Shown: piece after piece, positions 1-64,000 of the stretch
Numbering within the stretch: position 1 is the stretch's first letter
How the letters are laid out: every line of letters starts with the position of its first letter
Assembly (NCBI RefSeq): GCF_014518425.1
Contig: NZ_JACVCU010000001.1
Span: 1,302,001-1,366,000, forward strand
Reading direction: 5' to 3'
From: Terrabacter sp. MAHUQ-38
GTDB taxonomy: Bacteria; Actinomycetota; Actinomycetes; Actinomycetales; Dermatophilaceae
Length of the DNA stretch: 64,000 nucleotides
The notes under the pieces: generated by a model
Database searches by the model: none
What the model was told of the DNA's origin: nothing
Seen by the model: only the letters and a program-made list of their open reading frames with translations
Translations under genes and position numbers: made by a program

Positions 1-34
1 ACCTCTGACGGGCCTTCGTCCGGCTCGGGCCGGC

Positions 35-2209
35 TCAGGCGGCGAGCGAGCGCCGCAGCAGCTCGACGAGCGCGTCCAGCTGGACGGTGTCGCCGCTCGA
101 GACGTCGACGTCGGCGCCGTCGAGCGCGCGCGCCGCGAGGCCCTGCTTCGCGTCGATGAGCTCGGCGATGCGCGAGTCGATCGTGCCAGCCGCGAGCAGG
201 CGCCAGGCGGTGACCGGCTCGTCCTGGCCGATGCGGTGCACGCGGTCGATGGCCTGCTGCTGCTCCGCGGCGGTCCATGACAGCTCGGCGAGGACGACGT
301 TCGAGGCCGCGTGGAGGTTGATCCCGACGCCAGCAGCGAGGAGCGAGCAGACCGCGACCGAGACCTCGGGATCCTTCTGGAAGCCGTCCAGGGCCTCGGT
401 GCGCTGCTTCGTCGTCTGCTCGCCGCGGATCGAGACGGTGCGCAGGCCGGCGTCGGCGAGTACCTGCTCGGCAGTGTCCATCACATCGATGTGCTTGGCG
501 AAGAGCACGACCTTGCCGACCGAGTGCGACAGCTGCGCGGCGTAGTCGGCGGCGAGCCGGGCCTTCGCCTGACCGATCTTGCGCACGAGCGTGAAGACGC
601 TCTCGGCACTCTTGCCATCGGACTTCTCACCGGTGCCGGCCCGCAGTTCCCCGGCGGCGACGCGACGCATGAGCGCCTCGTCGGGCTCGCCCGGGATCTC
701 GGCGCCATGGGCTTCGGCGAGCAGGGCACGGTAGCGACGGGCGAGCTTGTCGCCGAGCGCCTTCTCCGCGGCCCGGACCGAGCGGCCGAGGTCGTCGTCG
801 AGCTCGACCGTGATGTCCGCGATCCGCTTGTCGGGAAGGTCCTTCGCCACGTCGACCTTGCGACGGCGCACGATGCCCATGTCGATCACGGTCTGCCGCG
901 CCTCCGGGTAGAAGCCGCGGTCGGCGGGCGTGAGCCCGATCGAGTCCAGCTCACGGACGATCTCGGGAGACGGGCGGCCGTCCTTGATCCAGCCGAGGAA
1001 GCGCCAGATCGCGTCGAAGTCCTTGACGTCGTTGATGAGCGGCGTGCCGGTGAGGGCCATGAGCAGCGGGTTGCCACCCGGCGTCGTGGACCGGAGCCGG
1101 TCCGCGATGGCGAGCACCTGCTGCGAGCGCTGCGAGCTGAGGTTCTTGATGAAGTGGGCCTCGTCGACGACCATCGAGCGGAAGCCGAAGGACGAGAGCC
1201 AGCCGAAGTGCCGGTCGAGGATCTCGTAGTTGACGACGAAGACGTCGGCGAAGGCGTCGACGTCGTGGCCGTCGCCGTGGATGACGGTGACGCGGCGCTG
1301 CGGCGTCCACCGCTCGACCTCGCGCGCCCAGTTGATCTTCACGACGTTCGGCACGACGGCGAGCAGCGGGTAGGCGTTCGCGATCGAGGCCGCCATGACC
1401 GACTGCGCCGTCTTGCCGAGGCCCGGCTCGTCGGCGAGCAGGAAGGTGCGGTGGCCCTCCTGGACGCTCTGGAGGAAGCGCGACTGGTGGACCATGAGCT
1501 GCGACCCGGGTGGCGAGAACCGGTCGATCGTGGGCTTCGGCGGCAGGTCCATCGACGCTGCCTCGCCGCCGGCGCCCTGCTCGAAGGCGCGGTAGAGCGG
1601 GCTGAGCAGGTCCCACCCGGCGAGGCGGCCGGGCAGGTACTCCTGCTGGGCGCGGCCCACGTCGGGGGTGAGGAACGGGTTGGCCAGGGCGCGGGAGGGC
1701 ACCGACTGCGGCGTCACCTGACGGGCCGCGATCTGGGGCGGCACGACCGGTCTCGGCGGTTCCGCCGCCTGGATGACGAGGTCCTCCTCGGCGAGCTCCG
1801 CACCCGACTCGAGGAGCCAGTCGCGGCGCATCTGCTGCGCAGCGGGTCCCGGCTTGGCGTTCGCGTCGAGCAGGGTCAGCAGGCTCGTGTCGCGTGCCGC
1901 GATCTGCGCGAGGATCGTCGCGATGCCGTCGAGGCGCTTGAGCAGGTCGGCGCGGGTGCCCCCGGGGATCGACGTGTCGTCGCGCACGCGGGCCCGCTCG
2001 GAGCGCATGAGCAGGGCCACGACGAGGAACTTCGTCCGGTTCGTCGGGCTGGCCTTGCCCTTGCTCGAGACGCGGGCCTCGACCTCGCGGACCCTGCGCG
2101 CGAGCACGGGTATGAGCGGGGCGGGGTCGTCCCGGCGGGTGGCGGTCCTTCGCTGGCCCTGGGTCTGCCCCTGGCCGTCGGTCGGCTGGCGGCGAACGCG
2201 CGTTGCCAT
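35..2209 (-). CDS. SNF2-family DEAD/H helicase
   Basis: ATP-dependent DNA translocase of the SNF2/HepA group (724 aa). Visible motifs are Walker A LADEPGLGKTAQ near residue 260, the DEAH box VVDEAHFIKN near 348, LTGTPLIND near 388, and the C-terminal motif QAIDRVHRIGQ near 660, so both RecA-like lobes are complete. The first ~200 residues are basic and without recognised domain. I start at ATG 2209 because AGGAGG lies just 3 nt upstream; the frame stays open to 2305 but without a comparable ribosome site. The gene stands alone on the minus strand. Whether it works in transcription recycling (RapA-like) or DNA repair cannot be told from sequence. Confidence 0.9.
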   Translation of the reverse strand: MATRVRRQPTDGQGQTQGQRRTATRRDDPAPLIPVLARRVREVEARVSSKGKASPTNRTKFLVVALLMRSERARVRDDTSIPGGTRADLLKRLDGIATILAQIAARDTSLLTLLDANAKPGPAAQQMRRDWLLESGAELAEEDLVIQAAEPPRPVVPPQIAARQVTPQSVPSRALANPFLTPDVGRAQQEYLPGRLAGWDLLSPLYRAFEQGAGGEAASMDLPPKPTIDRFSPPGSQLMVHQSRFLQSVQEGHRTFLLADEPGLGKTAQSVMAASIANAYPLLAVVPNVVKINWAREVERWTPQRRVTVIHGDGHDVDAFADVFVVNYEILDRHFGWLSSFGFRSMVVDEAHFIKNLSSQRSQQVLAIADRLRSTTPGGNPLLMALTGTPLINDVKDFDAIWRFLGWIKDGRPSPEIVRELDSIGLTPADRGFYPEARQTVIDMGIVRRRKVDVAKDLPDKRIADITVELDDDLGRSVRAAEKALGDKLARRYRALLAEAHGAEIPGEPDEALMRRVAAGELRAGTGEKSDGKSAESVFTLVRKIGQAKARLAADYAAQLSHSVGKVVLFAKHIDVMDTAEQVLADAGLRTVSIRGEQTTKQRTEALDGFQKDPEVSVAVCSLLAAGVGINLHAASNVVLAELSWTAAEQQQAIDRVHRIGQDEPVTAWRLLAAGTIDSRIAELIDAKQGLAARALDGADVDVSSGDTVQLDALVELLRRSLAA

Positions 2210-2481
2210 GTTCCTCCTGATGACGCGGCGGACAACCGAGCCGGTGTCCCGGCGGCACCGTGACCCGGTGTCGGCGGCGGACTCGGCCCGAGTCCCGGTG
2301 GACACGCCCTCGCGCGCCCTACGTCCCTGGGCGGGTGGCGCGTCACGCGGGGCGTGGGGTGCCGGGCCCGTCGGTGCGCCGCGGACGGGCGCTGGGACAG
2401 CTCGACTCTACAGGCCGATCCGCGACCCCGGCGCCGTATGCCGGCTGCGGGCCTCGCGCAGCTCGGTGCGGCCCGGCGCGC

Positions 2482-3276
2482 TCAGCCCAGGTTGACCCCG
2501 ACGAGCGCGCCGATGGCATACGTCACCGCCATGGCGACGAGCCCGCCGGCGACGTTGCGGGCGATGGCGCGCGGGAGGGGGCTGCGCCCCAGTCGTGCAC
2601 TGGTCCAGCCGGTCAGGGCGAGGGCGGCGGCGACGCTGGTCACGGTGACGTGGATGCGCACGGTGGCCGGGCTGAAGGCGATCGTGAGCAGCGGCAGGAG
2701 GGCGCCGACGACGAACGAGACCATCGACGCGCCGGCGGCCTGCCAGGGGTTGGTGAGGTCGGTGGGGTCGATGCCGAGCTCGGCGTCCGCATGGGCGGCG
2801 AGCGCGTCGTGGGCGGTCAGCTCGCGCGCCACGTCCTCGGCGAGGTCGCGGCTCATCCCCTTGCCCTCGTAGAGCCGGGTCAGCTCCTCGAGCTCGCCGA
2901 CCGGGTCCTCGCGCAGCTCCTGCCGCTCCAGCTTGATGAGCGCCCGCTCGGAGTCACGCTGCGTGCTCACGGAGACGTACTCGCCGGCGGCCATCGACAT
3001 CGCGCCCGCGGCGAGCGCGGCGATGCCGGAGAGGACGATCGAGCCCTTGTCGCTCGTCGCGCTCGCGAACCCGACGACGACGCCCGCCGTCGAGACGATG
3101 CCGTCGTTGGCGCCGAGGACTCCCGCGCGGAGCCAGTTGAGGCGGGCCCCAACGCTCTCGTCGTGTGGTTCGTCGTGCCCGTGCGCGTCACGGCGGAGGT
3201 CGACCGGCGTCGGGTCGTCGGCGAGGGCGTGCACGAGGTCGGCTGCCTCGTCGTCGGAGGCGCGGATGTCGGCCAT
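2482..3276 (-). CDS. VIT1/CCC1-family iron/manganese transporter
   Basis: Membrane transporter of the VIT1/CCC1 family, which moves Fe2+ or Mn2+ out of the cytoplasm (264 aa). The family start of the membrane domain is clear: LNWLRAGVLGANDGIVSTAG near residues 45-65, followed by a hydrophobic helix, a charged cytoplasmic segment rich in Glu (SERALIKLERQELREDPVGE, the metal-binding region in the family) and three hydrophobic helices at the C-terminus. ATG 3276 has GGAG at a proper distance; the frame extends to 3351 without support. About 68 bp upstream lies an IdeR/DtxR-type iron box (3344-3362), which suggests iron control and fits a role in iron handling. Confidence 0.88.
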   Translation of the reverse strand: MADIRASDDEAADLVHALADDPTPVDLRRDAHGHDEPHDESVGARLNWLRAGVLGANDGIVSTAGVVVGFASATSDKGSIVLSGIAALAAGAMSMAAGEYVSVSTQRDSERALIKLERQELREDPVGELEELTRLYEGKGMSRDLAEDVARELTAHDALAAHADAELGIDPTDLTNPWQAAGASMVSFVVGALLPLLTIAFSPATVRIHVTVTSVAAALALTGWTSARLGRSPLPRAIARNVAGGLVAMAVTYAIGALVGVNLG

Positions 3277-3343
3277 GGGTGCTCCGATCCAGCGGGGACG
3301 TCGGCTCGCTCCGATCGTGGCACCTGCCGCGGACCGTGTCATC

Positions 3344-3362
3344 GAAGGCAAGGCTCACCTGA
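3344..3362. promoter_or_regulatory. candidate IdeR/DtxR (DmdR) iron box
   Basis: The 19-mer GAAGGCAAGGCTCACCTGA agrees with the Streptomyces-type iron box TTAGGTTAGGCTCACCTAA at 14 of 19 positions, including the whole AGGCTCACCT core. It lies between the divergent CCC1/VIT1 transporter gene and the hybrid kinase gene, about 67 bp from each start. Confidence 0.55.
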
Positions 3363-3428
3363 GGGCCGTCGGAACCGAAACGCGACGACATGCGAGCGCA
3401 ATGCCGCCCGATGCGCGAGGATCGGAAC

Positions 3429-6647
<3,219 letters not shown>

Positions 6648-6682
6648 CCTCGGCCCCCGGCGGGTTCAGCCAGGTGTCGCGC

Positions 6683-7411
6683 TCAGGTCGTCTTCGTGGT
6701 GCCGGTCGACGAGCCGGTGTCGCTCTGCCCCGAGCCGCCGTCGTCTCCGGACCGCGGTGATGTGCCGCCGCCGGAGAACGGGTCGATGCCCTGGTTCAGC
6801 TGTTGGAGCAGGTCCTGCGGGTCCAGCTGGCTGAGCTGGTTCGGGTCGATGCCACCCAAGCCGCCGCCCGGCACACCGTTCTGGAGGTTGGGCAGCTGAC
6901 CGCCGTTCTGACCCTGCTGGTTCGGCAGCTGCTGGCCGTTCTGGTTCTGTTGGCGGCCGGGGAACTGGAACATGCGGCCGTTCCCGCGGACGCCCGTGTC
7001 GCTGCCGGTCGACCCGGCGGGCATCGCGGCGGCGGCACCGATGGCGCCGGCCGACGCGAGCACGATCGTCAGGCCCGCGGTCACGGCTGTCTTCTTGGCG
7101 CTCCAGCGCATGCCGTCGCCCGTCGCGTTCTGCTCGCGCGCGGGCAGGCCGGTCGGTGAGACCGGCACGGCCGGCCCGGCGATCGGTGCCACAGCGGCCG
7201 ACGACTCAGCCGTGGGCGTCGGACCTGGCGTCGCGGCATACGCGTAGGGCGTGGCCGGAGGGGTCACCGGAGGCTCGGACGTCGCCGCGGAGGTCGGCAA
7301 CGTCTGCGTCTCGTCTGGGACGGCGGGCCTGGCCGGCGCGCCGGGGTCGAACTGCGGGAGGCCCGACCGCGGCTGCTCTGCGGGGCCCGGGTGCGTGGAC
7401 TCGTTGCTCAT
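6683..7411 (-). CDS. membrane-anchored protein with Pro-rich head and Gln/Asn/Gly-rich tail
   Basis: I do not recognise the family. The 242-aa reading has a disordered Pro/Ala-rich N-terminal half, one hydrophobic helix (AVTAGLTIVLASAGAIGAAA, about residues 100-120), and an exported-side tail dominated by Gln, Asn, Gly and Leu (NQNGQQLPNQQGQNGGQLPN), ending Ser/Thr/Gly-rich. Topology suggests cytoplasmic head, single membrane span and extracellular low-complexity tail. ATG 7411 is chosen; the frame runs on to 7543 through what looks like promoter DNA. It is divergent from the OmpR-type response regulator and shares with it an intergenic region carrying phased CACAGG repeats, so it is a likely target or accessory of that two-component system. 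Confidence 0.7.
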   Translation of the reverse strand: MSNESTHPGPAEQPRSGLPQFDPGAPARPAVPDETQTLPTSAATSEPPVTPPATPYAYAATPGPTPTAESSAAVAPIAGPAVPVSPTGLPAREQNATGDGMRWSAKKTAVTAGLTIVLASAGAIGAAAAMPAGSTGSDTGVRGNGRMFQFPGRQQNQNGQQLPNQQGQNGGQLPNLQNGVPGGGLGGIDPNQLSQLDPQDLLQQLNQGIDPFSGGGTSPRSGDDGGSGQSDTGSSTGTTKTT

Positions 7412-7490
7412 GACAGCAACGGTCGAGTCGCTCCCTGTGTGAGCGCTGTGGCGGACCCGTCGGACTGCTGGGACTTGCGGACAGACGGTC

Positions 7491-7529
7491 CACAGGAATC
7501 GCACAGGGATGTGCTGGTCATCGCACAGG
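7491..7529 (+). promoter_or_regulatory. phased direct repeats CACAGG (candidate response-regulator site)
   Basis: CACAGG occurs at 7491, 7502 and 7524, i.e. at 11- and 22-bp spacing, just upstream of the response regulator start at 7552. A fourth copy in opposite orientation is at 7434-7439. OmpR-family regulators commonly bind tandem half-sites one helical turn apart, so autoregulation is inferred. Confidence 0.5.
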
Positions 7530-7551
7530 GCCGCAGGCTTCACTGGATGAC

Positions 7552-8289
7552 ATGAGCGAGAAGACCACGTCCGCCGCGGCCCGCCTCCAGCGACTCGACG
7601 GCTCCCCGGTGCGGGTGCTGGTCGTCGACGACGAGGCCAACCTCACCGAGCTGCTCGGCATGGCCCTGCGCTACGAGGGCTGGGAGGTGCGGTCGGCCGG
7701 CACCGGCATGGAGGCCGTCCGCGCGGCTCGCGAGTTCGACCCCGACGCGGTCGTCCTCGACATGATGCTCCCCGACTTCGACGGCCTCGAGGTGCTGCGG
7801 CGGATGCGCGCCGACAACGCCAACGTGCCCGTCCTCTTCCTCACGGCCAAGGACGCCGTCGAGGACCGCGTCTCGGGCCTGACCGCCGGCGGCGACGACT
7901 ACGTCACGAAGCCCTTCTCGCTCGAGGAGGTCGTCGCCCGGGTGCGCGCCCTCATGCGCCGCACGACGATCGCCGTCTCGTCCTCGGACTCGGTCCTGGT
8001 CGTCGGCGACCTCACCCTCGACGAGGACAGCCACGAGGTGATGCGTGGCGGTGTCGAGATCCACCTCACCGCAACGGAGTTCGAGCTCCTGCGCTACCTC
8101 ATGCGCAACCCGAAGCGCGTGCTGTCGAAGGCGCAGATCCTCGACCGTGTCTGGAACTACGACTTCGGCGGCCAGGCCAACGTCGTCGAGCTCTACATCT
8201 CCTACCTGCGCAAGAAGATCGACGCGGGCCGCGAGCCGATGATCCACACCATGCGAGGAGCCGGCTATGTCCTCAAGCCGGCCGCCTGA
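7552..8289 (+). CDS. OmpR/MprA-type response regulator
   Basis: DNA-binding response regulator, 245 aa. The receiver domain begins VRVLVVDDEANLTELLGMAL, with the phosphorylatable Asp in VVLDMMLPDFDG (about residue 70) and the conserved Lys in DYVTKPFSLEEV. The C-terminal winged helix (about 145-242) shows LTATEFELLRYLMRNPKRVL and the recognition region ILDRVWNYDFGGQANVVELY, typical of the OmpR family. It overlaps the following sensor kinase gene by 23 bp, which indicates translational coupling in one operon. Upstream CACAGG repeats suggest autoregulation. Confidence 0.95.
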   Translation: MSEKTTSAAARLQRLDGSPVRVLVVDDEANLTELLGMALRYEGWEVRSAGTGMEAVRAAREFDPDAVVLDMMLPDFDGLEVLRRMRADNANVPVLFLTAKDAVEDRVSGLTAGGDDYVTKPFSLEEVVARVRALMRRTTIAVSSSDSVLVVGDLTLDEDSHEVMRGGVEIHLTATEFELLRYLMRNPKRVLSKAQILDRVWNYDFGGQANVVELYISYLRKKIDAGREPMIHTMRGAGYVLKPAA

Positions 8290-9928
8290 GACGACGGGCG
8301 TCGACCGGCCGGGCCCCGACGACCTGCCCGACGCCGAGGGGGCGCCCGCGCCCGATCTCGTGCCGGAGCCGGTGGGTCTCGGCGACGAGAGCGGCTCGAG
8401 AGTCCCTGCCGCCGCCGGCGACCCGGACACCCAGGACGTCACCTCGCCGCGGCCCACCGTGCGACAGCGTCTCTCCGACGCGCAGGACCGCGTCCAGCCG
8501 TGGTCGGCCTGGACGCTGCGAGCCAAGCTCGTCGCGTCGATGCTCGCGCTCTTCACGGTGCTCAGCATGATGACTGCGGTCTTCACCGTCACCGCCCTGA
8601 ACCAGGCCCTGATCGGTCAGGTCGACAAGCAGCTCACCGACACCCTCAACAGGGGAGGCGGCGCCCGTCCAGGTCCTGACGGTCCGGGAGGCGGACCCGG
8701 CGCGGATCGAATCGAGATCTTCCTGACCAGCGACGGCGAAGCCGGCTACGTGTACTCCGCTGGAGAGCGGGCGGTGCTCACGGCCGAGGACGTCAGCCTG
8801 GCGAAGGCCGCCGGCATCGGGTCGACGCCTCGTACCCTCGACTTCGGTGGCGACATCGGGCGCTATCGCGTGGTCGCCGGCGTCAAGACCATCACCAACC
8901 TCGCGACCGGCGACCGGGTCCCGGGAACGTACATCGCGGGCATCTCGACGGCGTCGACGGACGTCATCGTCGCCCGGATGGTCCTCATCGCCGTGGCCAC
9001 GGTCGGCGCCGGCATCGTCCTCGTCGCCGTCCTCGGCACCTGGCTCGTGCGCCGCAACCTCGAGCCGCTGCGACGGGTGGCCGCCACCGCCACCAAGGTG
9101 TCGCAGATGCCGCTGCACTCGGGCAAGGTCGCGCTCGCCGAGCGCGTCGACAGCGCTGACACGGACAGGCGCACCGAGGTGGGCCAGGTGGGCGCTGCGT
9201 TCAACGAGATGCTCGACCACGTCGACCAGGCCCTCAACGCCCGCCACCAGAGCGAGCAGCGGGTGCGCCAGTTCGTCGCCGACGCGTCGCACGAGCTGCG
9301 GACCCCGCTGGCCTCCATCAAGGGGTATGCGGAGCTGTCGCGTCGCGAGCCCAACGCCGTGCCCCCGACGGTGACCCATGCGATGGGCCGCATCGAGTCC
9401 GAGGCGAACCGGATGAGCTCGCTCGTCGAGGACCTCCTGCTCCTCGCGCGCCTCGACGCCGGCCGACCGCTCGACGCCGCACCGGTCGACATGTCGATGC
9501 TCGTCATCAACGCCGTCAGCGACGCACACGCGGCCTCGCCCGGGCACCGATGGGACCTCGACCTGCCGCCCGAGCCGGTCGAGGTGACGGGCGATGCGGC
9601 GCGCCTGCACCAGGTCGTCGCCAACCTGCTCGCGAACGCCCGCACCCACACGCCCGACGGCACGCGCGTGACGACGTCGGTGCAGCCGGAGGGCGAATGG
9701 GTCCGGGTGGCCGTGCACGACGACGGGCCCGGCGTCCCGGACACCCTGCAGCCCAACGTCTTCGAGCGGTTCGCCCGAGGCGACGACGCCCGCAACCGGG
9801 CCGGTGGCAGCACGGGCCTTGGCCTGTCGATCGTCGCCGCCGTGAGCAAGGCCCACGGGGGGCGCGTCGAGCTCGACAGCAAGCCCGGCGACACGACGTT
9901 CTCGCTGCTGCTGCCGGCTGCCACGTAG
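8267..9928 (+). CDS. sensor histidine kinase of OmpR-type two-component system
   Basis: Membrane sensor kinase, 553 aa. After an ~80-residue cytoplasmic Pro/Gly-rich leader come a first membrane helix (LVASMLALFTVLSMMTAVFT, ~88-108), an extracytoplasmic segment of about 130 residues, and a second helix (MVLIAVATVGAGIVLVAVLG, ~238-258). HAMP follows, then HisKA with ADASHELRTPLASIKGYAEL (His ~342), the N-box VVANLLANARTHT and G-boxes DDGPGVPD and GSTGLGLSIV. ATG 8267 has AGGAG at good spacing inside the end of the regulator gene. The pair forms one operon closed by the strong hairpin at 9958-9991. Confidence 0.95.
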   Translation: MSSSRPPETTGVDRPGPDDLPDAEGAPAPDLVPEPVGLGDESGSRVPAAAGDPDTQDVTSPRPTVRQRLSDAQDRVQPWSAWTLRAKLVASMLALFTVLSMMTAVFTVTALNQALIGQVDKQLTDTLNRGGGARPGPDGPGGGPGADRIEIFLTSDGEAGYVYSAGERAVLTAEDVSLAKAAGIGSTPRTLDFGGDIGRYRVVAGVKTITNLATGDRVPGTYIAGISTASTDVIVARMVLIAVATVGAGIVLVAVLGTWLVRRNLEPLRRVAATATKVSQMPLHSGKVALAERVDSADTDRRTEVGQVGAAFNEMLDHVDQALNARHQSEQRVRQFVADASHELRTPLASIKGYAELSRREPNAVPPTVTHAMGRIESEANRMSSLVEDLLLLARLDAGRPLDAAPVDMSMLVINAVSDAHAASPGHRWDLDLPPEPVEVTGDAARLHQVVANLLANARTHTPDGTRVTTSVQPEGEWVRVAVHDDGPGVPDTLQPNVFERFARGDDARNRAGGSTGLGLSIVAAVSKAHGGRVELDSKPGDTTFSLLLPAAT

Positions 9929-9957
9929 ACCCACCAGCACCCGCCGCCTTTCCCACA

Positions 9958-9991
9958 GCGCGCCAACTCAGCCCCCGCTGAGTTGGCGCGC
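9958..9991 (+). terminator. perfect 15-bp hairpin terminator
   Basis: Arms GCGCGCCAACTCAGC (9958-9972) and GCTGAGTTGGCGCGC (9977-9991) are exact complements around a CCCC loop, 30 bp after the kinase stop codon. There is no T run, which is usual for actinobacterial terminators. Confidence 0.8.
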
Positions 9992-10054
9992 ACTCATCAC
10001 CGTGCCAAAGTCCGGTCATAGGGAGTGCACAGACCCGAGCCCGACCGTTGGGGC

Positions 10055-12112
10055 ATGGACACGATGACCCTCACCACCACGGGCACGGCGGGCAGTACCG
10101 CACCGGCGCCCTCGGGGCCGGCCGACCCGCGCCCCCAGTCCCTCTCGACGCCCGCCACCCGCACGGGTCGTCCCGGTCGGCTCCAGCGCCTGTGGCGCGG
10201 CGCCGACGCGGACCCGTCCTGGGCGCGTCCGGCCATGTTCGGCCTGCTCCTCGCGACCCTCGTCCTCTACACGTGGAACCTCACGGCGAGCGGCTACGCG
10301 AACTCGTTCTACTCCGCCGCGGTCCAGGCCGGCAGCGACAGCTGGAAGGCGTTCTTCTTCGGCAGCTCCGACGCCGCGAGCTCGATCACCGTCGACAAGC
10401 CACCGGCATCCCTGTGGGTCATGGCCCTGTCGGTGCGGGTGCTGGGGCTCAGCTCGTTCGCGATCCTCCTGCCGCAGGCGCTCATGGGCGTCGCGACCGT
10501 CGGCGTCGTCTTCACGACCGTCAAGCGCCACTTCGGCGCGGCGGCCGGCCTCATCGGCGGCGCCGTCGTCGCGCTGACCCCGGTCGCGGCGCTGATGTTC
10601 ACCTTCAACAACCCGGATGCCCTGCTGACGCTCCTCATGGCGCTCGGCGCGTGGGCCACGATGAAGGCCATCGAGCAGGCGTCGCCCAAGTGGATGATGA
10701 TCGTCGGCGTCTTCATCGGCCTGGGCTTCCTCACGAAGACCCTGCAGGTGCTGCTCGTCGTGCCGTTCTTCGGCCTGGCGTACCTCGTGGCGGCGCCGAC
10801 GACCCTGCGCAGGCGCATGGTCCACTCGGTCCTCGCCGTCGGTGCCATGGTGCTGTCGGCCGGCTGGTGGGTCGCGATCGTCGAGCTCATCCCGGCCTCC
10901 GCCCGCCCGTACATCGGTGGCAGCCAGACGAACTCGTTCCTCGAGCTCACGTTCGGCTACAACGGCCTCGGCCGTCTCAACGGCGACGAGACCGGCTCGG
11001 TCGGTGGCGGCGGTGCCGGCGGTGGCGGCGGTGGGGGCGGCAACTGGGGCGCGACCGGTCTCTTCCGGATGTTCTCCACGAGCGTCGGCGACCAGGTCTC
11101 GTGGCTCATCCCGACCGCCCTGATCCTGCTCGCCGCGGGCCTGTGGATGCGGGGCCGCCGCCCACGCACCGACCTGCGTCGTGCGGCCTACCTCGTCTGG
11201 GGCGGCTGGCTCGTCGTCACGATGCTCGTCTTCTCGTTCATGGCCGGCATCTTCCACGAGTACTACACGGTGGCCCTCGCGCCGGCGATCGGGGCGCTCG
11301 TCGGCATGGGTGCCGTCGAGGCCTGGGAGCGGCGCTCGGGAGCCGTCGGCACGGTCGTCCTGGCCGCCGCGACGGCTGCCGCGGCGACCTGGAGCTTCAT
11401 CCTCCTCTCGCGCACGACGGCCTACGGTGACTGGCTGCGCGTCTCGGTGCTCGCGGTGGGCATGGCCGCGGCCCTGCTGATCCTCGCGACCCGCTGGTTG
11501 CACGCGCGGGCCGTCCCACTCGTCGTCGCGGGCGCGCTCGTCGCCGGCCTCGCCGGCCCCGGTGCGTATGCCGTGTCGACCACCGCGCAGGGCCACACGG
11601 GCTCGATCGTGACGGCCGGCCCCGCGGGCACGAGCCGCGGTCCCGGCGGGATGCGCGGCGGGATGCCGACCCAGCTGCAGGCGCCGAACGGCACGACCCA
11701 GCAGGGCGCACCGCAGATCGGCGGCGGTGGCGGCATGGGTGGCCTGCTCGACGCCTCGACTCCGAGCACCGCCGTCGTCGCGGCCCTGTCGGCGAACGCC
11801 GACCAGTACACGTGGGTCGCCGCAGCCGTCGGGTCCCAGACCGCGGCCGGTCTCCAGCTCGGCACGCAGCTGCCGATCATGGCGATCGGCGGGTTCAACG
11901 GATCCGACCCGAGCCCGACGCTCGCGCAGTTCCAGCAGTACGTCGCCAACGGGCAGATCCACTACTTCGCCAGTGGCGGAAGGGGATTCGGCAACCAGAA
12001 CGGCGGCAGCAGCGCATCGTCCGAGATCAGCTCGTGGGTGCAGCAGAACTTCTCCCAGGTGTCGATCGACGGCTCGACGTTCTACGACCTGACCCAGCCG
12101 CTGCAGGGATGA
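10055..12112 (+). CDS. family-39-like membrane glycosyltransferase (ArnT/PMT-like)
   Basis: Integral membrane glycosyltransferase of the GT39/ArnT-like superfamily, about 685 aa, expected to transfer a sugar from a polyprenyl-phosphate donor on the outer face of the membrane. There are about a dozen hydrophobic helices. The first external loop carries SSDAASSITVDKPPASLW, the DKPP motif typical of this actinobacterial group, and the HYFA segment near the C-terminus belongs to the globular outer domain. A poly-Gly stretch (GGGGAGGGGGGGG) lies in a loop near residue 315. ATG 10055 is favoured; a GTG at 10025 is in frame. It overlaps the GtrA gene by 4 nt (ATGA), implying coupled function. Confidence 0.88.
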   Translation: MDTMTLTTTGTAGSTAPAPSGPADPRPQSLSTPATRTGRPGRLQRLWRGADADPSWARPAMFGLLLATLVLYTWNLTASGYANSFYSAAVQAGSDSWKAFFFGSSDAASSITVDKPPASLWVMALSVRVLGLSSFAILLPQALMGVATVGVVFTTVKRHFGAAAGLIGGAVVALTPVAALMFTFNNPDALLTLLMALGAWATMKAIEQASPKWMMIVGVFIGLGFLTKTLQVLLVVPFFGLAYLVAAPTTLRRRMVHSVLAVGAMVLSAGWWVAIVELIPASARPYIGGSQTNSFLELTFGYNGLGRLNGDETGSVGGGGAGGGGGGGGNWGATGLFRMFSTSVGDQVSWLIPTALILLAAGLWMRGRRPRTDLRRAAYLVWGGWLVVTMLVFSFMAGIFHEYYTVALAPAIGALVGMGAVEAWERRSGAVGTVVLAAATAAAATWSFILLSRTTAYGDWLRVSVLAVGMAAALLILATRWLHARAVPLVVAGALVAGLAGPGAYAVSTTAQGHTGSIVTAGPAGTSRGPGGMRGGMPTQLQAPNGTTQQGAPQIGGGGGMGGLLDASTPSTAVVAALSANADQYTWVAAAVGSQTAAGLQLGTQLPIMAIGGFNGSDPSPTLAQFQQYVANGQIHYFASGGRGFGNQNGGSSASSEISSWVQQNFSQVSIDGSTFYDLTQPLQG

Positions 12113-12591
12113 CGACCATGACCACCCGACGAATCCGTTTGTCCCAGCAGGTCATCCGCTTCGCGGGCGTCGGGGTCCTGTCGACCGCCCTGCACCTCGG
12201 CCTCTTCGCGGCCCTGGTGCGGGGCGGGATGGGTTCCCAGGTCGCCAACGGCGTCGCGCTCGTCATCGCCACGGTCTTCAACACCGGCCTCAACCGGGCA
12301 TGGACGTTCGGGGTGACGGGCCGGCGGGGGCTTGCCGCCCACCACGGCCAGGCCCTCGTCATCTTCGCCATCACGTATGCCGCCACGACCCTCGCGCTGG
12401 GACTGCTCGGTGTGCTCGCCCCCGGGGCAGGCACTCTCGTGCAGACGACCGTGGTCGCGGTGGCCAACGCGCTCTCCACGGCCTTGCGGTTCGTCACGAT
12501 GCAGCGCTGGATCTTCCGTCCTGCGCAGCCTGACGAGGCGCTCACCGAGCCGGCGGGCCGTCACGACACGGCATACGTGGGAGGGAGCTGA
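12109..12591 (+). CDS. GtrA-family membrane protein
   Basis: Small four-helix membrane protein of the GtrA/DPMS-like family (160 aa), thought to flip polyprenyl-linked sugars to the outer membrane face. It shows QQVIRFAGVGVLSTALHLGL at the N-terminus and the typical NTGLNRAWTFG after helix 2, with helices 3 and 4 following. Translation starts at ATG 12109 within the stop of the GT39 gene (ATGA overlap). Its pairing with a GT39 enzyme fits a donor-lipid supply role for that enzyme. Confidence 0.9.
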   Translation: MTTMTTRRIRLSQQVIRFAGVGVLSTALHLGLFAALVRGGMGSQVANGVALVIATVFNTGLNRAWTFGVTGRRGLAAHHGQALVIFAITYAATTLALGLLGVLAPGAGTLVQTTVVAVANALSTALRFVTMQRWIFRPAQPDEALTEPAGRHDTAYVGGS

Positions 12592-12596
12592 CGTGG

Positions 12597-13694
12597 TCAG
12601 TCGCGGTCACCGTCGGCCGCGCACGCCTTCCACCACGGCTCCTGGTGGGAGGTCACGACCTCGTCGACGTCGTTGCCGCTCAGGTCTATCCGCGTGCCGA
12701 CCTTCGGCGCGACCAGGCGCACGCCGCGCTCGGCCGCGGCGCGGCGCGCCCACCGGATCGGTTCGCTCCACCAGTGGGTGGCGAGGTTGAAGGTCGCCCA
12801 GTGGATCGGCAGCAGGACCGAGTCGGTCTCTCCCTTGTTGACGTCGAGGTGGGCCTCGATGGCCTGCTCGGGGTTGAGGTGGATGTCGGGCCAGTGGACG
12901 CTGTACGCGCCGATCGGGATGATCGTCAGGTCGAAGGGGCCGAGGTCGGCGCCGATGTCGGCGTAGCGGTGCGTGGGCCCGGAGTCACCGCCGAAGAAGA
13001 CGGCGTGGTGCGGACCGCGCAGCGCCCAGGCGGCCCACAGCGTCTGGTTGCGCACGAAGCCTCGACCGGAGAAGTGCCGGGCCTCGCAGCAGGTGATCCG
13101 GATGCCCGCGACCTCGGTCTCCTCGCGCCAGTCGAGCGTCGTGACGCGAGCCGCCGGCACCCCCCAGGCGCGCAGGTGCTCGTCGACGCCGAGCGGCACG
13201 ACGTAGTGCGGCCGGTGGCTGCGCTCGAGCTGCTTGATCGACGGCTCGTCGAGGTGGTCGTAGTGGTCGTGGCTGATGACCACGGCGTCCAGGCGCGGGA
13301 TCTCGGCGATGCCGCCCGGGACCGGGTGCATCCGCTTGGGACCCACGAGCATCGAGGGTGACACGCGGTCGCCGAACACCGGGTCGAGCAGGAACCGGCG
13401 CCCGTCGAGCTCGACGACGCTCGTCGCGTGGCCGTACCACGTGACGGCGAGTTCGGCGGGCTCCGCCGGGTGCCGGGGCGTCACGAGCGGCACGGCGCCG
13501 CCGGGCTTCCCGCGGCCGCGCTCACGCACCATCGTGGCCAGCACGCTGCCAGGCCCCTCGGCCTCGGCCGTGACGACCACGTGCGTCGGCTCGTGCGAGC
13601 GGAACTCACCGTCGCGGTAGTTCGGCGACGCAGCGACCCGGCGGCGCACCGCCCCGGTCGTCGCACCCATCCGTCGGAGGATCGGTAGCTGCAC
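12597..13694 (-). CDS. MBL-fold metal-dependent hydrolase (UlaG/NAPE-PLD-like), copy A
   Basis: Metallo-beta-lactamase-fold hydrolase, 365 aa. The metal motif is VVISHDHYDHLDEPSIKQLE, with later ligands in CCEARHFSGRG and FGGDSGPTHRY, and HWATFNLATHWWSEP at the C-terminus. The layout matches the subgroup that includes bacterial NAPE-PLD-like phosphodiesterases, so a phospholipid-type substrate is possible but unproven. I start at GTG 13694, preceded by AGGAG with a 7-nt gap; the frame remains open to 13859 without support. The next gene upstream is a clear paralogue in the same direction, evidence of tandem duplication. Confidence 0.85.
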   Translation of the reverse strand: MQLPILRRMGATTGAVRRRVAASPNYRDGEFRSHEPTHVVVTAEAEGPGSVLATMVRERGRGKPGGAVPLVTPRHPAEPAELAVTWYGHATSVVELDGRRFLLDPVFGDRVSPSMLVGPKRMHPVPGGIAEIPRLDAVVISHDHYDHLDEPSIKQLERSHRPHYVVPLGVDEHLRAWGVPAARVTTLDWREETEVAGIRITCCEARHFSGRGFVRNQTLWAAWALRGPHHAVFFGGDSGPTHRYADIGADLGPFDLTIIPIGAYSVHWPDIHLNPEQAIEAHLDVNKGETDSVLLPIHWATFNLATHWWSEPIRWARRAAAERGVRLVAPKVGTRIDLSGNDVDEVVTSHQEPWWKACAADGDRD

Positions 13695-13819
13695 GGCATT
13701 TCTCCTGCTCTGCTCGTCACGGGCCGGCCCAGCGGTTGCAGGGCTGCCGTCATTCTCGTCCAGCGTCGCGCGGCCCGCCCGAGTTCCCGGGGTGCGTCGA
13801 GGTGACGGTCCTGTGAACG

Positions 13820-15136
13820 TCAGTCGCGGTCTTCCGGGGCCGCGCACGCCTCCCACCACAGGTGGGCGTGCGCGGCCGCGACCGTGGCGGCGTCACCGGC
13901 GGCGGCGTCGAGCCGCTCACCGACCCGAGGGAACGCGACGGGGACCTGCGCCTCGGCCGCGGCGCGGCGCAGGCGGCGTACGGGCTCGGCCCACCAGTGC
14001 ATCGAGAGGTTGAACGTGGCCCAGTGGACGGGGACGAGCAGCGACTCCCGGGCCGCGGTCTGCACGGTCCGCGTGGTCGACGTCGGCTCACCCTCCTCGT
14101 ACGTGCCACCGGGGGTGTCGATGCGCTGGTCGCCGGCGATGAACCCGTCGGCGACGCCCGCCTGGTCGGCGGTGGCGCCCTCGGCGTCGGTGCCGACGCG
14201 GTTGACGTCACGGTGCGCGGCGAGTGCCTGTTCGGGGTCCATGTGGATGTCGGGCCAGAAGGGGTCGTAGGCGCCGACCGGCATGAGCGTCAGGTCGAAC
14301 GGGCCGAGGTCGGCGCCGATGGCGGCGAAGCGCTTGGACGTGCCGGAGTCGCCCGCGTAGTACGCGCTGTGCCGTGGACCGCGTAGCGCCCAGCCGGCCC
14401 AGAGCGTCTGGCTGTCGACGAGGCCGCGACCGGAGTTGTGACGGGCCTCTGTGCAGGTCAGGCGGATGCCGGCGACCTCGGTCTCGCCGCGCCAGTCGAG
14501 GGCGGTGATGCGGTCCTCGGGCACGCCCCAGGCGAGCAGGTGGGCGTTGACGCCGAGCGGCACGACGTAGTGCGGACGGTGCGTCTCCTCCAGCCGGACG
14601 ACCGACGGCTGGTCGAGGTGGTCGTAGTGGTCGTGGCTGACGAGGACGGCGTCGATGCTCGGCAGCTGCGCGATCGATCCTGGAACCGGGTGCATCCGCC
14701 TCGGACCGGCGTGGCGGATCGGTGAGACGCGCTCGCTGAACACGGGGTCGATGAGGAAGCGTGCGCCGTCGATCTCGAGCACGCTCGTCGCGTGGCCGTA
14801 CCACGTGACGGCCAGCTCGCCCGGCTGCTGGGGCGGGTCGGCGGGCACGACCGGCACGGTGCCGACGGGCTGCCCGCGGCCGCTGACCCGGATCGCGGCG
14901 ATGAGCGCGCTGGTCTGGGCACGCACCCGCGGACGCAGGGACGGCTCCTCTCCCTCGAAGCGACGGTGCGTGAAGTTCGGCGAGTCCTTGACGAGGGGCA
15001 GGATCGCCGCGGGCGAGGCGCCCATCCGGTTCATCACCCGCACGAACTGGCGGGCGCGGGTGCGCGAGGACACCCGCTCGATGACGCGTGACAGCGCGCG
15101 GACGGACGGGCGGTCGGAGGTTCCCAGGCTGCGCAT
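13820..15136 (-). CDS. MBL-fold metal-dependent hydrolase (UlaG/NAPE-PLD-like), copy B
   Basis: Paralogue of the neighbouring hydrolase, 438 aa. The same landmarks are present: TWYGHATSVLEIDGARFLID, LVSHDHYDHLDQPSVVRLEE, TEARHNSGRG, YAGDSGTSKRF and VHWATFNLSMHWWAEPVRRL. It differs by a longer N-terminal helix region and by an insert of about 50 residues (VGTDAEGATADQAG onward) between the last metal-site segment and HWATFNL, absent from copy A. ATG 15136 follows AAGGG. About 125 bp separate the two genes, so co-transcription is likely. Confidence 0.87.
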   Translation of the reverse strand: MRSLGTSDRPSVRALSRVIERVSSRTRARQFVRVMNRMGASPAAILPLVKDSPNFTHRRFEGEEPSLRPRVRAQTSALIAAIRVSGRGQPVGTVPVVPADPPQQPGELAVTWYGHATSVLEIDGARFLIDPVFSERVSPIRHAGPRRMHPVPGSIAQLPSIDAVLVSHDHYDHLDQPSVVRLEETHRPHYVVPLGVNAHLLAWGVPEDRITALDWRGETEVAGIRLTCTEARHNSGRGLVDSQTLWAGWALRGPRHSAYYAGDSGTSKRFAAIGADLGPFDLTLMPVGAYDPFWPDIHMDPEQALAAHRDVNRVGTDAEGATADQAGVADGFIAGDQRIDTPGGTYEEGEPTSTTRTVQTAARESLLVPVHWATFNLSMHWWAEPVRRLRRAAAEAQVPVAFPRVGERLDAAAGDAATVAAAHAHLWWEACAAPEDRD

Positions 15137-15207
15137 CGGGGACCCTTTCGCGAGGGTGAGGGGTTGTCGGGAAACGTACCCAGCGACGCGGCGCCGCCGT
15201 CATGGTG

Positions 15208-15236
15208 TTGACGTGACACCACAGTGGTGTCATAGT
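15208..15236 (+). promoter_or_regulatory. promoter of the RHH gene (TTGACG, 17-bp spacer, CATAGT)
   Basis: A -35 TTGACG (15208-15213) and -10 CATAGT (15231-15236) stand 17 bp apart. Transcription should begin near 15243, beside ATG 15244, making the mRNA leaderless. Confidence 0.6.
15214..15232. promoter_or_regulatory. operator O1, TGACACC-N5-GGTGTCA
   Basis: TGACACCACAGTGGTGTCA is an exact inverted repeat (9-bp arms, one central base) filling the spacer between -35 and -10. A protein bound here would block polymerase, so it is a repressor site, probably for the ribbon-helix-helix product encoded just downstream. Confidence 0.7.
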
Positions 15237-15243
15237 GATGCAC

Positions 15244-15795
15244 ATGGACATCACGGAGTACGTCGACGCACTGCGTCGCGATCTCGCCCAGGCGGCCAGG
15301 GCGATGGGTCCCGAGACCGAGCAGGCCGCCGAGAGGATCGGCTTCGCGCTCGACTCCTCGGCCCGTCTCGCGCTCATGGATGCGCTGTCGCAGGCTGCAG
15401 CCGAGATCACCAACGAGCTCGAGGGCACCTCGGTCGAGGTCCGCCTGCAGGGCCGCGAGCCCGTCTTCGTCGTCGTGGGGGGCGGCCCCTCGGCCGTCGC
15501 CGACGACACACAGGCCATCGACGCGGCTGACACCAATGCGGTGTCATCCGACGACGAGGGTCCCGAGACGGCACGCATCACGCTCCGCCTGCCCGAGGCC
15601 CTCAAGGCCCGCGCGGAGGAGCTCGCCACCGGCCGCGGCCAGTCGCTCAACACGTGGATCGTCAACGCCGTCCGCGCGGCCACGGCGTCAGGCGTCACCG
15701 TCAACATCGGGGCGCAGCTCGGGCCGCAGTTCGGCCCCGGGGCCCCGGGTCGCAACCGCTCCTCCAACAAGCGTGTGCAGGGCTGGGTCCGCTGA
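15244..15795 (+). CDS. ribbon-helix-helix (HicB/Arc-like) DNA-binding protein, likely autorepressor
   Basis: About 183 aa. The N-terminal part (DITEYVDALRRDLAQAARAM to ~residue 60) is helical and of unknown function. A short beta-like segment and a flexible linker follow. The C-terminal segment ARITLRLPEALKARAEELA then GQSLNTWIVNAVRAA (about 110-150) is a ribbon-helix-helix DNA-binding fold as in HicB/Arc antitoxins. ATG 15244 is preferred because the promoter places the transcript start there; ATG 15238 and GTG 15235 are in frame. No toxin-like partner is beside it: the next gene is a DUF4097 protein. The linker DNA contains a second copy of the promoter operator. Confidence 0.82.
   Translation: MDITEYVDALRRDLAQAARAMGPETEQAAERIGFALDSSARLALMDALSQAAAEITNELEGTSVEVRLQGREPVFVVVGGGPSAVADDTQAIDAADTNAVSSDDEGPETARITLRLPEALKARAEELATGRGQSLNTWIVNAVRAATASGVTVNIGAQLGPQFGPGAPGRNRSSNKRVQGWVR
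15528..15546. promoter_or_regulatory. operator O2 inside the RHH gene, TGACACC-N5-GGTGTCA
   Basis: TGACACCAATGCGGTGTCA repeats the half-sites and 5-bp gap of O1. Its centre is 314 bp from that of O1, close to 30 helical turns. It falls in the interdomain linker and forces the codons AAT and TCA, unusual in this GC-rich gene. Confidence 0.6.
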
Positions 15796-15848
15796 CGCGG
15801 CGACCCGGCGCAGGCATCCAGACCAACCACGACAGCAAGGTGATCGAC

Positions 15849-16712
15849 ATGGACAACCAGTACGAGCGCAACTTCGAGACGACAGGCCCGGTCAACCTCA
15901 AGGTCGAGCTGCTCGCGGGTGACGTCAAGCTCACCGCGACCGACACGACCGCCACGTCCGTGCGGCTCGTCCCGCGGGGACGGGGCGGTGAAGAGCTCGC
16001 CGAGCGCTTCACGGTCGAGGCACGAGGCAACGACGTCGTCGTCATCGCACCCAAGAAGGAGAGCCTCTTCGGCTTCAGCAAGGGCTCGGTCGACGTCGAG
16101 GTGGACCTGCCCGTGGGCAGCACCGTCGACGTCAGGACCGGATCCGGTGACGTCACGGCCTCCGGGCTGCTCGGCGACGTCCGGGCCGCCACCGGGTCGG
16201 GTGACCTCACCTTCCACGAGGTCGGCGAGGCTGACCTCAAGTCGGGCTCGGGTGACATCACCCTCCAGTCGACGACCGGCGACGCCGACATCAAGACGGG
16301 GTCGGGTGACGTCACCGTCGGCACGGCCGGGGGCCGGCTCGACCTCGTGTCGGGCAGCGGCGACATCAACCTGCGTCGGTCGGACGCGCCGGTCAAGGCC
16401 AAGACGGGGTCCGGCGACCTGCGCATCGGCGCCTCCACCGGCGACCTCGACCTCATGACGGGCACCGGCGACGTCACGCTCGCGGGCGTGCACGGCGGCG
16501 AGGTGCGGGCCAAGACCGGCACCGGAGACGTCAGCATCGGCGTCGCCAACGGCGTCGCGGCCTACCTCGACCTCAACACCGTCACCGGCGATGTCGGTAT
16601 CGCCCTCGAGGAGGCGTCCGGCCCCGGCGACTCCGAGGCCCGGGCCAAGCTGGTGGTCCACTCCGGCAGCGGCGACATCCGGGTCAAGCGGGCGCAGGTG
16701 AGCCTCTCATGA
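15849..16712 (+). CDS. DUF4097-family beta-repeat protein
   Basis: Protein of 287 aa made almost wholly of short repeats such as TGSGDVTASGLLGDVRA, KSGSGDITLQSTTGDADI, KTGSGDVTVGTAGGRLDL and MTGTGDVTLAGVHGGEVR, each about 19 residues. This is the pattern of the DUF4097 family, predicted to fold as a right-handed beta helix or stacked sheet. No signal peptide or membrane segment is visible, so it is probably cytoplasmic. Function unknown. ATG 15849 has AAGG eight bases upstream. It lies 53 bp after the RHH gene and overlaps the next small gene by ATGA, so it is part of an RHH-controlled operon. Confidence 0.88.
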   Translation: MDNQYERNFETTGPVNLKVELLAGDVKLTATDTTATSVRLVPRGRGGEELAERFTVEARGNDVVVIAPKKESLFGFSKGSVDVEVDLPVGSTVDVRTGSGDVTASGLLGDVRAATGSGDLTFHEVGEADLKSGSGDITLQSTTGDADIKTGSGDVTVGTAGGRLDLVSGSGDINLRRSDAPVKAKTGSGDLRIGASTGDLDLMTGTGDVTLAGVHGGEVRAKTGTGDVSIGVANGVAAYLDLNTVTGDVGIALEEASGPGDSEARAKLVVHSGSGDIRVKRAQVSLS

Positions 16713-16981
16713 GCACCGGGACCCTGAGCTTCACACCGCAGGAGGCACTGGCGCGCGAGCTGATCCTCGAGCGCTCGGCCGCCCGGCACCACGCGCCCAG
16801 GCAGGCGCCTCGCACCCGCCGGCACGTCCGCGCAGCCCTCCTGCTGCGCAGCCTCGCCGAGCGCCTCGACCCCTCGGCTGGGACGGCGGGCCGCCCCAGC
16901 CGACGGGCCCCGGTGCCCCACGCCCGAAGCCCGCGGCCGTGGTCGGCGGCGCCTCGTCGCACGCCGCACCGGCACACCTGA
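16709..16981 (+). CDS. small basic protein of unknown function
   Basis: 90 aa, starting in the ATGA overlap with the DUF4097 gene. The N-terminal half (SFTPQEALARELILERSAAR, then RHVRAALLLRSLAERLD) could form two amphipathic helices; the second half is Pro/Arg/Ser-rich and probably disordered. No family recognised. The tight coupling argues that it is translated with DUF4097 and may be its partner. Confidence 0.6.
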   Translation: MSTGTLSFTPQEALARELILERSAARHHAPRQAPRTRRHVRAALLLRSLAERLDPSAGTAGRPSRRAPVPHARSPRPWSAAPRRTPHRHT

Positions 16982-17079
16982 CCGCTCCCGCACCGGAGCC
17001 CGCCGTCCTCCCTCGGTGGGCTCTGGTGCGTCGCGGGGAGTATGCCGTCCGGCGCGCGCCGGCGTGCGACGATCGGGTG

Positions 17080-17703
17080 ATGTACGTCCCCCGACCGAAC
17101 GCCATGGCCGAGCCCGAGGTCCGTGACTTCCTCGACGCACATCCGGCCGCCCACCTCGTCACCGTCGGTGCGGACGGGCGGCCCGACGCGACCCTGCTCC
17201 CGATCCTCGTCGACGGCGACCGGATCCTCGGGCACCTCGCACGGGCGAACGAGCAGTGGATGCGCATCGCAGCCGGATCGCCGGGTCTCGTCGTCGTCAG
17301 TGCGGCCGACGCGTACGTCTCTCCCGGCTGGTACGCCACGAAGGCGGAGCACGGCCGCGTCGTCCCCACGTGGAACTACTCCGAGGTGCACGTGCGGGGC
17401 GCCGTCACCGTGCACGACGACCCCGACTGGGTGCTCGACGTCGTCACGCGCCTCACCGAGCGGCACGAGTCGCGGCGCGACCGGCCGTGGGCGGTCACCG
17501 ACGCCCCAGCGAAGTTCGTCCGCGGCCAGCTGCGTGCCATCGTCGGCATCGAGGTCGTCGTCACCTCGGTCGAGGGCAAGGCCAAGCTGAGCCAGAACCG
17601 CTCGGACGCCGACCGCGAAGGCACGATCGAGGGCCTGCGCGCCGAGGCGGAACCGGCGGCACATGCCGTCGCCGACGCCATGGAGCGCGCGCTGCACGGA
17701 TGA
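17080..17703 (+). CDS. PaiB-like FMN-binding negative transcriptional regulator family protein
   Basis: About 207 aa, the usual length for the PaiB family, which has a flavin-reductase-like split-barrel fold. Landmarks are MYVPRPNAM at the start, HLVTVGADGRPDATLLPILV, HLARANEQWM, the family stretch SPGWYATKAEHGRVVPTWNY with SEVHVRG, and GIEVVVTSVEGKAKLSQNRS near the end. In Bacillus PaiB is tied to sporulation and protease repression; here the role is unknown. ATG 17080 begins the conserved protein, and the frame upstream to 16939 is not conserved-looking. GACGAT stands 6 nt before the ATG, consistent with a leaderless start. Confidence 0.88.
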   Translation: MYVPRPNAMAEPEVRDFLDAHPAAHLVTVGADGRPDATLLPILVDGDRILGHLARANEQWMRIAAGSPGLVVVSAADAYVSPGWYATKAEHGRVVPTWNYSEVHVRGAVTVHDDPDWVLDVVTRLTERHESRRDRPWAVTDAPAKFVRGQLRAIVGIEVVVTSVEGKAKLSQNRSDADREGTIEGLRAEAEPAAHAVADAMERALHG

Positions 17704-17815
17704 CCATCGGGTCGGGCGCGCCTGTGCGACAACGACGCTCGACATGTGTTCCACGCATGCTTCACGCATGACGCGGTCACAGACCCTCCACAGCCCCGGC
17801 CTCGACGCTCGAGAC

Positions 17816-18106
17816 ATGGACACGACACCTGACCCCCGCCTCGCCCCCTCTACCGTCCGCTCCACCCTCCGGCGCGGGCTCGGCGCCGCCGGTGCGGCGG
17901 TCGCCGTCGCCTTCGTCGGCACCACGGCCCTCGGCGCCGGGCAGGCACACGCGGCGGGTGTCGCGGGCGGCCTCACCCCTGCCCCCGCGCCGGCGCCGGC
18001 GCAGCACCCGCACCGCCACCACGCAGCCCACCCCGCGAACCTGCCGCCGGCGACGACGACGGCGTACCGCTACTCGTTCCGCGACGGGCTGCTCGTCGAG
18101 CTCTGA
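17816..18106 (+). CDS. small secreted His/Pro-rich protein
   Basis: 96 aa, unrecognised. A typical signal peptide is visible: basic start (STLRRG), hydrophobic core GAAGAAVAVAFVGTTALGA and cleavage region GQAHA-A near residue 45. The mature part is short, with Ala-Pro runs and HPHRHHAAHP, then YRYSFRDGLLVEL. The upstream DNA has the direct repeat CACGCATG at 17752 and 17763. It ends 1 bp from the convergent reductase-like gene. Real but small; moderate confidence. Confidence 0.55.
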   Translation: MDTTPDPRLAPSTVRSTLRRGLGAAGAAVAVAFVGTTALGAGQAHAAGVAGGLTPAPAPAPAQHPHRHHAAHPANLPPATTTAYRYSFRDGLLVEL

Positions 18107-18107
18107 C

Positions 18108-19793
18108 TCAGCGGGCGGGGTCGAGCCAGGCGTGCACGAGCGACACGACCGACGCGCCCTCCCCGCTGGCGGCAGCCACCCGCTTCATCGACCCCGCCCG
18201 GATGTCGCCGGCGGCGTAGACGCCCGGGACGGTCGTCTCGAGGCTCTCGGGCGGCAGGTCGCCCCGCCACCGGTCCTGGGGCACGTCGCGGCCCGTCAAC
18301 ACGAAGCCCCGCTCGTCGCGGGCCACGGCGTCGGGCAGCCAGTCGCAGTAGGGAGCGGCGCCGATGAGCAGGAACAGGCCTCGGCACTCGCGCCGGGTCT
18401 CCGTGCCGTCGCGGGTGTCGCGCACCGTGACCCAGCCGAGCCGGCCGTCGTCGCCGGGGCCGCCCTCGATGACCTCTGAGCAGCCCTGGACGGAGATCCT
18501 CGGGTTGTACTCGATCTCGCCGATCAGGTAGCTCGACATGGTCTCGGCGAGCTGCTCGCGCCGCACGAGGATGGTCACCGACCGGGCGAAGCGGGCGAGG
18601 TGGATGGCGGCCTGCCCGGCGGAGTTGCCGCCACCGACGACGATGACGTCGTAGCCCTCCATCTCTCGGGCGGCCGTCATGGCACTGCCGTAGTGCACGC
18701 CGAGCCCCACGAGCTTCTCGATTCCCGGGGCGTCGAGGCGGCGGTACTTGACCCCTGCCGAGACGACGACCGAGCGGGCGCGCACGTCGCCGCCGTCGGT
18801 GCACAGCAGGTGTGGGGTCGGCACACCGTCGTCGTCGACGGACCCGGGCTCGAAGGACGTGACCGGCCAGCCCGTGAAGAAGCGGGTGCCGAAGCGGATC
18901 GCCTGGTTGCGCGCCCGCTGAGCGAGCCGCATACCGGAGATGCCACGTGGGAAGCCGAGGTAGTTCCGGATCATCGACGACGTGCCGGCCTGGCCTCCGA
19001 TCGCCTCGGACTCGAGGACGACGGTGCTCAGCCCCTCCGACGAGGCGTAGACCGCGGCCGCGAGCCCGGCGGGCCCGGCGCCGACTATCGCGACGTCGAC
19101 CACCGTGTCGACGTCGATGTCGGCCGGCTGGCCGTAGATGCGCATCGCGACGTCGCGCACACTGTGGGCCACGCCGACCCGCTTGCCGAGGTCCATGACG
19201 AGGGGGTAGTCCGGCTCGCCCCCCTCGGCCGCGTGCAGCTCGATGACGTGTCGGCCCTTGTCGCTGTCGGGTGCGTAGACGCGGTTGGGCATCCCCATGC
19301 GGTCGAGGTAGTCGCGGATGCCGAGGGTCAGTGCGTCCTCGACGGGAGAGACGATGGCGACCGCGACGACCTCCGGCTCGGCGACGGTGGAGCCCCAGTC
19401 CGAGAGCAGCTCACAGATCGCGGTGTGGAACTCCTCGTCGCGGGCGCCGCGCGGCATCAGCAGGTATGCGTCGTACTTGCCCTTGGCCATGCCACCGCGC
19501 AGCCGTTCGGCGTCCTCCCGGAACATCGAGACGTGGGCCGCGATGACGCGGCGCGCCGTCGGCACGGTCCCGCGCCACCAGTGGAATGCCTCGAGCACCT
19601 CGGCGTCGGGCAGGCGTGACTCGGTGACGAACATGGCGACCTGACCGCCCTCGGCGATGACGCGCTTCGCGGCCACCTTGGCCTCGTGGGCGGACGTGGC
19701 TGTCTGCACGTCGTAGTCGCGGGTGTAGCGGCCGAACTCGTCGGCCAGCTCGGAGCATCGGGTCTCGGACACGAGGATGATCGCCGGCATCAC
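18108..19793 (-). CDS. pseudo-receiver fused to thioredoxin-reductase-like FAD/NAD(P) oxidoreductase
   Basis: 561 aa. Residues ~1-125 resemble a degenerate response-regulator receiver (AIILVSETRCSELADEFGRY, YDAYLLMPRGARDEEF in the place of the Lys-Pro loop), and ~125-210 a thioredoxin-like segment. From ~225 the FAD domain is intact (VAIVGAGPAGLAAAVYASSE, IGGQAGTSSMIRNYLGFPRG), followed by the NAD(P) site VIVVGGGNSAGQAAIHLARF and the terminal GVYAAGDIR. The CxxC redox pair expected just before the NAD(P) site of thioredoxin reductase is absent (VHYGSAMTAAREM instead), so it is not a classical TrxB. GTG 19793 is chosen since TAGGAT lies 7 nt upstream; ATG 19790 is the alternative. Confidence 0.85.
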   Translation of the reverse strand: MMPAIILVSETRCSELADEFGRYTRDYDVQTATSAHEAKVAAKRVIAEGGQVAMFVTESRLPDAEVLEAFHWWRGTVPTARRVIAAHVSMFREDAERLRGGMAKGKYDAYLLMPRGARDEEFHTAICELLSDWGSTVAEPEVVAVAIVSPVEDALTLGIRDYLDRMGMPNRVYAPDSDKGRHVIELHAAEGGEPDYPLVMDLGKRVGVAHSVRDVAMRIYGQPADIDVDTVVDVAIVGAGPAGLAAAVYASSEGLSTVVLESEAIGGQAGTSSMIRNYLGFPRGISGMRLAQRARNQAIRFGTRFFTGWPVTSFEPGSVDDDGVPTPHLLCTDGGDVRARSVVVSAGVKYRRLDAPGIEKLVGLGVHYGSAMTAAREMEGYDVIVVGGGNSAGQAAIHLARFARSVTILVRREQLAETMSSYLIGEIEYNPRISVQGCSEVIEGGPGDDGRLGWVTVRDTRDGTETRRECRGLFLLIGAAPYCDWLPDAVARDERGFVLTGRDVPQDRWRGDLPPESLETTVPGVYAAGDIRAGSMKRVAAASGEGASVVSLVHAWLDPAR

Positions 19794-19800
19794 CCGACCG

Positions 19801-19806
19801 ATCCTA
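19801..19806 (-). promoter_or_regulatory. -10 element TAGGAT, leaderless start
   Basis: TAGGAT ends 7 nt before GTG 19793, and no ribosome site is visible. Confidence 0.45.
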
Positions 19807-19840
19807 GGAGTACGCGGAGGGCGGCGCGTCGGGGTCGTGG

Positions 19841-20680
19841 TCAGGAACTCTCGAGAGCGGTCGCGGGGCGTTCGCGGAGGGTGAGCCAGAGGCGGTGCGC
19901 CGTGATGGCCGCGAGAGCCCAGGCGAGGCCGATGAGCCAGCCGGCGAGCACGTCGGTGAGCCAGTGGTGCCCCAGGAAGACGCGGGAGAGTCCCATCGTG
20001 ACGACGAAGACGACGCCTGCGGCGATCGCGAGGGTGCGCTGCCAGGCGGCCGTCGACTCGATCAGGACCAGGTAGACGATCACCGTCGTCAGGACGGTCG
20101 CGTTGAGGGTGTGGCCGCTCGGGAACGACGGCGAGACCTCGAGCGGCGGCACGGCGAGGGTCGCCGGCGGCCGGGCCCGGTCGACGAAGTCCTTGCCGAC
20201 GATCGTCATGGCGATGGAGCCGGCGGCCGCGACGACGGTCACGACGACCGGCGTCCAGCGGCGGCGGCGCCACGTGATGACCGCGACCGCGACCCCTGCC
20301 AGGATCGGCATGCCGACCGGCCCGCCCACGTCGGTGAAGCTCGTCACGGCCGAGTCGAGCCCTGGCGACCGGAGCGAGACCGCCGCGTCGAGGACCGGCT
20401 GGTCCACAGCTGTCACGCCGCTCCGCCCGACCACGCCCTCGTAGACGCTCTCGACGCCCTCGACGAGGGCGACCATGACGACCAGGGCGATGAGGGCGAA
20501 GACCACGAAGGCCACATGCGCCGACGACCAGGACGCGACGCGTTCGGCAAGGGGACGGCCGGCCCGGGCCAGGGCGGCGAAGACGCTGAGCAGCCAGCGG
20601 CCCAGACGGGTGTGCCACGCGGTGAGGTCGCGTGCGCCGATGGTGTCGTCGGGCGTCTGCGGTCGTCCGGTCTCTGGCAT
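19841..20680 (-). CDS. PAP2-family membrane phosphatase
   Basis: Membrane phosphatase of the PAP2 superfamily (279 aa), acting on lipid phosphates such as phosphatidate or polyprenyl pyrophosphate at the outer membrane face. The three signature motifs are complete: KDFVDRARPP, then PSFPSGHTLNA, then SRVFLGHHWLTDVLAG. Six hydrophobic helices surround them. ATG 20680 is preceded by TAAGGA with a 7-nt gap. An SOS-type box lies 56 bp upstream (20736-20751). Confidence 0.92.
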   Translation of the reverse strand: MPETGRPQTPDDTIGARDLTAWHTRLGRWLLSVFAALARAGRPLAERVASWSSAHVAFVVFALIALVVMVALVEGVESVYEGVVGRSGVTAVDQPVLDAAVSLRSPGLDSAVTSFTDVGGPVGMPILAGVAVAVITWRRRRWTPVVVTVVAAAGSIAMTIVGKDFVDRARPPATLAVPPLEVSPSFPSGHTLNATVLTTVIVYLVLIESTAAWQRTLAIAAGVVFVVTMGLSRVFLGHHWLTDVLAGWLIGLAWALAAITAHRLWLTLRERPATALESS

Positions 20681-20735
20681 GGCACATCCTTACCCGAGCG
20701 GGCGGGCACCTCTTCCTCCGCATGCCTTGACCCAG

Positions 20736-20751
20736 TCGAACAGGTGTTCGA
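20736..20751. promoter_or_regulatory. LexA/SOS box TCGAACAGGTGTTCGA
   Basis: Exact palindromic TCGAAC-N4-GTTCGA, the actinobacterial SOS box consensus. TTGACC (20727-20732) stands just before it, so a rightward promoter may be present; leftward, the PAP2 gene begins 56 bp away. Confidence 0.65.
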
Positions 20752-21022
20752 ATGAAGTGGCAGGCGAGCACTGACGAGCAGGCGGACGACGATGACCAGG
20801 CCGGCCAGCTCGAACCACGTCACGGGCGCCTCCAGTGCTTCGGATGCCGTTGTCGACGTCGCCGATCTCGCTGACCTCCACCGCGGAGGCTCGGGCGACC
20901 CGGGCTCACGGACTCCGCACCTGACGAGCAGGCACCGCCTTCATCGCGGCCTGCACACGCACGGCCACTGGTGGGTCTCCCGCGGCGAGGAGGACACCCG
21001 CCGCCCTTCGGAGCGGTCGTGC

Positions 21023-21058
21023 CGACCCGCCCGGTCGGCCCGACCCGCCCGGTCGGCC
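21023..21058. repeat. two tandem 18-bp repeats
   Basis: CGACCCGCCCGGTCGGCC occurs twice in direct succession, followed by a partial third unit, 4 bp after the end of the DUF1801 gene. Each unit contains complementary GGCCGACC/GGTCGGCC segments and may act as a terminator for that gene. Confidence 0.7.
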
Positions 21059-21061
21059 CGG

Positions 21062-21541
21062 TCAGCCTGCGGCCTGCTTCACGAGAGCGGCGATCCGCTT
21101 CTCGACGGCCGGCGTCAGCTTCGTCAGGGCGAAGGCCGTCGGCCACATCTCGCCGTCGTCGAGGTTCGCCGGGTCGTTGAAGCCGAGGGTCGCGTACCTC
21201 GCCTTGAACTTCGCCGCATCCTGGAAGAAGCAGACGACCTTGCCGTCCTTGGCGTACGCCGGCATGCCGTACCAGAGCCGCGGTGCGAGCTCGGGCGTGC
21301 TGTCGGTGATGACCGCGTGCACCTTCTCGGCCATGCTGCGATCGGGCTCGGCCATCTCGGCGATCTTGCCGAGCACGGCCTGCACGTCCTCGGCCGCCTT
21401 GTCGGCGCCCTTGCGGCTCTTGGCGGCCTTGACCTCCCGGGCGCGCTCCTTGATGGCGGCGCGCTCCTCGGCTGTGAACGACCCCGCGTCGCCAGTCCTG
21501 GCTGTTGCGCGCTTGGCGGTGGGCTTCGTGGTCGCAGTCAT
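21062..21541 (-). CDS. DUF1801 / YdhG-like domain protein
   Basis: 159 aa. The N-terminal 50 residues are Lys/Ala/Arg-rich and include TAEERAAIKERAREVKAAKS. The C-terminal 100 residues are a DUF1801 domain: ITDSTPELAPRLWYGMPAYA, then KVVCFFQDAAKFKARYATLG and MWPTAFALTKLTPAVEKRIA. The fold is shared with YdhG, described as an iron chaperone-like protein; the precise role is unknown. ATG 21541 has AGGGAG seven bases upstream. Confidence 0.88.
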   Translation of the reverse strand: MTATTKPTAKRATARTGDAGSFTAEERAAIKERAREVKAAKSRKGADKAAEDVQAVLGKIAEMAEPDRSMAEKVHAVITDSTPELAPRLWYGMPAYAKDGKVVCFFQDAAKFKARYATLGFNDPANLDDGEMWPTAFALTKLTPAVEKRIAALVKQAAG

Positions 21542-21652
21542 CTCTGTCTCCCTGTTGATGGGTCCGCTGTACGAGTCCCATTCTGTAGAGCACCCACATC
21601 GCGCCGCTTCTCGAAAACTGATCGATGTTCGTGGCGCGTCGCGCGCGGTCGG

Positions 21653-22153
21653 TCAGCCGCCGAAGTCCTGGGTCCAGTAGTAGCCGTACGGTCCACCGAT
21701 GGCCGAGCCGACACCGATGACGGTGTAGCGGCAGTTGAGAATGTTGGCGCGGTGGCCCGGGCTCTTCATCCAGGCCGTCATGACCGCCGACGCGGTCGGG
21801 TAGCCGGCGGCGATGTTCTCTCCGATGCGTGAACCGGTGTAGCCCTGGGCGCGGATCCGCTGTGCGAACGTGATGCCGTCGGGAGTCGTGTGCGAGAAGT
21901 AGCGGCGCCGGGCCATGTCGATCGAGTGCGCCTGAGCAGCACGCACGAGACGCAGGTCGACCTTGAGCGCGCGGCAGCCGGCCTTCGCGCGCTGGGCGTT
22001 GACGAGCTGGATCACCTGCTGCTGCCCTGTCAGGGTGGCGGCGTCGGCACTCTCGCGGGCCGCCGCGACGGGGCTCACGACCAGCAGGGCTGCTGCGCCC
22101 GCGACGAGAGCGGTGCGGCGTCGTCGTCGGTCGGGCGTGACGGTCAGGTCCAT
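21653..22153 (-). CDS. secreted CAP-domain (SCP/YkwD-like) protein
   Basis: 166 aa with a signal peptide (basic RRRRR, then TALVAGAAALLVVSPVAAA) and one CAP domain. The domain shows LVNAQRAKAGCRALKVDLRL, the His of AQAHSIDMARRRYFSHTTPD, GENIAAGYPTASAVMTAWMK and SPGHRANILNCRYTVIGVGS, with YYWTQDFGG at the end. The two Cys residues may form a disulphide. CAP proteins of this kind are extracellular; their activity in bacteria is unclear. ATG 22153 has CGGAGG six bases upstream. Confidence 0.92.
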   Translation of the reverse strand: MDLTVTPDRRRRRTALVAGAAALLVVSPVAAARESADAATLTGQQQVIQLVNAQRAKAGCRALKVDLRLVRAAQAHSIDMARRRYFSHTTPDGITFAQRIRAQGYTGSRIGENIAAGYPTASAVMTAWMKSPGHRANILNCRYTVIGVGSAIGGPYGYYWTQDFGG

Positions 22154-22267
22154 GGCTGCCTCCGAGCTTCTCGCGTATGGGGTGCCCTCACGGTACGTAC
22201 GGCAGTGCCCTCATGGGGACGTAACGGACAAAACGCCCTCGGGTGCTTCGTTGTCGGTGACCGTGGC

Positions 22268-22273
22268 TAGCGT
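22268..22273 (+). promoter_or_regulatory. -10 element TAGCGT, leaderless start
   Basis: TAGCGT, then exactly 6 nt, then ATG 22280 of the GNAT gene. Confidence 0.55.
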
Positions 22274-22279
22274 GGGTGC

Positions 22280-22858
22280 ATGACCTTCGACGTCAGGCCG
22301 GCGACGCTCGCACGGTTCGACGACGTCGCGACGATGCTCGGTCCGAAGAACCCGACGTCGAACGTCTGCTGGTGCCTCAGCCACCGCGTCGACGCCAGGA
22401 CCAACAAGGAGCTCGTGGGCCCGGAGCGCGCCGAGTACGTCCGCCGCCTCACCCGCCGGAAGGTCGCCCCCGGAGTGCTTGCCTACGACGGCGACGAGGT
22501 CGTCGGCTGGGCGGCCGTCGCGCCGAGGTCGGAGCTGCCGTTCGAACGCTCCACGAAGATTCCCCACGTCGACGACCTGCCGGTGTGGTCGATCTGGTGC
22601 ATCCGCGTGCGCCCGGGCCACCGGGGGCGGGGCATCGCGCAGCCACTGCTCGAGGGCGCCGTCGAGTACGCCCGCACGAAGGGCGCGCCGGCTGTCGAGG
22701 GCTACCCCGTCGACAACCGCGGCGCGAAGGTCGACCTCACGATGGCCTACGTCGGCACCCGGACGCTCTTCGAGCGCGCAGGCTTCCACAAGGTCTCCGA
22801 CACCGACTCCGTGTCGGGCGGCTTCGCCCGCGTCATCATGCGTCGCGAGCTGTCCTAG
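22280..22858 (+). CDS. GNAT-family N-acetyltransferase
   Basis: 192 aa, acetyl-CoA-dependent acetyltransferase fold. The acetyl-CoA pyrophosphate loop is VRPGHRGRGIAQPLLEGAVE, preceded by the beta strand VWSIWCI. The N-terminus has NPTSNVCWCLSHRVDARTNK, a Cys/Trp-rich segment seen in one actinobacterial subgroup. Substrate unknown. It is followed after 9 bp by the Tag-like glycosylase, whose -10 element overlaps this stop codon. Confidence 0.88.
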   Translation: MTFDVRPATLARFDDVATMLGPKNPTSNVCWCLSHRVDARTNKELVGPERAEYVRRLTRRKVAPGVLAYDGDEVVGWAAVAPRSELPFERSTKIPHVDDLPVWSIWCIRVRPGHRGRGIAQPLLEGAVEYARTKGAPAVEGYPVDNRGAKVDLTMAYVGTRTLFERAGFHKVSDTDSVSGGFARVIMRRELS

Positions 22859-22861
22859 GGT
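22856..22861 (+). promoter_or_regulatory. -10 element TAGGGT, leaderless start
   Basis: TAGGGT overlaps the stop codon of the GNAT gene and stands 6 nt before ATG 22868. Confidence 0.55.
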
Positions 22862-22867
22862 CGCGGC

Positions 22868-23455
22868 ATGACGGTCGTTGGCGCTGACGGGCTGGCCCGC
22901 CCCACCTGGGCCTCGGTCGACCCGCTCCTCATGGAGTACTACGACACCGAGTGGGGCATGCCGATCCGCGACGAGCGCGGACTGTACGAGCGGATCTGCC
23001 TCGAGGGCTTCCAGTCCGGCCTGTCCTGGGCGACGGTCCTGCGCAAGCGGCCGAACTTCCGGGCAGCGTTCGCCGACTTCGACCCCGACGTCGTCGCGAC
23101 CTACACCGACGCCGACGTCGAACGGCTCCTCGGCGATGCCGGCATCATCCGCCACCGGGGCAAGATCACCGCGACGATCACCAACGCGAGGGCGACCATC
23201 GCCTTGCGTGAGGAAGGCGGCCTCGTGGACTTCGTCTGGGGCTTCCAGCCGGCCGACACGCCCCGTCCGCACGACCACTCCCAGGTGCCGACTGTGTCAG
23301 ACGAGAGCAGGGCGTTGTCAAAGGCCTTGCGCAAGAAGGGCTTTGCCTTCGTCGGGCCGACGACCATGTATGCGTTGATGGAGGCTGTCGGGATCGTCGA
23401 CACGCACCTCATGGGCAGCCACCGCCGTGGCAGCTCCAGGGTGTGGCCTGCCTGA
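22868..23455 (+). CDS. tag: DNA-3-methyladenine glycosylase I family (Tag-like)
   Basis: 195 aa, base-excision repair enzyme family that removes 3-methyladenine. The family core is present: YYDTEWGMPIRDERGLYERI, then LEGFQSGLSWATVLRKRPNF, FVGPTTMYALMEAVGIVDTH. In E. coli Tag a structural zinc is held by Cys4, His17, His175 and Cys179. Here the first Cys is missing, the His of YHDxEWG is Tyr (YYDTEWG), and the terminal Cys region reads MGSHRRG, so the zinc snap appears lost. The Glu and aromatic residues of the pocket look kept. Activity is therefore likely but not certain. Confidence 0.85.
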   Translation: MTVVGADGLARPTWASVDPLLMEYYDTEWGMPIRDERGLYERICLEGFQSGLSWATVLRKRPNFRAAFADFDPDVVATYTDADVERLLGDAGIIRHRGKITATITNARATIALREEGGLVDFVWGFQPADTPRPHDHSQVPTVSDESRALSKALRKKGFAFVGPTTMYALMEAVGIVDTHLMGSHRRGSSRVWPA

Positions 23456-23457
23456 GC

Positions 23458-25014
23458 TCAACCGAGGATCGCCCTGGCCGCGTTGTGGCCGGGGATGCCA
23501 CTGACGCCGCCGCCGCGACGCGCTCCGGCCCCGCCGAGCAGCACGTTGTCGTATGCCGTCTCGACACCCCACGTGCCCACCTCGGAGTCACGCTCCGCCC
23601 ACGGCCACTGCAGTGACCGGTGGAAGATGTTGCCGCCCGGCAGGCCGACGGACCGCTCGAGGTCGACGGGGCTCTTGACCTCGATGCAGGGGTTGCCCTC
23701 CGCGTCACGGGCGAGCACCGACTCGATCGGCTCGTCGAGCACGGAGTCGAGGGAGCGCAACGTCGCCTCGAGGGACTCCTTCGTCGCCGCATCGTTGTCG
23801 TCGCGGAAGAGACGCGCGGGCAGGTGCAGGCCGAAGAGCGTCAGGGTCTGCGCATCGGTGGTGGCCAGCTCCGGCCCCAGGATCGAGCGGTCCGACAGCG
23901 TGTGGCAGTAGATCTCGCACGGCGGGACGTCAGGGATGTGCCCGGCCCGGGCGGCGGCATACGCCTGCTCGAGCTGCACGTAGCCCTCGTTGACGTGGAA
24001 GGTCCCGGCGAACGCGGCGGCCGGGTCGACCGTGGTGTCGCGCAGGAGGGGCAGCCGGGTCAGCAGCATGTTGACCTTGAGCTGCGCACCCTCGACCTGG
24101 GGCTCCGTCTCGACGGGGTCGCCACCGGCCGCCGCGAGCAGGCGGTTGAGGACGGTCGGGGCGCACCCGGCGACGATCGACCGACCGATGGCGGTGCCGC
24201 TGCCGGCAGTGCCGCCGGCCCAGGCGACCTCGCCGGTCGACGGGTCCACCGACGTCACCTCGGCCCCGGTCTTGATCGTTGTGCCGGCCGAAACGGCTGC
24301 CGCCGCAAGGGAGTCCGTCAGCGCGCCCATGCCACCGACCGGCACGTCCCAGTCTCCCGTGCCGCCGCCGATGAGGTGGTAGAGGAAGCAGACGTTCGCC
24401 CGCAGGTCCTGGCCGCGGAGTGAGGCGAAGGTGCCGATCAGGGCGTCGGTGGCGATGATGCCGCGCAGCGTGTCGTCGTCGGTCACCGCTTCGATGAGCT
24501 CGCCCACGGGGCGGGTGGTGAGGGCGTCGAAGAGCGCGTCGTCGCCGGCCAGGGCGCGCATGTCCTCGAGCGACCGGAGCGGCTCGAGCACCGTCGGGAA
24601 GACGCGCTCGGCGACGCCGGCCATCCGCGCGTAGAAGTCGGTCCACCCCGCGTACGCCTCGTCACCCCCGGTCAGCGCGCGAAAGGCGGCCCGCGTCGCA
24701 GGCTCGTCGGCGCGGTCGACGAGGAGTCCGCGGCCCGGGTCGGCCGGCACCGGCGTGTACGACGAGTAGCGCCGCCGGATGAGCCGGACGTCGAGGTCGA
24801 GGTCGGTGATGACCTGTCGCGGCAGCAGCGACACGAGGTACGAGTAGCGCGACAGGCGTGCCTCGACCCCGGCGAAGGCGCGCGCAGACACGGCAGCACC
24901 GCCCACCTGGTCCGAACGCTCGAGGAGCAGGACGCTCCTTCCAGCACGGGCCAGGTAGGCGGCGGCCGTCAGGCCGTTGTGACCGGCCCCGATGATGACG
25001 TCGTCGTAGCGCAC
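23458..25014 (-). CDS. FAD-dependent oxidoreductase, phytoene desaturase/PYROXD2-like
   Basis: 518 aa flavoprotein of the phytoene-desaturase superfamily. The dinucleotide site is DDVIIGAGHNGLTAAAYLAR at the very N-terminus, followed by LLLERSDQVGGAAVSARAFA. The C-terminal FAD segment is NVLLGGAGARRGGGVSGIPG with HNAARAILG. No carotenoid genes lie nearby, and the sequence is closer in layout to the PYROXD2-like branch than to CrtI, so the substrate is unknown. Start is GTG 25014, with TAGTCT 6 nt upstream and no ribosome site. Confidence 0.87.
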   Translation of the reverse strand: MRYDDVIIGAGHNGLTAAAYLARAGRSVLLLERSDQVGGAAVSARAFAGVEARLSRYSYLVSLLPRQVITDLDLDVRLIRRRYSSYTPVPADPGRGLLVDRADEPATRAAFRALTGGDEAYAGWTDFYARMAGVAERVFPTVLEPLRSLEDMRALAGDDALFDALTTRPVGELIEAVTDDDTLRGIIATDALIGTFASLRGQDLRANVCFLYHLIGGGTGDWDVPVGGMGALTDSLAAAAVSAGTTIKTGAEVTSVDPSTGEVAWAGGTAGSGTAIGRSIVAGCAPTVLNRLLAAAGGDPVETEPQVEGAQLKVNMLLTRLPLLRDTTVDPAAAFAGTFHVNEGYVQLEQAYAAARAGHIPDVPPCEIYCHTLSDRSILGPELATTDAQTLTLFGLHLPARLFRDDNDAATKESLEATLRSLDSVLDEPIESVLARDAEGNPCIEVKSPVDLERSVGLPGGNIFHRSLQWPWAERDSEVGTWGVETAYDNVLLGGAGARRGGGVSGIPGHNAARAILG

Positions 25015-25020
25015 CCGGTC

Positions 25021-25026
25021 AGACTA
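25021..25026 (-). promoter_or_regulatory. -10 element TAGTCT, leaderless start
   Basis: TAGTCT, 6 nt, then GTG 25014 of the FAD oxidoreductase. Confidence 0.55.
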
Positions 25027-25050
25027 GGTGCCGCGCCCGGGCAATGCCCT

Positions 25051-26121
25051 TCAGCGATACGCGGCGTCCTGCCTCGCCGAGTACGCGCGGTCGGCCGCGT
25101 CGATGCTGGCGCGGCTGCTGAGGTCGACCCCGGCGCGCGCTGCGGCGGCTCGTGCCTCGGGTGTCGTCAGGTCGGGAGCGACGAAGCGCTCGGGCGTGAT
25201 CGTGCGGTCGGCGGCGGCATACCGCTGGGCGTCGCGGGCCAGCCGACCGGCCGAGGCCACGGCCTTCGCCTCGGCCCTCTTCGCCGACAGCGTCACCGCG
25301 ACCCCGAAGGCCGGCTTCGTCACGACGGCGTAGCCGTCCCGGTGCCCGGCGACGTTGGGGTGGTAGCTCTCGCTGATCGGGCTGGACAGCCCGTTGATCC
25401 ACTCCGGGCTGTCGCACACCGCGTGTCCGACGAACCTCGACGTCGGGTTGACGAAGGTGAAGCCCGCGCCCGCGGCGGCCGTCGCCGTGCGCGAGTTGAG
25501 CAGGTCGGCGGTCGCGTTGAGGCGGGACTCCTCGGTGGGGGAGAACCAGGTGAACGTGTTGCAGTCCTCGCCGTTGAAGATGCGGGGGTAGCCGACGACG
25601 ATGACGCGGGCGTTCGGCGCCTTGGCGCGGATCGACGAGTAGAGCGTCGACAGCCGGCCGGGAAGCGTGTAGTTGATGATGCTCTGCGCCTCGTCGACGG
25701 CACCGTTGCAGTTGCTCATCCAGCCGGGCTGCGCGCACTCGGTCAGCACGTCGGCGAAGCCGGCGTCGTTGCCGCCGACCGAGATCGTCACGTATGCCGT
25801 GGTGCTCGACAGTGCCGACAGCTGGGTGTTCGTGACGTCGGCGACCCTGGCGCCGGAGCACGCGCGGAACGTCAGCGCCAGCCCGAGGGCCGAGGCGTCG
25901 AGGGACGGGTACGCGTAGACCGAGCGCTGGCAGGACGTGCCGTCGCTGATGTACGTGCGGGTGCCGGTGCCCGACGAGTACGAGTCGCCGAGGGCGACGT
26001 AGCTCGTGTCGGCCGCGACGGCGGGTGCGCCGAGCGCCAGGGCGGCACCGAGGCCGACGAGGGTGGTGAGGCCGGCCCCGAGGGCTCGCCTGCTGATGGA
26101 CCTGACGGAACTGCTCTTCAC
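25051..26121 (-). CDS. secreted SGNH/GDSL-type esterase
   Basis: 356 aa with signal peptide (SRRALGAG, core TTLVGLGAALALGAPAVAA). The SGNH blocks are visible: YVALGDSYSSGTGTRT with the nucleophile Ser, the block III Asn in ISVGGNDAGF, and the catalytic His in SYHPNVAGH. Cysteines in SCQRSV/FRACSG and CAQPG/NCNG suggest disulphides. An extra C-terminal helical tail of about 80 residues follows (KRAEAKAVASAGRLARDAQR onward). Start is GTG 26121 with AAAGGAG seven bases upstream. Extracellular lipase/esterase activity is expected. Confidence 0.9.
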   Translation of the reverse strand: MKSSSVRSISRRALGAGLTTLVGLGAALALGAPAVAADTSYVALGDSYSSGTGTRTYISDGTSCQRSVYAYPSLDASALGLALTFRACSGARVADVTNTQLSALSSTTAYVTISVGGNDAGFADVLTECAQPGWMSNCNGAVDEAQSIINYTLPGRLSTLYSSIRAKAPNARVIVVGYPRIFNGEDCNTFTWFSPTEESRLNATADLLNSRTATAAAGAGFTFVNPTSRFVGHAVCDSPEWINGLSSPISESYHPNVAGHRDGYAVVTKPAFGVAVTLSAKRAEAKAVASAGRLARDAQRYAAADRTITPERFVAPDLTTPEARAAAARAGVDLSSRASIDAADRAYSARQDAAYR

Positions 26122-26365
26122 GACACACTCCTTTGTGGGTGGAAGGCTGATGCCGAGCACTGCAGCGCGCCGGGGCGAGCTGCACCGGGGCGAGTGGCCC
26201 TCTCGTGGTGTGCCGTGGGTCACACGTCCCGTACTGGACAGTAGGCTCACCCGCCGGGCTCCGCGAGCCGAACCCTCCGCGCCGGATGCTGGTCCCGCCA
26301 GGGCGCGGGAGCCGCTACTAGGCTGAGGACGGCCGGCCGGAGGGCCGCAACGAGAGGAGGACACG

Positions 26366-27049
26366 ATGGGGTTCCCCGAGAACGTGCTCGCCCGCGGTGA
26401 ACGCGTCGAGCGCGACCTGCACCCGCACTGGCTGACCGTCGTCGTGCCGACGGTCCTGGGCCTGGTGCTGGCGGCGGCCTGCGTGCTCGCGGCGGTCTTC
26501 ACGCCCGACGACGAGACGGGCAACCGCATCCAGTGGGTGGCGATCATCGTCCTTCTCGTCATCGCCGTCCCGGCCGTGGTCGTGCCCTACCTGCGCTGGC
26601 GCACGACGCACTACGTCATCACGTCGCACCGCGTCATGGTCCGGCGCGGCATCCTGACGAAGAACGGCAAGGACATCACTCTCTCGAAGATCACCGACGT
26701 GAGCTTCGAGCAGACCCTGCTCGACCGCATCATCCGTTCTGGGTCGCTCCACATCGAGTCGGCCGGCGACAGCCCCGACGAGAACCTCTCCTACATCCCG
26801 CGCAGCAACGAGGTCCAGCAGCTCATCAACCGCCTCGTCGACGAGGACGACCTGCGTCGTCGCCGCCACGGCAGCGGCACCGACGGCGCTGCGGAGGCGT
26901 CCTACGACCCGGGGCAGGAGTACGGCGACGACGACCTCGGCGAAGAGACGAGGGCCATCCCGCGCACTCGTCGCGACCCGCGCGACCGCCCCCCGCTCGC
27001 CGAGGAACGCCGACGCCGACCGCGCGAGATCCCGGACGAGCAGGCCTGA
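26366..27049 (+). CDS. PH-domain (YdbS/bPH2-like) membrane protein
   Basis: 227 aa. Two membrane helices (WLTVVVPTVLGLVLAAACVL and WVAIIVLLVIAVPAVVV) are followed by a bacterial PH domain: THYVITSHRVMVRRGILTKN, ITLSKITDVSFEQTLLDRII, SGSLHIESAGD. The last ~55 residues are charged and disordered (RRRRHGSG onward, ending RRRPREIPDEQA). AGGAGG lies 6 bases before ATG 26366. Family members are widespread in actinobacteria; function unknown. Confidence 0.9.
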   Translation: MGFPENVLARGERVERDLHPHWLTVVVPTVLGLVLAAACVLAAVFTPDDETGNRIQWVAIIVLLVIAVPAVVVPYLRWRTTHYVITSHRVMVRRGILTKNGKDITLSKITDVSFEQTLLDRIIRSGSLHIESAGDSPDENLSYIPRSNEVQQLINRLVDEDDLRRRRHGSGTDGAAEASYDPGQEYGDDDLGEETRAIPRTRRDPRDRPPLAEERRRRPREIPDEQA

Positions 27050-27107
27050 CGCCCATGGCGTGAGACGACCGTGTGGTCGCCGTCACGTCGACTCTCCCAC
27101 TGGATGC

Positions 27108-27119
27108 TAGGACGTCCTA
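27108..27119. promoter_or_regulatory. 12-bp palindrome TAGGACGTCCTA
   Basis: Perfect palindrome whose right end shares TA with the -10 element TACAGT (27118-27123) of the acyl-CoA synthetase gene. The position fits a repressor operator for that gene. Confidence 0.55.
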
Positions 27120-27123
27120 CAGT
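27118..27123 (+). promoter_or_regulatory. -10 element TACAGT, leaderless start
   Basis: TACAGT, 6 nt, then ATG 27130 of the acyl-CoA synthetase. Confidence 0.55.
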
Positions 27124-27129
27124 CGGAGC

Positions 27130-28908
27130 ATGACCTCGACGACGAGTGCCTCGACGACGTCCACCGATGCCTACCGCGCCGCCCGCGACCGGCTGCTCGA
27201 GCTGCGCGGCGACCACGCCCGCGCCGTCGAGGAGTTCAGCTTCCCCGACGTCGGTGACCGCTGGAACTGGGGCGTCGACTGGTTCGACGCCGTCGCCCGC
27301 GGCAACGAGCGGACCTGCCTGACGATCGTCGAGCAGGACGAGTCGTCCCGGTCCTGGTCGTTCGACGAGATGGCCCGCCGGTCCGACCAGGTCGCCGCGC
27401 GTCTCGCGACCCTCGGTATCGGCCGAGGTGACTCGGTCGTGCTCATGCTCGGCAACCAGGTCGAGCTGTGGGAGTCGATGCTCGCCGTCATCAAGCTCGG
27501 CGCCGTCGTCATGCCGACGACCACCGCGGTCGGCCCGGGCGACCTCGTCGACCGCATGGAGCGGGGCGGTGCGCGCGCCGTCATCACGAACGCCGCCGAG
27601 GTGCACAAGTTCGACGACGTGCCGGGCGACTACCTCCGGGTCGCGGTCGGCGTCGCGGCCGGTGGGGCCGACCCCGCCGGGACCCCCACGGACGGCTGGG
27701 AGGACCACGCGACGGCATACGAGCTCACGGTGGGGCCGACCGAGCACCCCGGCACCCGGCCTGACGACCGGATGTTGCTCTACTTCACCTCGGGCACGAC
27801 GAGCCGGCCCAAGCTCGTCGAGCACACCCAGCGGTCGTACCCGGTCGGGCACCTCTCGACGATGTACTGGATCGGCCTGCAGCCCGGCGACGTCCACCTC
27901 AACATCAGCAGCCCGGGCTGGGCCAAGCACGCGTGGTCCTCGTTCTTCGCGCCGTGGGCGGCCGAGGCGACGGCCTTCGTCTACAACTACAGCCGCTTCG
28001 ACCCCGCCGCCCTGCTCCGGGTCCTCCGCGAGCACAGCGTCACCTCGCTCTGCGCGCCGCCGACGGTGTGGCGGATGCTCATCAAGAGCGACCTCAGCGG
28101 TGGGCCGGGCACGCTGCGCGAGGTGATCGGCGCGGGCGAGCCGCTCAACCCCGAGGTCATCGCGCAGGTCGAGAAGGCGTGGGGCCTGACGATCCGAGAC
28201 GGCTACGGCCAGACCGAGATGACCGCCGCCGTCGGCAACACCCCCGACTCGGTCGTCAAGCCCGGCTCGATGGGCCGGCCGCTGCCCGGCTGCCCGGTCG
28301 TCGTCGTCGACCCGGTCACCAACACCCTCGTCACGGAGCCCGACGCGCAGGGCAACCGCGAGGGCGAGATCTGCCTCGACCTCTCGCAGCACCCCGTCCC
28401 GCTGATGACCGGCTACCAGGGCGACGAGCAGCGCAACGCCGACGCGATGGCCGGCGGTTTCTACCACACGGGCGACGTCGCGTCGGTCGACGCAGAGGGC
28501 TACATCTCCTTCGTCGGCCGCACCGACGACGTCTTCAAGGCCAGCGACTACAAGATCAGCCCCTTCGAGGTCGAGTCGGTCCTCATCGAGCATCCCGCCG
28601 TCGCCGAGGCCGCCGTCGTGCCCTCGCCCGACCCGGTGCGCCTCGCGGTGCCCAAGGCGTACATCGCGCTCGCACCCGGGCACGAGCCCGGCGAGGACGT
28701 GGCCCGGTCGATCCTCGCCCACGCCCGCGAGAAGCTCGCGCCGTGGCAACGCGTGCGGCGCATCGAGTTCTACGAGCTGCCCAAGACGATCTCGGGCAAG
28801 ATCCGCAGGGTCGAGCTGCGCGGCCGCGAGAACGACCTCGACGCGTCCGGCGCCGCCCAGCCCGAGCTCGAGTGGCGCGACGAGCAGTTCCCAGACCTCA
28901 AGGGCTGA
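27130..28908 (+). CDS. AMP-forming acyl-CoA synthetase (ACSM-like)
   Basis: 592 aa member of the adenylate-forming family that joins a carboxylic acid to CoA using ATP. P-loop is YFTSGTTSRPKLVEHTQRSY; further motifs are SSPGWAKHAWSSFFAPWAAE, IGAGEPLNPEV, RDGYGQTEMTA (A5), FYHTGDVASVD (A7), YISFVGRTDDVFKASDYKIS (A8) and the catalytic Lys in LPKTISGKIRRVELR (A10). The SPGWAKHAWSSFFAPW segment points to the medium-chain/ACSM-like group; substrate cannot be fixed. It overlaps the convergent phosphoesterase gene by 11 bp. A palindrome at 27108 overlaps its promoter. Confidence 0.92.
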   Translation: MTSTTSASTTSTDAYRAARDRLLELRGDHARAVEEFSFPDVGDRWNWGVDWFDAVARGNERTCLTIVEQDESSRSWSFDEMARRSDQVAARLATLGIGRGDSVVLMLGNQVELWESMLAVIKLGAVVMPTTTAVGPGDLVDRMERGGARAVITNAAEVHKFDDVPGDYLRVAVGVAAGGADPAGTPTDGWEDHATAYELTVGPTEHPGTRPDDRMLLYFTSGTTSRPKLVEHTQRSYPVGHLSTMYWIGLQPGDVHLNISSPGWAKHAWSSFFAPWAAEATAFVYNYSRFDPAALLRVLREHSVTSLCAPPTVWRMLIKSDLSGGPGTLREVIGAGEPLNPEVIAQVEKAWGLTIRDGYGQTEMTAAVGNTPDSVVKPGSMGRPLPGCPVVVVDPVTNTLVTEPDAQGNREGEICLDLSQHPVPLMTGYQGDEQRNADAMAGGFYHTGDVASVDAEGYISFVGRTDDVFKASDYKISPFEVESVLIEHPAVAEAAVVPSPDPVRLAVPKAYIALAPGHEPGEDVARSILAHAREKLAPWQRVRRIEFYELPKTISGKIRRVELRGRENDLDASGAAQPELEWRDEQFPDLKG

Positions 28909-30556
28909 TCGTCGAGCCAGTCGGGTTCGTCGAGCCCGGTGTGGCCTCGGGCGCGACGGGGAGCGCGCGCACCCTCGTCTCGTCGATGCGGCTGCAGATG
29001 CGCTTCTCCGGGTCGGGCTGCGTCTCGCCCGGCTGCTGCACGCCCGGCTTCGCCGGCCGGTAGGGGTCGATGCGCGCACCGCTGATGACCTGCACGTTGT
29101 CGTATGCCGGGCGTCCCTCGAGCAGGTTGCGGAAGCTGTACCGCGTCAGCGAGGTCAGCTCGCACGACGTGCCGAACTGGGCGATGTCGAAGGAGTACGG
29201 CTGGCCGTCGAGCTCCTGGCCGGCGCCCTCCGAGTAGTGCGCGACGACGCCACCGCCGGTGAAGGTGCCGACCTGGATCCGGTTGCCCTCCAGGGCCGGT
29301 GTGTGGATGTGCCCGTTGACGAGGATGCGTCCACGCTCGACGGCCTCGGCGGCATACGGCTCGTGCGTGACGACCAGGTCGGGCTCGGGCTCGTCGGCCG
29401 CCGCGGCGTTGTAGCGGTCGACCGCGGGCTTCTCCTTCGCGGTGGGGTCGGCGTTGTCGTCGCCGAAGTAGCGCGGGTCGTTGAAGCCGGTGATGCGCAG
29501 GCCGTGGAAGCTCAGCTCGCGCAGGGTCCCGGCGGCGTCCTCCAGGAGCACGACGTTGGGGATGCGGTCCATCCGCGCCAGCAGGGCACGGTCGGTGGGC
29601 GACGACTGGTCGTGGTTGCCGCTCGTGAAGATGTAGGGCACGCCGAGCTGCTGGATCGAGCGGTAGATGCCCGCAGCGTCGCCCTCCTGCACGCGGCCGA
29701 AGTTGACGAGGTCACCGCTGTCGATGACGGCATCGATGCCCTCCTCCTCGATGATCGTGCGCATCAGGGCGTACTGGTTCGCGCCGTGGATGTCGGAGAC
29801 GAGAAGGAATCGGGCGGACACCGGCTCGTCGACAGTGCCCGCGACGTACTTCTGCTGCAGTGCCTGCGTCACGGCGAGCAGGTTGCGGAAGTACGGCGTC
29901 ACCTGCGTGGCGCGCGCCTCGACGTCGGCGAGCAGGCCGGCGTTGCGCTGCACGACTCCGAGCACACCGCTCGTGCGGTACTCCGCGAACCGGCTCGGTT
30001 GGTAGGTCAGGGCGATGCCACCGAAGGTCGCGACCGTCGCGACGACCATGGCCGACGCGACGAAGAGCACGTGGTGCCGGCGGGTGTTGCGTTGCCGGAT
30101 GTAGTGCGATGCGAGGGCCAGGAGGACGGCGATGGCGACCGCGCCGAGCGCGAACCGGATGCCGACACCGGTGGCCGCCTGCCCGATGGCCGCCGAGATC
30201 TCGTCGTTCGAGGGCTGCAGCGCCTTGATGTCGACGTTCGGTCGCGTGAAGAGGTTGGTGATCTCCTCGCGCACCGCGACCTGGACGTCGAGGCCGGGCG
30301 CCACGAGAGGAGAGGCGAACTGGACGTCGACGTCGCCCACGATCGTCGGCGCATGCAGCACGGGGGAGTGGCGCGGTATCGGGTCGAGGCGCAGGACGGC
30401 GCGGTACTGCGACGTCTCGGCGACTGCGGGCGCGAGGTTCGTCGCGGCGACGCCGCCCAGGTAGCAGGCCGCCAGGACGGCGATCCACTTGAGCACGTGG
30501 GACCCTCGGCGCAGCCAGGGGCCGTCGCCGGTCAGCAGGTGGCCCAGCCGTCGCAT
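28898..30556 (-). CDS. membrane-anchored metallophosphoesterase
   Basis: 552 aa. An N-terminal helix (IAVLAACYLGGVAATNLAPA) and a second near residue 180 (ALGAVAIAVLLALASHYI) place the enzyme in the membrane; a third (HVLFVASAMVVATVATFGG) lies near 215. The calcineurin-like phosphoesterase core carries FLLVSDIHGANQYALM, VIDSGDLVNFG, YIFTSGNHDQSSP, LVVTHEPYAAEAVERG and ILVNGHIHTPALEG, giving all metal ligands. Substrate unknown. ATG 30556 is chosen over GTG 30559 because TAGGGT stands exactly 6 nt before it. Confidence 0.9.
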   Translation of the reverse strand: MRRLGHLLTGDGPWLRRGSHVLKWIAVLAACYLGGVAATNLAPAVAETSQYRAVLRLDPIPRHSPVLHAPTIVGDVDVQFASPLVAPGLDVQVAVREEITNLFTRPNVDIKALQPSNDEISAAIGQAATGVGIRFALGAVAIAVLLALASHYIRQRNTRRHHVLFVASAMVVATVATFGGIALTYQPSRFAEYRTSGVLGVVQRNAGLLADVEARATQVTPYFRNLLAVTQALQQKYVAGTVDEPVSARFLLVSDIHGANQYALMRTIIEEEGIDAVIDSGDLVNFGRVQEGDAAGIYRSIQQLGVPYIFTSGNHDQSSPTDRALLARMDRIPNVVLLEDAAGTLRELSFHGLRITGFNDPRYFGDDNADPTAKEKPAVDRYNAAAADEPEPDLVVTHEPYAAEAVERGRILVNGHIHTPALEGNRIQVGTFTGGGVVAHYSEGAGQELDGQPYSFDIAQFGTSCELTSLTRYSFRNLLEGRPAYDNVQVISGARIDPYRPAKPGVQQPGETQPDPEKRICSRIDETRVRALPVAPEATPGSTNPTGSTISP

Positions 30557-30562
30557 CACTTC

Positions 30563-30568
30563 ACCCTA
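30563..30568 (-). promoter_or_regulatory. -10 element TAGGGT, leaderless start
   Basis: TAGGGT, 6 nt, then ATG 30556 of the metallophosphoesterase; the spacing decides between two adjacent start codons. Confidence 0.5.
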
Positions 30569-30660
30569 GCCAAACCCGGACATGTCACCTGCTCTGCACC
30601 ACGCGTTCACGTCACCGTGCTGCCATAGGAGCTCGGACCGCGAGGCAGCGAGGAGGAGTC

Positions 30661-30888
30661 GTGGGGTCCTTTCGCCGTAAGGCCGTCGTCGGCACGCTGC
30701 TCATCGCGTATGCCGTCCTGCTCGCCCTCGGACCGCGTGTCCTCGGCGGGGCGGCGGGGGTCGTCATCCTCGTGCCGAGCTTCGTCGTCGGCTTCGCGTG
30801 GCTGCTGCTCCTCGTCGCCCCGTGGGCCGCCCAGGGCCGACCCGGTCGAGCGACGCGACGCGCACCCGTGCGGCAACCGCGACCGTAG
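30661..30888 (+). CDS. small two-helix membrane protein
   Basis: 75 aa from GTG 30661, with AGGAGG four to five bases upstream. Two hydrophobic helices (AVVGTLLIAYAVLLALG and GVVILVPSFVVGFAWLLLLV) and a short basic tail RATRRAPVRQPRP. Unrecognised; it ends 8 bp from the convergent alcohol dehydrogenase gene. Confidence 0.65.
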   Translation: MGSFRRKAVVGTLLIAYAVLLALGPRVLGGAAGVVILVPSFVVGFAWLLLLVAPWAAQGRPGRATRRAPVRQPRP

Positions 30889-30896
30889 GGCCGACC

Positions 30897-31919
30897 TCAG
30901 CGCTGGGGCTCGACGACGACCTTGAGGCTCTTCGGGTCGTGGGCGAGGGCGTCGAGCGCGGCAGCGTAGTCGGCGAGCGGGAACCGGTGCGTGATGAGGC
31001 CCTCCGTGCCGACGCGCCCCGAGCGCAGCATCGCGAGAGAGCGGTCCATGCAGTTGACCTGGGCGAACGAGCCCTTGACGGTGAGCTGACGACGGAACAC
31101 GTCGTAGGGGCTCAGCGCGATCCGGGCGTCCTCGTCGCACATGCCGTAGACGAAGACGGTGCCGTTCGTGGCGGTGAGGGAAGGCAGCGTCTCGACGACC
31201 GGCGCCGCGCCGGTCACGTCGATCGCGACGTCGAAGCCCTGCGGCTGGAGCGCGGAAAGGGTGCGCGCCGTCTCGGCCGCGTCACGGGTGACGCGCACGA
31301 CCCGGTCCGCGCCGAACGTGCGGGCCAGCTCGAGCTTGAACTCGGTCGGCGCGGCCACCGTGACGCGACCGGCGCCGCCGTGCACGAGCAGCTGCGTCAG
31401 CAGCAGTCCCGTCGTGCCCGAGCCGACGACGAGCACGTCGGCGCCCGGCCGAAGGCCCAGCACGTCCATGCCGTGCACGGCGCAGGCGAGGGGCTCGGCG
31501 ACCACGGCCACGTCGAGCGGCAGGTCGTCGGCGGCATACACCTTGTGGGCGGGCGAGACCAGGGCCTCGGCGAACCCGCCAGGGGCGTTGACGCCGAGCG
31601 AGTGGAAGTGCTCGCAGAAGAGCGCGTCACCGCGGGAGCACGGACCGCACCGGCCGCACGCCGAGGCGTTGTCGACGACGACCCGCTCGCCGACGCTGAC
31701 GTGTGCGACGCCCGCGCCGACCTCGCGCACCGTGCCGACCGCCTCGTGCCCCGGCGTCAGCGGGAAGGAGGCGAAGAACCCGCCCTCGTGCAGGTGCAGG
31801 TCGGTGCCGCACACGCCTGCGAGCTGGACATCGACCACGACCTCACCCGCGCCGGCACCCGGCGTGGGCACCTCGCGGACCTCGAAACGACGGGCCTCGT
31901 CGTAGACGACGGCGCGCAT
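30897..31919 (-). CDS. zinc-dependent alcohol/polyol dehydrogenase (MDR family)
   Basis: 340 aa medium-chain dehydrogenase. Catalytic zinc ligands: Cys in AGVCGTDLHLH and the HE pair in TPGHEAVGTVREVG. The structural zinc lobe CGRCGPCSRGDALFC has four Cys. Nucleotide site: VLVVGSGTTGLLLTQLLV. The pattern resembles sorbitol/threonine dehydrogenase-type enzymes; substrate unknown. It lies 25 bp downstream of the bpa gene in the same direction and may be co-transcribed with it. Confidence 0.9.
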   Translation of the reverse strand: MRAVVYDEARRFEVREVPTPGAGAGEVVVDVQLAGVCGTDLHLHEGGFFASFPLTPGHEAVGTVREVGAGVAHVSVGERVVVDNASACGRCGPCSRGDALFCEHFHSLGVNAPGGFAEALVSPAHKVYAADDLPLDVAVVAEPLACAVHGMDVLGLRPGADVLVVGSGTTGLLLTQLLVHGGAGRVTVAAPTEFKLELARTFGADRVVRVTRDAAETARTLSALQPQGFDVAIDVTGAAPVVETLPSLTATNGTVFVYGMCDEDARIALSPYDVFRRQLTVKGSFAQVNCMDRSLAMLRSGRVGTEGLITHRFPLADYAAALDALAHDPKSLKVVVEPQR

Positions 31920-31944
31920 CTGTGCTGCCCGGTTGCGTTGTGGC

Positions 31945-32559
31945 TCAGAGGTACTGGCCGGTCGGACCGGCCTCGCCGGGGGCATGCTGGCCCGGGTGCG
32001 CGCCCGGCGGTGTGCCGTAGGACGAGCCGGGGCCGGGAGGCAGGGCCCGCATCTGCTGGAGCTGCTGCTGCGCTGCCATCTGCTGGGCGACCAGTGCCGT
32101 CTGGATGCCGTGGAACAGGCCCTCGAGCCAGCCGACGAGCTGGGCCTGCGCGATGCGCAGCTCGGCATCGCTCGGCGACTCGTCGCGGAACGGGAGCGCG
32201 ATGCGGTCGAGCTCGTCGACGAGCTCGGGCGCGAGGCCGTCCTTGAGCTCCTCGAGGGAACGGTGGTGCACGTCGGCGAGGCGTCGGCGCCCGGCCTCGT
32301 CGAGCGGCGCGTTGCGCACCTCCTCGAGCAGCTGCTTGATCATCGAGCCGATGCGCATGACCTTCGCCGGCTCCTCGACGAGGTCGGCCGGGTTGGTGGG
32401 CTCGCGGCGGCCGTCCGCATCGAGCTCGTCGACGTCGCGACTGTCGCCGTTCGGCGCCGTCGCGACACCCATCCCGTCCGGCGTCACGACCACGATGCGG
32501 GGGTCGTCGCGCGTCCCGTCGTCGGTGCCCTGGCCCTGTCGGCTCGCGTCGTCACTCAT
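31945..32559 (-). CDS. bpa: bacterial proteasome activator Bpa (PafE)
   Basis: About 204 aa, ATP-independent ring-forming activator of the 20S proteasome. Family signatures: EPAKVMRIGSMIKQLLEEVR near residues 65-85, HHRSLEELKDGLAPELVDEL, PSDAELRIAQAQLVGWLEGL and FHGIQTALVAQQMAAQQQLQ, forming the helical core. The final residues GPTGQYL carry the GQYL motif that docks into the proteasome alpha ring. The N-terminal 60 residues are acidic and disordered. ATG 32559 is preferred; ATG 32568 is in frame. No proteasome gene lies in the window, but the protein implies one in the genome. Confidence 0.93.
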   Translation of the reverse strand: MSDDASRQGQGTDDGTRDDPRIVVVTPDGMGVATAPNGDSRDVDELDADGRREPTNPADLVEEPAKVMRIGSMIKQLLEEVRNAPLDEAGRRRLADVHHRSLEELKDGLAPELVDELDRIALPFRDESPSDAELRIAQAQLVGWLEGLFHGIQTALVAQQMAAQQQLQQMRALPPGPGSSYGTPPGAHPGQHAPGEAGPTGQYL

Positions 32560-32701
32560 GCGCCCCATCCTGCCTCACCCCGTCGTGTGCCGTGCAGGCC
32601 CGTCACCGGAACCGCAGCGACCCCGCAGCGATGGCGCAGCGGCACTTCCTAGGTTCGGCAGCGAGCCGCCGCACCGGCGACCACCAGTCAGGAGGACTCC
32701 C

Positions 32702-33235
32702 GTGAACACCATGTCCCGTCGGACCGTCGTCCGCTCCGCCATCGCCTCGAGCCTGCTGGCGGTCACCGCCTTCGGCGTCGCGCCGGCGACGTCGGCGCAG
32801 GCCGCCCCCAACGACCCGATCTCGCGGGCCGCCGTCATCGACCGGGCCCAGAACTGGATGGACCGCAACATCCAGTACAGCCAGTCCGGCACGGCCACCG
32901 GGCCGGACGGCGTCTACTCGTGGCGCCGCGACTGCTCGGGCTTCGTCTCGATGGCCCTCAAGCTCGGTCCCACCGGCCTCAGCGCCCCGAACACGAACGC
33001 CCTCGCGACGTCGACCTACAGCTTCGGCATCTCGCGGGCCAACCTGAGGGCGGGCGACTTCCTCGTCGACCCGGGCAACCACACCGTCCTCTTCCACAAG
33101 TGGGCCAACGCCGACCACACGCAGTTCTGGCTCTACGAGGAGTCGAACCCGACGGACGACATGAACCACCGCATCGCCAACCTCAGCAGCTACTCCGGCT
33201 ACCTCGCCCGCCGCGCGAACAACATCCGCGACTGA
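32702..33235 (+). CDS. secreted NlpC/P60-like (C40) cysteine peptidase-like protein
   Basis: 177 aa from GTG 32702, with AGGAGG six bases upstream. Signal peptide: SRRTVVRSAIASSLLAVTAF with cleavage around TSAQA-AP. Mature part has GVYSWRRDCSGFVSMALKLG (DCSGFV catalytic Cys context), LRAGDFLVDPGNHTVLFHKW (His) and FWLYEESNPTDD, the order expected of a papain-like NlpC/P60 cell-wall hydrolase, though distant from classical members. It probably acts on peptidoglycan outside the cell. Confidence 0.8.
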   Translation: MNTMSRRTVVRSAIASSLLAVTAFGVAPATSAQAAPNDPISRAAVIDRAQNWMDRNIQYSQSGTATGPDGVYSWRRDCSGFVSMALKLGPTGLSAPNTNALATSTYSFGISRANLRAGDFLVDPGNHTVLFHKWANADHTQFWLYEESNPTDDMNHRIANLSSYSGYLARRANNIRD

Positions 33236-33255
33236 GCGCACCCAGAGACACGCCA

Positions 33256-33288
33256 CCGCGGGTCGTCCTACAGGGGGACGACCCGCGG
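33256..33288. terminator. bidirectional hairpin terminator
   Basis: Arms CCGCGGGTCGTCC (33256-33268) and GGACGACCCGCGG (33276-33288) pair perfectly over 13 bp, 20 bp past the NlpC-like gene and 27 bp past the end of the convergent ABM gene. Confidence 0.8.
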
Positions 33289-33315
33289 CGGCGTCATCCG
33301 TCCGTGGCGGACCGG

Positions 33316-33930
33316 TCAGCGCGACCCGGCCGTGGCGAACCACGGGTGGTGCAGGTCGTGGTAGCTGACGTCGCTCATCAGCCCCATCATCTCGTCCATC
33401 TCCGCCTGGGTCTCGGGCGGCGGGCTCTTCTTCTCGCCCTCGCGCGCATCGGCCTCCGTGCGGAACGCCATCGTCTGGGTGAAGAAGCCGTCGGCGTCGA
33501 CCGCGATGGTGCCGCCGATGATGTCAGGCCGTGCGTCGTGGAGGGTGTCCATCGGTCCCTCCATCATGTGGCGGAACCGCTCGGGGTCGCTGAGGCGGCC
33601 CTGGATGACCTGGACGAAGCCCGCGTCGTCGCTGCCACCGTCGAGCATCATCGTCACGTCGTCGCAGTCGTGGAAGGTGGCCTCGCCGTCGAAGAGCTTC
33701 TCCGTCTCGGCCCACCACGCACTCTGCTCGGGACGGTTGGAGTTGCGCTCGGCCGACTCGCGCGAGTCGAAGCGGACCACGCCGACGAACTCGTCGTCGT
33801 CGGTGATGCCGTACGTGCCGCCGAGCCAGCCGATGGCGCCCGGCTCGAGCTCCTCGCTCCACCGGTCCATCTGCCGGTGGATGGCGTCGGCGTCGTGGCA
33901 CCGACCCTGGATGACCTGGATGAACACCAT
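33316..33930 (-). CDS. duplicated ABM-like dimeric alpha-beta barrel protein
   Basis: 204 aa with two related halves: both begin with a strand FIQVIQGRCHDADAIHRQMD / FVQVIQGRLSDPERFRHMME followed by a glycine-rich strand (WLGGTYGITDDDEFVGVVRF / IIGGTIAVDADGFFTQTMAF). This is the ferredoxin-like fold of antibiotic-biosynthesis-monooxygenase proteins, duplicated in one chain. Function unknown. GGGAGG stands before ATG 33930. Confidence 0.75.
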   Translation of the reverse strand: MVFIQVIQGRCHDADAIHRQMDRWSEELEPGAIGWLGGTYGITDDDEFVGVVRFDSRESAERNSNRPEQSAWWAETEKLFDGEATFHDCDDVTMMLDGGSDDAGFVQVIQGRLSDPERFRHMMEGPMDTLHDARPDIIGGTIAVDADGFFTQTMAFRTEADAREGEKKSPPPETQAEMDEMMGLMSDVSYHDLHHPWFATAGSR

Positions 33931-34067
33931 GAACCTCCCGTTTCAGATCGGGGGCCGCTTCGAACCGAAGTGGTCCATTGACCGACGGTACGCCCGTGGG
34001 CGGTCACGCGTCACCAGACGAGTCGGACACAGGTCCGATCGTCAGGTCGGGCAGCGATGCCGCCCCT

Positions 34068-35045
34068 TCAGGTGGTGAGCAGGATCTTGCCGATGTGTCC
34101 GGACGCCTCCATCTCCCGGTGTGCCTCGGCCGCGTGCTCGAGCGGGTGACGCGAGTGGATCACCGGCCGCACGTCGCCCGACTCGATGAGCGGCCACACG
34201 TGCTCGCGCACCGCGGCGACGATGGCCGCCTTCTCCGTCGCCGGCCGCGAGCGCAGGCTCGTCGCGATGACGGCGCCCCGCTTGGCGAGGAGCTTGCCCA
34301 GGTCGAGCTCGCCGCGGCGCCCGCCCATGAGCCCGATGGTCACGAGGCGGCCGTTGGTCGCGAGGACGTCGACGTTGCGGCCGAGGTACTTCGCGCCCAT
34401 GTTGTCGAGGATGACATCGGCGCCGTGCCCGCCCGTCAGCTCCCGGACCCGCTCGACGAAGTCCTCGTCCTTGTAGTTGACGAGGTGCTCCGCGCCGAGC
34501 TCACGGCAGACGTCGAGCTTCGCCTGGCTGCCGGCCGTCACGGCGACGTGGGCGCCGACGGCCTTGGCCAGCTGGATCGCCATCGTGCCGATGCCCGACG
34601 AGCCGCCGTGCACGAGGAGCACCTGGCCCGGCTGGATGTTCGCGACGAGGAAGACGTTGGACCAGACGGTGCACGTCACCTCGGGCAGGCCGGCGGCGTC
34701 CTCGAGCGACACTCCGCGTGGCACGGGGAGCAGCTGCTCTGCGGGCACGGCGACGCGCTCCGCGTAGCCACCGCCCTCGAGGAGCGCACACACCTCGTCA
34801 CCGACGTGCCAGCCGTCGACGCCCTCGCCGAGGGCCGCGACCCGGCCGCTCACCTCGAGGCCGGGGTACTCGGACGCGCCGGGAGGCGGCGCGTAGTGGC
34901 CGAGTCGCTGCATGACGTCGGCGCGGTTGACGCCGGCGGCCACGACGTCGAGCAGGACCTCGCCCGGGGCCACCTCCGGGTCCGGCACCTCGTCGAGGAC
35001 GAGGCTGTCGGCGTCTCCGGGCTCGGGGATCGTGATGGCGCGCAT
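34068..35045 (-). CDS. NAD(P)H:quinone oxidoreductase, zeta-crystallin/PIG3-like
   Basis: 325 aa zinc-free medium-chain reductase. It has VVAAGVNRADVMQRLGHYAP and GLEVSGRVAALGEGV at the N-terminus, no zinc ligands, and the NADPH site VLLVHGGSSGIGTMAIQLAK. The AGVNRADVMQR and GASEYPGLE segments are those of the PIG3/QOR branch. ATG 35045 has TAGGGT 6 nt upstream and no ribosome site. It lies 9 bp after the S51 peptidase gene, yet the -10 element suggests an own promoter inside that gap. Confidence 0.92.
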   Translation of the reverse strand: MRAITIPEPGDADSLVLDEVPDPEVAPGEVLLDVVAAGVNRADVMQRLGHYAPPPGASEYPGLEVSGRVAALGEGVDGWHVGDEVCALLEGGGYAERVAVPAEQLLPVPRGVSLEDAAGLPEVTCTVWSNVFLVANIQPGQVLLVHGGSSGIGTMAIQLAKAVGAHVAVTAGSQAKLDVCRELGAEHLVNYKDEDFVERVRELTGGHGADVILDNMGAKYLGRNVDVLATNGRLVTIGLMGGRRGELDLGKLLAKRGAVIATSLRSRPATEKAAIVAAVREHVWPLIESGDVRPVIHSRHPLEHAAEAHREMEASGHIGKILLTT

Positions 35046-35051
35046 GGGGTG

Positions 35052-35057
35052 ACCCTA
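35052..35057 (-). promoter_or_regulatory. -10 element TAGGGT, leaderless start
   Basis: TAGGGT, 6 nt, ATG 35045. The element overlaps the TGA of the upstream S51 peptidase gene. Confidence 0.55.
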
Positions 35058-35789
35058 TTGACCCGTGCCCCGGCGCCGCACGAGCGCCCCGCCGTCCGCG
35101 CCGCCCACCGAGGTGACGTGCCACACGTGGCCCGCGCCCACGACCCGTCCACCCGGCCCGAGCGTCGTGCTCTCGTCGATGGCCACGCCGTGCGGCACGA
35201 GGCCCGCCTCGACCGCGGCGACGAGCCGTGAGACGTTGCCCCACTGGGCGGCGTGCACGTCGACGGCGCCCGCGACGAGCCCGATGCCCTCGACGACGGT
35301 GACGTCGTCGAGCTCCTCGTTGCTGTCCTCGGGGCAGACCGGGACGCCGTCGACCCGCCACCCGCCGATGACGGCGTGCGAGGCAGCGATGGCCGCGCCC
35401 GCAGAGAACCCGGCATAGGGCATACCGCCGGTCACGAGGGAACGGATGCGGTCGTACGCGGGGGAGAGCGACGCGTGGTACTCCGGCGTCGGCCCGCCGC
35501 CGACGAAGAGGGCGTCGACGCCCGCGAGCGCCGTCACGTCGAAGGGCGTCCCCTCGGCGACGCGTTCGACGACGAGCTCGTGGCCGCCGACGAGCTCGTG
35601 GCCGCCGACGAGCCCGAGAGTGTGCAGGTAGCGGTCGTGGTACTCGAGCGACTCGGGGTCGGTGCCCATGACGACGAGCAGGATGCGTGGGGTCCCGCCC
35701 GCCGCGCGCGCCGCGGCCTCGACGAAACCGCCGTAGACCAAGGGCGCGAGCGCGTCGTCCCAGCCGCCGCCGACGAGGAAGGTTTCCAT
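35055..35789 (-). CDS. S51 family peptidase (cyanophycinase/PepE-like)
   Basis: 244 aa. The nucleophile elbow is YAGFSAGAAIAASHAVIGG, preceded by ALFVGGGPTPEYH; both are typical for S51 serine peptidases of the cyanophycinase/dipeptidase E type. VVEGIGLVAGAVDVHAAQWG and VAIDESTTL match the C-terminal half of the family. A six-residue unit is duplicated (VGGHELVGGHEL) through an 18-bp tandem repeat. ATG 35789 has TAGGGT 6 nt upstream. Confidence 0.87.
   Translation of the reverse strand: METFLVGGGWDDALAPLVYGGFVEAAARAAGGTPRILLVVMGTDPESLEYHDRYLHTLGLVGGHELVGGHELVVERVAEGTPFDVTALAGVDALFVGGGPTPEYHASLSPAYDRIRSLVTGGMPYAGFSAGAAIAASHAVIGGWRVDGVPVCPEDSNEELDDVTVVEGIGLVAGAVDVHAAQWGNVSRLVAAVEAGLVPHGVAIDESTTLGPGGRVVGAGHVWHVTSVGGADGGALVRRRGTGQ
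35571..35606. repeat. in-frame 18-bp tandem duplication
   Basis: GACGAGCTCGTGGCCGCC occurs twice in succession, adding six residues to the S51 peptidase. Confidence 0.85.
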
Positions 35790-35795
35790 GCCCGC

Positions 35796-35801
35796 ACCCT
35801 A
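35796..35801 (-). promoter_or_regulatory. -10 element TAGGGT, leaderless start
   Basis: TAGGGT, 6 nt, then ATG 35789 of the S51 peptidase. Confidence 0.55.
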
Positions 35802-35815
35802 GGAGAGCGGAGGCC

Positions 35816-36595
35816 TCAGCGACGGGAGGCGGGCGAGCTGCTGGGGCTGAGCCGTCGGGCTACGTCGACGGCGGCCACGCGGGCCCGGGCCACGAGGTCG
35901 CTCACGTGCTCGTCGGTGGCTTCACCGGTGCGCAGCGTCAGGGCGACGGCCGCGAGCGGGCGTCCGCCGCGGTCGAGGACCGGCACCGCGACCGACGAGA
36001 GGTCGGCCGTGACGGTCCCCTCCTCGCGGGCGTGCCCGTCGGTGCGGGTGCGCGCGAGGAGGCTGCGCAGCTCGGCCAGTGACCGCGGCCCGCCACCGAC
36101 TCGCTGCACGAAGGAGTCGCGGTCGGGGTAGAGCGCCCTCACCTGCGTGGCCGGCAGCGCGGAGAGCATCGCCAGTCCGCTCGCGGTCAGGTGAGCGGGC
36201 AGCCGGACGCCGACGTCGGTCACGAGCATGGGCTGGCCGGGCGCACGCTCCTCGAGGAGGTAGATGACGTCGCGGCCGTCGAGGGTCGCGAAGTGGGCGT
36301 TGCGCCCGCACTGGTCGACGAGCCGGCGCATCGCCGCGCGCGCGACGCGGGCCAGGGGCGCCTGCCGCTGGTACGCCGACCCCAGCTCGTATGCCGCCTG
36401 GCCGAGCCCGAAGCGCCGCTCCTCGACGTAGTGGGTGACGTAGCCGCGGCTGTGCAGCACCTTGAGCAGGTGGTAGACCGAGCTGCGGGGCAGGCCGAGG
36501 TCCCGTGCGATCGAGGCGGCGGGCACCGGCTCGGCGTGCCGCGAGAGGTGCTCGAGGACGTCGAGCGCGTTGGCGGCGGCCGGCGCGTTGGACAT
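35816..36595 (-). CDS. IclR-family regulator, probable hut regulator
   Basis: 259 aa. N-terminal winged helix: ASIARDLGLPRSSVYHLLKV then LHSRGYVTHY. The C-terminal IclR effector domain has NAHFATLDGRDVIYLLEERA, LPAHLTASGLAMLSALPATQ and SSVAVPVLDRGGRPLAAVAL. It is divergent from hutH with 102 bp between, and an inverted repeat lies in that gap. By position it should control histidine utilisation, with histidine or urocanate as likely effector. ATG 36595 has AGGAGG upstream at about 9 bases. Confidence 0.9.
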   Translation of the reverse strand: MSNAPAAANALDVLEHLSRHAEPVPAASIARDLGLPRSSVYHLLKVLHSRGYVTHYVEERRFGLGQAAYELGSAYQRQAPLARVARAAMRRLVDQCGRNAHFATLDGRDVIYLLEERAPGQPMLVTDVGVRLPAHLTASGLAMLSALPATQVRALYPDRDSFVQRVGGGPRSLAELRSLLARTRTDGHAREEGTVTADLSSVAVPVLDRGGRPLAAVALTLRTGEATDEHVSDLVARARVAAVDVARRLSPSSSPASRR

Positions 36596-36626
36596 GCGCG
36601 TCCACCTCCTGCCCGCGATCGACGAC

Positions 36627-36642
36627 GTCTCGCATCCGAGAC
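36627..36642. promoter_or_regulatory. inverted repeat GTCTCG-N4-CGAGAC (candidate hut operator)
   Basis: Perfect 6-bp arms in the IclR/hutH intergenic region, followed at once by ACAATTGT (36641-36648). Shape and place suit the operator of the divergent IclR regulator; from memory, the Corynebacterium HutR site also has TCT...AGA ends. Confidence 0.5.
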
Positions 36643-36697
36643 AATTGTGCTCCTCCGTGGGCTCTCGCGCCACCGTTACGGCGGTTCGATGGGACCC

Positions 36698-38263
36698 ATG
36701 GACGCAGCCCTTCCCACCGTCACCGGCACCGTCACCGTCGGGACCGGTCCCCTCACGCTCGACGACGTCGTCGCCGTCGCCCGGCACGACGCCCGCGTCG
36801 AGCTGGCGCCCGAGGCCGAGGCTGAGATCTCACGCAGCCGTGCCGTCGTCGAGGCGCTCGCCGACGACAACGTGGCGCACTACGGCGTCTCCACCGGTTT
36901 CGGCGCGCTCGCCACCCGCCACATCCCGACCGAGCTGCGTGCCCAGCTGCAGCGCTCGCTCGTGCGCTCGCACGCCGCCGGCGCCGGTCCCGAGGTCGAG
37001 CGCGAGGTCGTGCGGGCCCTCATGCTGCTGCGCCTGTCGACGCTCGCCACCGGCCGCACCGGCGTGCGCCTCGAGGTCGCCCGGGCGTATGCCGCCGTGC
37101 TGAGCGCCGGCATCACGCCGGTCGTGCACGAGTACGGGTCGCTCGGCTGCTCCGGCGACCTGGCCCCGCTGGCGCACTGCGCGCTGGCGGTCATGGGCGA
37201 GGGCCCGGTGCGCCTCGCCGACGGCACCCTCACGGATGCGGCAACAGCCTTGCGCGACAACGGGATCCAGCCCGTCGTCCTAGCAGAGAAGGAGGGCCTC
37301 GCCCTCATCAACGGCACCGACGGCATGCTCGGCATGCTCGTCCTCGCGATCCACGACCTGCGCCACCTGCTCACGGTCGCCGACGTCAGCGCCGCGATGA
37401 GCGTCGAGGGCCTGCTCGGCACCGACGACGTCTTCGCCGCGGACCTGCAGCAGCTGCGACCCCAGCCCGGCCAGGCCGCGTCGGCCGCGAACATCCGTGC
37501 CGTCATGGCGAACTCACCGATCCGCGAGTCCCACCGCACCGAGGAGTGCACCCGCGTCCAGGACGCGTACTCCCTGCGGTGCGCGCCGCAGGTGCACGGC
37601 GGCGCACGTGACACCGTCGACCACGCCGCCCGTGTCGCCGCAGCCGAGCTGGCCTCGGCCGTCGACAACCCCGTCGTCACGCCCGACGGCCGGGTCGAGT
37701 CCAACGGCAACTTCCACGGCGCGCCGGTCGCCTACGTCCTCGACTTCCTCGCGATCGTCGCCGCCGACGTCGCGTCGATGGCCGAGCGACGCACCGACCG
37801 CTTCCTCGACCAGGCCCGCAACCACGGCCTGCCACCGTTCCTCGCCCACGACCCCGGCGTCGACTCGGGTCTCATGATCGCGCAGTACACGCAGGCCGCG
37901 ATGGTCTCGGAGATGAAGCGCCTCGCCGTCCCCGCCTCGGTCGACTCGATCCCGAGCTCGGCGATGCAGGAGGACCACGTGTCGATGGGCTGGTCCGGTG
38001 CGCGCAAGCTGCGCCGCTCCGTCGACGCCCTCGGCCGGGTGCTCGCCATCGAGCTGCTGACGGCGGCACGCGGCATCCGCCTGCGCGCACCCCTCGAGCC
38101 CGGCGCCGCCGCGGCCGCCGTCATCGCCGCGCTCGACGCCCGCACCGACGCCCACCCCGGACCCGACCGCTTCCTGGCCCCCGACATCGAGGGCGCCCAT
38201 GCCGCCGTCCTCGACGGCGACGTCCGCGCCGCCGCGGAGTCGGCCACGGGCCCGCTCAGCTGA
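36698..38263 (+). CDS. hutH: histidine ammonia-lyase
   Basis: 521 aa, first enzyme of histidine breakdown (histidine to urocanate and ammonia). The MIO cofactor is formed from the tripeptide in [19 protein letters not shown]; here it is Cys-Ser-Gly rather than the textbook Ala-Ser-Gly, a variant I also associate with Streptomyces HutH. Other family parts: [11 protein letters not shown]-type [66 protein letters not shown] and [16 protein letters not shown] 36698 or 36689 (MGP longer). hutU follows after a 77-bp spacer filled with 12-bp repeats. Confidence 0.96.
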
Positions 38264-38266
38264 CCC

Positions 38267-38326
38267 ACCCGGCACGCGACCCGGCATACGACCCCGCATA
38301 CGACCCGGCACACGAACCGGCATACG
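38267..38326 (+). repeat. five tandem 12-bp repeats before hutU
   Basis: Units starting at 38267, 38279, 38291, 38303 and 38315, consensus ACCCGGCATACG, with one or two changes each. They fill the hutH-hutU spacer, from 3 bp after the hutH stop up to the hutU ribosome site AAGGAG. Confidence 0.9.
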
Positions 38327-38340
38327 ACAAGGAGATCCCC

Positions 38341-39996
<1,656 letters not shown>

Positions 39997-40008
39997 GCAG
40001 CCCCGATG

Positions 40009-40563
40009 TCAGCGCTTGCGCACCTCCTCGTCGGAGATGTCGGCGACGGTCGCGTCGAAGAGCCGGATGACGTCGTCACCGTTCACGGTGAGGCCGACCC
40101 CGTGGTCGCCGCCGCCGAGGGAGATCCGACGCCCGACGAGGTGGCTGTCCGCGATGACCGGCAGCCGCGTGGTCGAGCCGAACGGCGTGATCGTGCCGCG
40201 CTCGTAACCCGTCACGGCCTTCGCGGCCTCGGCGTCGGGCATCGAGATGCGGTTCGTGCCGAGCAGCGCGCGCACCTTGGCCCACGAGAAGGTGCGGTCA
40301 CCGGGCACGAGGACGAAGACGTGGTCGTCCTCGGCCCGGCGCACCACGAGGGTCTTGATGAGGTCACGTGGCTCGATGCCCCGAGCGGCTGCCGCCTCCT
40401 CGAGGCTCCCGACGCGTCCGTGCCGGGTCACCGTGTGCTCGATCCCGGCCGCGAGAACCGCGGCGACCGCCCGCGTGCGGACCGGCGGCGTCGAGCTGGA
40501 GTCACTACGCTCGGCTGTGTCATCGCGGTCAGGGTCAGCGGCAGCGGCGTGGTCGGAATCCAT
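40009..40563 (-). CDS. YbaK/EbsC-family aminoacyl-tRNA deacylase-like protein
   Basis: 184 aa. The C-terminal ~140 residues are a YbaK/ProX-type editing domain: DLIKTLVVRRAEDDHVFVLV with the conserved Lys, FSWAKVRALLGTNRISMPDA, GYERGTITPFGSTTRLPVIA and RRISLGGGDHGVGLTVNGDD. Family members hydrolyse misacylated tRNA (Cys-tRNAPro and others). The N-terminal 30 residues are acidic and disordered. It is opposite in direction to the hut genes on both sides. TAGGCT lies 7 nt before ATG 40563 and no ribosome site is seen. Confidence 0.88.
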   Translation of the reverse strand: MDSDHAAAADPDRDDTAERSDSSSTPPVRTRAVAAVLAAGIEHTVTRHGRVGSLEEAAAARGIEPRDLIKTLVVRRAEDDHVFVLVPGDRTFSWAKVRALLGTNRISMPDAEAAKAVTGYERGTITPFGSTTRLPVIADSHLVGRRISLGGGDHGVGLTVNGDDVIRLFDATVADISDEEVRKR

Positions 40564-40570
40564 GTGAGGA

Positions 40571-40576
40571 AGCCTA
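40571..40576 (-). promoter_or_regulatory. -10 element TAGGCT, leaderless start
   Basis: TAGGCT, 7 nt (TCCTCAC, not a ribosome site), then ATG 40563 of the YbaK-like gene. Confidence 0.5.
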
Positions 40577-40580
40577 GTGA

Positions 40581-40607
40581 CGAGTCCGGACGCGACATCC
40601 GGACTCG
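40581..40607. promoter_or_regulatory. inverted repeat, 10-bp arms CGAGTCCGGA / TCCGGACTCG
   Basis: Perfect arms around a 7-bp spacer in the short region between the divergent YbaK-like gene and the second hut gene block. Since both genes start here, an operator is more likely than a terminator. Confidence 0.6.
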
Positions 40608-40625
40608 AGGTTCGCAACGCGAGGG

Positions 40626-41891
40626 ATGGTGATCGAGGTGACGACGAGCTTCGACCGGATGTGGGCTGATCTCGAGCCCCTCGGTCGTGACCGGGAGACG
40701 GGCGGCTACCGCCGCTACGCGTGGACCAGGACCGACGCCGAGCTGCGCGAGTGGTTCGCCGGGGAGTGCGCGGCCCGGGGCCTCGACGTCGTCGAGGACC
40801 GTGCCGGCAACCAGTGGGCGTGGTGGGGAGACCCCGACACGACCCCGGGCGTCGTCATCGGCTCGCACCTCGACTCCGTGCCCGACGGCGGTGCTTTCGA
40901 CGGGCCGCTCGGCGTCGTCAGTGCCCTCGCGACCGTCGACGCGCTGCGCGAGGCCGGGTTCGAGCCCGACGTGCCGCTCGGCGTCGTGAACTTCGTCGAC
41001 GAGGAGGGCGCCCGCTTCGGCATCGCGTGTGCCGGGTCCCGCATCATCACCGGCGCACTCGACGGCGACCGCGCCCGGTCCCTCTCCGACGGCGACGGCG
41101 TCTCGATGGCCGAGGCCTGGACGCGAGCCGGCCGCGACGCCGCGTCGCTCGGCCGCGACGACGAGACCGTGCGCCGCATCGGGCAGTTCGTCGAGCTGCA
41201 CGTCGAGCAGGGCAAGGCGCTGGCGATCGCCCCCGACGGAGGCGACGACCTCTCCGACCCGACGCGCGCCGTCGCCATCGGCACCGACATCTGGCCGCAC
41301 GGCCGCTGGCGCATCGACCTGCCGGGGGAGGCCAACCACGCCGGCACCACCCGCATCGAGGACCGCCACGACGCGATGATCGGGCTCGCCGGCGTCATCC
41401 AGACCGCCCGGTCGTATGCCGTCGCGCTGGGCTGCGTCGCCACCGTCGGCAAGGTGGACGTCGTCCCGGGCGGCGTCAACGCGATCGCGAGCCACGTGAC
41501 GGCCTGGCTCGACGCACGCGGTCGCAGCGAGCACGTGGTGCACGCCGCCGTCGACGCGGTGGCCGCCGAGGCCGGCCGTCACGGCGCGACCACCACGCCA
41601 GAGTCGTGGACGCCGACCACGACGTTCGACCCGGCGCTCGTCAGCCGGCTGCACGGCATACTCCCCGACGCGCCGCTCCTCGGGACGGGCGCCGGCCACG
41701 ACGCCGGCATCCTCGCGACGCACGGCGTGCCCAGCGCCATGCTCTTCGTCCGAAATCCCACAGGTGTGTCGCACTCACCCGCCGAGTCGGCGGGCATGGA
41801 CGACTGCCACCATGGGGTCACGGCACTCACCGCCGTCGTGACCGAGCTGTGCACACGGAAGGACACCGACTCGATGGGCGAGGCCCGATGA
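40626..41891 (+). CDS. M20-family amidohydrolase, probable N-formylglutamate hydrolase of the hut pathway
   Basis: 421 aa zinc amidohydrolase of the allantoate/N-carbamoyl amidase type. Metal ligands can be seen in IGSHLDSVPDGGAFDGPLGV, VNFVDEEGARFG, VELHVEQGKAL and SHSPAESAGMDD; the dimerisation/substrate loop has GEANHAGTTRIEDRHDAM. By homology it would be called allantoate amidohydrolase, but it is coupled by ATGA to hutF and there is no HutG in the cluster, so I infer that it splits N-formylglutamate to glutamate and formate. Start uncertain: ATG 40626 directly follows GAGGG; GTG 40629 and GTG 40638 are in frame. Confidence 0.88.
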   Translation: MVIEVTTSFDRMWADLEPLGRDRETGGYRRYAWTRTDAELREWFAGECAARGLDVVEDRAGNQWAWWGDPDTTPGVVIGSHLDSVPDGGAFDGPLGVVSALATVDALREAGFEPDVPLGVVNFVDEEGARFGIACAGSRIITGALDGDRARSLSDGDGVSMAEAWTRAGRDAASLGRDDETVRRIGQFVELHVEQGKALAIAPDGGDDLSDPTRAVAIGTDIWPHGRWRIDLPGEANHAGTTRIEDRHDAMIGLAGVIQTARSYAVALGCVATVGKVDVVPGGVNAIASHVTAWLDARGRSEHVVHAAVDAVAAEAGRHGATTTPESWTPTTTFDPALVSRLHGILPDAPLLGTGAGHDAGILATHGVPSAMLFVRNPTGVSHSPAESAGMDDCHHGVTALTAVVTELCTRKDTDSMGEAR

Positions 41892-43222
41892 CTGCGTTCT
41901 GGTGTGAGAGTGCTTGGCTGACAGGCGGACTCGCGCGACGTGTACGTCTCGTGACCCAGGAGGGCCTGATCAAGGAGGTCCTCGTCGACGCCGACCCGCA
42001 GCCCGACGACGTCCGTCTCGCCGGCGTGACGCTGCCGGGCATGGCCAATGCGCACAGCCACGCCTTCCACCGCGCACTCCGTGGTCGCGTCAACGGTGGG
42101 GGTGGCAACTTCTGGAGCTGGCGCGAGCAGATGTATGCCGCCGCGGAGCAGCTCAACCCCGACACGTACTTCGCGCTCGCACGAGCGGTCTTCGCCGAGA
42201 TGGTGCAGGCCGGCATCACCGTCGTGGGGGAGTTCCACTACGTCCACCACCGACCGGGCGGCCACCCCTACGGCGACCCGAACGCGATGGGTCTCGCCGT
42301 GCGGCAGGCCGCCGACGAGGCGGGCATCCGGATGACGCTGCTCGACACGTGCTACCTCGAGGGCGGCCTCAACGGCGGCGGACACGTCGAGCTCCACCCG
42401 GGCCAGCGCCGCTTCAGCGACGGCACGGTCGACGCGTGGGCCGAGCGCATGTCGGCACGGCGGCCGTCGACCGACCGGGTGCGCCTCGGCGCGGCGATCC
42501 ACTCCGTGCGCGCCGTCCGACGCGAGGACCTGCCCCGCGTCGTCGAGGCAGCGGGCGACCTGCCGCTGCACGTGCACCTGTCGGAACAGCACGGTGAGAA
42601 CCTCGCGTGCCAGATGTTCTACGGCCGCACGCCGACGCAGCTGCTCGACGAGGCCGGGGCCCTCGGCGCGCACGCGACGGCCGTCCACGCCACGCACATG
42701 GACGAGGGCGACATCGACCTGCTCGGCGGCACCGGCACCGGAGCGTGCTTCTGCCCGACGACCGAGCGCGACCTCGCCGACGGCATCGGCCCCGCCCGCG
42801 CACTGCACGACGCGGGTAGCCCGATCTCGCTCGGGTCCGACCAGCACGTCGTCATCGACCCCTTCGAGGAGCTGCGCGGCCTGGAGATGCACGAGCGGCT
42901 CGTCACCAACGAGCGCGACCGGTTCTCGGCCAACGACCTGCTCCTGGCCGCCTCGTTCAACGGCTACCGGTCCCTCGGCTGGTCCGACGGGGGCCACCTG
43001 AGCAAGGGCGCCCTGGCCGACTTCGTCACGGTGCGCACCGACACGGTCAACACCGCCGGTGCCGCGCACGACCAGATCATCTACGCGTGCGTCGCCTCCG
43101 ACGTGTCGACGGTCGTCGTCGGCGGTGACGTCGTCGTCAGTGACGGGCGCCACCGGATGGGTGACGTCGGCCGGCTGCTCGCCGGGGCGATCGACCGGGT
43201 CGCGGGTGGGGTCCCGGCGTGA
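41888..43222 (+). CDS. hutF: formimidoylglutamate deiminase
   Basis: 444 aa member of the amidohydrolase superfamily. It deaminates N-formimidoyl-glutamate to N-formylglutamate and ammonia. Metal-site motif [14 protein letters not shown], substrate-region [41 protein letters not shown], and [20 protein letters not shown]. The gene overlaps the M20 amidohydrolase stop by ATGA and the hutI start by GTGA, so all three are translationally coupled. Confidence 0.95.
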
Positions 43223-44415
43223 GCCTGCTGCTCACGGGGATCGCCGAGCTGACGACGAACGACCCTGCCCGTGCCGACGGCCACACCGACCCCGGTGACG
43301 GGCTGCTCGGCATCGTCCGTGACGCCGCACTGGTCGTGTCGGCAGACGGTGTCATCGAGTGGGTGGGGCCCGTCGCAGAGGCGCCCGACGCCGACGACCG
43401 CCGCGACCTCGGGGGGCGCGCGGTCATCCCGGGCTTCGTCGACTCCCACACGCACCTCGTCTTCGCCGGTGACCGCTCGGCCGAGTTCGCGGCCCGGATG
43501 ACGGGCACGCCCTACGACGGCGGCGGCATCGCCGTCTCCGTGGCGGCCACGCGGGCAGCGAGCGACGACGAGCTCCGTGCCCTCGTGGCCGCCCGCGTCG
43601 CCGAGATGCGGGCCCAGGGCACGACGACCGTCGAGATCAAGAGCGGCTACGGCCTGACCCTGGAGGACGAGCTGCGGTCACTCCGGATCGCGCGTGAGCT
43701 GACACCGCACACGACGTTCCTCGGCGCCCACGTCGTGCCACGGGAGTACGCGTCGGACCGTGCGGCCTACGTCGACCTCGTCACCGGACCCATGCTGGCG
43801 GCGGTCGCCGCCGACGGCGCGACGAGTCTCGCGGAGAGCATCGACGTCTTCTGCGAGCCGCACTCGGCGCACGCCTTCGACGGTGACGAGGCACGCGCCG
43901 TCCTCGAGGCGGGGCGCGCCGCCGGGCTCGCGCTCAGGGTCCACGGCAACCAGCTCGGCCACGGGCCGGGCGTCCGGCTCGCGTGCGAGCTCGGCGCGCG
44001 CAGCGTCGACCACTGCACGTTCCTCGACGACGCCGACGTCGAGGCCCTCGCGGCCGCGCGCGGCACGACAGTCGCGACCCTGCTACCCGGCGTGGAGTTC
44101 TCGACCCGCTCGCCCTACCCCGACGCCCGCCACCTCATCGACGCCGGTGTCGACGTCGCGATCGCCTCGGACTGCAACCCCGGCACCTGCTACTCGTCGT
44201 CGATCCCCTTCGCCGTCGCGCTCGCCGTGCGCGAGATGGGCATGACACCGGCCGAGGCGCTGCACGCAGCCACGGCCGTCTCGGCGCGCTCGCTCGGCCT
44301 GGACCGGCGGATCGCGCCCGGTCAGCCGGCGCAGCTCGCCGTGATCGACGCACCGAGCCACCTGCACCTCGCCTACCGGGCCGGGGTGCCGATCGTGCGC
44401 GCGCTCGACGTCTAG
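43219..44415 (+). CDS. hutI: imidazolonepropionase
   Basis: 398 aa amidohydrolase-superfamily enzyme that opens the imidazolone ring to give formiminoglutamate. Motifs: [65 protein letters not shown] and [23 protein letters not shown] 43219 lies in the hutF stop (GTGA). Its stop overlaps that of the convergent DUF1918 gene by 4 bp. Confidence 0.96.
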
Positions 44416-44618
44416 GAGGTCGTGTCCTCCGCCGGGTGCTCGCAGCGCAGCACCGAGCCGGGGCCGGGATGGATGATCCCGGTGTGGCCGTCGGACCACT
44501 CCACGACATAGGGCGGCCCGCCGTCGGCGCCCTTCACCTCGCGGATCGTGCCCTCACGCGTGCTCTGGCCGACGTGCTCCGCCGCCATCGTGATGCGGTC
44601 ACCCACCCGTGCCTCCAT
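44412..44618 (-). CDS. DUF1918 domain protein
   Basis: 68 aa, the whole being one DUF1918 domain (small SH3-like barrel): [20 protein letters not shown], then [26 protein letters not shown] is placed 7 bases before ATG 44618. Function unknown; common in actinobacteria. Confidence 0.88.
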
Positions 44619-44738
44619 GGCACACCTCCTCGCGTTCGCGGTCCCTCCCAGCACACCACCTGAGGCACCCTCGCGGGAAGCCCCCCGCGAGGAGTGCCCG
44701 TGCGACCTGGGTCTGACGACCCCGGTCGGCCGCCCTCG

Positions 44739-44744
44739 TAGGCT
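44739..44744 (+). promoter_or_regulatory. -10 element TAGGCT, leaderless start
   Basis: TAGGCT, 6 nt, then GTG 44751 of the NarL-type sensor kinase. Confidence 0.55.
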
Positions 44745-44750
44745 CGGCCC

Positions 44751-45935
44751 GTGAGCGAGGGCAACGTCTACGACTGGCTGCAGCGCCGGCCGCTGCTGCT
44801 CGATGTCCCGCTCGCGGTCGGCCTCGCCCTGCTCGGCCTCGTCATCCTCGGCGAGGGCCAGGGGGCCGGCTGGGCCGTCGTCGGTCTCTCCAACCTCGCG
44901 CTCGTCTGGCGTCGCTCGCGGCCCGCGACGGCCTTCGCGGCCGTGAGCGTCGCCCTGGCCGTCCGCGTCCTGCCCACGAGCAACCTGCTGCCGGGCGACA
45001 TCGCCTTCCTCGTCGCCCTCTACTCGCTCGCCGCCTACGACCGGCGCCGCCCGGTTCGCCTCGCCGGGCTCGGCGTCGCGGCCCTCGGCTCCGGCATCGC
45101 CGCATTCCACTTCACGGCGGTCGAGGGCTCCTCACCGGGCAGCGGAGCCGTCGTCTTCACCTTCGTCGCGTGCGCCGCCGCGTCGCTCTCGGCGTGGACT
45201 CTCGGCGACCTCAAGCGCGCCCGGCTCCAACGTCTCGCCGACCTCCAGGACCGAGCCGACCGGATCGAGCGCGAAAGGGAGCAGGAGCTGCGCCTCGCCG
45301 CCCAGCAGGAACGCGCGGCCATCGCGCGCGAGATGCACGACGTCGTCGCACACGCCCTGTCGGTCATCGTCGTGCAGGCCGACGGCGCCGCGTATGCCGC
45401 CGAGCGCAGCCCCGAGGGTGCGCTCGCCCGGTCGGTCGGTGCCCTCGAGACCATCGGCTCGACGGCCCGTGACGCCCTGACCGAGACCCGCCGTCTCGTC
45501 GGGGTGCTACGTGACCCCGAGTCGGGTGCCGAGCTCGCCCCGACCGGCGGCGTCGACCAGCTCGGCGACCTCGTCGCCGGGGTCAGGGCGGCCGGTGTGC
45601 CGGTGTCCCTCACCGTGCGAGGTGCGGAGCGGGGCCGGCCCATGGGGCTCGACCTCGCGGCATACCGCGTCGTCCAGGAGTCGCTGACCAACGTGATCAA
45701 GCACGCCGGTCCGGGGGCCAGGGCCGTCGTCGACGTCGAGCAGGGAGCCGGCCTGCTCCGTATCCGCGTCACCGACGACGGTGTCGGTGCGCGCAGCCGC
45801 GACGACGGGCACGGCCACGGCCTGCACGGCATGCGAGAGCGTGTCGCCGTGCACGGTGGCACCCTGACAGCGGGACCCGGGGCCGGCGGCGGCTTCGAGG
45901 TGCTCGCGACGATGCCGACGGAGGAGCAGCGGTGA
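44751..45935 (+). CDS. NarL-type sensor histidine kinase
   Basis: 394 aa. Four or five hydrophobic helices occupy residues ~15-155. A coiled segment (LQRLADLQDRADRIEREREQ) leads to HisKA_3 with ERAAIAREMHDVVAHALSVI (His near 200). The ATPase domain has YRVVQESLTNVIKHAGPGAR and ends with a short GHGLHGMRERV G-box. GTG 44751. The response regulator follows with a GTGA overlap. This is the usual DesK/NarX-like actinobacterial pair; signal unknown. Confidence 0.94.
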   Translation: MSEGNVYDWLQRRPLLLDVPLAVGLALLGLVILGEGQGAGWAVVGLSNLALVWRRSRPATAFAAVSVALAVRVLPTSNLLPGDIAFLVALYSLAAYDRRRPVRLAGLGVAALGSGIAAFHFTAVEGSSPGSGAVVFTFVACAAASLSAWTLGDLKRARLQRLADLQDRADRIEREREQELRLAAQQERAAIAREMHDVVAHALSVIVVQADGAAYAAERSPEGALARSVGALETIGSTARDALTETRRLVGVLRDPESGAELAPTGGVDQLGDLVAGVRAAGVPVSLTVRGAERGRPMGLDLAAYRVVQESLTNVIKHAGPGARAVVDVEQGAGLLRIRVTDDGVGARSRDDGHGHGLHGMRERVAVHGGTLTAGPGAGGGFEVLATMPTEEQR

Positions 45936-46621
45936 CCGACCAGCCGGGCCACGTCCCGACCCGGGTGATGATCGTCGACGACCAGGCGCTCGTGCGCGCG
46001 GGCTTCCGCATGGTGCTCGACGCCGAGCCCGACATCGACGTCGTCGCCGAGTGCGCCGACGGGCAGGCCGCCCTCGACGCGCTCCCCGGCCGCGACGTCG
46101 ACGTGGTGCTCATGGACATCCGGATGCCGCGGCTCGACGGCATCGAGGCGACGCGCCGGATCGTCGACCGCGGCGAGACACCGAAGGTCCTCGTCCTGAC
46201 GACCTTCGACCTCGACGAGTACGTCTACGCGGCGCTGCGTGCAGGCGCAGCGGGGTTCCTGCTCAAGGACGCCGGGCCTTCCGAGCTGCTCACGGCGATC
46301 CGCGCGGTGCACACCGGTGACGCGGTCGTGGCGCCGGGCCCGACGCGGCGGCTGCTCGACCGCTTCCTGCCGGTCCTGTCCGCCCCGGCTGGGCCGCGCG
46401 GACGGGAGCGGCTCGACGTGCTGACCGAGCGCGAGCGTGAGGTGCTCGAGGCCGTCGGCAAGGGCCTGAACAACACCGAGATCGCCACGGCGTTCTTCGT
46501 CGCCGAGGCGACGGTGAAGACCCACATCCGGCGGATCCTCGCCAAGCTGGGACTGCGCGACCGCGTGCAGATGGTCGTGCTCGCGTACGAGACGGGGCTG
46601 GTCCGCGTCGGCGACGCCTGA
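45932..46621 (+). CDS. NarL/LuxR-type response regulator
   Basis: 229 aa partner of the preceding kinase. The receiver domain runs from VMIVDDQALVRAGFRMVLDA, with Asp in VLMDIRMPRLDG (about residue 64) and the Lys in GFLLKDAGPSELL. The C-terminal LuxR helix-turn-helix is LTEREREVLEAVGKGLNNTE followed by ATVKTHIRRILAKLGLRDRV. GTG 45932 lies within the kinase stop codon. Confidence 0.95.
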   Translation: MTDQPGHVPTRVMIVDDQALVRAGFRMVLDAEPDIDVVAECADGQAALDALPGRDVDVVLMDIRMPRLDGIEATRRIVDRGETPKVLVLTTFDLDEYVYAALRAGAAGFLLKDAGPSELLTAIRAVHTGDAVVAPGPTRRLLDRFLPVLSAPAGPRGRERLDVLTEREREVLEAVGKGLNNTEIATAFFVAEATVKTHIRRILAKLGLRDRVQMVVLAYETGLVRVGDA

Positions 46622-46629
46622 ACGCCCGT

Positions 46630-46649
46630 GCAGGACTTTCGACCCCTTG
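46630..46649. promoter_or_regulatory. DosR/DevR-like box
   Basis: The core AGGACTTTCGACCC matches 11 of 14 positions of the mycobacterial dormancy-regulator core GGGACTWWWGTCCC, and lies about 70-88 bp before the alcohol dehydrogenase start. Confidence 0.35.
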
Positions 46650-46717
46650 CCGAGGCGGGACGTCCGGGGTGCAATCGAGGCAGGTCGTGCAACGGCCGAC
46701 GACCCGAGGGAGGCTCC

Positions 46718-47737
46718 GTGAGCACGATGCAGGCGTGGGTCGTCGACGAGCCGGGACCGCTCCGCAGGCACCCCCTCGTGCGGGCGGAGCTGCCGATCCC
46801 CGAGCCCGGGCCCGGCGAGGTGCTCGTCCGCGTCCGGGCCTGCGGGGTGTGCCGCACCGACCTGCATGTCGCCACTGGCGACCTGCCTCGGCATCGGCAC
46901 CGGGTCGTGCCCGGCCACGAGGTGGTGGGCGAGGTCGCGCTCCTCGGTGAGGGTGCGCACCGGTTCGTCCCCGGCGACCGGGTCGGCGTCGCCTGGCTGC
47001 GGGCCACGTGCGGCTCCTGCCGGTGGTGTCGCTCGGGACGCGAGAACCTCTGCCCCGCCTCGCGTCACACGGGTTGGGACGCCGACGGCGGCTACGCCCC
47101 GTGGACGGTCGCGCCGGAGGCGTTCGCGTACCGGTTGCCCGCCTCGTTCGACGACGTCGAGGCGGCGCCGCTGCTGTGCGCCGGCATCATCGGCTACCGG
47201 TCGCTGCGCCGCGCGGAGCTGCCGCCGGGAGGCAGGCTGGGCATCTACGGCTTCGGCGCGAGCGCCCACCTGACCGCACAGGTCGCCGTCGCGCAGGGTG
47301 CCGAGGTGCACGTCCTGACGCGGGGCGCCGGAGCCCGTGCACTGGCCGAGGAGCTGGGCGCGGCCTCAGTGGGCGGGCCGCATGACGCGCCGCCCTTCCC
47401 GCTGGACGCAGCCATCCTCTTCGCGCCCGCCGGTGAGCTCGTGCCCGTCGCCCTCGAGGCCCTCTCCCCCGGTGGCACGCTGGCGCTCGCCGGCATCCAC
47501 CTCAGCGACGTACCGGTCCTCGACTACCAGCGTCACCTCTTCCGTGAGCGGACCCTGCGCAGCGTCACGAGCAACACGAGGCAGGACGGAGAGGAGTTCC
47601 TTCTACTGGCCGAGCGGCTGGGGGTCCGGGTGGCGACGACCCCGGTGGCCCTGGCCGAGGCGGACCGCGCGCTGGAGGACCTCGAGGCGGGTCGCGTGCG
47701 CGGCGCCGCCGTGCTGGTGCCGGACGGTCTTCCGTGA
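46718..47737 (+). CDS. zinc-binding alcohol dehydrogenase (AdhA/AdhP-like)
   Basis: 339 aa medium-chain dehydrogenase. Zinc ligands: [33 protein letters not shown], and structural lobe [35 protein letters not shown] precedes the nucleotide site [20 protein letters not shown], typical of the subgroup annotated zinc-dependent alcohol dehydrogenase family protein. GTG 46718 has GAGGGAGG five bases upstream. A DosR-like box upstream hints at hypoxia or nitric oxide control. Confidence 0.9.
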
Positions 47738-47770
47738 GCCGCGCAGCGGCCAGTGAGCAGCCGCGAGGCC

Positions 47771-48223
47771 CTATCGGGACCCGGTGGCCTTGTCGATGGC
47801 CTTCTGCATGGCCTTCTCCGCCTTGTGCTTGCCCTTGGCGAGCTTCTTCGCCGTCTTCTTGTCGGAGGGCTTGACCTGCTCGTCCTCGAGCGCCTTGGGC
47901 AGGTGCCCCGTCGAACGGCGGTAGTACGTCGCGGCACCGCGCTCGGCGGCGACGCGCGCGGCAGCCACCGCCATCGACGACAGCGCCGTGAAGAGGACGA
48001 CGTCCCGCGTCCGCTCGCGCTCGTAGTCACCCTTGACGGGCACGTTGCGGCCGGTGGCCAGCTTCCAGCCCTTCTGCGCCGCGTCGGTGGCGACCTTCGT
48101 GGCGAGCAACGTCGTGCCGACGCTGAGGACCTTCCAGACCGGCCCCCCGACGGGGGTGCGCTGCGTGCCGGTGGCCGCGGCCTTCGCCTTTGCCGCTGCC
48201 TTCTTCGAGTCCTTGGAGCCCAT
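47771..48223 (-). CDS. DUF4235 protein
   Basis: 150 aa. The DUF4235 part is VWKVLSVGTTLLATKVATDA then QKGWKLATGRNVPVKGDYER and VLFTALSSMAVAAARVAAER, two hydrophobic helices. The ends are Lys/Ala-rich (KDSKKAAAKAKAAATG and KKTAKKLAKGKHKAEKAMQK). Function unknown. ATG 48223 has TACAGT 6 nt upstream. Confidence 0.88.
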   Translation of the reverse strand: MGSKDSKKAAAKAKAAATGTQRTPVGGPVWKVLSVGTTLLATKVATDAAQKGWKLATGRNVPVKGDYERERTRDVVLFTALSSMAVAAARVAAERGAATYYRRSTGHLPKALEDEQVKPSDKKTAKKLAKGKHKAEKAMQKAIDKATGSR

Positions 48224-48229
48224 GCGGTG

Positions 48230-48235
48230 ACTGTA
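48230..48235 (-). promoter_or_regulatory. -10 element TACAGT, leaderless start
   Basis: TACAGT, 6 nt, then ATG 48223 of the DUF4235 gene. Confidence 0.55.
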
Positions 48236-48290
48236 CCCACGCGGCGCGGAGTAGAGTCACCCCCGACAACTGAACAGCACCACCACCCAT

Positions 48291-48395
48291 CACGACAGGG
48301 GAGCGCGATACGCGCTGAGAGTGCGGCAGCCCGGACGGGCCGAGCCGCAGACCCTCGAACCTGCTCCGGTTAGCACCGGCGAAGGAAGTCGGTAG
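48291..48395 (+). ncRNA. TPP riboswitch (THI element)
   Basis: Conserved blocks in order: GGGGAGC, CTGAGA (48315-48320), ACCCT (48351-48355), GAACCTG (48357-48363), CCGGTTAGCACCGG hairpin (48366-48379) and GAAGGAAGTCG, with CGAC (48293-48296) pairing to GTCG (48388-48391) as P1. It controls the thiamine transporter genes downstream. Confidence 0.96.
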
Positions 48396-48415
48396 TTCTC
48401 AGGTCACCCGGCGGC

Positions 48416-48432
48416 ACACGTCAGCGACGTGT
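48416..48432 (+). promoter_or_regulatory. hairpin in riboswitch expression platform
   Basis: ACACGTC and GACGTGT (7-bp arms, 3-nt loop) lie between the riboswitch and ykoE and could be the terminator or anti-terminator partner. The rest of the leader to 48492 shows only the ribosome site GGGAG. Confidence 0.4.
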
Positions 48433-48492
48433 CCGTCCTGGTGCCCTCCCCCAGGTATCCATCTGCATCCACTGGAACCCGGGAGTCCCAAC

Positions 48493-49107
48493 ATGTCCAG
48501 CACCATCACCGCGAGCGGGCCACTGACCCGCTGGCGCACCATCGACCTGCTCACCTGCGCCTTCCTCGGGGTCGCCTTCGGCGTCGCCTACTGGGCGTGG
48601 GGTCTCGTCTACGCCGCACCGTCGAACGCCGTGTCCGCTGCCTTCCCGCCCCTCGGGGCGCTCTTCAACTGGCCGTGGCTCGTCGCCGGCATCGTCGGCA
48701 TCCTCATCATCCGCCGACCCGGCGCCGCCGTCTTCACCGAGCTCCTCGCGGCGATCGTGTCGGCCCTCATCGGCACGCAGTGGGGCGTGACGACGCTCGT
48801 GTCCGGGCTCGTCCAGGGCCTCGGTGTCGAGCTCGGTTTCGCCGCCTTCGCGTATGCCGTGTACCACTGGGGGCCGCTGCTGCTCGGCGGGTTCCTCGGC
48901 GGCGCGTTCGAGGCCGTCTACGAGTGGTACTCCTACTGGACCGACTGGGGCTGGAGCTACAAGATCACCTACCTGTTGCTGCTCGGTGCGTGCGTCGCGG
49001 TGCTCGGCTCTGTCGTGGCCGTCGCGCTGACGAAGGGGCTGGCACTCGTCGGCGCACTCAACCCGTTCCCGCCGGGCCAGGAGGTCCGCGAGCGGCGGGC
49101 CGTCTGA
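48493..49107 (+). CDS. ykoE: YkoE, thiamine ECF transporter substrate-binding (S) component
   Basis: 204 aa membrane protein with five or six helices: LLTCAFLGVAFGVAYWAWGL, then AAFPPLGALFNWPWLVAGIV, GVELGFAAFAYAVYHWGPLL and a final helix LLGACVAVLGSVVAVAL. It matches the YkoE family that captures thiamine or its pyrimidine precursor. A TPP riboswitch lies upstream. GGGAG stands 7 bases before ATG 48493, and the ATPase/T-component gene begins 18 bp after its stop. Confidence 0.93.
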   Translation: MSSTITASGPLTRWRTIDLLTCAFLGVAFGVAYWAWGLVYAAPSNAVSAAFPPLGALFNWPWLVAGIVGILIIRRPGAAVFTELLAAIVSALIGTQWGVTTLVSGLVQGLGVELGFAAFAYAVYHWGPLLLGGFLGGAFEAVYEWYSYWTDWGWSYKITYLLLLGACVAVLGSVVAVALTKGLALVGALNPFPPGQEVRERRAV

Positions 49108-49125
49108 CCCCGGTCACGGCGGGAC

Positions 49126-51465
49126 GTGCCGGTGCGACCACGGGCCGAGGACCTCGACGCGGGGGCGCCGTCAGCGGTGACCCGCGGCGCGGGAGTGTGC
49201 GTCGCGGACCTGACGTGGCGACCGTTCGGTCGCGCGCGTCCGGTCCTCGACCGCCTCGACCTGACGATCGAGCCCGGTGAGCGGGTCCTGCTCGCCGGGC
49301 CGAGCGGGTCGGGCAAGTCGACCCTGCTCCGTGCCGTGGCGGGCTTGCTGCTGACGGCGGACTCGGGTGACCTGTCCGGCTCGGTCACCGTGGGCGGCCA
49401 GGCGCCGCAAGCGGTTCCGGGATCGGTGGGGCTGGTGCTCCAGGACCCGGGCGCGGGCGTCGTGGCGTCGAGCATCGGGCGTGACGTGGCGTTCGGGCTC
49501 GAGAACGTCTCCATCCCGGTGGCCGAGATGCCGGCACGTGTGGACGCGGCGCTGCGCGAGGTCGGCCTCACCATGCCCGCCGACTCCGCGCCGGCGACCT
49601 TGAGCGGTGGCGAGGCCCAGCGCCTCGCACTCGCCGGGGCGCTCGTCATGGAGCCGTCGGTGCTGCTCCTCGACGAGCCGACCGCCATGCTCGACGCCGG
49701 GACGTCGGCGGAGGTGCGGTCGGTGGTGGGCGAGGTCGTCAAGCGGCGCAACCTGACCCTCGTCGTCGTCGAGCACCGCCTCGACGGCTGGCTCGACCTC
49801 GTCGACCGGCTCGTCGTGCTCGACGCATCCGGCGCGGTCGTCGCCGACGGGGAACCGGGCCACGTGCTGGCGGAGCACGGGGAACGGCTTGCCGCACAAG
49901 GCATCTGGGTGCCGGGCGTGCCGGATCCCGAGCCTCTCGCGGTCGACCTCGAGCCGCTCGCTCAGGCCGCTGCTGGTCGGCTGCCCGACGGCCGGCTCGT
50001 CGCCGCCGCCTCCCGCGTCCGGGTCGAGCACCGCAGCCGGCGGCTGGGTGAGCGGTCCCGCACCACGCTCGCCGTCGACGGAGCCGACCTCGACGCGAGA
50101 GCCGGCCGCACGGTGGCCCTCGTCGGGCCGAGCGGCGCCGGCAAGTCCTCGCTCATGGCAGCGCTCGGCGGGCTCGTCGAGCCGGCGGGGGGCAGTGTCG
50201 ATGTCGCCCTGCCCCTGACCCCCGCCGAGGCAGGCGACCGCGCCGCGGCCCGTGACCGGCTCGCGCCGCCGCACGAGTGGTCCTCGCCAGACCTCGCCCG
50301 CGTCGTCGCGTGGGTGCCGCAACGCGCCGCCACGGCGATCGTCGGCCGCACGGTGCGCGACGACGTCCTGACCACGCCTCTCGCGCTCGGGCTCGACCCG
50401 GAGGCTGCGGGCCGCCGCGTCGACGCCGTCCTGGCCGCCCTCGGCCTCACCCACCTCGCCGGTGCCGACCCGCGCCAGCTGTCGGGCGGCGAGCAGCGCC
50501 GGCTCGCCATGGCGTCGGCCGTCGCCCACGGCCCCGCCCTCGTGCTCGCCGACGAGCCGACCGTCGGCCAGGACCGGCTCACCTGGGCCGCGGTGACAGG
50601 CGTTCTCGCGGCGGCCCGGCAGGAGGGCGCGGCCGTCGTCGTCACCACGCACGACCCGGGCGTCGTCGCCGACGCGGACCGCGTCCTCACGCTGAAGGCA
50701 CCCGTCCAGCCCGCGCCCGACCCCGAGCCGGAACGGCGGCCGCTGCTCGCGCGCGTCGGCCCCCTCGCCCTCCTCATCGCGGCCCTCTGCGTGCTGCCGC
50801 TCCCGGCGCTGCTCGACACGTGGCGTCAAGGCCTGGCCGTCCTCGGCGTCGAGGTCCTGCTCTGCGTCGTGGGCCTGCTCGCCCCTGGTCGCGGACGTGC
50901 ACCCGAGGGGAGGGGTCGCGGCGTGCTGGCGCGGCTGGCGCCCGCCGCGCTCGCCCTCGTCGGCGTCGGCTGGTCGGCCTGGCTGCTCGGGGGCCGCGAC
51001 CTCGAGGTCGCCTCCGGGGCCGCCCTGCGCGTGCTCTGCCTCCTCGTGCCGTCGGCGTTCGTCGTCGGGTTCCTCGACCCCGAGCGACTCGGCGACCACC
51101 TCGCGCAGCGGCTTCGCCTGCCGCCCCGCCCCGTCGTCGCCGCCACCGCCGCGCTCCAGCGGGTGCAGGCGTTCGACACGCTGTGGCGCGAGCTCATGAC
51201 CACCCGACGCGTCCGCGGCGTCCGAGCCGACCGGGGGCCGGTAGAGCGGGGCCGCGAGGCCGTCGTCGTCACCGGTGGGCTGCTCATCGGGGCACTCGGC
51301 CAGGCCGCGACGCTCGCGCTCGCGATGGATGCCCGGGGCTTCGCCGAGGCCCGGCGGCGCACGTGGGCGGGCCCGGCGCCGTGGCGGGGCACCGACACGC
51401 TGGCTCTCGCTGCCGGGCTGCTCGTCATCGTCGCGGGAGTCGCGGCCCGGCTGCTGCTTCCCTGA
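49126..51465 (+). CDS. fused ECF transporter ATPase-ATPase-transmembrane (EcfA-EcfA'-EcfT) protein
   Basis: 779 aa single chain joining the energising module of the thiamine ECF transporter. ATPase 1: Walker A LLAGPSGSGKSTLLRAVAGL near 60, signature LSGGEAQRLALAGA, Walker B LLLDEPTAMLD. ATPase 2: LVGPSGAGKSSLMAALGG near 335, LSGGEQRRLAMASA, VLADEPTVGQD. From ~540 the EcfT part has hydrophobic helices and the coupling segments WRELMTTRRVRGVRADRG and LAMDARGFAEARRR. In Bacillus these are separate (YkoD, YkoC). GTG 49126 or 49132. Confidence 0.93.
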   Translation: MPVRPRAEDLDAGAPSAVTRGAGVCVADLTWRPFGRARPVLDRLDLTIEPGERVLLAGPSGSGKSTLLRAVAGLLLTADSGDLSGSVTVGGQAPQAVPGSVGLVLQDPGAGVVASSIGRDVAFGLENVSIPVAEMPARVDAALREVGLTMPADSAPATLSGGEAQRLALAGALVMEPSVLLLDEPTAMLDAGTSAEVRSVVGEVVKRRNLTLVVVEHRLDGWLDLVDRLVVLDASGAVVADGEPGHVLAEHGERLAAQGIWVPGVPDPEPLAVDLEPLAQAAAGRLPDGRLVAAASRVRVEHRSRRLGERSRTTLAVDGADLDARAGRTVALVGPSGAGKSSLMAALGGLVEPAGGSVDVALPLTPAEAGDRAAARDRLAPPHEWSSPDLARVVAWVPQRAATAIVGRTVRDDVLTTPLALGLDPEAAGRRVDAVLAALGLTHLAGADPRQLSGGEQRRLAMASAVAHGPALVLADEPTVGQDRLTWAAVTGVLAAARQEGAAVVVTTHDPGVVADADRVLTLKAPVQPAPDPEPERRPLLARVGPLALLIAALCVLPLPALLDTWRQGLAVLGVEVLLCVVGLLAPGRGRAPEGRGRGVLARLAPAALALVGVGWSAWLLGGRDLEVASGAALRVLCLLVPSAFVVGFLDPERLGDHLAQRLRLPPRPVVAATAALQRVQAFDTLWRELMTTRRVRGVRADRGPVERGREAVVVTGGLLIGALGQAATLALAMDARGFAEARRRTWAGPAPWRGTDTLALAAGLLVIVAGVAARLLLP

Positions 51466-51521
51466 CGGGCTCGCGGGGCACAATGGGCCCGCGCACACCT
51501 CGCGACAGGAAGGGGCCGCTC

Positions 51522-52055
51522 GTGCCCAACGCAGGCCGACCCGGCCCCACCCACCACGACCCGACTGCCCGTCCCGCCCGCCGGGCACCCCGGTCGCATG
51601 CCGTCGCCCTCGGCCTCGTCGCCCTGCTCGGTGCGTGCGGGCAGCCCACCCCCTCGTCACCCGACGAATCGATCGGGCCGACGGTCAGCGTCCCCGTGCA
51701 GCCGACGATCACGGCCGAGACGCCGAACGACGATGCGGTCGACCCCTCCGAGACGACCGCCCCCGGCGACGGCGGCCTCTTCGACGCCTCGTCGAGCCTC
51801 ACTCAGGTCACGTGCGCGCCGACCCGTGAGTCGTGGAGCTTCAGCGGCACGCTCACCAACTCCGACTCGGAGGAGCACACGTTCACGGTCGGTGTCTTCA
51901 TCGTCAAGCGGTCCGACGGCTCCGACGTCGCCGGCAAGGAGGTCGACGTCAAGCTGGCCGCGGGGGCGACCGCGCCCGTCTCGATCAAGAACTTCCACAC
52001 CGGGCCCAAGGCCGGGGTCGAGTGCCTGAGCGGCGTCACGGTCAAGGGACTCTGA
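51522..52055 (+). CDS. lipoprotein of unknown function
   Basis: 177 aa from GTG 51522 (AGGAAGGGG upstream). Lipobox LLGAC after ALGLVAL, so lipid-anchored outside the membrane. A Thr/Pro/Asp-rich linker (TAETPNDDAVDPSETTAPGD) leads to a beta domain: WSFSGTLTNSDSEEHTFTVG, then FIVKRSDGSDVAGKEVDVKL, with Cys in TQVTCAPT and GVECLSG probably bonded. It resembles FxLYD-type exported domains, but I do not assign a family. Confidence 0.8.
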   Translation: MPNAGRPGPTHHDPTARPARRAPRSHAVALGLVALLGACGQPTPSSPDESIGPTVSVPVQPTITAETPNDDAVDPSETTAPGDGGLFDASSSLTQVTCAPTRESWSFSGTLTNSDSEEHTFTVGVFIVKRSDGSDVAGKEVDVKLAAGATAPVSIKNFHTGPKAGVECLSGVTVKGL

Positions 52056-52057
52056 GC

Positions 52058-52654
52058 GTGCGGCTCTTCCTCGTGCGCCACGGACAGACCCACGCCAACG
52101 TCGCGCGCCAGCTCGACACGGCGGTGCCCGGGCTCGACCTCACCGACGAGGGCCGCGCCCAGGCCCGGGCCCTCGCCGACCGGCTCGGCGGCGAGGACCT
52201 CGGCGCCATCTACACCTCCGACCTCGTGCGCACCCAGCAGACAGCGGCGCCGCTCGCCGAGCTGCTCGGCCTCGAGCTCGTCGTCCTGCCCGGCCTGCGC
52301 GAGATCCAGGCCGGCGACTGGGAGATGTCCACCGAGTGGCAGCCCTACATCGACGCCGTCATCCGCTGGCGCGACGACCCGCACCACGCGATCCCCGGCG
52401 GTGACACCGGGGCCCGCTTCATGCAGCGCTACGACGCCGCGATCGCCCGGATCGCCGCCGACGGCCACGAGTCGGCCGTCGCGGTGAGCCACGGCGCAGC
52501 CATGCGCGTCTGGTGCTCCACGTCGCTGGGCCTGTCCGCCGACTTCTTCGACGAGCGGCGCGTCGACAACACGCACGTCGTGACCATGGAGGGCGACCCC
52601 GACACCGGTTGGCGCCTGCTCGCCTGGGGAGACGAGCCGGTCACGCATGGCTGA
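52058..52654 (+). CDS. histidine phosphatase (phosphoglycerate mutase-like)
   Basis: 198 aa from GTG 52058, directly after the lipoprotein stop. Catalytic RHG motif in LFLVRHGQTHANVARQLDTA, Arg in SDLVRTQQTAAPL, Glu in LREIQAGDWEM, and second His in VAVSHGAAMRVW. Substrate unknown. It overlaps the mannosyltransferase gene by 8 bp, so the two are probably coupled. Confidence 0.93.
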   Translation: MRLFLVRHGQTHANVARQLDTAVPGLDLTDEGRAQARALADRLGGEDLGAIYTSDLVRTQQTAAPLAELLGLELVVLPGLREIQAGDWEMSTEWQPYIDAVIRWRDDPHHAIPGGDTGARFMQRYDAAIARIAADGHESAVAVSHGAAMRVWCSTSLGLSADFFDERRVDNTHVVTMEGDPDTGWRLLAWGDEPVTHG

Positions 52655-54221
52655 GCCGGGCGCCGACGCCCGCAGGTGGCGCTGGGCCGGCTGCGCCGCC
52701 GGCGTCGGGCTCGCGGCCGCCTCATGGGGCGCCGGCGCCCTCCCACGACCCAACACCGGGGTGCTGTGGCCGGGGGTCGCGCTGTGGACGCCCAAGGGTG
52801 GGTCGCCCCTGTTGGCAACGCTGTCGCTGCTGGGAATGGCCCTGCTCGTCGTCTCCTGGTGGAGGCTGCGCCGGGCGCCGGTGTCGGTGGGCTGGTGGTG
52901 GGCGACCGTCGCACTGTGGTTCGCGCCGCTCGTCGTCGCCATGCCCCTCTACAGCCGAGACCTCTACTCGTATGCCGCCCAGGGCCTGCTCTGGGACCAG
53001 GGGCTCAGCCCCTACGACCATGTCGTGCGGGAGCTCGACTCGCCGTGGCGCACCTCGACCGCACCGACCTGGCTCGACAGCCCGACGCCGTACGGCCCGC
53101 TCTGGCTGCTGCTCGCCCGAGCGGTGGCCTCGGTGTCGGGCGAGCTGTGGGTGGCGCTCCTGCTCCTGCGTCTGCTCGCCGTCGTCGGGCTCGTCGTCGT
53201 CGCGTGGGCCGTCCCCGACATCGCACGCCGCCTCGGCTGGAACCCCGTCGGCGCCACGTGGCTCGGCGTCGCCACCCCGCTCGTCGGGGCGCATCTCGTC
53301 GGCGGCGCGCACAACGACGCCCTCATGGTCGCCGCCGTCCTCGGTGGTCTCGCACTCGCGTTGCGCGGCCGGTTCACGGCCGCGTGCGTCGTCGTCGCAC
53401 TCGGGGCGATGGTCAAGGTGACGGCTGTCGTCGCCCTGCCGTTCGTCGCCGTCCTCTGGGCCCGCCACGTCGCGTCCGGGCGGGCGTCGGCGACGAGCGA
53501 GACGGCATACCCGAGCGGTGCCGACGGCGTCGGCGGCTGGCCGGGCGTCATCCGGTCCGGACTGCTCACCCTCGTGGTCGCGGGCGTGCCCATGGCGCTC
53601 GGCGGCGTCGTGACGGGGCTCGGGTTCTCGTGGCTGAACCCCAGCGGGACGCCAGGCAGGAACGAGCAGTGGACGTCGCTTCCGACCGCGATCGGGGTCG
53701 CGGTCGGCGCCGTGGGGCACCTGCTCGGTCATGACGACTGGCGCGAGACCGGCATCGACGCGTCGCGGGCGGTCGCCCTCGTCGTGATGGCCCTGCTCCT
53801 CGTGCTCGTCTGGCTGGCCTCCGTCAAGCCGGGCGACGGCGACGACCGGCGGCGTGCCGTGCGCGGGCTCGCCTGGGCGATGCTCGCCGTCGTCGTGCTC
53901 GCCCCCGTCTTCCTGCCGTGGTACCTCCTGTGGATGCTGCCCGTCTTCGCCGTCTCCCTCGGCGACGAGTGGGCGCCGCGGCTCGAACGTCCGCTCGCGG
54001 TGGTCGCGACCATGGTGTGCTTCGCAACCCTGCCCGAGGGCTACAGCCTCGGCCTCACGACGACCGTCGTCGGGGTGCCTTTCGCGCTCGTCGTCGCCGT
54101 GCTCCTCCTGCGACGCGGTCTGCGCACTGCGCGAGGCCTCGACGGTCGTCACCTGCTCGACCCGGGGCGGCCGCTCTTCACGCGGGTCCGTTCCCCGGTG
54201 CCAGACCAGTCGCCGGAGTAG
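52647..54221 (+). CDS. polyprenol-phosphomannose-dependent mannosyltransferase, MptA/MptB-like
   Basis: 524 aa membrane glycosyltransferase (GT-C fold) with about 12 hydrophobic helices. The first outer loop has VAMPLYSRDLYSYAAQGLLW and QGLSPYDHVVRELDSPWRTS, then DSPTPYGPLWLLLARAV; the Asp/Tyr-rich loop is the catalytic signature of the MptA/MptB family that builds alpha-1,6-mannan of lipomannan. VGGAHNDALMVAAVLGGLAL and FLPWYLLWMLPVFAVSLGDE are also family traits. Role in cell-envelope mannan is inferred. Confidence 0.88.
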   Translation: MAEPGADARRWRWAGCAAGVGLAAASWGAGALPRPNTGVLWPGVALWTPKGGSPLLATLSLLGMALLVVSWWRLRRAPVSVGWWWATVALWFAPLVVAMPLYSRDLYSYAAQGLLWDQGLSPYDHVVRELDSPWRTSTAPTWLDSPTPYGPLWLLLARAVASVSGELWVALLLLRLLAVVGLVVVAWAVPDIARRLGWNPVGATWLGVATPLVGAHLVGGAHNDALMVAAVLGGLALALRGRFTAACVVVALGAMVKVTAVVALPFVAVLWARHVASGRASATSETAYPSGADGVGGWPGVIRSGLLTLVVAGVPMALGGVVTGLGFSWLNPSGTPGRNEQWTSLPTAIGVAVGAVGHLLGHDDWRETGIDASRAVALVVMALLLVLVWLASVKPGDGDDRRRAVRGLAWAMLAVVVLAPVFLPWYLLWMLPVFAVSLGDEWAPRLERPLAVVATMVCFATLPEGYSLGLTTTVVGVPFALVVAVLLLRRGLRTARGLDGRHLLDPGRPLFTRVRSPVPDQSPE

Positions 54222-54286
54222 TCACGGATCGGAGACAGTTGCGGCGGGCGCTTCCGGGGCGCGTCGCGGTGTCCCACACTGTCCCG

Positions 54287-54826
54287 GTGACAGACTCCGG
54301 CTTCGCCGACGAGGCCCCCGGGCGACCAGCCCGCGCGCGGTCCCGTGCGGCCGGCCGGGCCGGCGACACCACCGCCCGCCGGTCACGCCGCCCGTCCGCG
54401 GCCCTGATCGCCTTCCTCCTGCTCGTCCTGGGGCTCGTCGGCTTCGCAGGCTGGGCCTGGTCGTCACGGCTGCACGCCGACGACCTTGCGGCCTACACGG
54501 CGCTCGCCGGCGAGATCGAGGTGCTCGACCGCAGCCTGACCCCGCTCGGGCACAGCGCGATCCCGCCGTGCCGCGACTCCGCCGACGGACGCGTCACCCG
54601 CACCTACCCGGCATCGACGGGACCGCAGGCCGCTGAGCTGGTCGGCTACCTCACGCAGAAGGGCTGGACGCGGGGGCCGGCCGCCCCGCCCGCCCTCGCC
54701 CACCTCACGAGGACCGAGTCCGAGCACCTGCTGACGATCGACGTCGTGGCGCGGAGCGAGAGCTCCCTCGTCGAGTCGCTCGTCGCGCACAGCCCGGCCA
54801 GCGCCTTCGGCTGCCTCGGCCGCTGA
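54287..54826 (+). CDS. single-span membrane protein, unknown function
   Basis: 179 aa from GTG 54287. The N-terminal 38 residues are Arg/Ala-rich, a helix SAALIAFLLLVLGLVGFAGW spans the membrane, and the remaining 110 residues are outside, with two Cys (PPCRDSADGR and FGCLGR) that may bond. Not recognised. CACACT stands 6 nt before the GTG. Confidence 0.72.
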   Translation: MTDSGFADEAPGRPARARSRAAGRAGDTTARRSRRPSAALIAFLLLVLGLVGFAGWAWSSRLHADDLAAYTALAGEIEVLDRSLTPLGHSAIPPCRDSADGRVTRTYPASTGPQAAELVGYLTQKGWTRGPAAPPALAHLTRTESEHLLTIDVVARSESSLVESLVAHSPASAFGCLGR

Positions 54827-54931
54827 CCCGGCCACCCGGCATACCGCTCGGCTCGCGAACGTGACCGACGCGACGGCCACATGCTGGGAATGTCGCGGTT
54901 TCCGGCTCACGCCGGTGGGACGCTGGACCAC

Positions 54932-56146
54932 ATGCGCCGGGTGACCCAGAGCAAGAAGCTGCAGAACGTCTGTTACGAGATCCGCGGCCCGGTGCTCGCC
55001 GAGGCCAAGCGGCTCGAGGAGGAGGGGCACCGGATCCTCAAGCTCAACATCGGCAACCCGGCTCCGTTCGGTTTCGAGGCGCCCGAGGACATCCTCGTCG
55101 ACGTCATCCAGGAGCTGCCTACGGCCCAGGGCTACAGCGACAGCAAGGGCATCCTCCCGGCCCGTCGCGCCATCGCCCAGCACTACGAGGTGCGCGACTT
55201 CCCGCGGGTCGACATCGAGGACATCTACCTCGGCAACGGCGTCAGCGAGCTCATCGTCATGGCGATGCAGGGCCTGCTCGACAACGGCGACGAGGTGCTC
55301 ATCCCCGCCCCGGACTACCCGCTGTGGACCGCCGCCGCGAGCCTCGCCGGCGGCAACCCCGTCCACTACGTCTGCGACGAGAAGGCCGGCTGGGCGCCCG
55401 ACATCGACGACATCCGCAGCAAGGTCACCGACCGCACCCGCGCCATCGTCGTCATCAACCCCAACAACCCGACCGGCGCCGTCTACCCGCGCGAGGTGCT
55501 CGAGGCGATCGCGCAGGTCGCCCGCGAGCACGAGCTGATCATCATGGCCGACGAGATCTACGACAAGATCCTCTACGACGGCGCCACGCACACGTCCGTC
55601 GCGGCCCTCGCCCCCGACCTGCTGTGCCTGACCTTCAACGGCCTCTCCAAGGCATACCGCGTGGCCGGTTTCCGCTCCGGCTGGCTCGCCGTCACCGGGC
55701 CCAAGGAGCACGCGCGCAACTACCTCGAGGGCCTCGACATCCTCGCCAACATGCGCCTGTGCGCCAACGTGCCCGCACAGCACGCGATCCAGGTGGCGCT
55801 CGGCGGCTACCAGTCGATCAACGAGCTGATCCTGCCCGGCGGTCGGCTGCTCGAGCAGCGAAACGTCGCGTGGGAGCTGCTCAACGCGATCCCCGGCGTC
55901 TCGGTGACCAAGCCCCAGGGCGCGCTCTACCTCTTCCCGCGCCTGGACCCGAAGGTGCACGACATCCGCGACGACGAGCGGTTCGCCCTCGACCTGCTGC
56001 GGGAGCAGAAGATGCTCATCGTGCAGGGCACCGGCTTCAACTGGTCGACGCCCGACCACTTCAGACTGGTCTTCCTGCCCCGTGTCGAGGACCTCGAGGA
56101 CGCCGTCGGCCGGCTCGAGAAGTTCCTCTCGACGTACTCCCAGTAG
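54932..56146 (+). CDS. class I aminotransferase, AlaA-like (alanine-synthesising)
   Basis: 404 aa PLP enzyme. The start RRVTQSKKLQNVCYEIRGPV is characteristic of the AlaA-type glutamate-pyruvate aminotransferases. PLP-binding parts: PDYPLWTAAASLAGGNPVHY, VINPNNPTGAVYPREVLEAI, IIMADEIYDKILYDG, and the Schiff-base Lys in FNGLSKAYRVAGFRSGW. FRLVFLPRVEDLEDA near the end binds the substrate carboxylate. ATG 54932 fits the family start; ATG 54881 is in frame upstream. Confidence 0.92.
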   Translation: MRRVTQSKKLQNVCYEIRGPVLAEAKRLEEEGHRILKLNIGNPAPFGFEAPEDILVDVIQELPTAQGYSDSKGILPARRAIAQHYEVRDFPRVDIEDIYLGNGVSELIVMAMQGLLDNGDEVLIPAPDYPLWTAAASLAGGNPVHYVCDEKAGWAPDIDDIRSKVTDRTRAIVVINPNNPTGAVYPREVLEAIAQVAREHELIIMADEIYDKILYDGATHTSVAALAPDLLCLTFNGLSKAYRVAGFRSGWLAVTGPKEHARNYLEGLDILANMRLCANVPAQHAIQVALGGYQSINELILPGGRLLEQRNVAWELLNAIPGVSVTKPQGALYLFPRLDPKVHDIRDDERFALDLLREQKMLIVQGTGFNWSTPDHFRLVFLPRVEDLEDAVGRLEKFLSTYSQ

Positions 56147-56212
56147 CGCGCCGCCGCCACGATCCCGCCACGGCTGGATCGTGGCGGCATTCGTCTGCGA
56201 TCCACCGCAACC

Positions 56213-56230
56213 ATCCACCCACGGGTGGAT
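56213..56230. repeat. inverted repeat ATCCACCC-AC-GGGTGGAT, copy 1
   Basis: 8-bp perfect arms; shares the longer left flank CAACC with copy 3. Confidence 0.85.
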
Positions 56231-56393
56231 CCATGCGGAAGTCAGTAGCCGAAGACGTGGTCATCGACAGCGCGGACCTCACGTGCCTCCGGTTCGCTCA
56301 GGACAGCGCGCACGTGCCTCGCGTAGCTGCCCACCTGGCGGAGCTTCGCAGCTGCGCGCTCGAGAAGCTGGCACCGGCGCACACACCGCGACG

Positions 56394-56411
56394 ATCCACC
56401 CACGGGTGGAT
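56394..56411. repeat. inverted repeat ATCCACCC-AC-GGGTGGAT, copy 2
   Basis: Identical 18-bp core, extended by one base pair to GATCCACCCACGGGTGGATC. Confidence 0.85.
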
Positions 56412-56444
56412 CCTCGCGGCAGACGGGCTCTGCTGGCCACAACC

Positions 56445-56462
56445 ATCCACCCACGGGTGGAT
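56445..56462. repeat. inverted repeat ATCCACCC-AC-GGGTGGAT, copy 3
   Basis: Identical core, 51 bp from copy 2, just past the end of the small membrane protein gene. Confidence 0.85.
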
Positions 56463-56469
56463 CGTCGGG

Positions 56470-56751
56470 TCAGCGGGAGGTGGCCCACCACTTGAGGAGC
56501 AGGCCGAGGACGACCGCCCACGCGGCGGTGACCAGCAGACTGAGCGCCGCGGCCAGCAGGGCGGGCCTGCGACCGCCCGGCTCGCGGCGTCCGAGGCTGA
56601 GGCCGGCGAGCGCGAGCCCGAGCAGCTGTGGGAGGAAGACGAACCCGAAGACGACGCCGGCCAACGAGGCCACCAGCGCTCCGCGGGCGAGTGGGGCGGC
56701 GGCGGCCAGCCGCGCCGACGCGGCATCGCGGGGACGATCGGGCTCGCTCAC
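56470..56751 (-). CDS. small two- or three-helix membrane protein (DUF4190-like)
   Basis: 93 aa from GTG 56751. A charged start (SEPDRPRDAASAR) precedes helices LARGALVASLAGVVFGFVFL, then QLLGLALAGLSLGRREPGGR, a pattern like DUF4190 proteins, and ALLAAALSLLVTAAWAVVLG. TACGCT stands 6 nt before the GTG. It is divergent from the lipoprotein gene with only 15 bp between starts. Confidence 0.72.
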   Translation of the reverse strand: MSEPDRPRDAASARLAAAAPLARGALVASLAGVVFGFVFLPQLLGLALAGLSLGRREPGGRRPALLAAALSLLVTAAWAVVLGLLLKWWATSR

Positions 56752-56757
56752 GCGTTC

Positions 56758-56763
56758 AGCGTA
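56758..56763 (-). promoter_or_regulatory. -10 element TACGCT, leaderless start
   Basis: TACGCT, 6 nt, then GTG 56751. It lies in the 15-bp gap to the divergent lipoprotein gene, so the two promoters must overlap the opposite gene. Confidence 0.5.
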
Positions 56764-56766
56764 ACG

Positions 56767-57198
56767 ATGCAGCCGATCTCGTATGCCGCCCGCCGCGCCC
56801 GGCGACGCCCGCTCGCCGTCGCCGCGGCTGCCCTCCTCGTCGCCATGTCGCTCGCCGGGTGCGGTGGCGCCGACCCCACGCTCGCCGACCTGCCGTCCGA
56901 CGTCGCGAGCGCTCGGCCCACGATCTCGGCGGAGGAGGCGCAGTTCGTCCTCGCCGCGGAGAAGCTCGGGGCGAAGGTCACGGGCGCGACCGTCGCCGAC
57001 GACATCGAGACCGGGACGACGACCTGCTGGGCCCTCGAGAACGGCGGCGTCCAGCTACGCCAGATCGCGGTCGACGACGCTGAGAGGCCGCTCGGCAACA
57101 CCGGCGACGCGCTGCGCACGAAGCAGCTCATGGCCGCAGGCGTCCAGGCCTTCTGCCCCGACCACGACGACCAGGTGGGCCAGCTCGACCTGCCGTGA
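56767..57198 (+). CDS. DUF732-like lipoprotein
   Basis: 143 aa. Signal with basic AARRARRRP, core [13 protein letters not shown] and lipobox LAGC. The mature domain has two Cys ([11 protein letters not shown] and [10 protein letters not shown]) set as in mycobacterial DUF732 secreted proteins. Function unknown. Confidence 0.72.
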
Positions 57199-57281
57199 CG
57201 GCAGACGGCATTCGGTCGAGGTGGCCTGTCGGGGCAGGGCGCGGCGGAATACCTCGACCCGCGGGGTCGGTTGGCATCGAC

Positions 57282-58295
<1,014 letters not shown>

Positions 58296-58345
58296 CCCGC
58301 GACCTGACCCGATCCCCCACCACCGACTCTGGAAGGCTGCACCCC

Positions 58346-58771
58346 ATGAGCACCGACGCGTCCGATCTTCGCCAGATCACCCTGACCCGTGACAGCCAGG
58401 GCCGCTACACGGCCCGCAACCGTCGCGGCGGGTCCGTCACGGTCAGCTCCGGCACCGACGAGCTGTCGCCCGTCGAGCTGCTCCTCGCCGGCATCGCCGC
58501 GTGCACGGCCGTCGACGTCGACACCGTGACGACGCGCCGCGCAGAGCCCGACAGCTTCGAGGTGGTCGTGACCGCCGACAAGGTCAAGGACGAGCACGGC
58601 AACCACCTGCAGGACATCAACGTCAGCTTCCGGGTGCGATTCCCCGACGGCGAGGGCGGCGACGCCGCACGCCAGATGCTGCCCAAGCTCGTCAAGCGCT
58701 CGCACGACGAGTGGTGCACCGTCAGCCGCACCGTCGAGCTGGGCACGAAGGTCACCGCGACCGTCGACTAG
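58346..58771 (+). CDS. OsmC-family protein
   Basis: 141 aa peroxide-reductase fold. The two family Cys are in GIAACTAVDVD and HDEWCTVSRTVE; SPVELLLAG precedes the first. RRAEPDSFEVVVTADKVKDE is the central strand region. Probably reduces organic peroxides. GGAAGG lies before ATG 58346 with a rather long gap. Confidence 0.9.
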   Translation: MSTDASDLRQITLTRDSQGRYTARNRRGGSVTVSSGTDELSPVELLLAGIAACTAVDVDTVTTRRAEPDSFEVVVTADKVKDEHGNHLQDINVSFRVRFPDGEGGDAARQMLPKLVKRSHDEWCTVSRTVELGTKVTATVD

Positions 58772-58786
58772 GACGTCCGGCCACAC

Positions 58787-60358
58787 TCAGTGGTAGACGA
58801 CGACCTTGTCGCCGATCCGGACCTTGAAGTACAGGGCCTTCACCTGGGCGTAGTCGGCGATGTTGACGCACCCGTGGCTCGCGGTCGCGTAGCCGAGCCG
58901 CGCGAAGTTCGACGAGTAGTGCACGGCCTGCCCGCCGGAGAAGAACATCGAGTAGGGCATCGGCGTGAAGTACAGGTTGCTGACGACGTACTCGTACTTC
59001 TTGAACACCGAGAACGTGCCTTCACGCGTCTCGAGGCCGGGCATGCCGAAACGGGCCCACATGACCATCAGGGGCCTGCCGTCGACGACCCACGTCAGGG
59101 TGCGGGTGCGCTTGTCGACGCACATGACGCGACCGGTGCGGCAGCGTGGGTCGAGCGAGCCGATCGACGGCAGGAGCGGCCGCAGGCCGGCGTAGTAGCG
59201 GTGGCTGTCGAACGATCCGGGCACGTAGGTGACGGCCAGGATCCGCGTCCACGTGCGCTGGTCGACGAGGCCGGACTGCGGGAGGTTCTGGAGGCGCTGG
59301 AACGTCAGCACCTTCTGGCCGAGCGTCCAGCCGTAGACGCCGGAGAACGCATACGGCCACAGGCCCTTGGTCGCGAGGCGGCGCTGGAGCTCGCGGATGT
59401 TGGCGACGGGCGAGCTCGGGCTGAGCACCGTCGCTGTCCGCGTCAGCGCGACGAGCCGGCCCCAGGTGCGCTGGTCGAGCACGCCGGACTGCGGGAGGTT
59501 CTGGTCGCGCTGGAAGGTCAGCACGCGCTGGCCGAGCGTCCACCCGTAGACGCCGGAGATGGCGTACGTCCAGTAGGCGGCCTTGACGATGCGTAGCCGC
59601 ACCTGGAGGTCCTTGACGGCCCAGCCTGACGCGCCCTCCCGGAGCCGGGTCGTCGTCGCGGTGAGGGCCACGAGCCGGTTCCACGTGCGCTGGTCGACGA
59701 CGCCGGACTGCGGGAGGTTCTGGTCGCGCTGGAAGGTCAGCACGCGCTGGCCGAGCGTCCACCCGTAGACGCCGGAGATGGCGTACGTCCAGTAGGCGGC
59801 CTTGACGAGGCGCAGCCGCACCTGAAGGTCCTTGACCTTCCAGCCCGACGAGCCGGCGGCGATGACGAGGGCGGATGCCGTCTGCTTCGTCAGGAGCGAA
59901 CGCGCGGTCTCCGTCAGCTGGCTGCCATCGCCGGGCAGGCTGTTGGCAGAGAGGAATCCGGCGAGCGCCGAGGCGACGCCCGAGTCGTAGACGCCGTCGA
60001 TCGTGCCCGAGGGGTGACCGAGCACGGCGAGGCGCGACTGAAGGTCCTTGACCGCCCAGCCCGTGTCGCCTGCGCTCAGGACGACGGGGCTGGTCGGCGG
60101 GGGAGTGGTGATCGGCACGGTGGTCGTGGTCGTCGTGCTGGTCGTCGTGCTCGGCGTCGACGTCGTCGTGGACGTGTCGGTGGACGTCGAGGTCCCCGAG
60201 TCCGTGGCGCCCGCGGAGCTCGTCGTGGTCGTCGGTGTCGGAGTGCCCGTCGCGTCGTCGGCCTGCGCTGCCGGCGCCGTCGCGACGAGTGCCGCGATCG
60301 TCAACACCGCGGCGAGCGCGTTGACGGTGCGCTGCCGGTCCCTGCCGATGGTGCTCAT
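58787..60358 (-). CDS. secreted L,D-transpeptidase with four peptidoglycan-binding repeats
   Basis: 523 aa. Signal peptide (VNALAAVLTIAALVATAPAAQA), then a Ser/Thr/Asp low-complexity linker of about 60 residues, four peptidoglycan-binding type-1 units (first divergent; the next three contain YAISGVYGWTLGQRVLTFQR-like cores with 71-73-residue period), and a C-terminal YkuD catalytic domain with HYSSNFARLGYATASHGCVN (Cys nucleophile in SHGCVNI). It should make or edit 3-3 cross-links or attach proteins to peptidoglycan outside the cell. AGGGGA stands before ATG 60358. Confidence 0.93.
   Translation of the reverse strand: MSTIGRDRQRTVNALAAVLTIAALVATAPAAQADDATGTPTPTTTTSSAGATDSGTSTSTDTSTTTSTPSTTTSTTTTTTVPITTPPPTSPVVLSAGDTGWAVKDLQSRLAVLGHPSGTIDGVYDSGVASALAGFLSANSLPGDGSQLTETARSLLTKQTASALVIAAGSSGWKVKDLQVRLRLVKAAYWTYAISGVYGWTLGQRVLTFQRDQNLPQSGVVDQRTWNRLVALTATTTRLREGASGWAVKDLQVRLRIVKAAYWTYAISGVYGWTLGQRVLTFQRDQNLPQSGVLDQRTWGRLVALTRTATVLSPSSPVANIRELQRRLATKGLWPYAFSGVYGWTLGQKVLTFQRLQNLPQSGLVDQRTWTRILAVTYVPGSFDSHRYYAGLRPLLPSIGSLDPRCRTGRVMCVDKRTRTLTWVVDGRPLMVMWARFGMPGLETREGTFSVFKKYEYVVSNLYFTPMPYSMFFSGGQAVHYSSNFARLGYATASHGCVNIADYAQVKALYFKVRIGDKVVVYH
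59469..59844. repeat. near-identical tandem repeats coding peptidoglycan-binding units
   Basis: The tract at 59469-59625 recurs at 59688-59844 with an offset of 219 bp (73 codons) and very few differences. A third, more diverged copy starts near 59256, 213 bp before the first. Confidence 0.85.
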
Positions 60359-60492
60359 CGTGTCCCCTGCTGTCCTGTCCGCATGGCGGCGGCTTCGAGT
60401 CGGCGCGGTCGCGCGCCTCATTGTGGCAGGCGCGAGCCCGATGGGGCGCGGCGTGCGACACATCTTTGACGCGCTGCCTCCCGAAAGGGTTG

Positions 60493-61197
60493 TCAGCCCG
60501 TGACGGATCCGTCTGACAGCCCGAGCCCGAGGTCGACCATCGACACCAGCCGCGGGGCGAGCTCGGCGACGGCGCCGGGCGGCAGGTCGCGCAGCGGCCC
60601 GTCGAGGGCGAGCATGGCCAGGCCGTGGACGGCGGACCACGCGAGCAGCTCGGCGCCGGGACGCTGCTCGGCCGCCATGACGCCGGCGTCGACCATCGCG
60701 TCGAGTGCTTCGGAGAGCAGCTGGAACGGGGTGCGGCCGCTCGCCCCGGCCGCGTCGGGGGACGCAGCCCGGCTGAGGTCGACCGGCACCGCGAACGCCG
60801 CCCGGAAGAGCCCGGGCTCGTCCATCGCGAAGCGGAGGTAGCCGACGCCGACGGCGCGGAAGCGGGCCCGCGCCAGGGGGCCCGGGTCCAGGTCGTCCGG
60901 GACGGCGTCCATCGTCGCGCTGATGACGTCGGCCGCTCTCGCCTGGGCTCGGGAGACGACCTCGCCGAGCAGGGCATCGCGGTCGGTGAAGTGGCGGTAC
61001 GCCGCGTTGGCCGAGACGCCGACGCGACGGGTGGCCTCCCGGAGCACGACCTTGTCGGGGCCGCCCTCACGGGCGAGGTCGGTGCCGGCATCGAGGAGCG
61101 CGCGCCTCAGGTCGCCGTGGTGGTAGGTGGTCCGCTGGGGTGGCGCGGCGTCGCGGTCTGGCGCCGGGGCGGCGTCGAAGGCGGCGGACGGGCTCAC
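60493..61197 (-). CDS. TetR-family transcriptional regulator
   Basis: 234 aa. The helix-turn-helix is HGDLRRALLDAGTDLAREGG and LREATRRVGVSANAAYRHFT. The C-terminal ligand domain resembles the WHG/TetR_C_33 type (FAMDEPGLFRAAFAVPVDLS). Start GTG 61197 with CATGAT 6 nt upstream. Targets unknown; neighbours are the L,D-transpeptidase and lactate dehydrogenase genes. Confidence 0.92.
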   Translation of the reverse strand: MSPSAAFDAAPAPDRDAAPPQRTTYHHGDLRRALLDAGTDLAREGGPDKVVLREATRRVGVSANAAYRHFTDRDALLGEVVSRAQARAADVISATMDAVPDDLDPGPLARARFRAVGVGYLRFAMDEPGLFRAAFAVPVDLSRAASPDAAGASGRTPFQLLSEALDAMVDAGVMAAEQRPGAELLAWSAVHGLAMLALDGPLRDLPPGAVAELAPRLVSMVDLGLGLSDGSVTG

Positions 61198-61203
61198 AGG
61201 CCC

Positions 61204-61209
61204 ATCATG
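61204..61209 (-). promoter_or_regulatory. -10-like element CATGAT, leaderless start
   Basis: CATGAT, 6 nt, then GTG 61197. The same hexamer and spacing precede the oxidoreductase at 63763. Confidence 0.4.
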
Positions 61210-61278
61210 CTCCGGCCGGCGCCGTCGGGTCCCACCCGACCGCCGCGCGTGGAACGCGCTGTCGCGCCGGCCGCGACC

Positions 61279-62292
61279 TCAGAAACCGAACCGTCTCGCG
61301 GTCGAGCGCACCGCCTCGGCGGACGTCCGCAGACCCGCCAGCTCGTCGACGGTCATCGGCACCTCGACCCGGTCGCCGACGCCACCCGCGTGGACGATCG
61401 CCGGCACGGACAGGCAGACGTCGCTGATGCCGAGGTAGTCCTCGAGGAGCGAGGAGACCGGCAGGATGCGGCGCTCGTCGTTGAGCACGGCCTCGATGAT
61501 GCGGGTCGCGGCGAGCCCGATCGCGTAGTTCGTCGCGCCCTTGCCCTCGATGACGCGGTAGGCCGACTGCACGACGTCGGTGGCGATGCGCGAACGGGTC
61601 GGCGCGTCGAGCGCGGTGCCACCGTCCGGCGAGCGCCACCGGAGCAGCGGCACCGAGCCGATCGTCGCGGACGACCAGAGCGGCAGCTCCGAGTCGCCGT
61701 GCTCACCGACGACGTACGCGTGCACGCTCTGCGCGGCCACACCGGTGTGCTCGGCGAGCAGGAAACGCAGCCGCGACGAGTCCAGGACGGTGCCCGAGCC
61801 GAAGAGCCGCTCGGGCGGCAGTCCGGACACCTGGAGCGCGGCGTACGTCACGACGTCGACGGGGTTGGTCACCATGACGTGGACGGCGTCCGGCGCGACC
61901 TCGACGAGGCCCGGCAGGATCGAACGGACGATGCCGATCGTCGACTCGGCGAGGTCGAGCCGCGACTGCCCGGGCTTCTGCTTCGCCCCGGCCGTGAAGA
62001 CCACGACGTCGGAGTCGGCGAGCACCTCGATGTCGTCGGAGCCGTCGACGTGGGCCATCGGCACGAACTGGATGCCGTGGCTCAGGTCGAGCGCCTCGGC
62101 GCGCACCTTGGCGGTGTCCACGTCGAAGAGGGCGACGGTCTGCGCCACGCCCCGCATCAACGCGGCATACGCGAGGGTTGCGCCCACGGCGCCCGCCCCG
62201 ACGATGCCCACCTTCGTCCGGCGCCGCCGGGGACCTGCCTGGCCCGTCCTGGTTGCGCGGGCCGTGCCGCCTGTGCCGTCGCTCTCGCTCAA
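61279..62292 (-). CDS. ldh: L-lactate dehydrogenase
   Basis: 337 aa NAD-dependent enzyme interconverting pyruvate and lactate. Nucleotide site VGIVGAGAVGATLAYAALMR, substrate Arg regions AGAKQKPGQSRLDLAESTIG and NPVDVVTYAAL, catalytic His in AYVVGEHGDSELPLWSSATI, and SVPAIVHAGGVGDRVEVPMT late. The first 22 residues are disordered. Start is TTG 62292, preceded by GAGGAGGACACG; no in-frame ATG has a site. Confidence 0.94.
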   Translation of the reverse strand: MSESDGTGGTARATRTGQAGPRRRRTKVGIVGAGAVGATLAYAALMRGVAQTVALFDVDTAKVRAEALDLSHGIQFVPMAHVDGSDDIEVLADSDVVVFTAGAKQKPGQSRLDLAESTIGIVRSILPGLVEVAPDAVHVMVTNPVDVVTYAALQVSGLPPERLFGSGTVLDSSRLRFLLAEHTGVAAQSVHAYVVGEHGDSELPLWSSATIGSVPLLRWRSPDGGTALDAPTRSRIATDVVQSAYRVIEGKGATNYAIGLAATRIIEAVLNDERRILPVSSLLEDYLGISDVCLSVPAIVHAGGVGDRVEVPMTVDELAGLRTSAEAVRSTARRFGF

Positions 62293-62381
62293 CGTGTCCT
62301 CCTCGGCGTCCGATGGCCGTCGCGGCAAGGCTAGCCGCGCCCCGCCGGCCGGGAGGCGGCCGGCCGCCCGTCATCGCGCGC

Positions 62382-62403
62382 GGCGCCGGTGCGGCGCCGG
62401 TGC
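62382..62403. repeat. two direct 11-bp repeats
   Basis: GGCGCCGGTGC occurs twice in succession between the MarR-chimera stop and the lactate dehydrogenase start. Confidence 0.6.
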
Positions 62404-62415
62404 GACGCCGACGGG

Positions 62416-63162
62416 CTAGGGAACCGGGCCGGTCGAGAGGCGACGCAGGCCGGCGACGACGTGCGGCAGGTCGTCGCCGGCAGCACGGAAGAAGGCGGCG
62501 TCGCAGGCCTCGACCGCGACCACGGCCCGGTTCGCCGCGTCGACCCCGGCCGGCGTGACGACGAGGTCGCGCGCCCGGGCGTCAGCGGGGTGCACCCGCC
62601 GCTCGACCAGGCCCTTGCCCTCGAGAGTGCGCAGCACCTGCGAGGTCATCATGACGTCGGTCTGGGCATGCGCCGCGAGGTCGCGCTGGGTCACCGGCTC
62701 GTCACGGCCCTGCCGCAGCCACGTCAGCGACGCGAGCAGGACGAACTGCGTGTGCGTCAGGTCGTGCGGTGCCAGCGCCTCGCGCACGGCCGCCTGCCAC
62801 CGGTTGCCGGCGCGCCACAGCAGCAGGCCGGGGCGGTCGTCGGCGTCGGCGAACCGCGTCTCGAGGCGGCTCATGCAGACAGCGCCGTGGGGTCGGTCAT
62901 CGTGCTCGATGAGGTGGAAGTCCGCCTCGTCGAGGGGCAGCAGCCCGCGGCGCAGGGCATACCCCCAGCTCGGAGTACTGGTCAGCAGGAGCCGGGCCCG
63001 CAGGTCGGCGAGCGCCACGGGCCGGGCCGGTGCCCACTCGACCCGGCGCCGGTGGGGCCGGAAGTCGCCCTCGTCGGCCTGCCAGATCTCGTCGTCCGTG
63101 ATGCCCAGCTCGACCCCGCGCCGCACGTGCTGGGCCGAGACCACGCCGAGCCAGTACCTCAC
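62416..63162 (-). CDS. EVE-domain remnant fused to MarR-type regulator
   Basis: 248 aa continuous frame. Residues 1-21 (RYWLGVVSAQHVRRGVELGI) look like the first strand and helix of an EVE domain, and residues 22-86 (TDDEIWQADEGDFRPHRRRV to SWGYALRRGLLPLDEADFHL) like its last part; the ~45 residues expected between are missing. From about 97 (MSRLETRFADADDRPG) a MarR winged-helix regulator follows: THTQFVLLASLTWLRQGRDE, DLAAHAQTDVMMTSQVLRTL and KGLVERRVHPADARARDLVV. GTG 63162 overlaps the SRPBCC stop (GTGA). ATG 62874 could start MarR alone but lacks a ribosome site. Confidence 0.75.
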   Translation of the reverse strand: MRYWLGVVSAQHVRRGVELGITDDEIWQADEGDFRPHRRRVEWAPARPVALADLRARLLLTSTPSWGYALRRGLLPLDEADFHLIEHDDRPHGAVCMSRLETRFADADDRPGLLLWRAGNRWQAAVREALAPHDLTHTQFVLLASLTWLRQGRDEPVTQRDLAAHAQTDVMMTSQVLRTLEGKGLVERRVHPADARARDLVVTPAGVDAANRAVVAVEACDAAFFRAAGDDLPHVVAGLRRLSTGPVP

Positions 63163-63623
63163 CGGTCCGCCGTCTGGCTCACGGGCGTCGCCGCCGGTGC
63201 GGTGAGGAGCGTGACGAGCTGCGCGAGGTCCTCCTCGATGCCGTCTCGGGTCGCTGCCGGGCCCAGGATGCGTGACCACACCGCGGCGAGCGGGCCCTGG
63301 ATCGTCACCGTCACCGTGACCCGGGAACCGGCGGCGACCGGCTGCGCCGCGTGCCTGAAGGTGAGGCGGGCACCGACGAGGTGGGTCGTGTCGGCGAAGG
63401 TGCGGTCCTGCTCGAGCTCGGCGACGGTGAACCGGGAGCGCGGCCCGCCCTTGGGTTTGAGGTGTCCCTGTGCCCCGACCGCGAGCGGCTGATCGAGCCG
63501 CACCCACTCGAGGTCGTGGCTCCACTCGGGGTGCGTGTCGGGGTCGGCCCACCGGGCCCAGAGCCGCGAGGGTTCGACGGGGACGTCCGTGGTGAGCGCC
63601 GGCCGGTCGAAGAGCCCGCGCAG
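63159..63623 (-). CDS. SRPBCC (START/Bet v1-like) domain protein, 5' end unclear
   Basis: About 145-155 aa. Parts: VEPSRLWARWADPDTHPEWS, VGAQGHLKPKGGPRSRFTVA, GARLTFRHAAQPVAAGSRVT and VWSRILGPAATRDGIEEDLA, as in polyketide-cyclase-like SRPBCC proteins. No good in-frame start exists near the domain: the frame opens at ATG 63770, inside the divergent gene. An ATG at 63636 followed by TTC looks right for the family but is in another frame, so a small indel between 63600 and 63636 is possible. CTG 63623 is only a placeholder. It is coupled to the MarR chimera (GTGA). Confidence 0.6.
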   Translation of the reverse strand: MRGLFDRPALTTDVPVEPSRLWARWADPDTHPEWSHDLEWVRLDQPLAVGAQGHLKPKGGPRSRFTVAELEQDRTFADTTHLVGARLTFRHAAQPVAAGSRVTVTVTIQGPLAAVWSRILGPAATRDGIEEDLAQLVTLLTAPAATPVSQTADR

Positions 63624-63687
63624 GCACGCCGAACATCCCCGTGGAAGACGTCGCCCGCGCGTCCGAGGCCTACGGAATCCGTGGTAT

Positions 63688-63704
63688 TTGGAAGGTGATT
63701 CCAA
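63688..63704. promoter_or_regulatory. inverted repeat TTGGAA-N5-TTCCAA
   Basis: Perfect 6-bp arms in an AT-richer patch between the SRPBCC-MarR operon and the divergent FAD oxidoreductase; overlapping GGAATC/GATTCC arms (63674-63702) are also present. A candidate operator for the MarR-type regulator. Confidence 0.45.
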
Positions 63705-63750
63705 CCAAAGAGGTGGCCTTCGGGGCCCTTGCGCATCCCGTCGGAGGTGG

Positions 63751-63756
63751 CATGAT
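63751..63756 (+). promoter_or_regulatory. -10-like element CATGAT, leaderless start
   Basis: CATGAT, 6 nt, then ATG 63763. Confidence 0.4.
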
Positions 63757-63762
63757 CCCGCC

Positions 63763-64000
63763 ATGCCCATGAGCGGTTACCGCGGCCTCAGCCTCTGGCA
63801 CGACACGATCGACGACATCACCCCGCGGCCGTCGCTGGGCACCGACCTCGACGTCGACGTCGCGGTGGTCGGGGCCGGCTACACGGGCCTCTGGACGGCA
63901 TACCACCTCGTCGCGGCCGACCCCGCCCTTCGCGTGGCCGTCATCGAGAAGGAGGTCGCGGGGTTCGGCGCCTCGGGCCGCAACGGCGGCTGGTGCTCGG
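63763..64000 (+). CDS. FAD-dependent oxidoreductase, DadA/PuuB-like (partial, runs off window)
   Basis: Only the first 79 codons are present. After GYRGLSLWHDTIDD the dinucleotide site is VDVAVVGAGYTGLWTAYHLV, then RVAVIEKEVAGFGASGRNGG, which is the pattern of gamma-glutamylputrescine/glycine-oxidase-type DAO flavoenzymes. ATG 63763 is chosen from the 6-nt spacing to CATGAT; ATG 63769 is the alternative. It is divergent from the SRPBCC-MarR genes. Confidence 0.85.
   Translation, partial: MPMSGYRGLSLWHDTIDDITPRPSLGTDLDVDVAVVGAGYTGLWTAYHLVAADPALRVAVIEKEVAGFGASGRNGGWCS

Follow-up and report, generated by a model that had tools for sequence, protein, structure and literature searches.

Promoter boxes repeated within the coding sequence of a ribbon-helix-helix regulator gene in Terrabacter and its relatives: a probable autorepressor with a movable auxiliary operator

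The stretch of DNA analysed here, referred to as the window, comprises 64,000 nt of the genome of Terrabacter sp. MAHUQ-38. On its plus strand, a gene at 15244-15795 specifies a protein of 183 amino acids, which consists of an N-terminal domain of unknown fold, a linker, and a C-terminal ribbon-helix-helix (RHH) domain. The identification as an RHH regulator, already proposed in the initial annotation of the sequence, is borne out by orthologues and by a match of residues 111-142 to the HicB family PF05534 (E 2.9e-6, 27.5 bits, above the gathering score of 21). The RHH sequence signature is also present in all 12 members of set A1, which match the same family. Searches against solved protein chains yielded no match better than E 0.088. 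The GTG codon at 15235, taken from the list of open reading frames, was considered as the translational start, but homology supports the ATG at 15244 instead. The next gene (15849-16712, plus strand) codes for a DUF4097 (Toastrack) protein of 287 amino acids (PF13349, E 8.8e-21) and presumably belongs to the same operon. The predicted partnership of the two genes holds well beyond the window: among 192 orthologues for which 500 nt or more of downstream sequence was available, 188 have a DUF4097-like ORF within 1.2 kb downstream. A third ORF on the same strand (16709-16981), overlapping the DUF4097 stop codon, specifies a small protein of 90 amino acids for which no Pfam or NCBIfam match was detected at E values up to 1; relatives of it were found at 15 of the 20 named loci searched. 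Upstream, two tandem, similar-looking ORFs for MBL-fold hydrolases are located on the minus strand at 12597-13859 and 13820-15136. The nearer one is divergent from the RHH promoter and was the one covered by the Pfam search. A HicA toxin gene was not found among the immediate neighbours searched, namely the nearer MBL-fold protein, the DUF4097 protein and the family-less small protein, and PADLOC gave no match for the three operon proteins.

Relatives of the RHH gene were gathered from all nine genomes of the window's genus, from named genomes (20 loci, several of them from the genus again, Terrabacter and kin), from the family (66 of 186 genomes), from the class (133 of 394 genomes), and by added searches of single genera (4 of 9, 14 of 40 and 11 of 13 genomes). 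In total, 195 distinct genes of the class Actinomycetes were obtained, distinctness being judged on the first 300 nt. From the class search, 117 of the 138 match rows were taken in (110, plus seven via the genus searches) and 21 were left out, while all 66 family rows were used. Counts given below for 177 relatives are those in which L126 was left out of 178, its start not being located; in a later set the starts were re-derived and all 195 genes kept. Counts given for 194 orthologues omit L027, which has a short upstream stretch. The tree of the orthologues was built from 110 columns and contains many unresolved forks.

The initial annotation had noted two copies of the palindrome TGACACC-N5-GGTGTCA. 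Both are present as exact matches, at 15214-15232 in front of the RHH gene and at 15528-15546 within it, with their centres 314 bp or 29.9 turns apart at 10.5 bp per turn. In the whole genome of 5.16 Mb these are the only two exact sites, so the search for further sites suggested along with the annotation did not add a third. When up to two mismatches were tolerated, 15 further genomic sites appeared, all with two mismatches and none with one; a reversed control pattern gave four. Allowing three mismatches within the window produced four sites, 3.4 being expected, which is uninformative.

The first copy is part of a promoter. A consensus scan identified a -35 hexamer, TTGACG, at 15208-15213 and a -10 hexamer, CATAGT, at 15231-15236, both on the plus strand and separated by 17 bp. 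This sigma-70-like promoter was the sole match of the scan between 15100 and 16800 (shuffle mean 0.0), and 170 of 195 orthologues contain TTGAC or TTGC between -40 and -28. The palindrome had been described as filling the spacer between the two hexamers; it does occupy 15214-15230, but it also overlaps the -10 hexamer by 2 bp. Since the ATG at 15244 is placed 7 nt past the -10 hexamer, a leaderless start, as proposed before, is plausible.

Alignment of the orthologues at their start codons revealed a consensus box of 8 bp, TGRYRYCA, which recurs with a period of about 11 bp. In the window, promoter box 1 (TGACACCA, 15214-15221) and promoter box 2 (TGGTGTCA, 15225-15232) are found 11 bp apart on the plus strand. 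If a single mismatch is tolerated, the slot of box 1 is occupied in 189 and that of box 2 in 187 of 194 orthologues. A third slot at 15236-15243 (TGATGCAC) is degenerate and constitutes no box in the window, but 151 of 194 orthologues have a box there when one mismatch is tolerated, and 117 have an exact one, which ends on the A of the ATG. Nearly all orthologues have a common layout, TTGAC or TTGC followed by boxes at about -30, -19 and -8. Judged from these alignments, the palindrome is two boxes from a usually longer array. As an exact repeat the 19-bp sequence is real, but as a unit it is better described by the 8-bp box spaced at 11 bp. Arrays of boxes one helical turn apart are typical of RHH repressors, and MetJ and Arc act on tandem boxes of this kind. 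The repeated short boxes at the promoter are what is expected for an RHH repressor on a tandem operator. MetJ, Arc and other RHH repressors resemble the present family in the RHH domain and in short quasi-palindromic boxes that recur over the promoter with roughly every helical turn, whereas the TGRYRYCA sequence, the 11-bp period, the extra N-terminal domain and the presence of boxes within the coding region of the putative repressor itself set the family apart.

The second copy of the palindrome consists of internal box A, again TGACACCA, at 15528-15535 in the codons GCT GAC ACC AAT, and internal box B, CGGTGTCA, at 15539-15546, both on the plus strand. In the genus, box A is located at +284 and is exact in all nine genomes. 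Box B at +295 is an exact TGGTGTCA in seven of them, has one mismatch to the box in the window, and has two in L011, the genome of which is 74% complete. Taken as a 19-mer, the internal site is exact in eight of nine genomes with one mismatch in L011. Four Humibacillus loci contain the site at +287/+298, one or two mismatches away from the letters of the window. The alignment of orthologues that had been recommended thus revealed that the internal repeat is kept as letters beyond the protein. The base before GAC is T in all 13 loci, but the codons it completes, GCT, GAT, ACT and AGT, specify A, D, T and S, and GCT, GAT and ACT each account for only 2-4% of the codons of their own amino acid. 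A second copy of the promoter operator inside the coding sequence, conserved as DNA, is what is expected of an auxiliary intragenic operator. The rare codons AAT and TCA had been regarded as the signature of the site. This is correct for TCA (3.3% of Ser codons), and GCT (3.4% of Ala codons) likewise contributes its T to the site. AAT (1% of Asn codons), in contrast, has its T in the variable spacer and is left unexplained by the site. When the nine protein sequences are taken one by one as fixed and the codon usage of the window (29 ORFs) is applied, both half-sites are expected here with a probability of 3e-5 to 8e-5, and of 2e-4 for Humibacillus with a looser box. These values are uncorrected for position because the place was picked after it had been seen.

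Alternatively, conservation of these letters could be due to the protein or to coincidence, if the amino acids of the linker happened to share them. D-T and V-S are indeed kept in the linker throughout the genus, and about half of the codons for identical residues are invariant anyway (62 of 115 in eight genomes). Against this stand the T that stays when the amino acid before GAC varies, and the abundance of boxes in the coding sequences of all 195 genes, where 82 exact TGRYRYCA boxes were counted. In 200 synonymous shuffles, in which the proteins are retained, the mean was 9.8 and the maximum 18. When palindromic patterns built in the same way were compared, 32 in all, TGRYRYCA showed by far the greatest excess, 7.0-fold compared to 1.7-fold for the next. 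The reversed pattern used as control occurred 21 times with 11.9 expected, an excess such as kinship would give. Protein constraint or coincidence is therefore very improbable, and selection at the level of the DNA, as suggested in the initial annotation, is well supported for the internal boxes by the invariant T and by the excess over synonymous shuffles. A pooled column scan for AT-ending codons was unspecific. Codon 66 of the RHH gene of the window (alignment column 70) is located outside any box; here, 31 of 177 relatives encode Val by GTA, a codon of low frequency in these relatives.

Because kinship inflates totals, the distribution over lineages weighs more than these sums. Of the 82 coding boxes, 79 are located between +200 and +330, either within the linker or where the conserved N-terminal block ends. 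Exact coding boxes are present in 54 of the 195 genes and missing from 141, and most sampled genera are without any; the internal operator is therefore optional. On the tree, the presence of an internal box requires at least 17 changes, while shuffled labels gave a mean of 46 and a minimum of 40, so that internal boxes are clustered. From their positions, at least three placements look independent. The first is that of the window's genus and Humibacillus, starting at +284 or +287 with boxes 11 bp apart. In genus g30 of the same family, three of four genes have boxes at +259/+271 or +262/+274, and in genus g100 of family f25, five of eleven genes have them at +263/+275, the distance being 12 bp in both cases. 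The boxes of g100 differ from those of g30 in reading frame and in distance to the RHH motif. A fourth placement, at +229, is common to many genes of families f24 and f25 and a few of f26, and a near-box at +218 accompanies it in some f24 genes. Near +229, 42 of 177 relatives encode V-T-P/S. Of these, 20 end the motif with CCA or TCA (background 4% and 2%), 10 use ACA (background 2%), and 36 use GTG (background 30%). Two loci of genus g99 of f24, L167 and L213, harbor three exact coding boxes, at +229, +271 and +293, the last two being 22 bp or two periods apart.

Boxes were also noticed further downstream. In the DUF4097 gene of the window, several TGACGTCA or TGACATCA boxes occur between 15919 and 16320 within GDVT-type repeats. 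Selection for boxes was considered for this gene as well, 63 being present in the downstream ORFs of the relatives with 38 expected, but part of this excess comes from the GDVT repeats. GGT was used in 25.7% of 191 cases where it completes a box and in 19.4% of 844 others (p 0.06), and since this is no clear preference, no selection is claimed for the DUF4097 boxes.

The internal inverted repeat might alternatively act in the mRNA as a hairpin, as the copy in the window can form a stem of 7 bp with a loop of 5 nt. Its predicted fold, however, barely exceeds that of shuffled sequences (z -1.67, with 16 of 200 shuffles as good; z -0.88 for L018 and -0.42 for L167), and Rfam gave no match. In Humibacillus, TGACACCA...TGATGTCA breaks a pair of the stem but keeps both boxes. 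Moreover, many genes have a single exact box, and the same boxes are present in promoter DNA that is presumably not transcribed. An element acting at the RNA level is accordingly hardly credible.

Additional boxes were detected upstream of the promoter in many relatives. Between -110 and -41, 159 boxes were counted in 194 genes, with 2.3 expected from single-base shuffles, and their positions peak near -51, -62 and -73. Downstream of the RHH gene, up to 120 nt, only eight boxes were found with 3.2 expected; clear pairs exist solely in L060 and L163, where they are located 16-57 nt past the RHH stop codon and would represent a third type of location for auxiliary boxes. In the clade of the window, comprising 18 loci, 13 have internal boxes only, three have exact upstream boxes only, one (L044) has neither, and one (L027) could not be evaluated. 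The three Intrasporangium loci, all of those with enough upstream DNA, contain exact upstream boxes but no exact internal one, and none of the 13 internal-box loci has an exact upstream box. The picture loses sharpness once one mismatch is tolerated, as an upstream box is then recognised at eight of the 13 loci with internal boxes, and an internal box at L025 and L044. In five of the nine genomes of the genus, the upstream one-mismatch box is located at -52, and these near-boxes are perhaps relics.

The initial annotation had reasoned that an orthologue keeping the amino acids of the linker but losing the repeat would argue against an internal operator. Such a case was found in Intrasporangium flavum (L012), in which D-T-T-A-L-S is kept but spelled GAC ACG ACG GCC CTG TCG, and the repeat is gone. 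Yet this locus has two exact boxes upstream of its promoter, and because such boxes are absent from the 13 internal-box loci, the case is read as relocation of the site and not as refutation. Over the whole sample, 37 of the 88 genes that lack upstream boxes have internal ones, compared to 15 of the 106 genes in which upstream boxes are present (Fisher, 1.8e-5). These counts are suggestive of a trade-off between the two positions, but a strict one was rejected, phylogenetically independent pairs giving no significance (five supported pairs, median p 1), and upstream and internal boxes coexist in g30 and in some genomes of f24, f25 and f26. These distributions give an even chance to the idea that the auxiliary operator relocated, in several independent events, from upstream of the promoter to the DNA coding for the linker, while the fixed promoter array was kept, and that the letters of the operator partly dictate the sequence of the linker. 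Such DNA would be dual-coding, with the flexible linker of a protein as the landing place of the protein's own binding site.

Internal boxes resemble the promoter boxes of their own gene. The mean distance between box centres was 0.30 compared to 0.75 after permutation (n=51, P 2e-4, the permutation ignoring kinship). The centres are ACAC/GTGT in the lineage of the window and ACGT in g30 and in f24/f25. Within the ACGT group, the internal boxes of g30 showed no preference for their own promoters, the distance being 0.33 to these and 0.28 to the f24/f25 promoters; f26, with only four genes, has mixed boxes. Taken together, the sequence comparisons suggest that the encoded RHH protein binds both the promoter boxes and the internal boxes.

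From these data, an RHH protein that represses its own operon by means of a promoter array and a movable auxiliary operator, located within its own gene in the window, is the probable explanation. RHH dimers would bind TGRYRYCA boxes about 11 bp apart on one face of the promoter, past the -35 hexamer and up to the start codon, and the occupied array would be a barrier to RNA polymerase. Auxiliary boxes, situated upstream at about -50 to -75 in many relatives and inside the gene in the genus of the window, would form a second set that makes binding to the promoter array more frequent, for which bridging, i.e. looping, through higher-order protein contacts would be the simplest means. As the internal boxes lie in DNA for the poorly conserved interdomain linker, this stretch would serve both as codons and as operator. 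The N-terminal domain, which has no known fold, is the part that would have to form the bridge.

In the version of this idea put forward initially, both sites were thought to face the same side of the helix in a rigid self-repression loop. The 314 bp of the window and the 317 bp of Humibacillus, corresponding to 30.2 turns, would be suited for such a loop, but the interval between promoter box 1 and the first box of the coding sequence amounts to 24.6, 27.4, 27.7 or 27.8 turns in further lineages that carry internal boxes. The respective distances are 288 or 291 bp in g30, 292 bp in part of g100, and 258-259 bp in most f24/f25 genes, with single values from 265 to 326 bp elsewhere. With a range of 258 to 326 bp, or 24.6 to 31 turns, there is no constant helical phase, and the argument from helical phase fails. 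A distance constant within the genus is explained by the absence of indels from the protein there. A rigid, phased loop is therefore unsupported and rather improbable.

The lack of a conserved phase to the promoter would also be compatible with a roadblock, in which the same protein, bound to the internal boxes, stops elongating RNA polymerase and thereby shuts off the downstream part of the RHH gene and DUF4097 more tightly, no loop being formed. The internal boxes are indeed within the transcribed region and upstream of DUF4097, the neighbour so widely kept downstream of the RHH gene. A roadblock could not, however, act from the many extra boxes upstream of the promoter, and the single exact internal boxes of many genomes would make weak roadblocks. 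We consider this mechanism unlikely, though somewhat less so than the rigid loop, and infer from the occurrence of auxiliary boxes upstream as well that bridging is to be favoured.

Auxiliary operators inside genes are known from HTH proteins of the LacI family, lac O2, gal OI and purR O2 being examples. Like the proposed internal operator, these are auxiliary sites that a repressor binds within a coding sequence of the very unit it regulates, and purR, being autoregulated, is the nearest of them. In contrast, the protein considered here belongs to the RHH type, and the site is located in the linker DNA of the putative repressor's own gene, at several places depending on lineage, and upstream in other relatives. 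The RHH part resembles the HicB antitoxin family, PF05534, scoring above its gathering threshold, but no HicA is encoded directly beside the RHH gene, the N-terminal domain is unmatched, and the next gene codes for DUF4097. An actinobacterial operon with an RHH transcription factor and a Toastrack (DUF4097-type) gene has been mentioned [PMC11237479]. It also contains transport genes, and the text concerning gene neighbourhoods does not mention operators; the likeness drawn here is one of gene content. Among the matches listed from the open-access literature, including PMC11237479 and PMC2978694, there was no account of a TGRYRYCA operator or of intragenic copies, although one may exist in print, subscription journals being mostly outside this scope. 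Likewise, no study of an RHH regulator beside DUF4097 was among the matches listed from the open-access literature.

The boxes described here offer a class-wide, testable operator code for the RHH regulator adjoining DUF4097. Genes with an upstream site, an intragenic site, both, or no auxiliary site represent a natural series of replicates for how auxiliary operators arise and move, and the lineages could be used as ready-made variants of loop length and phase. If the interpretation is true, the linker of a protein would be constrained by the DNA binding of that very protein, a case of overlapping codes in bacteria.
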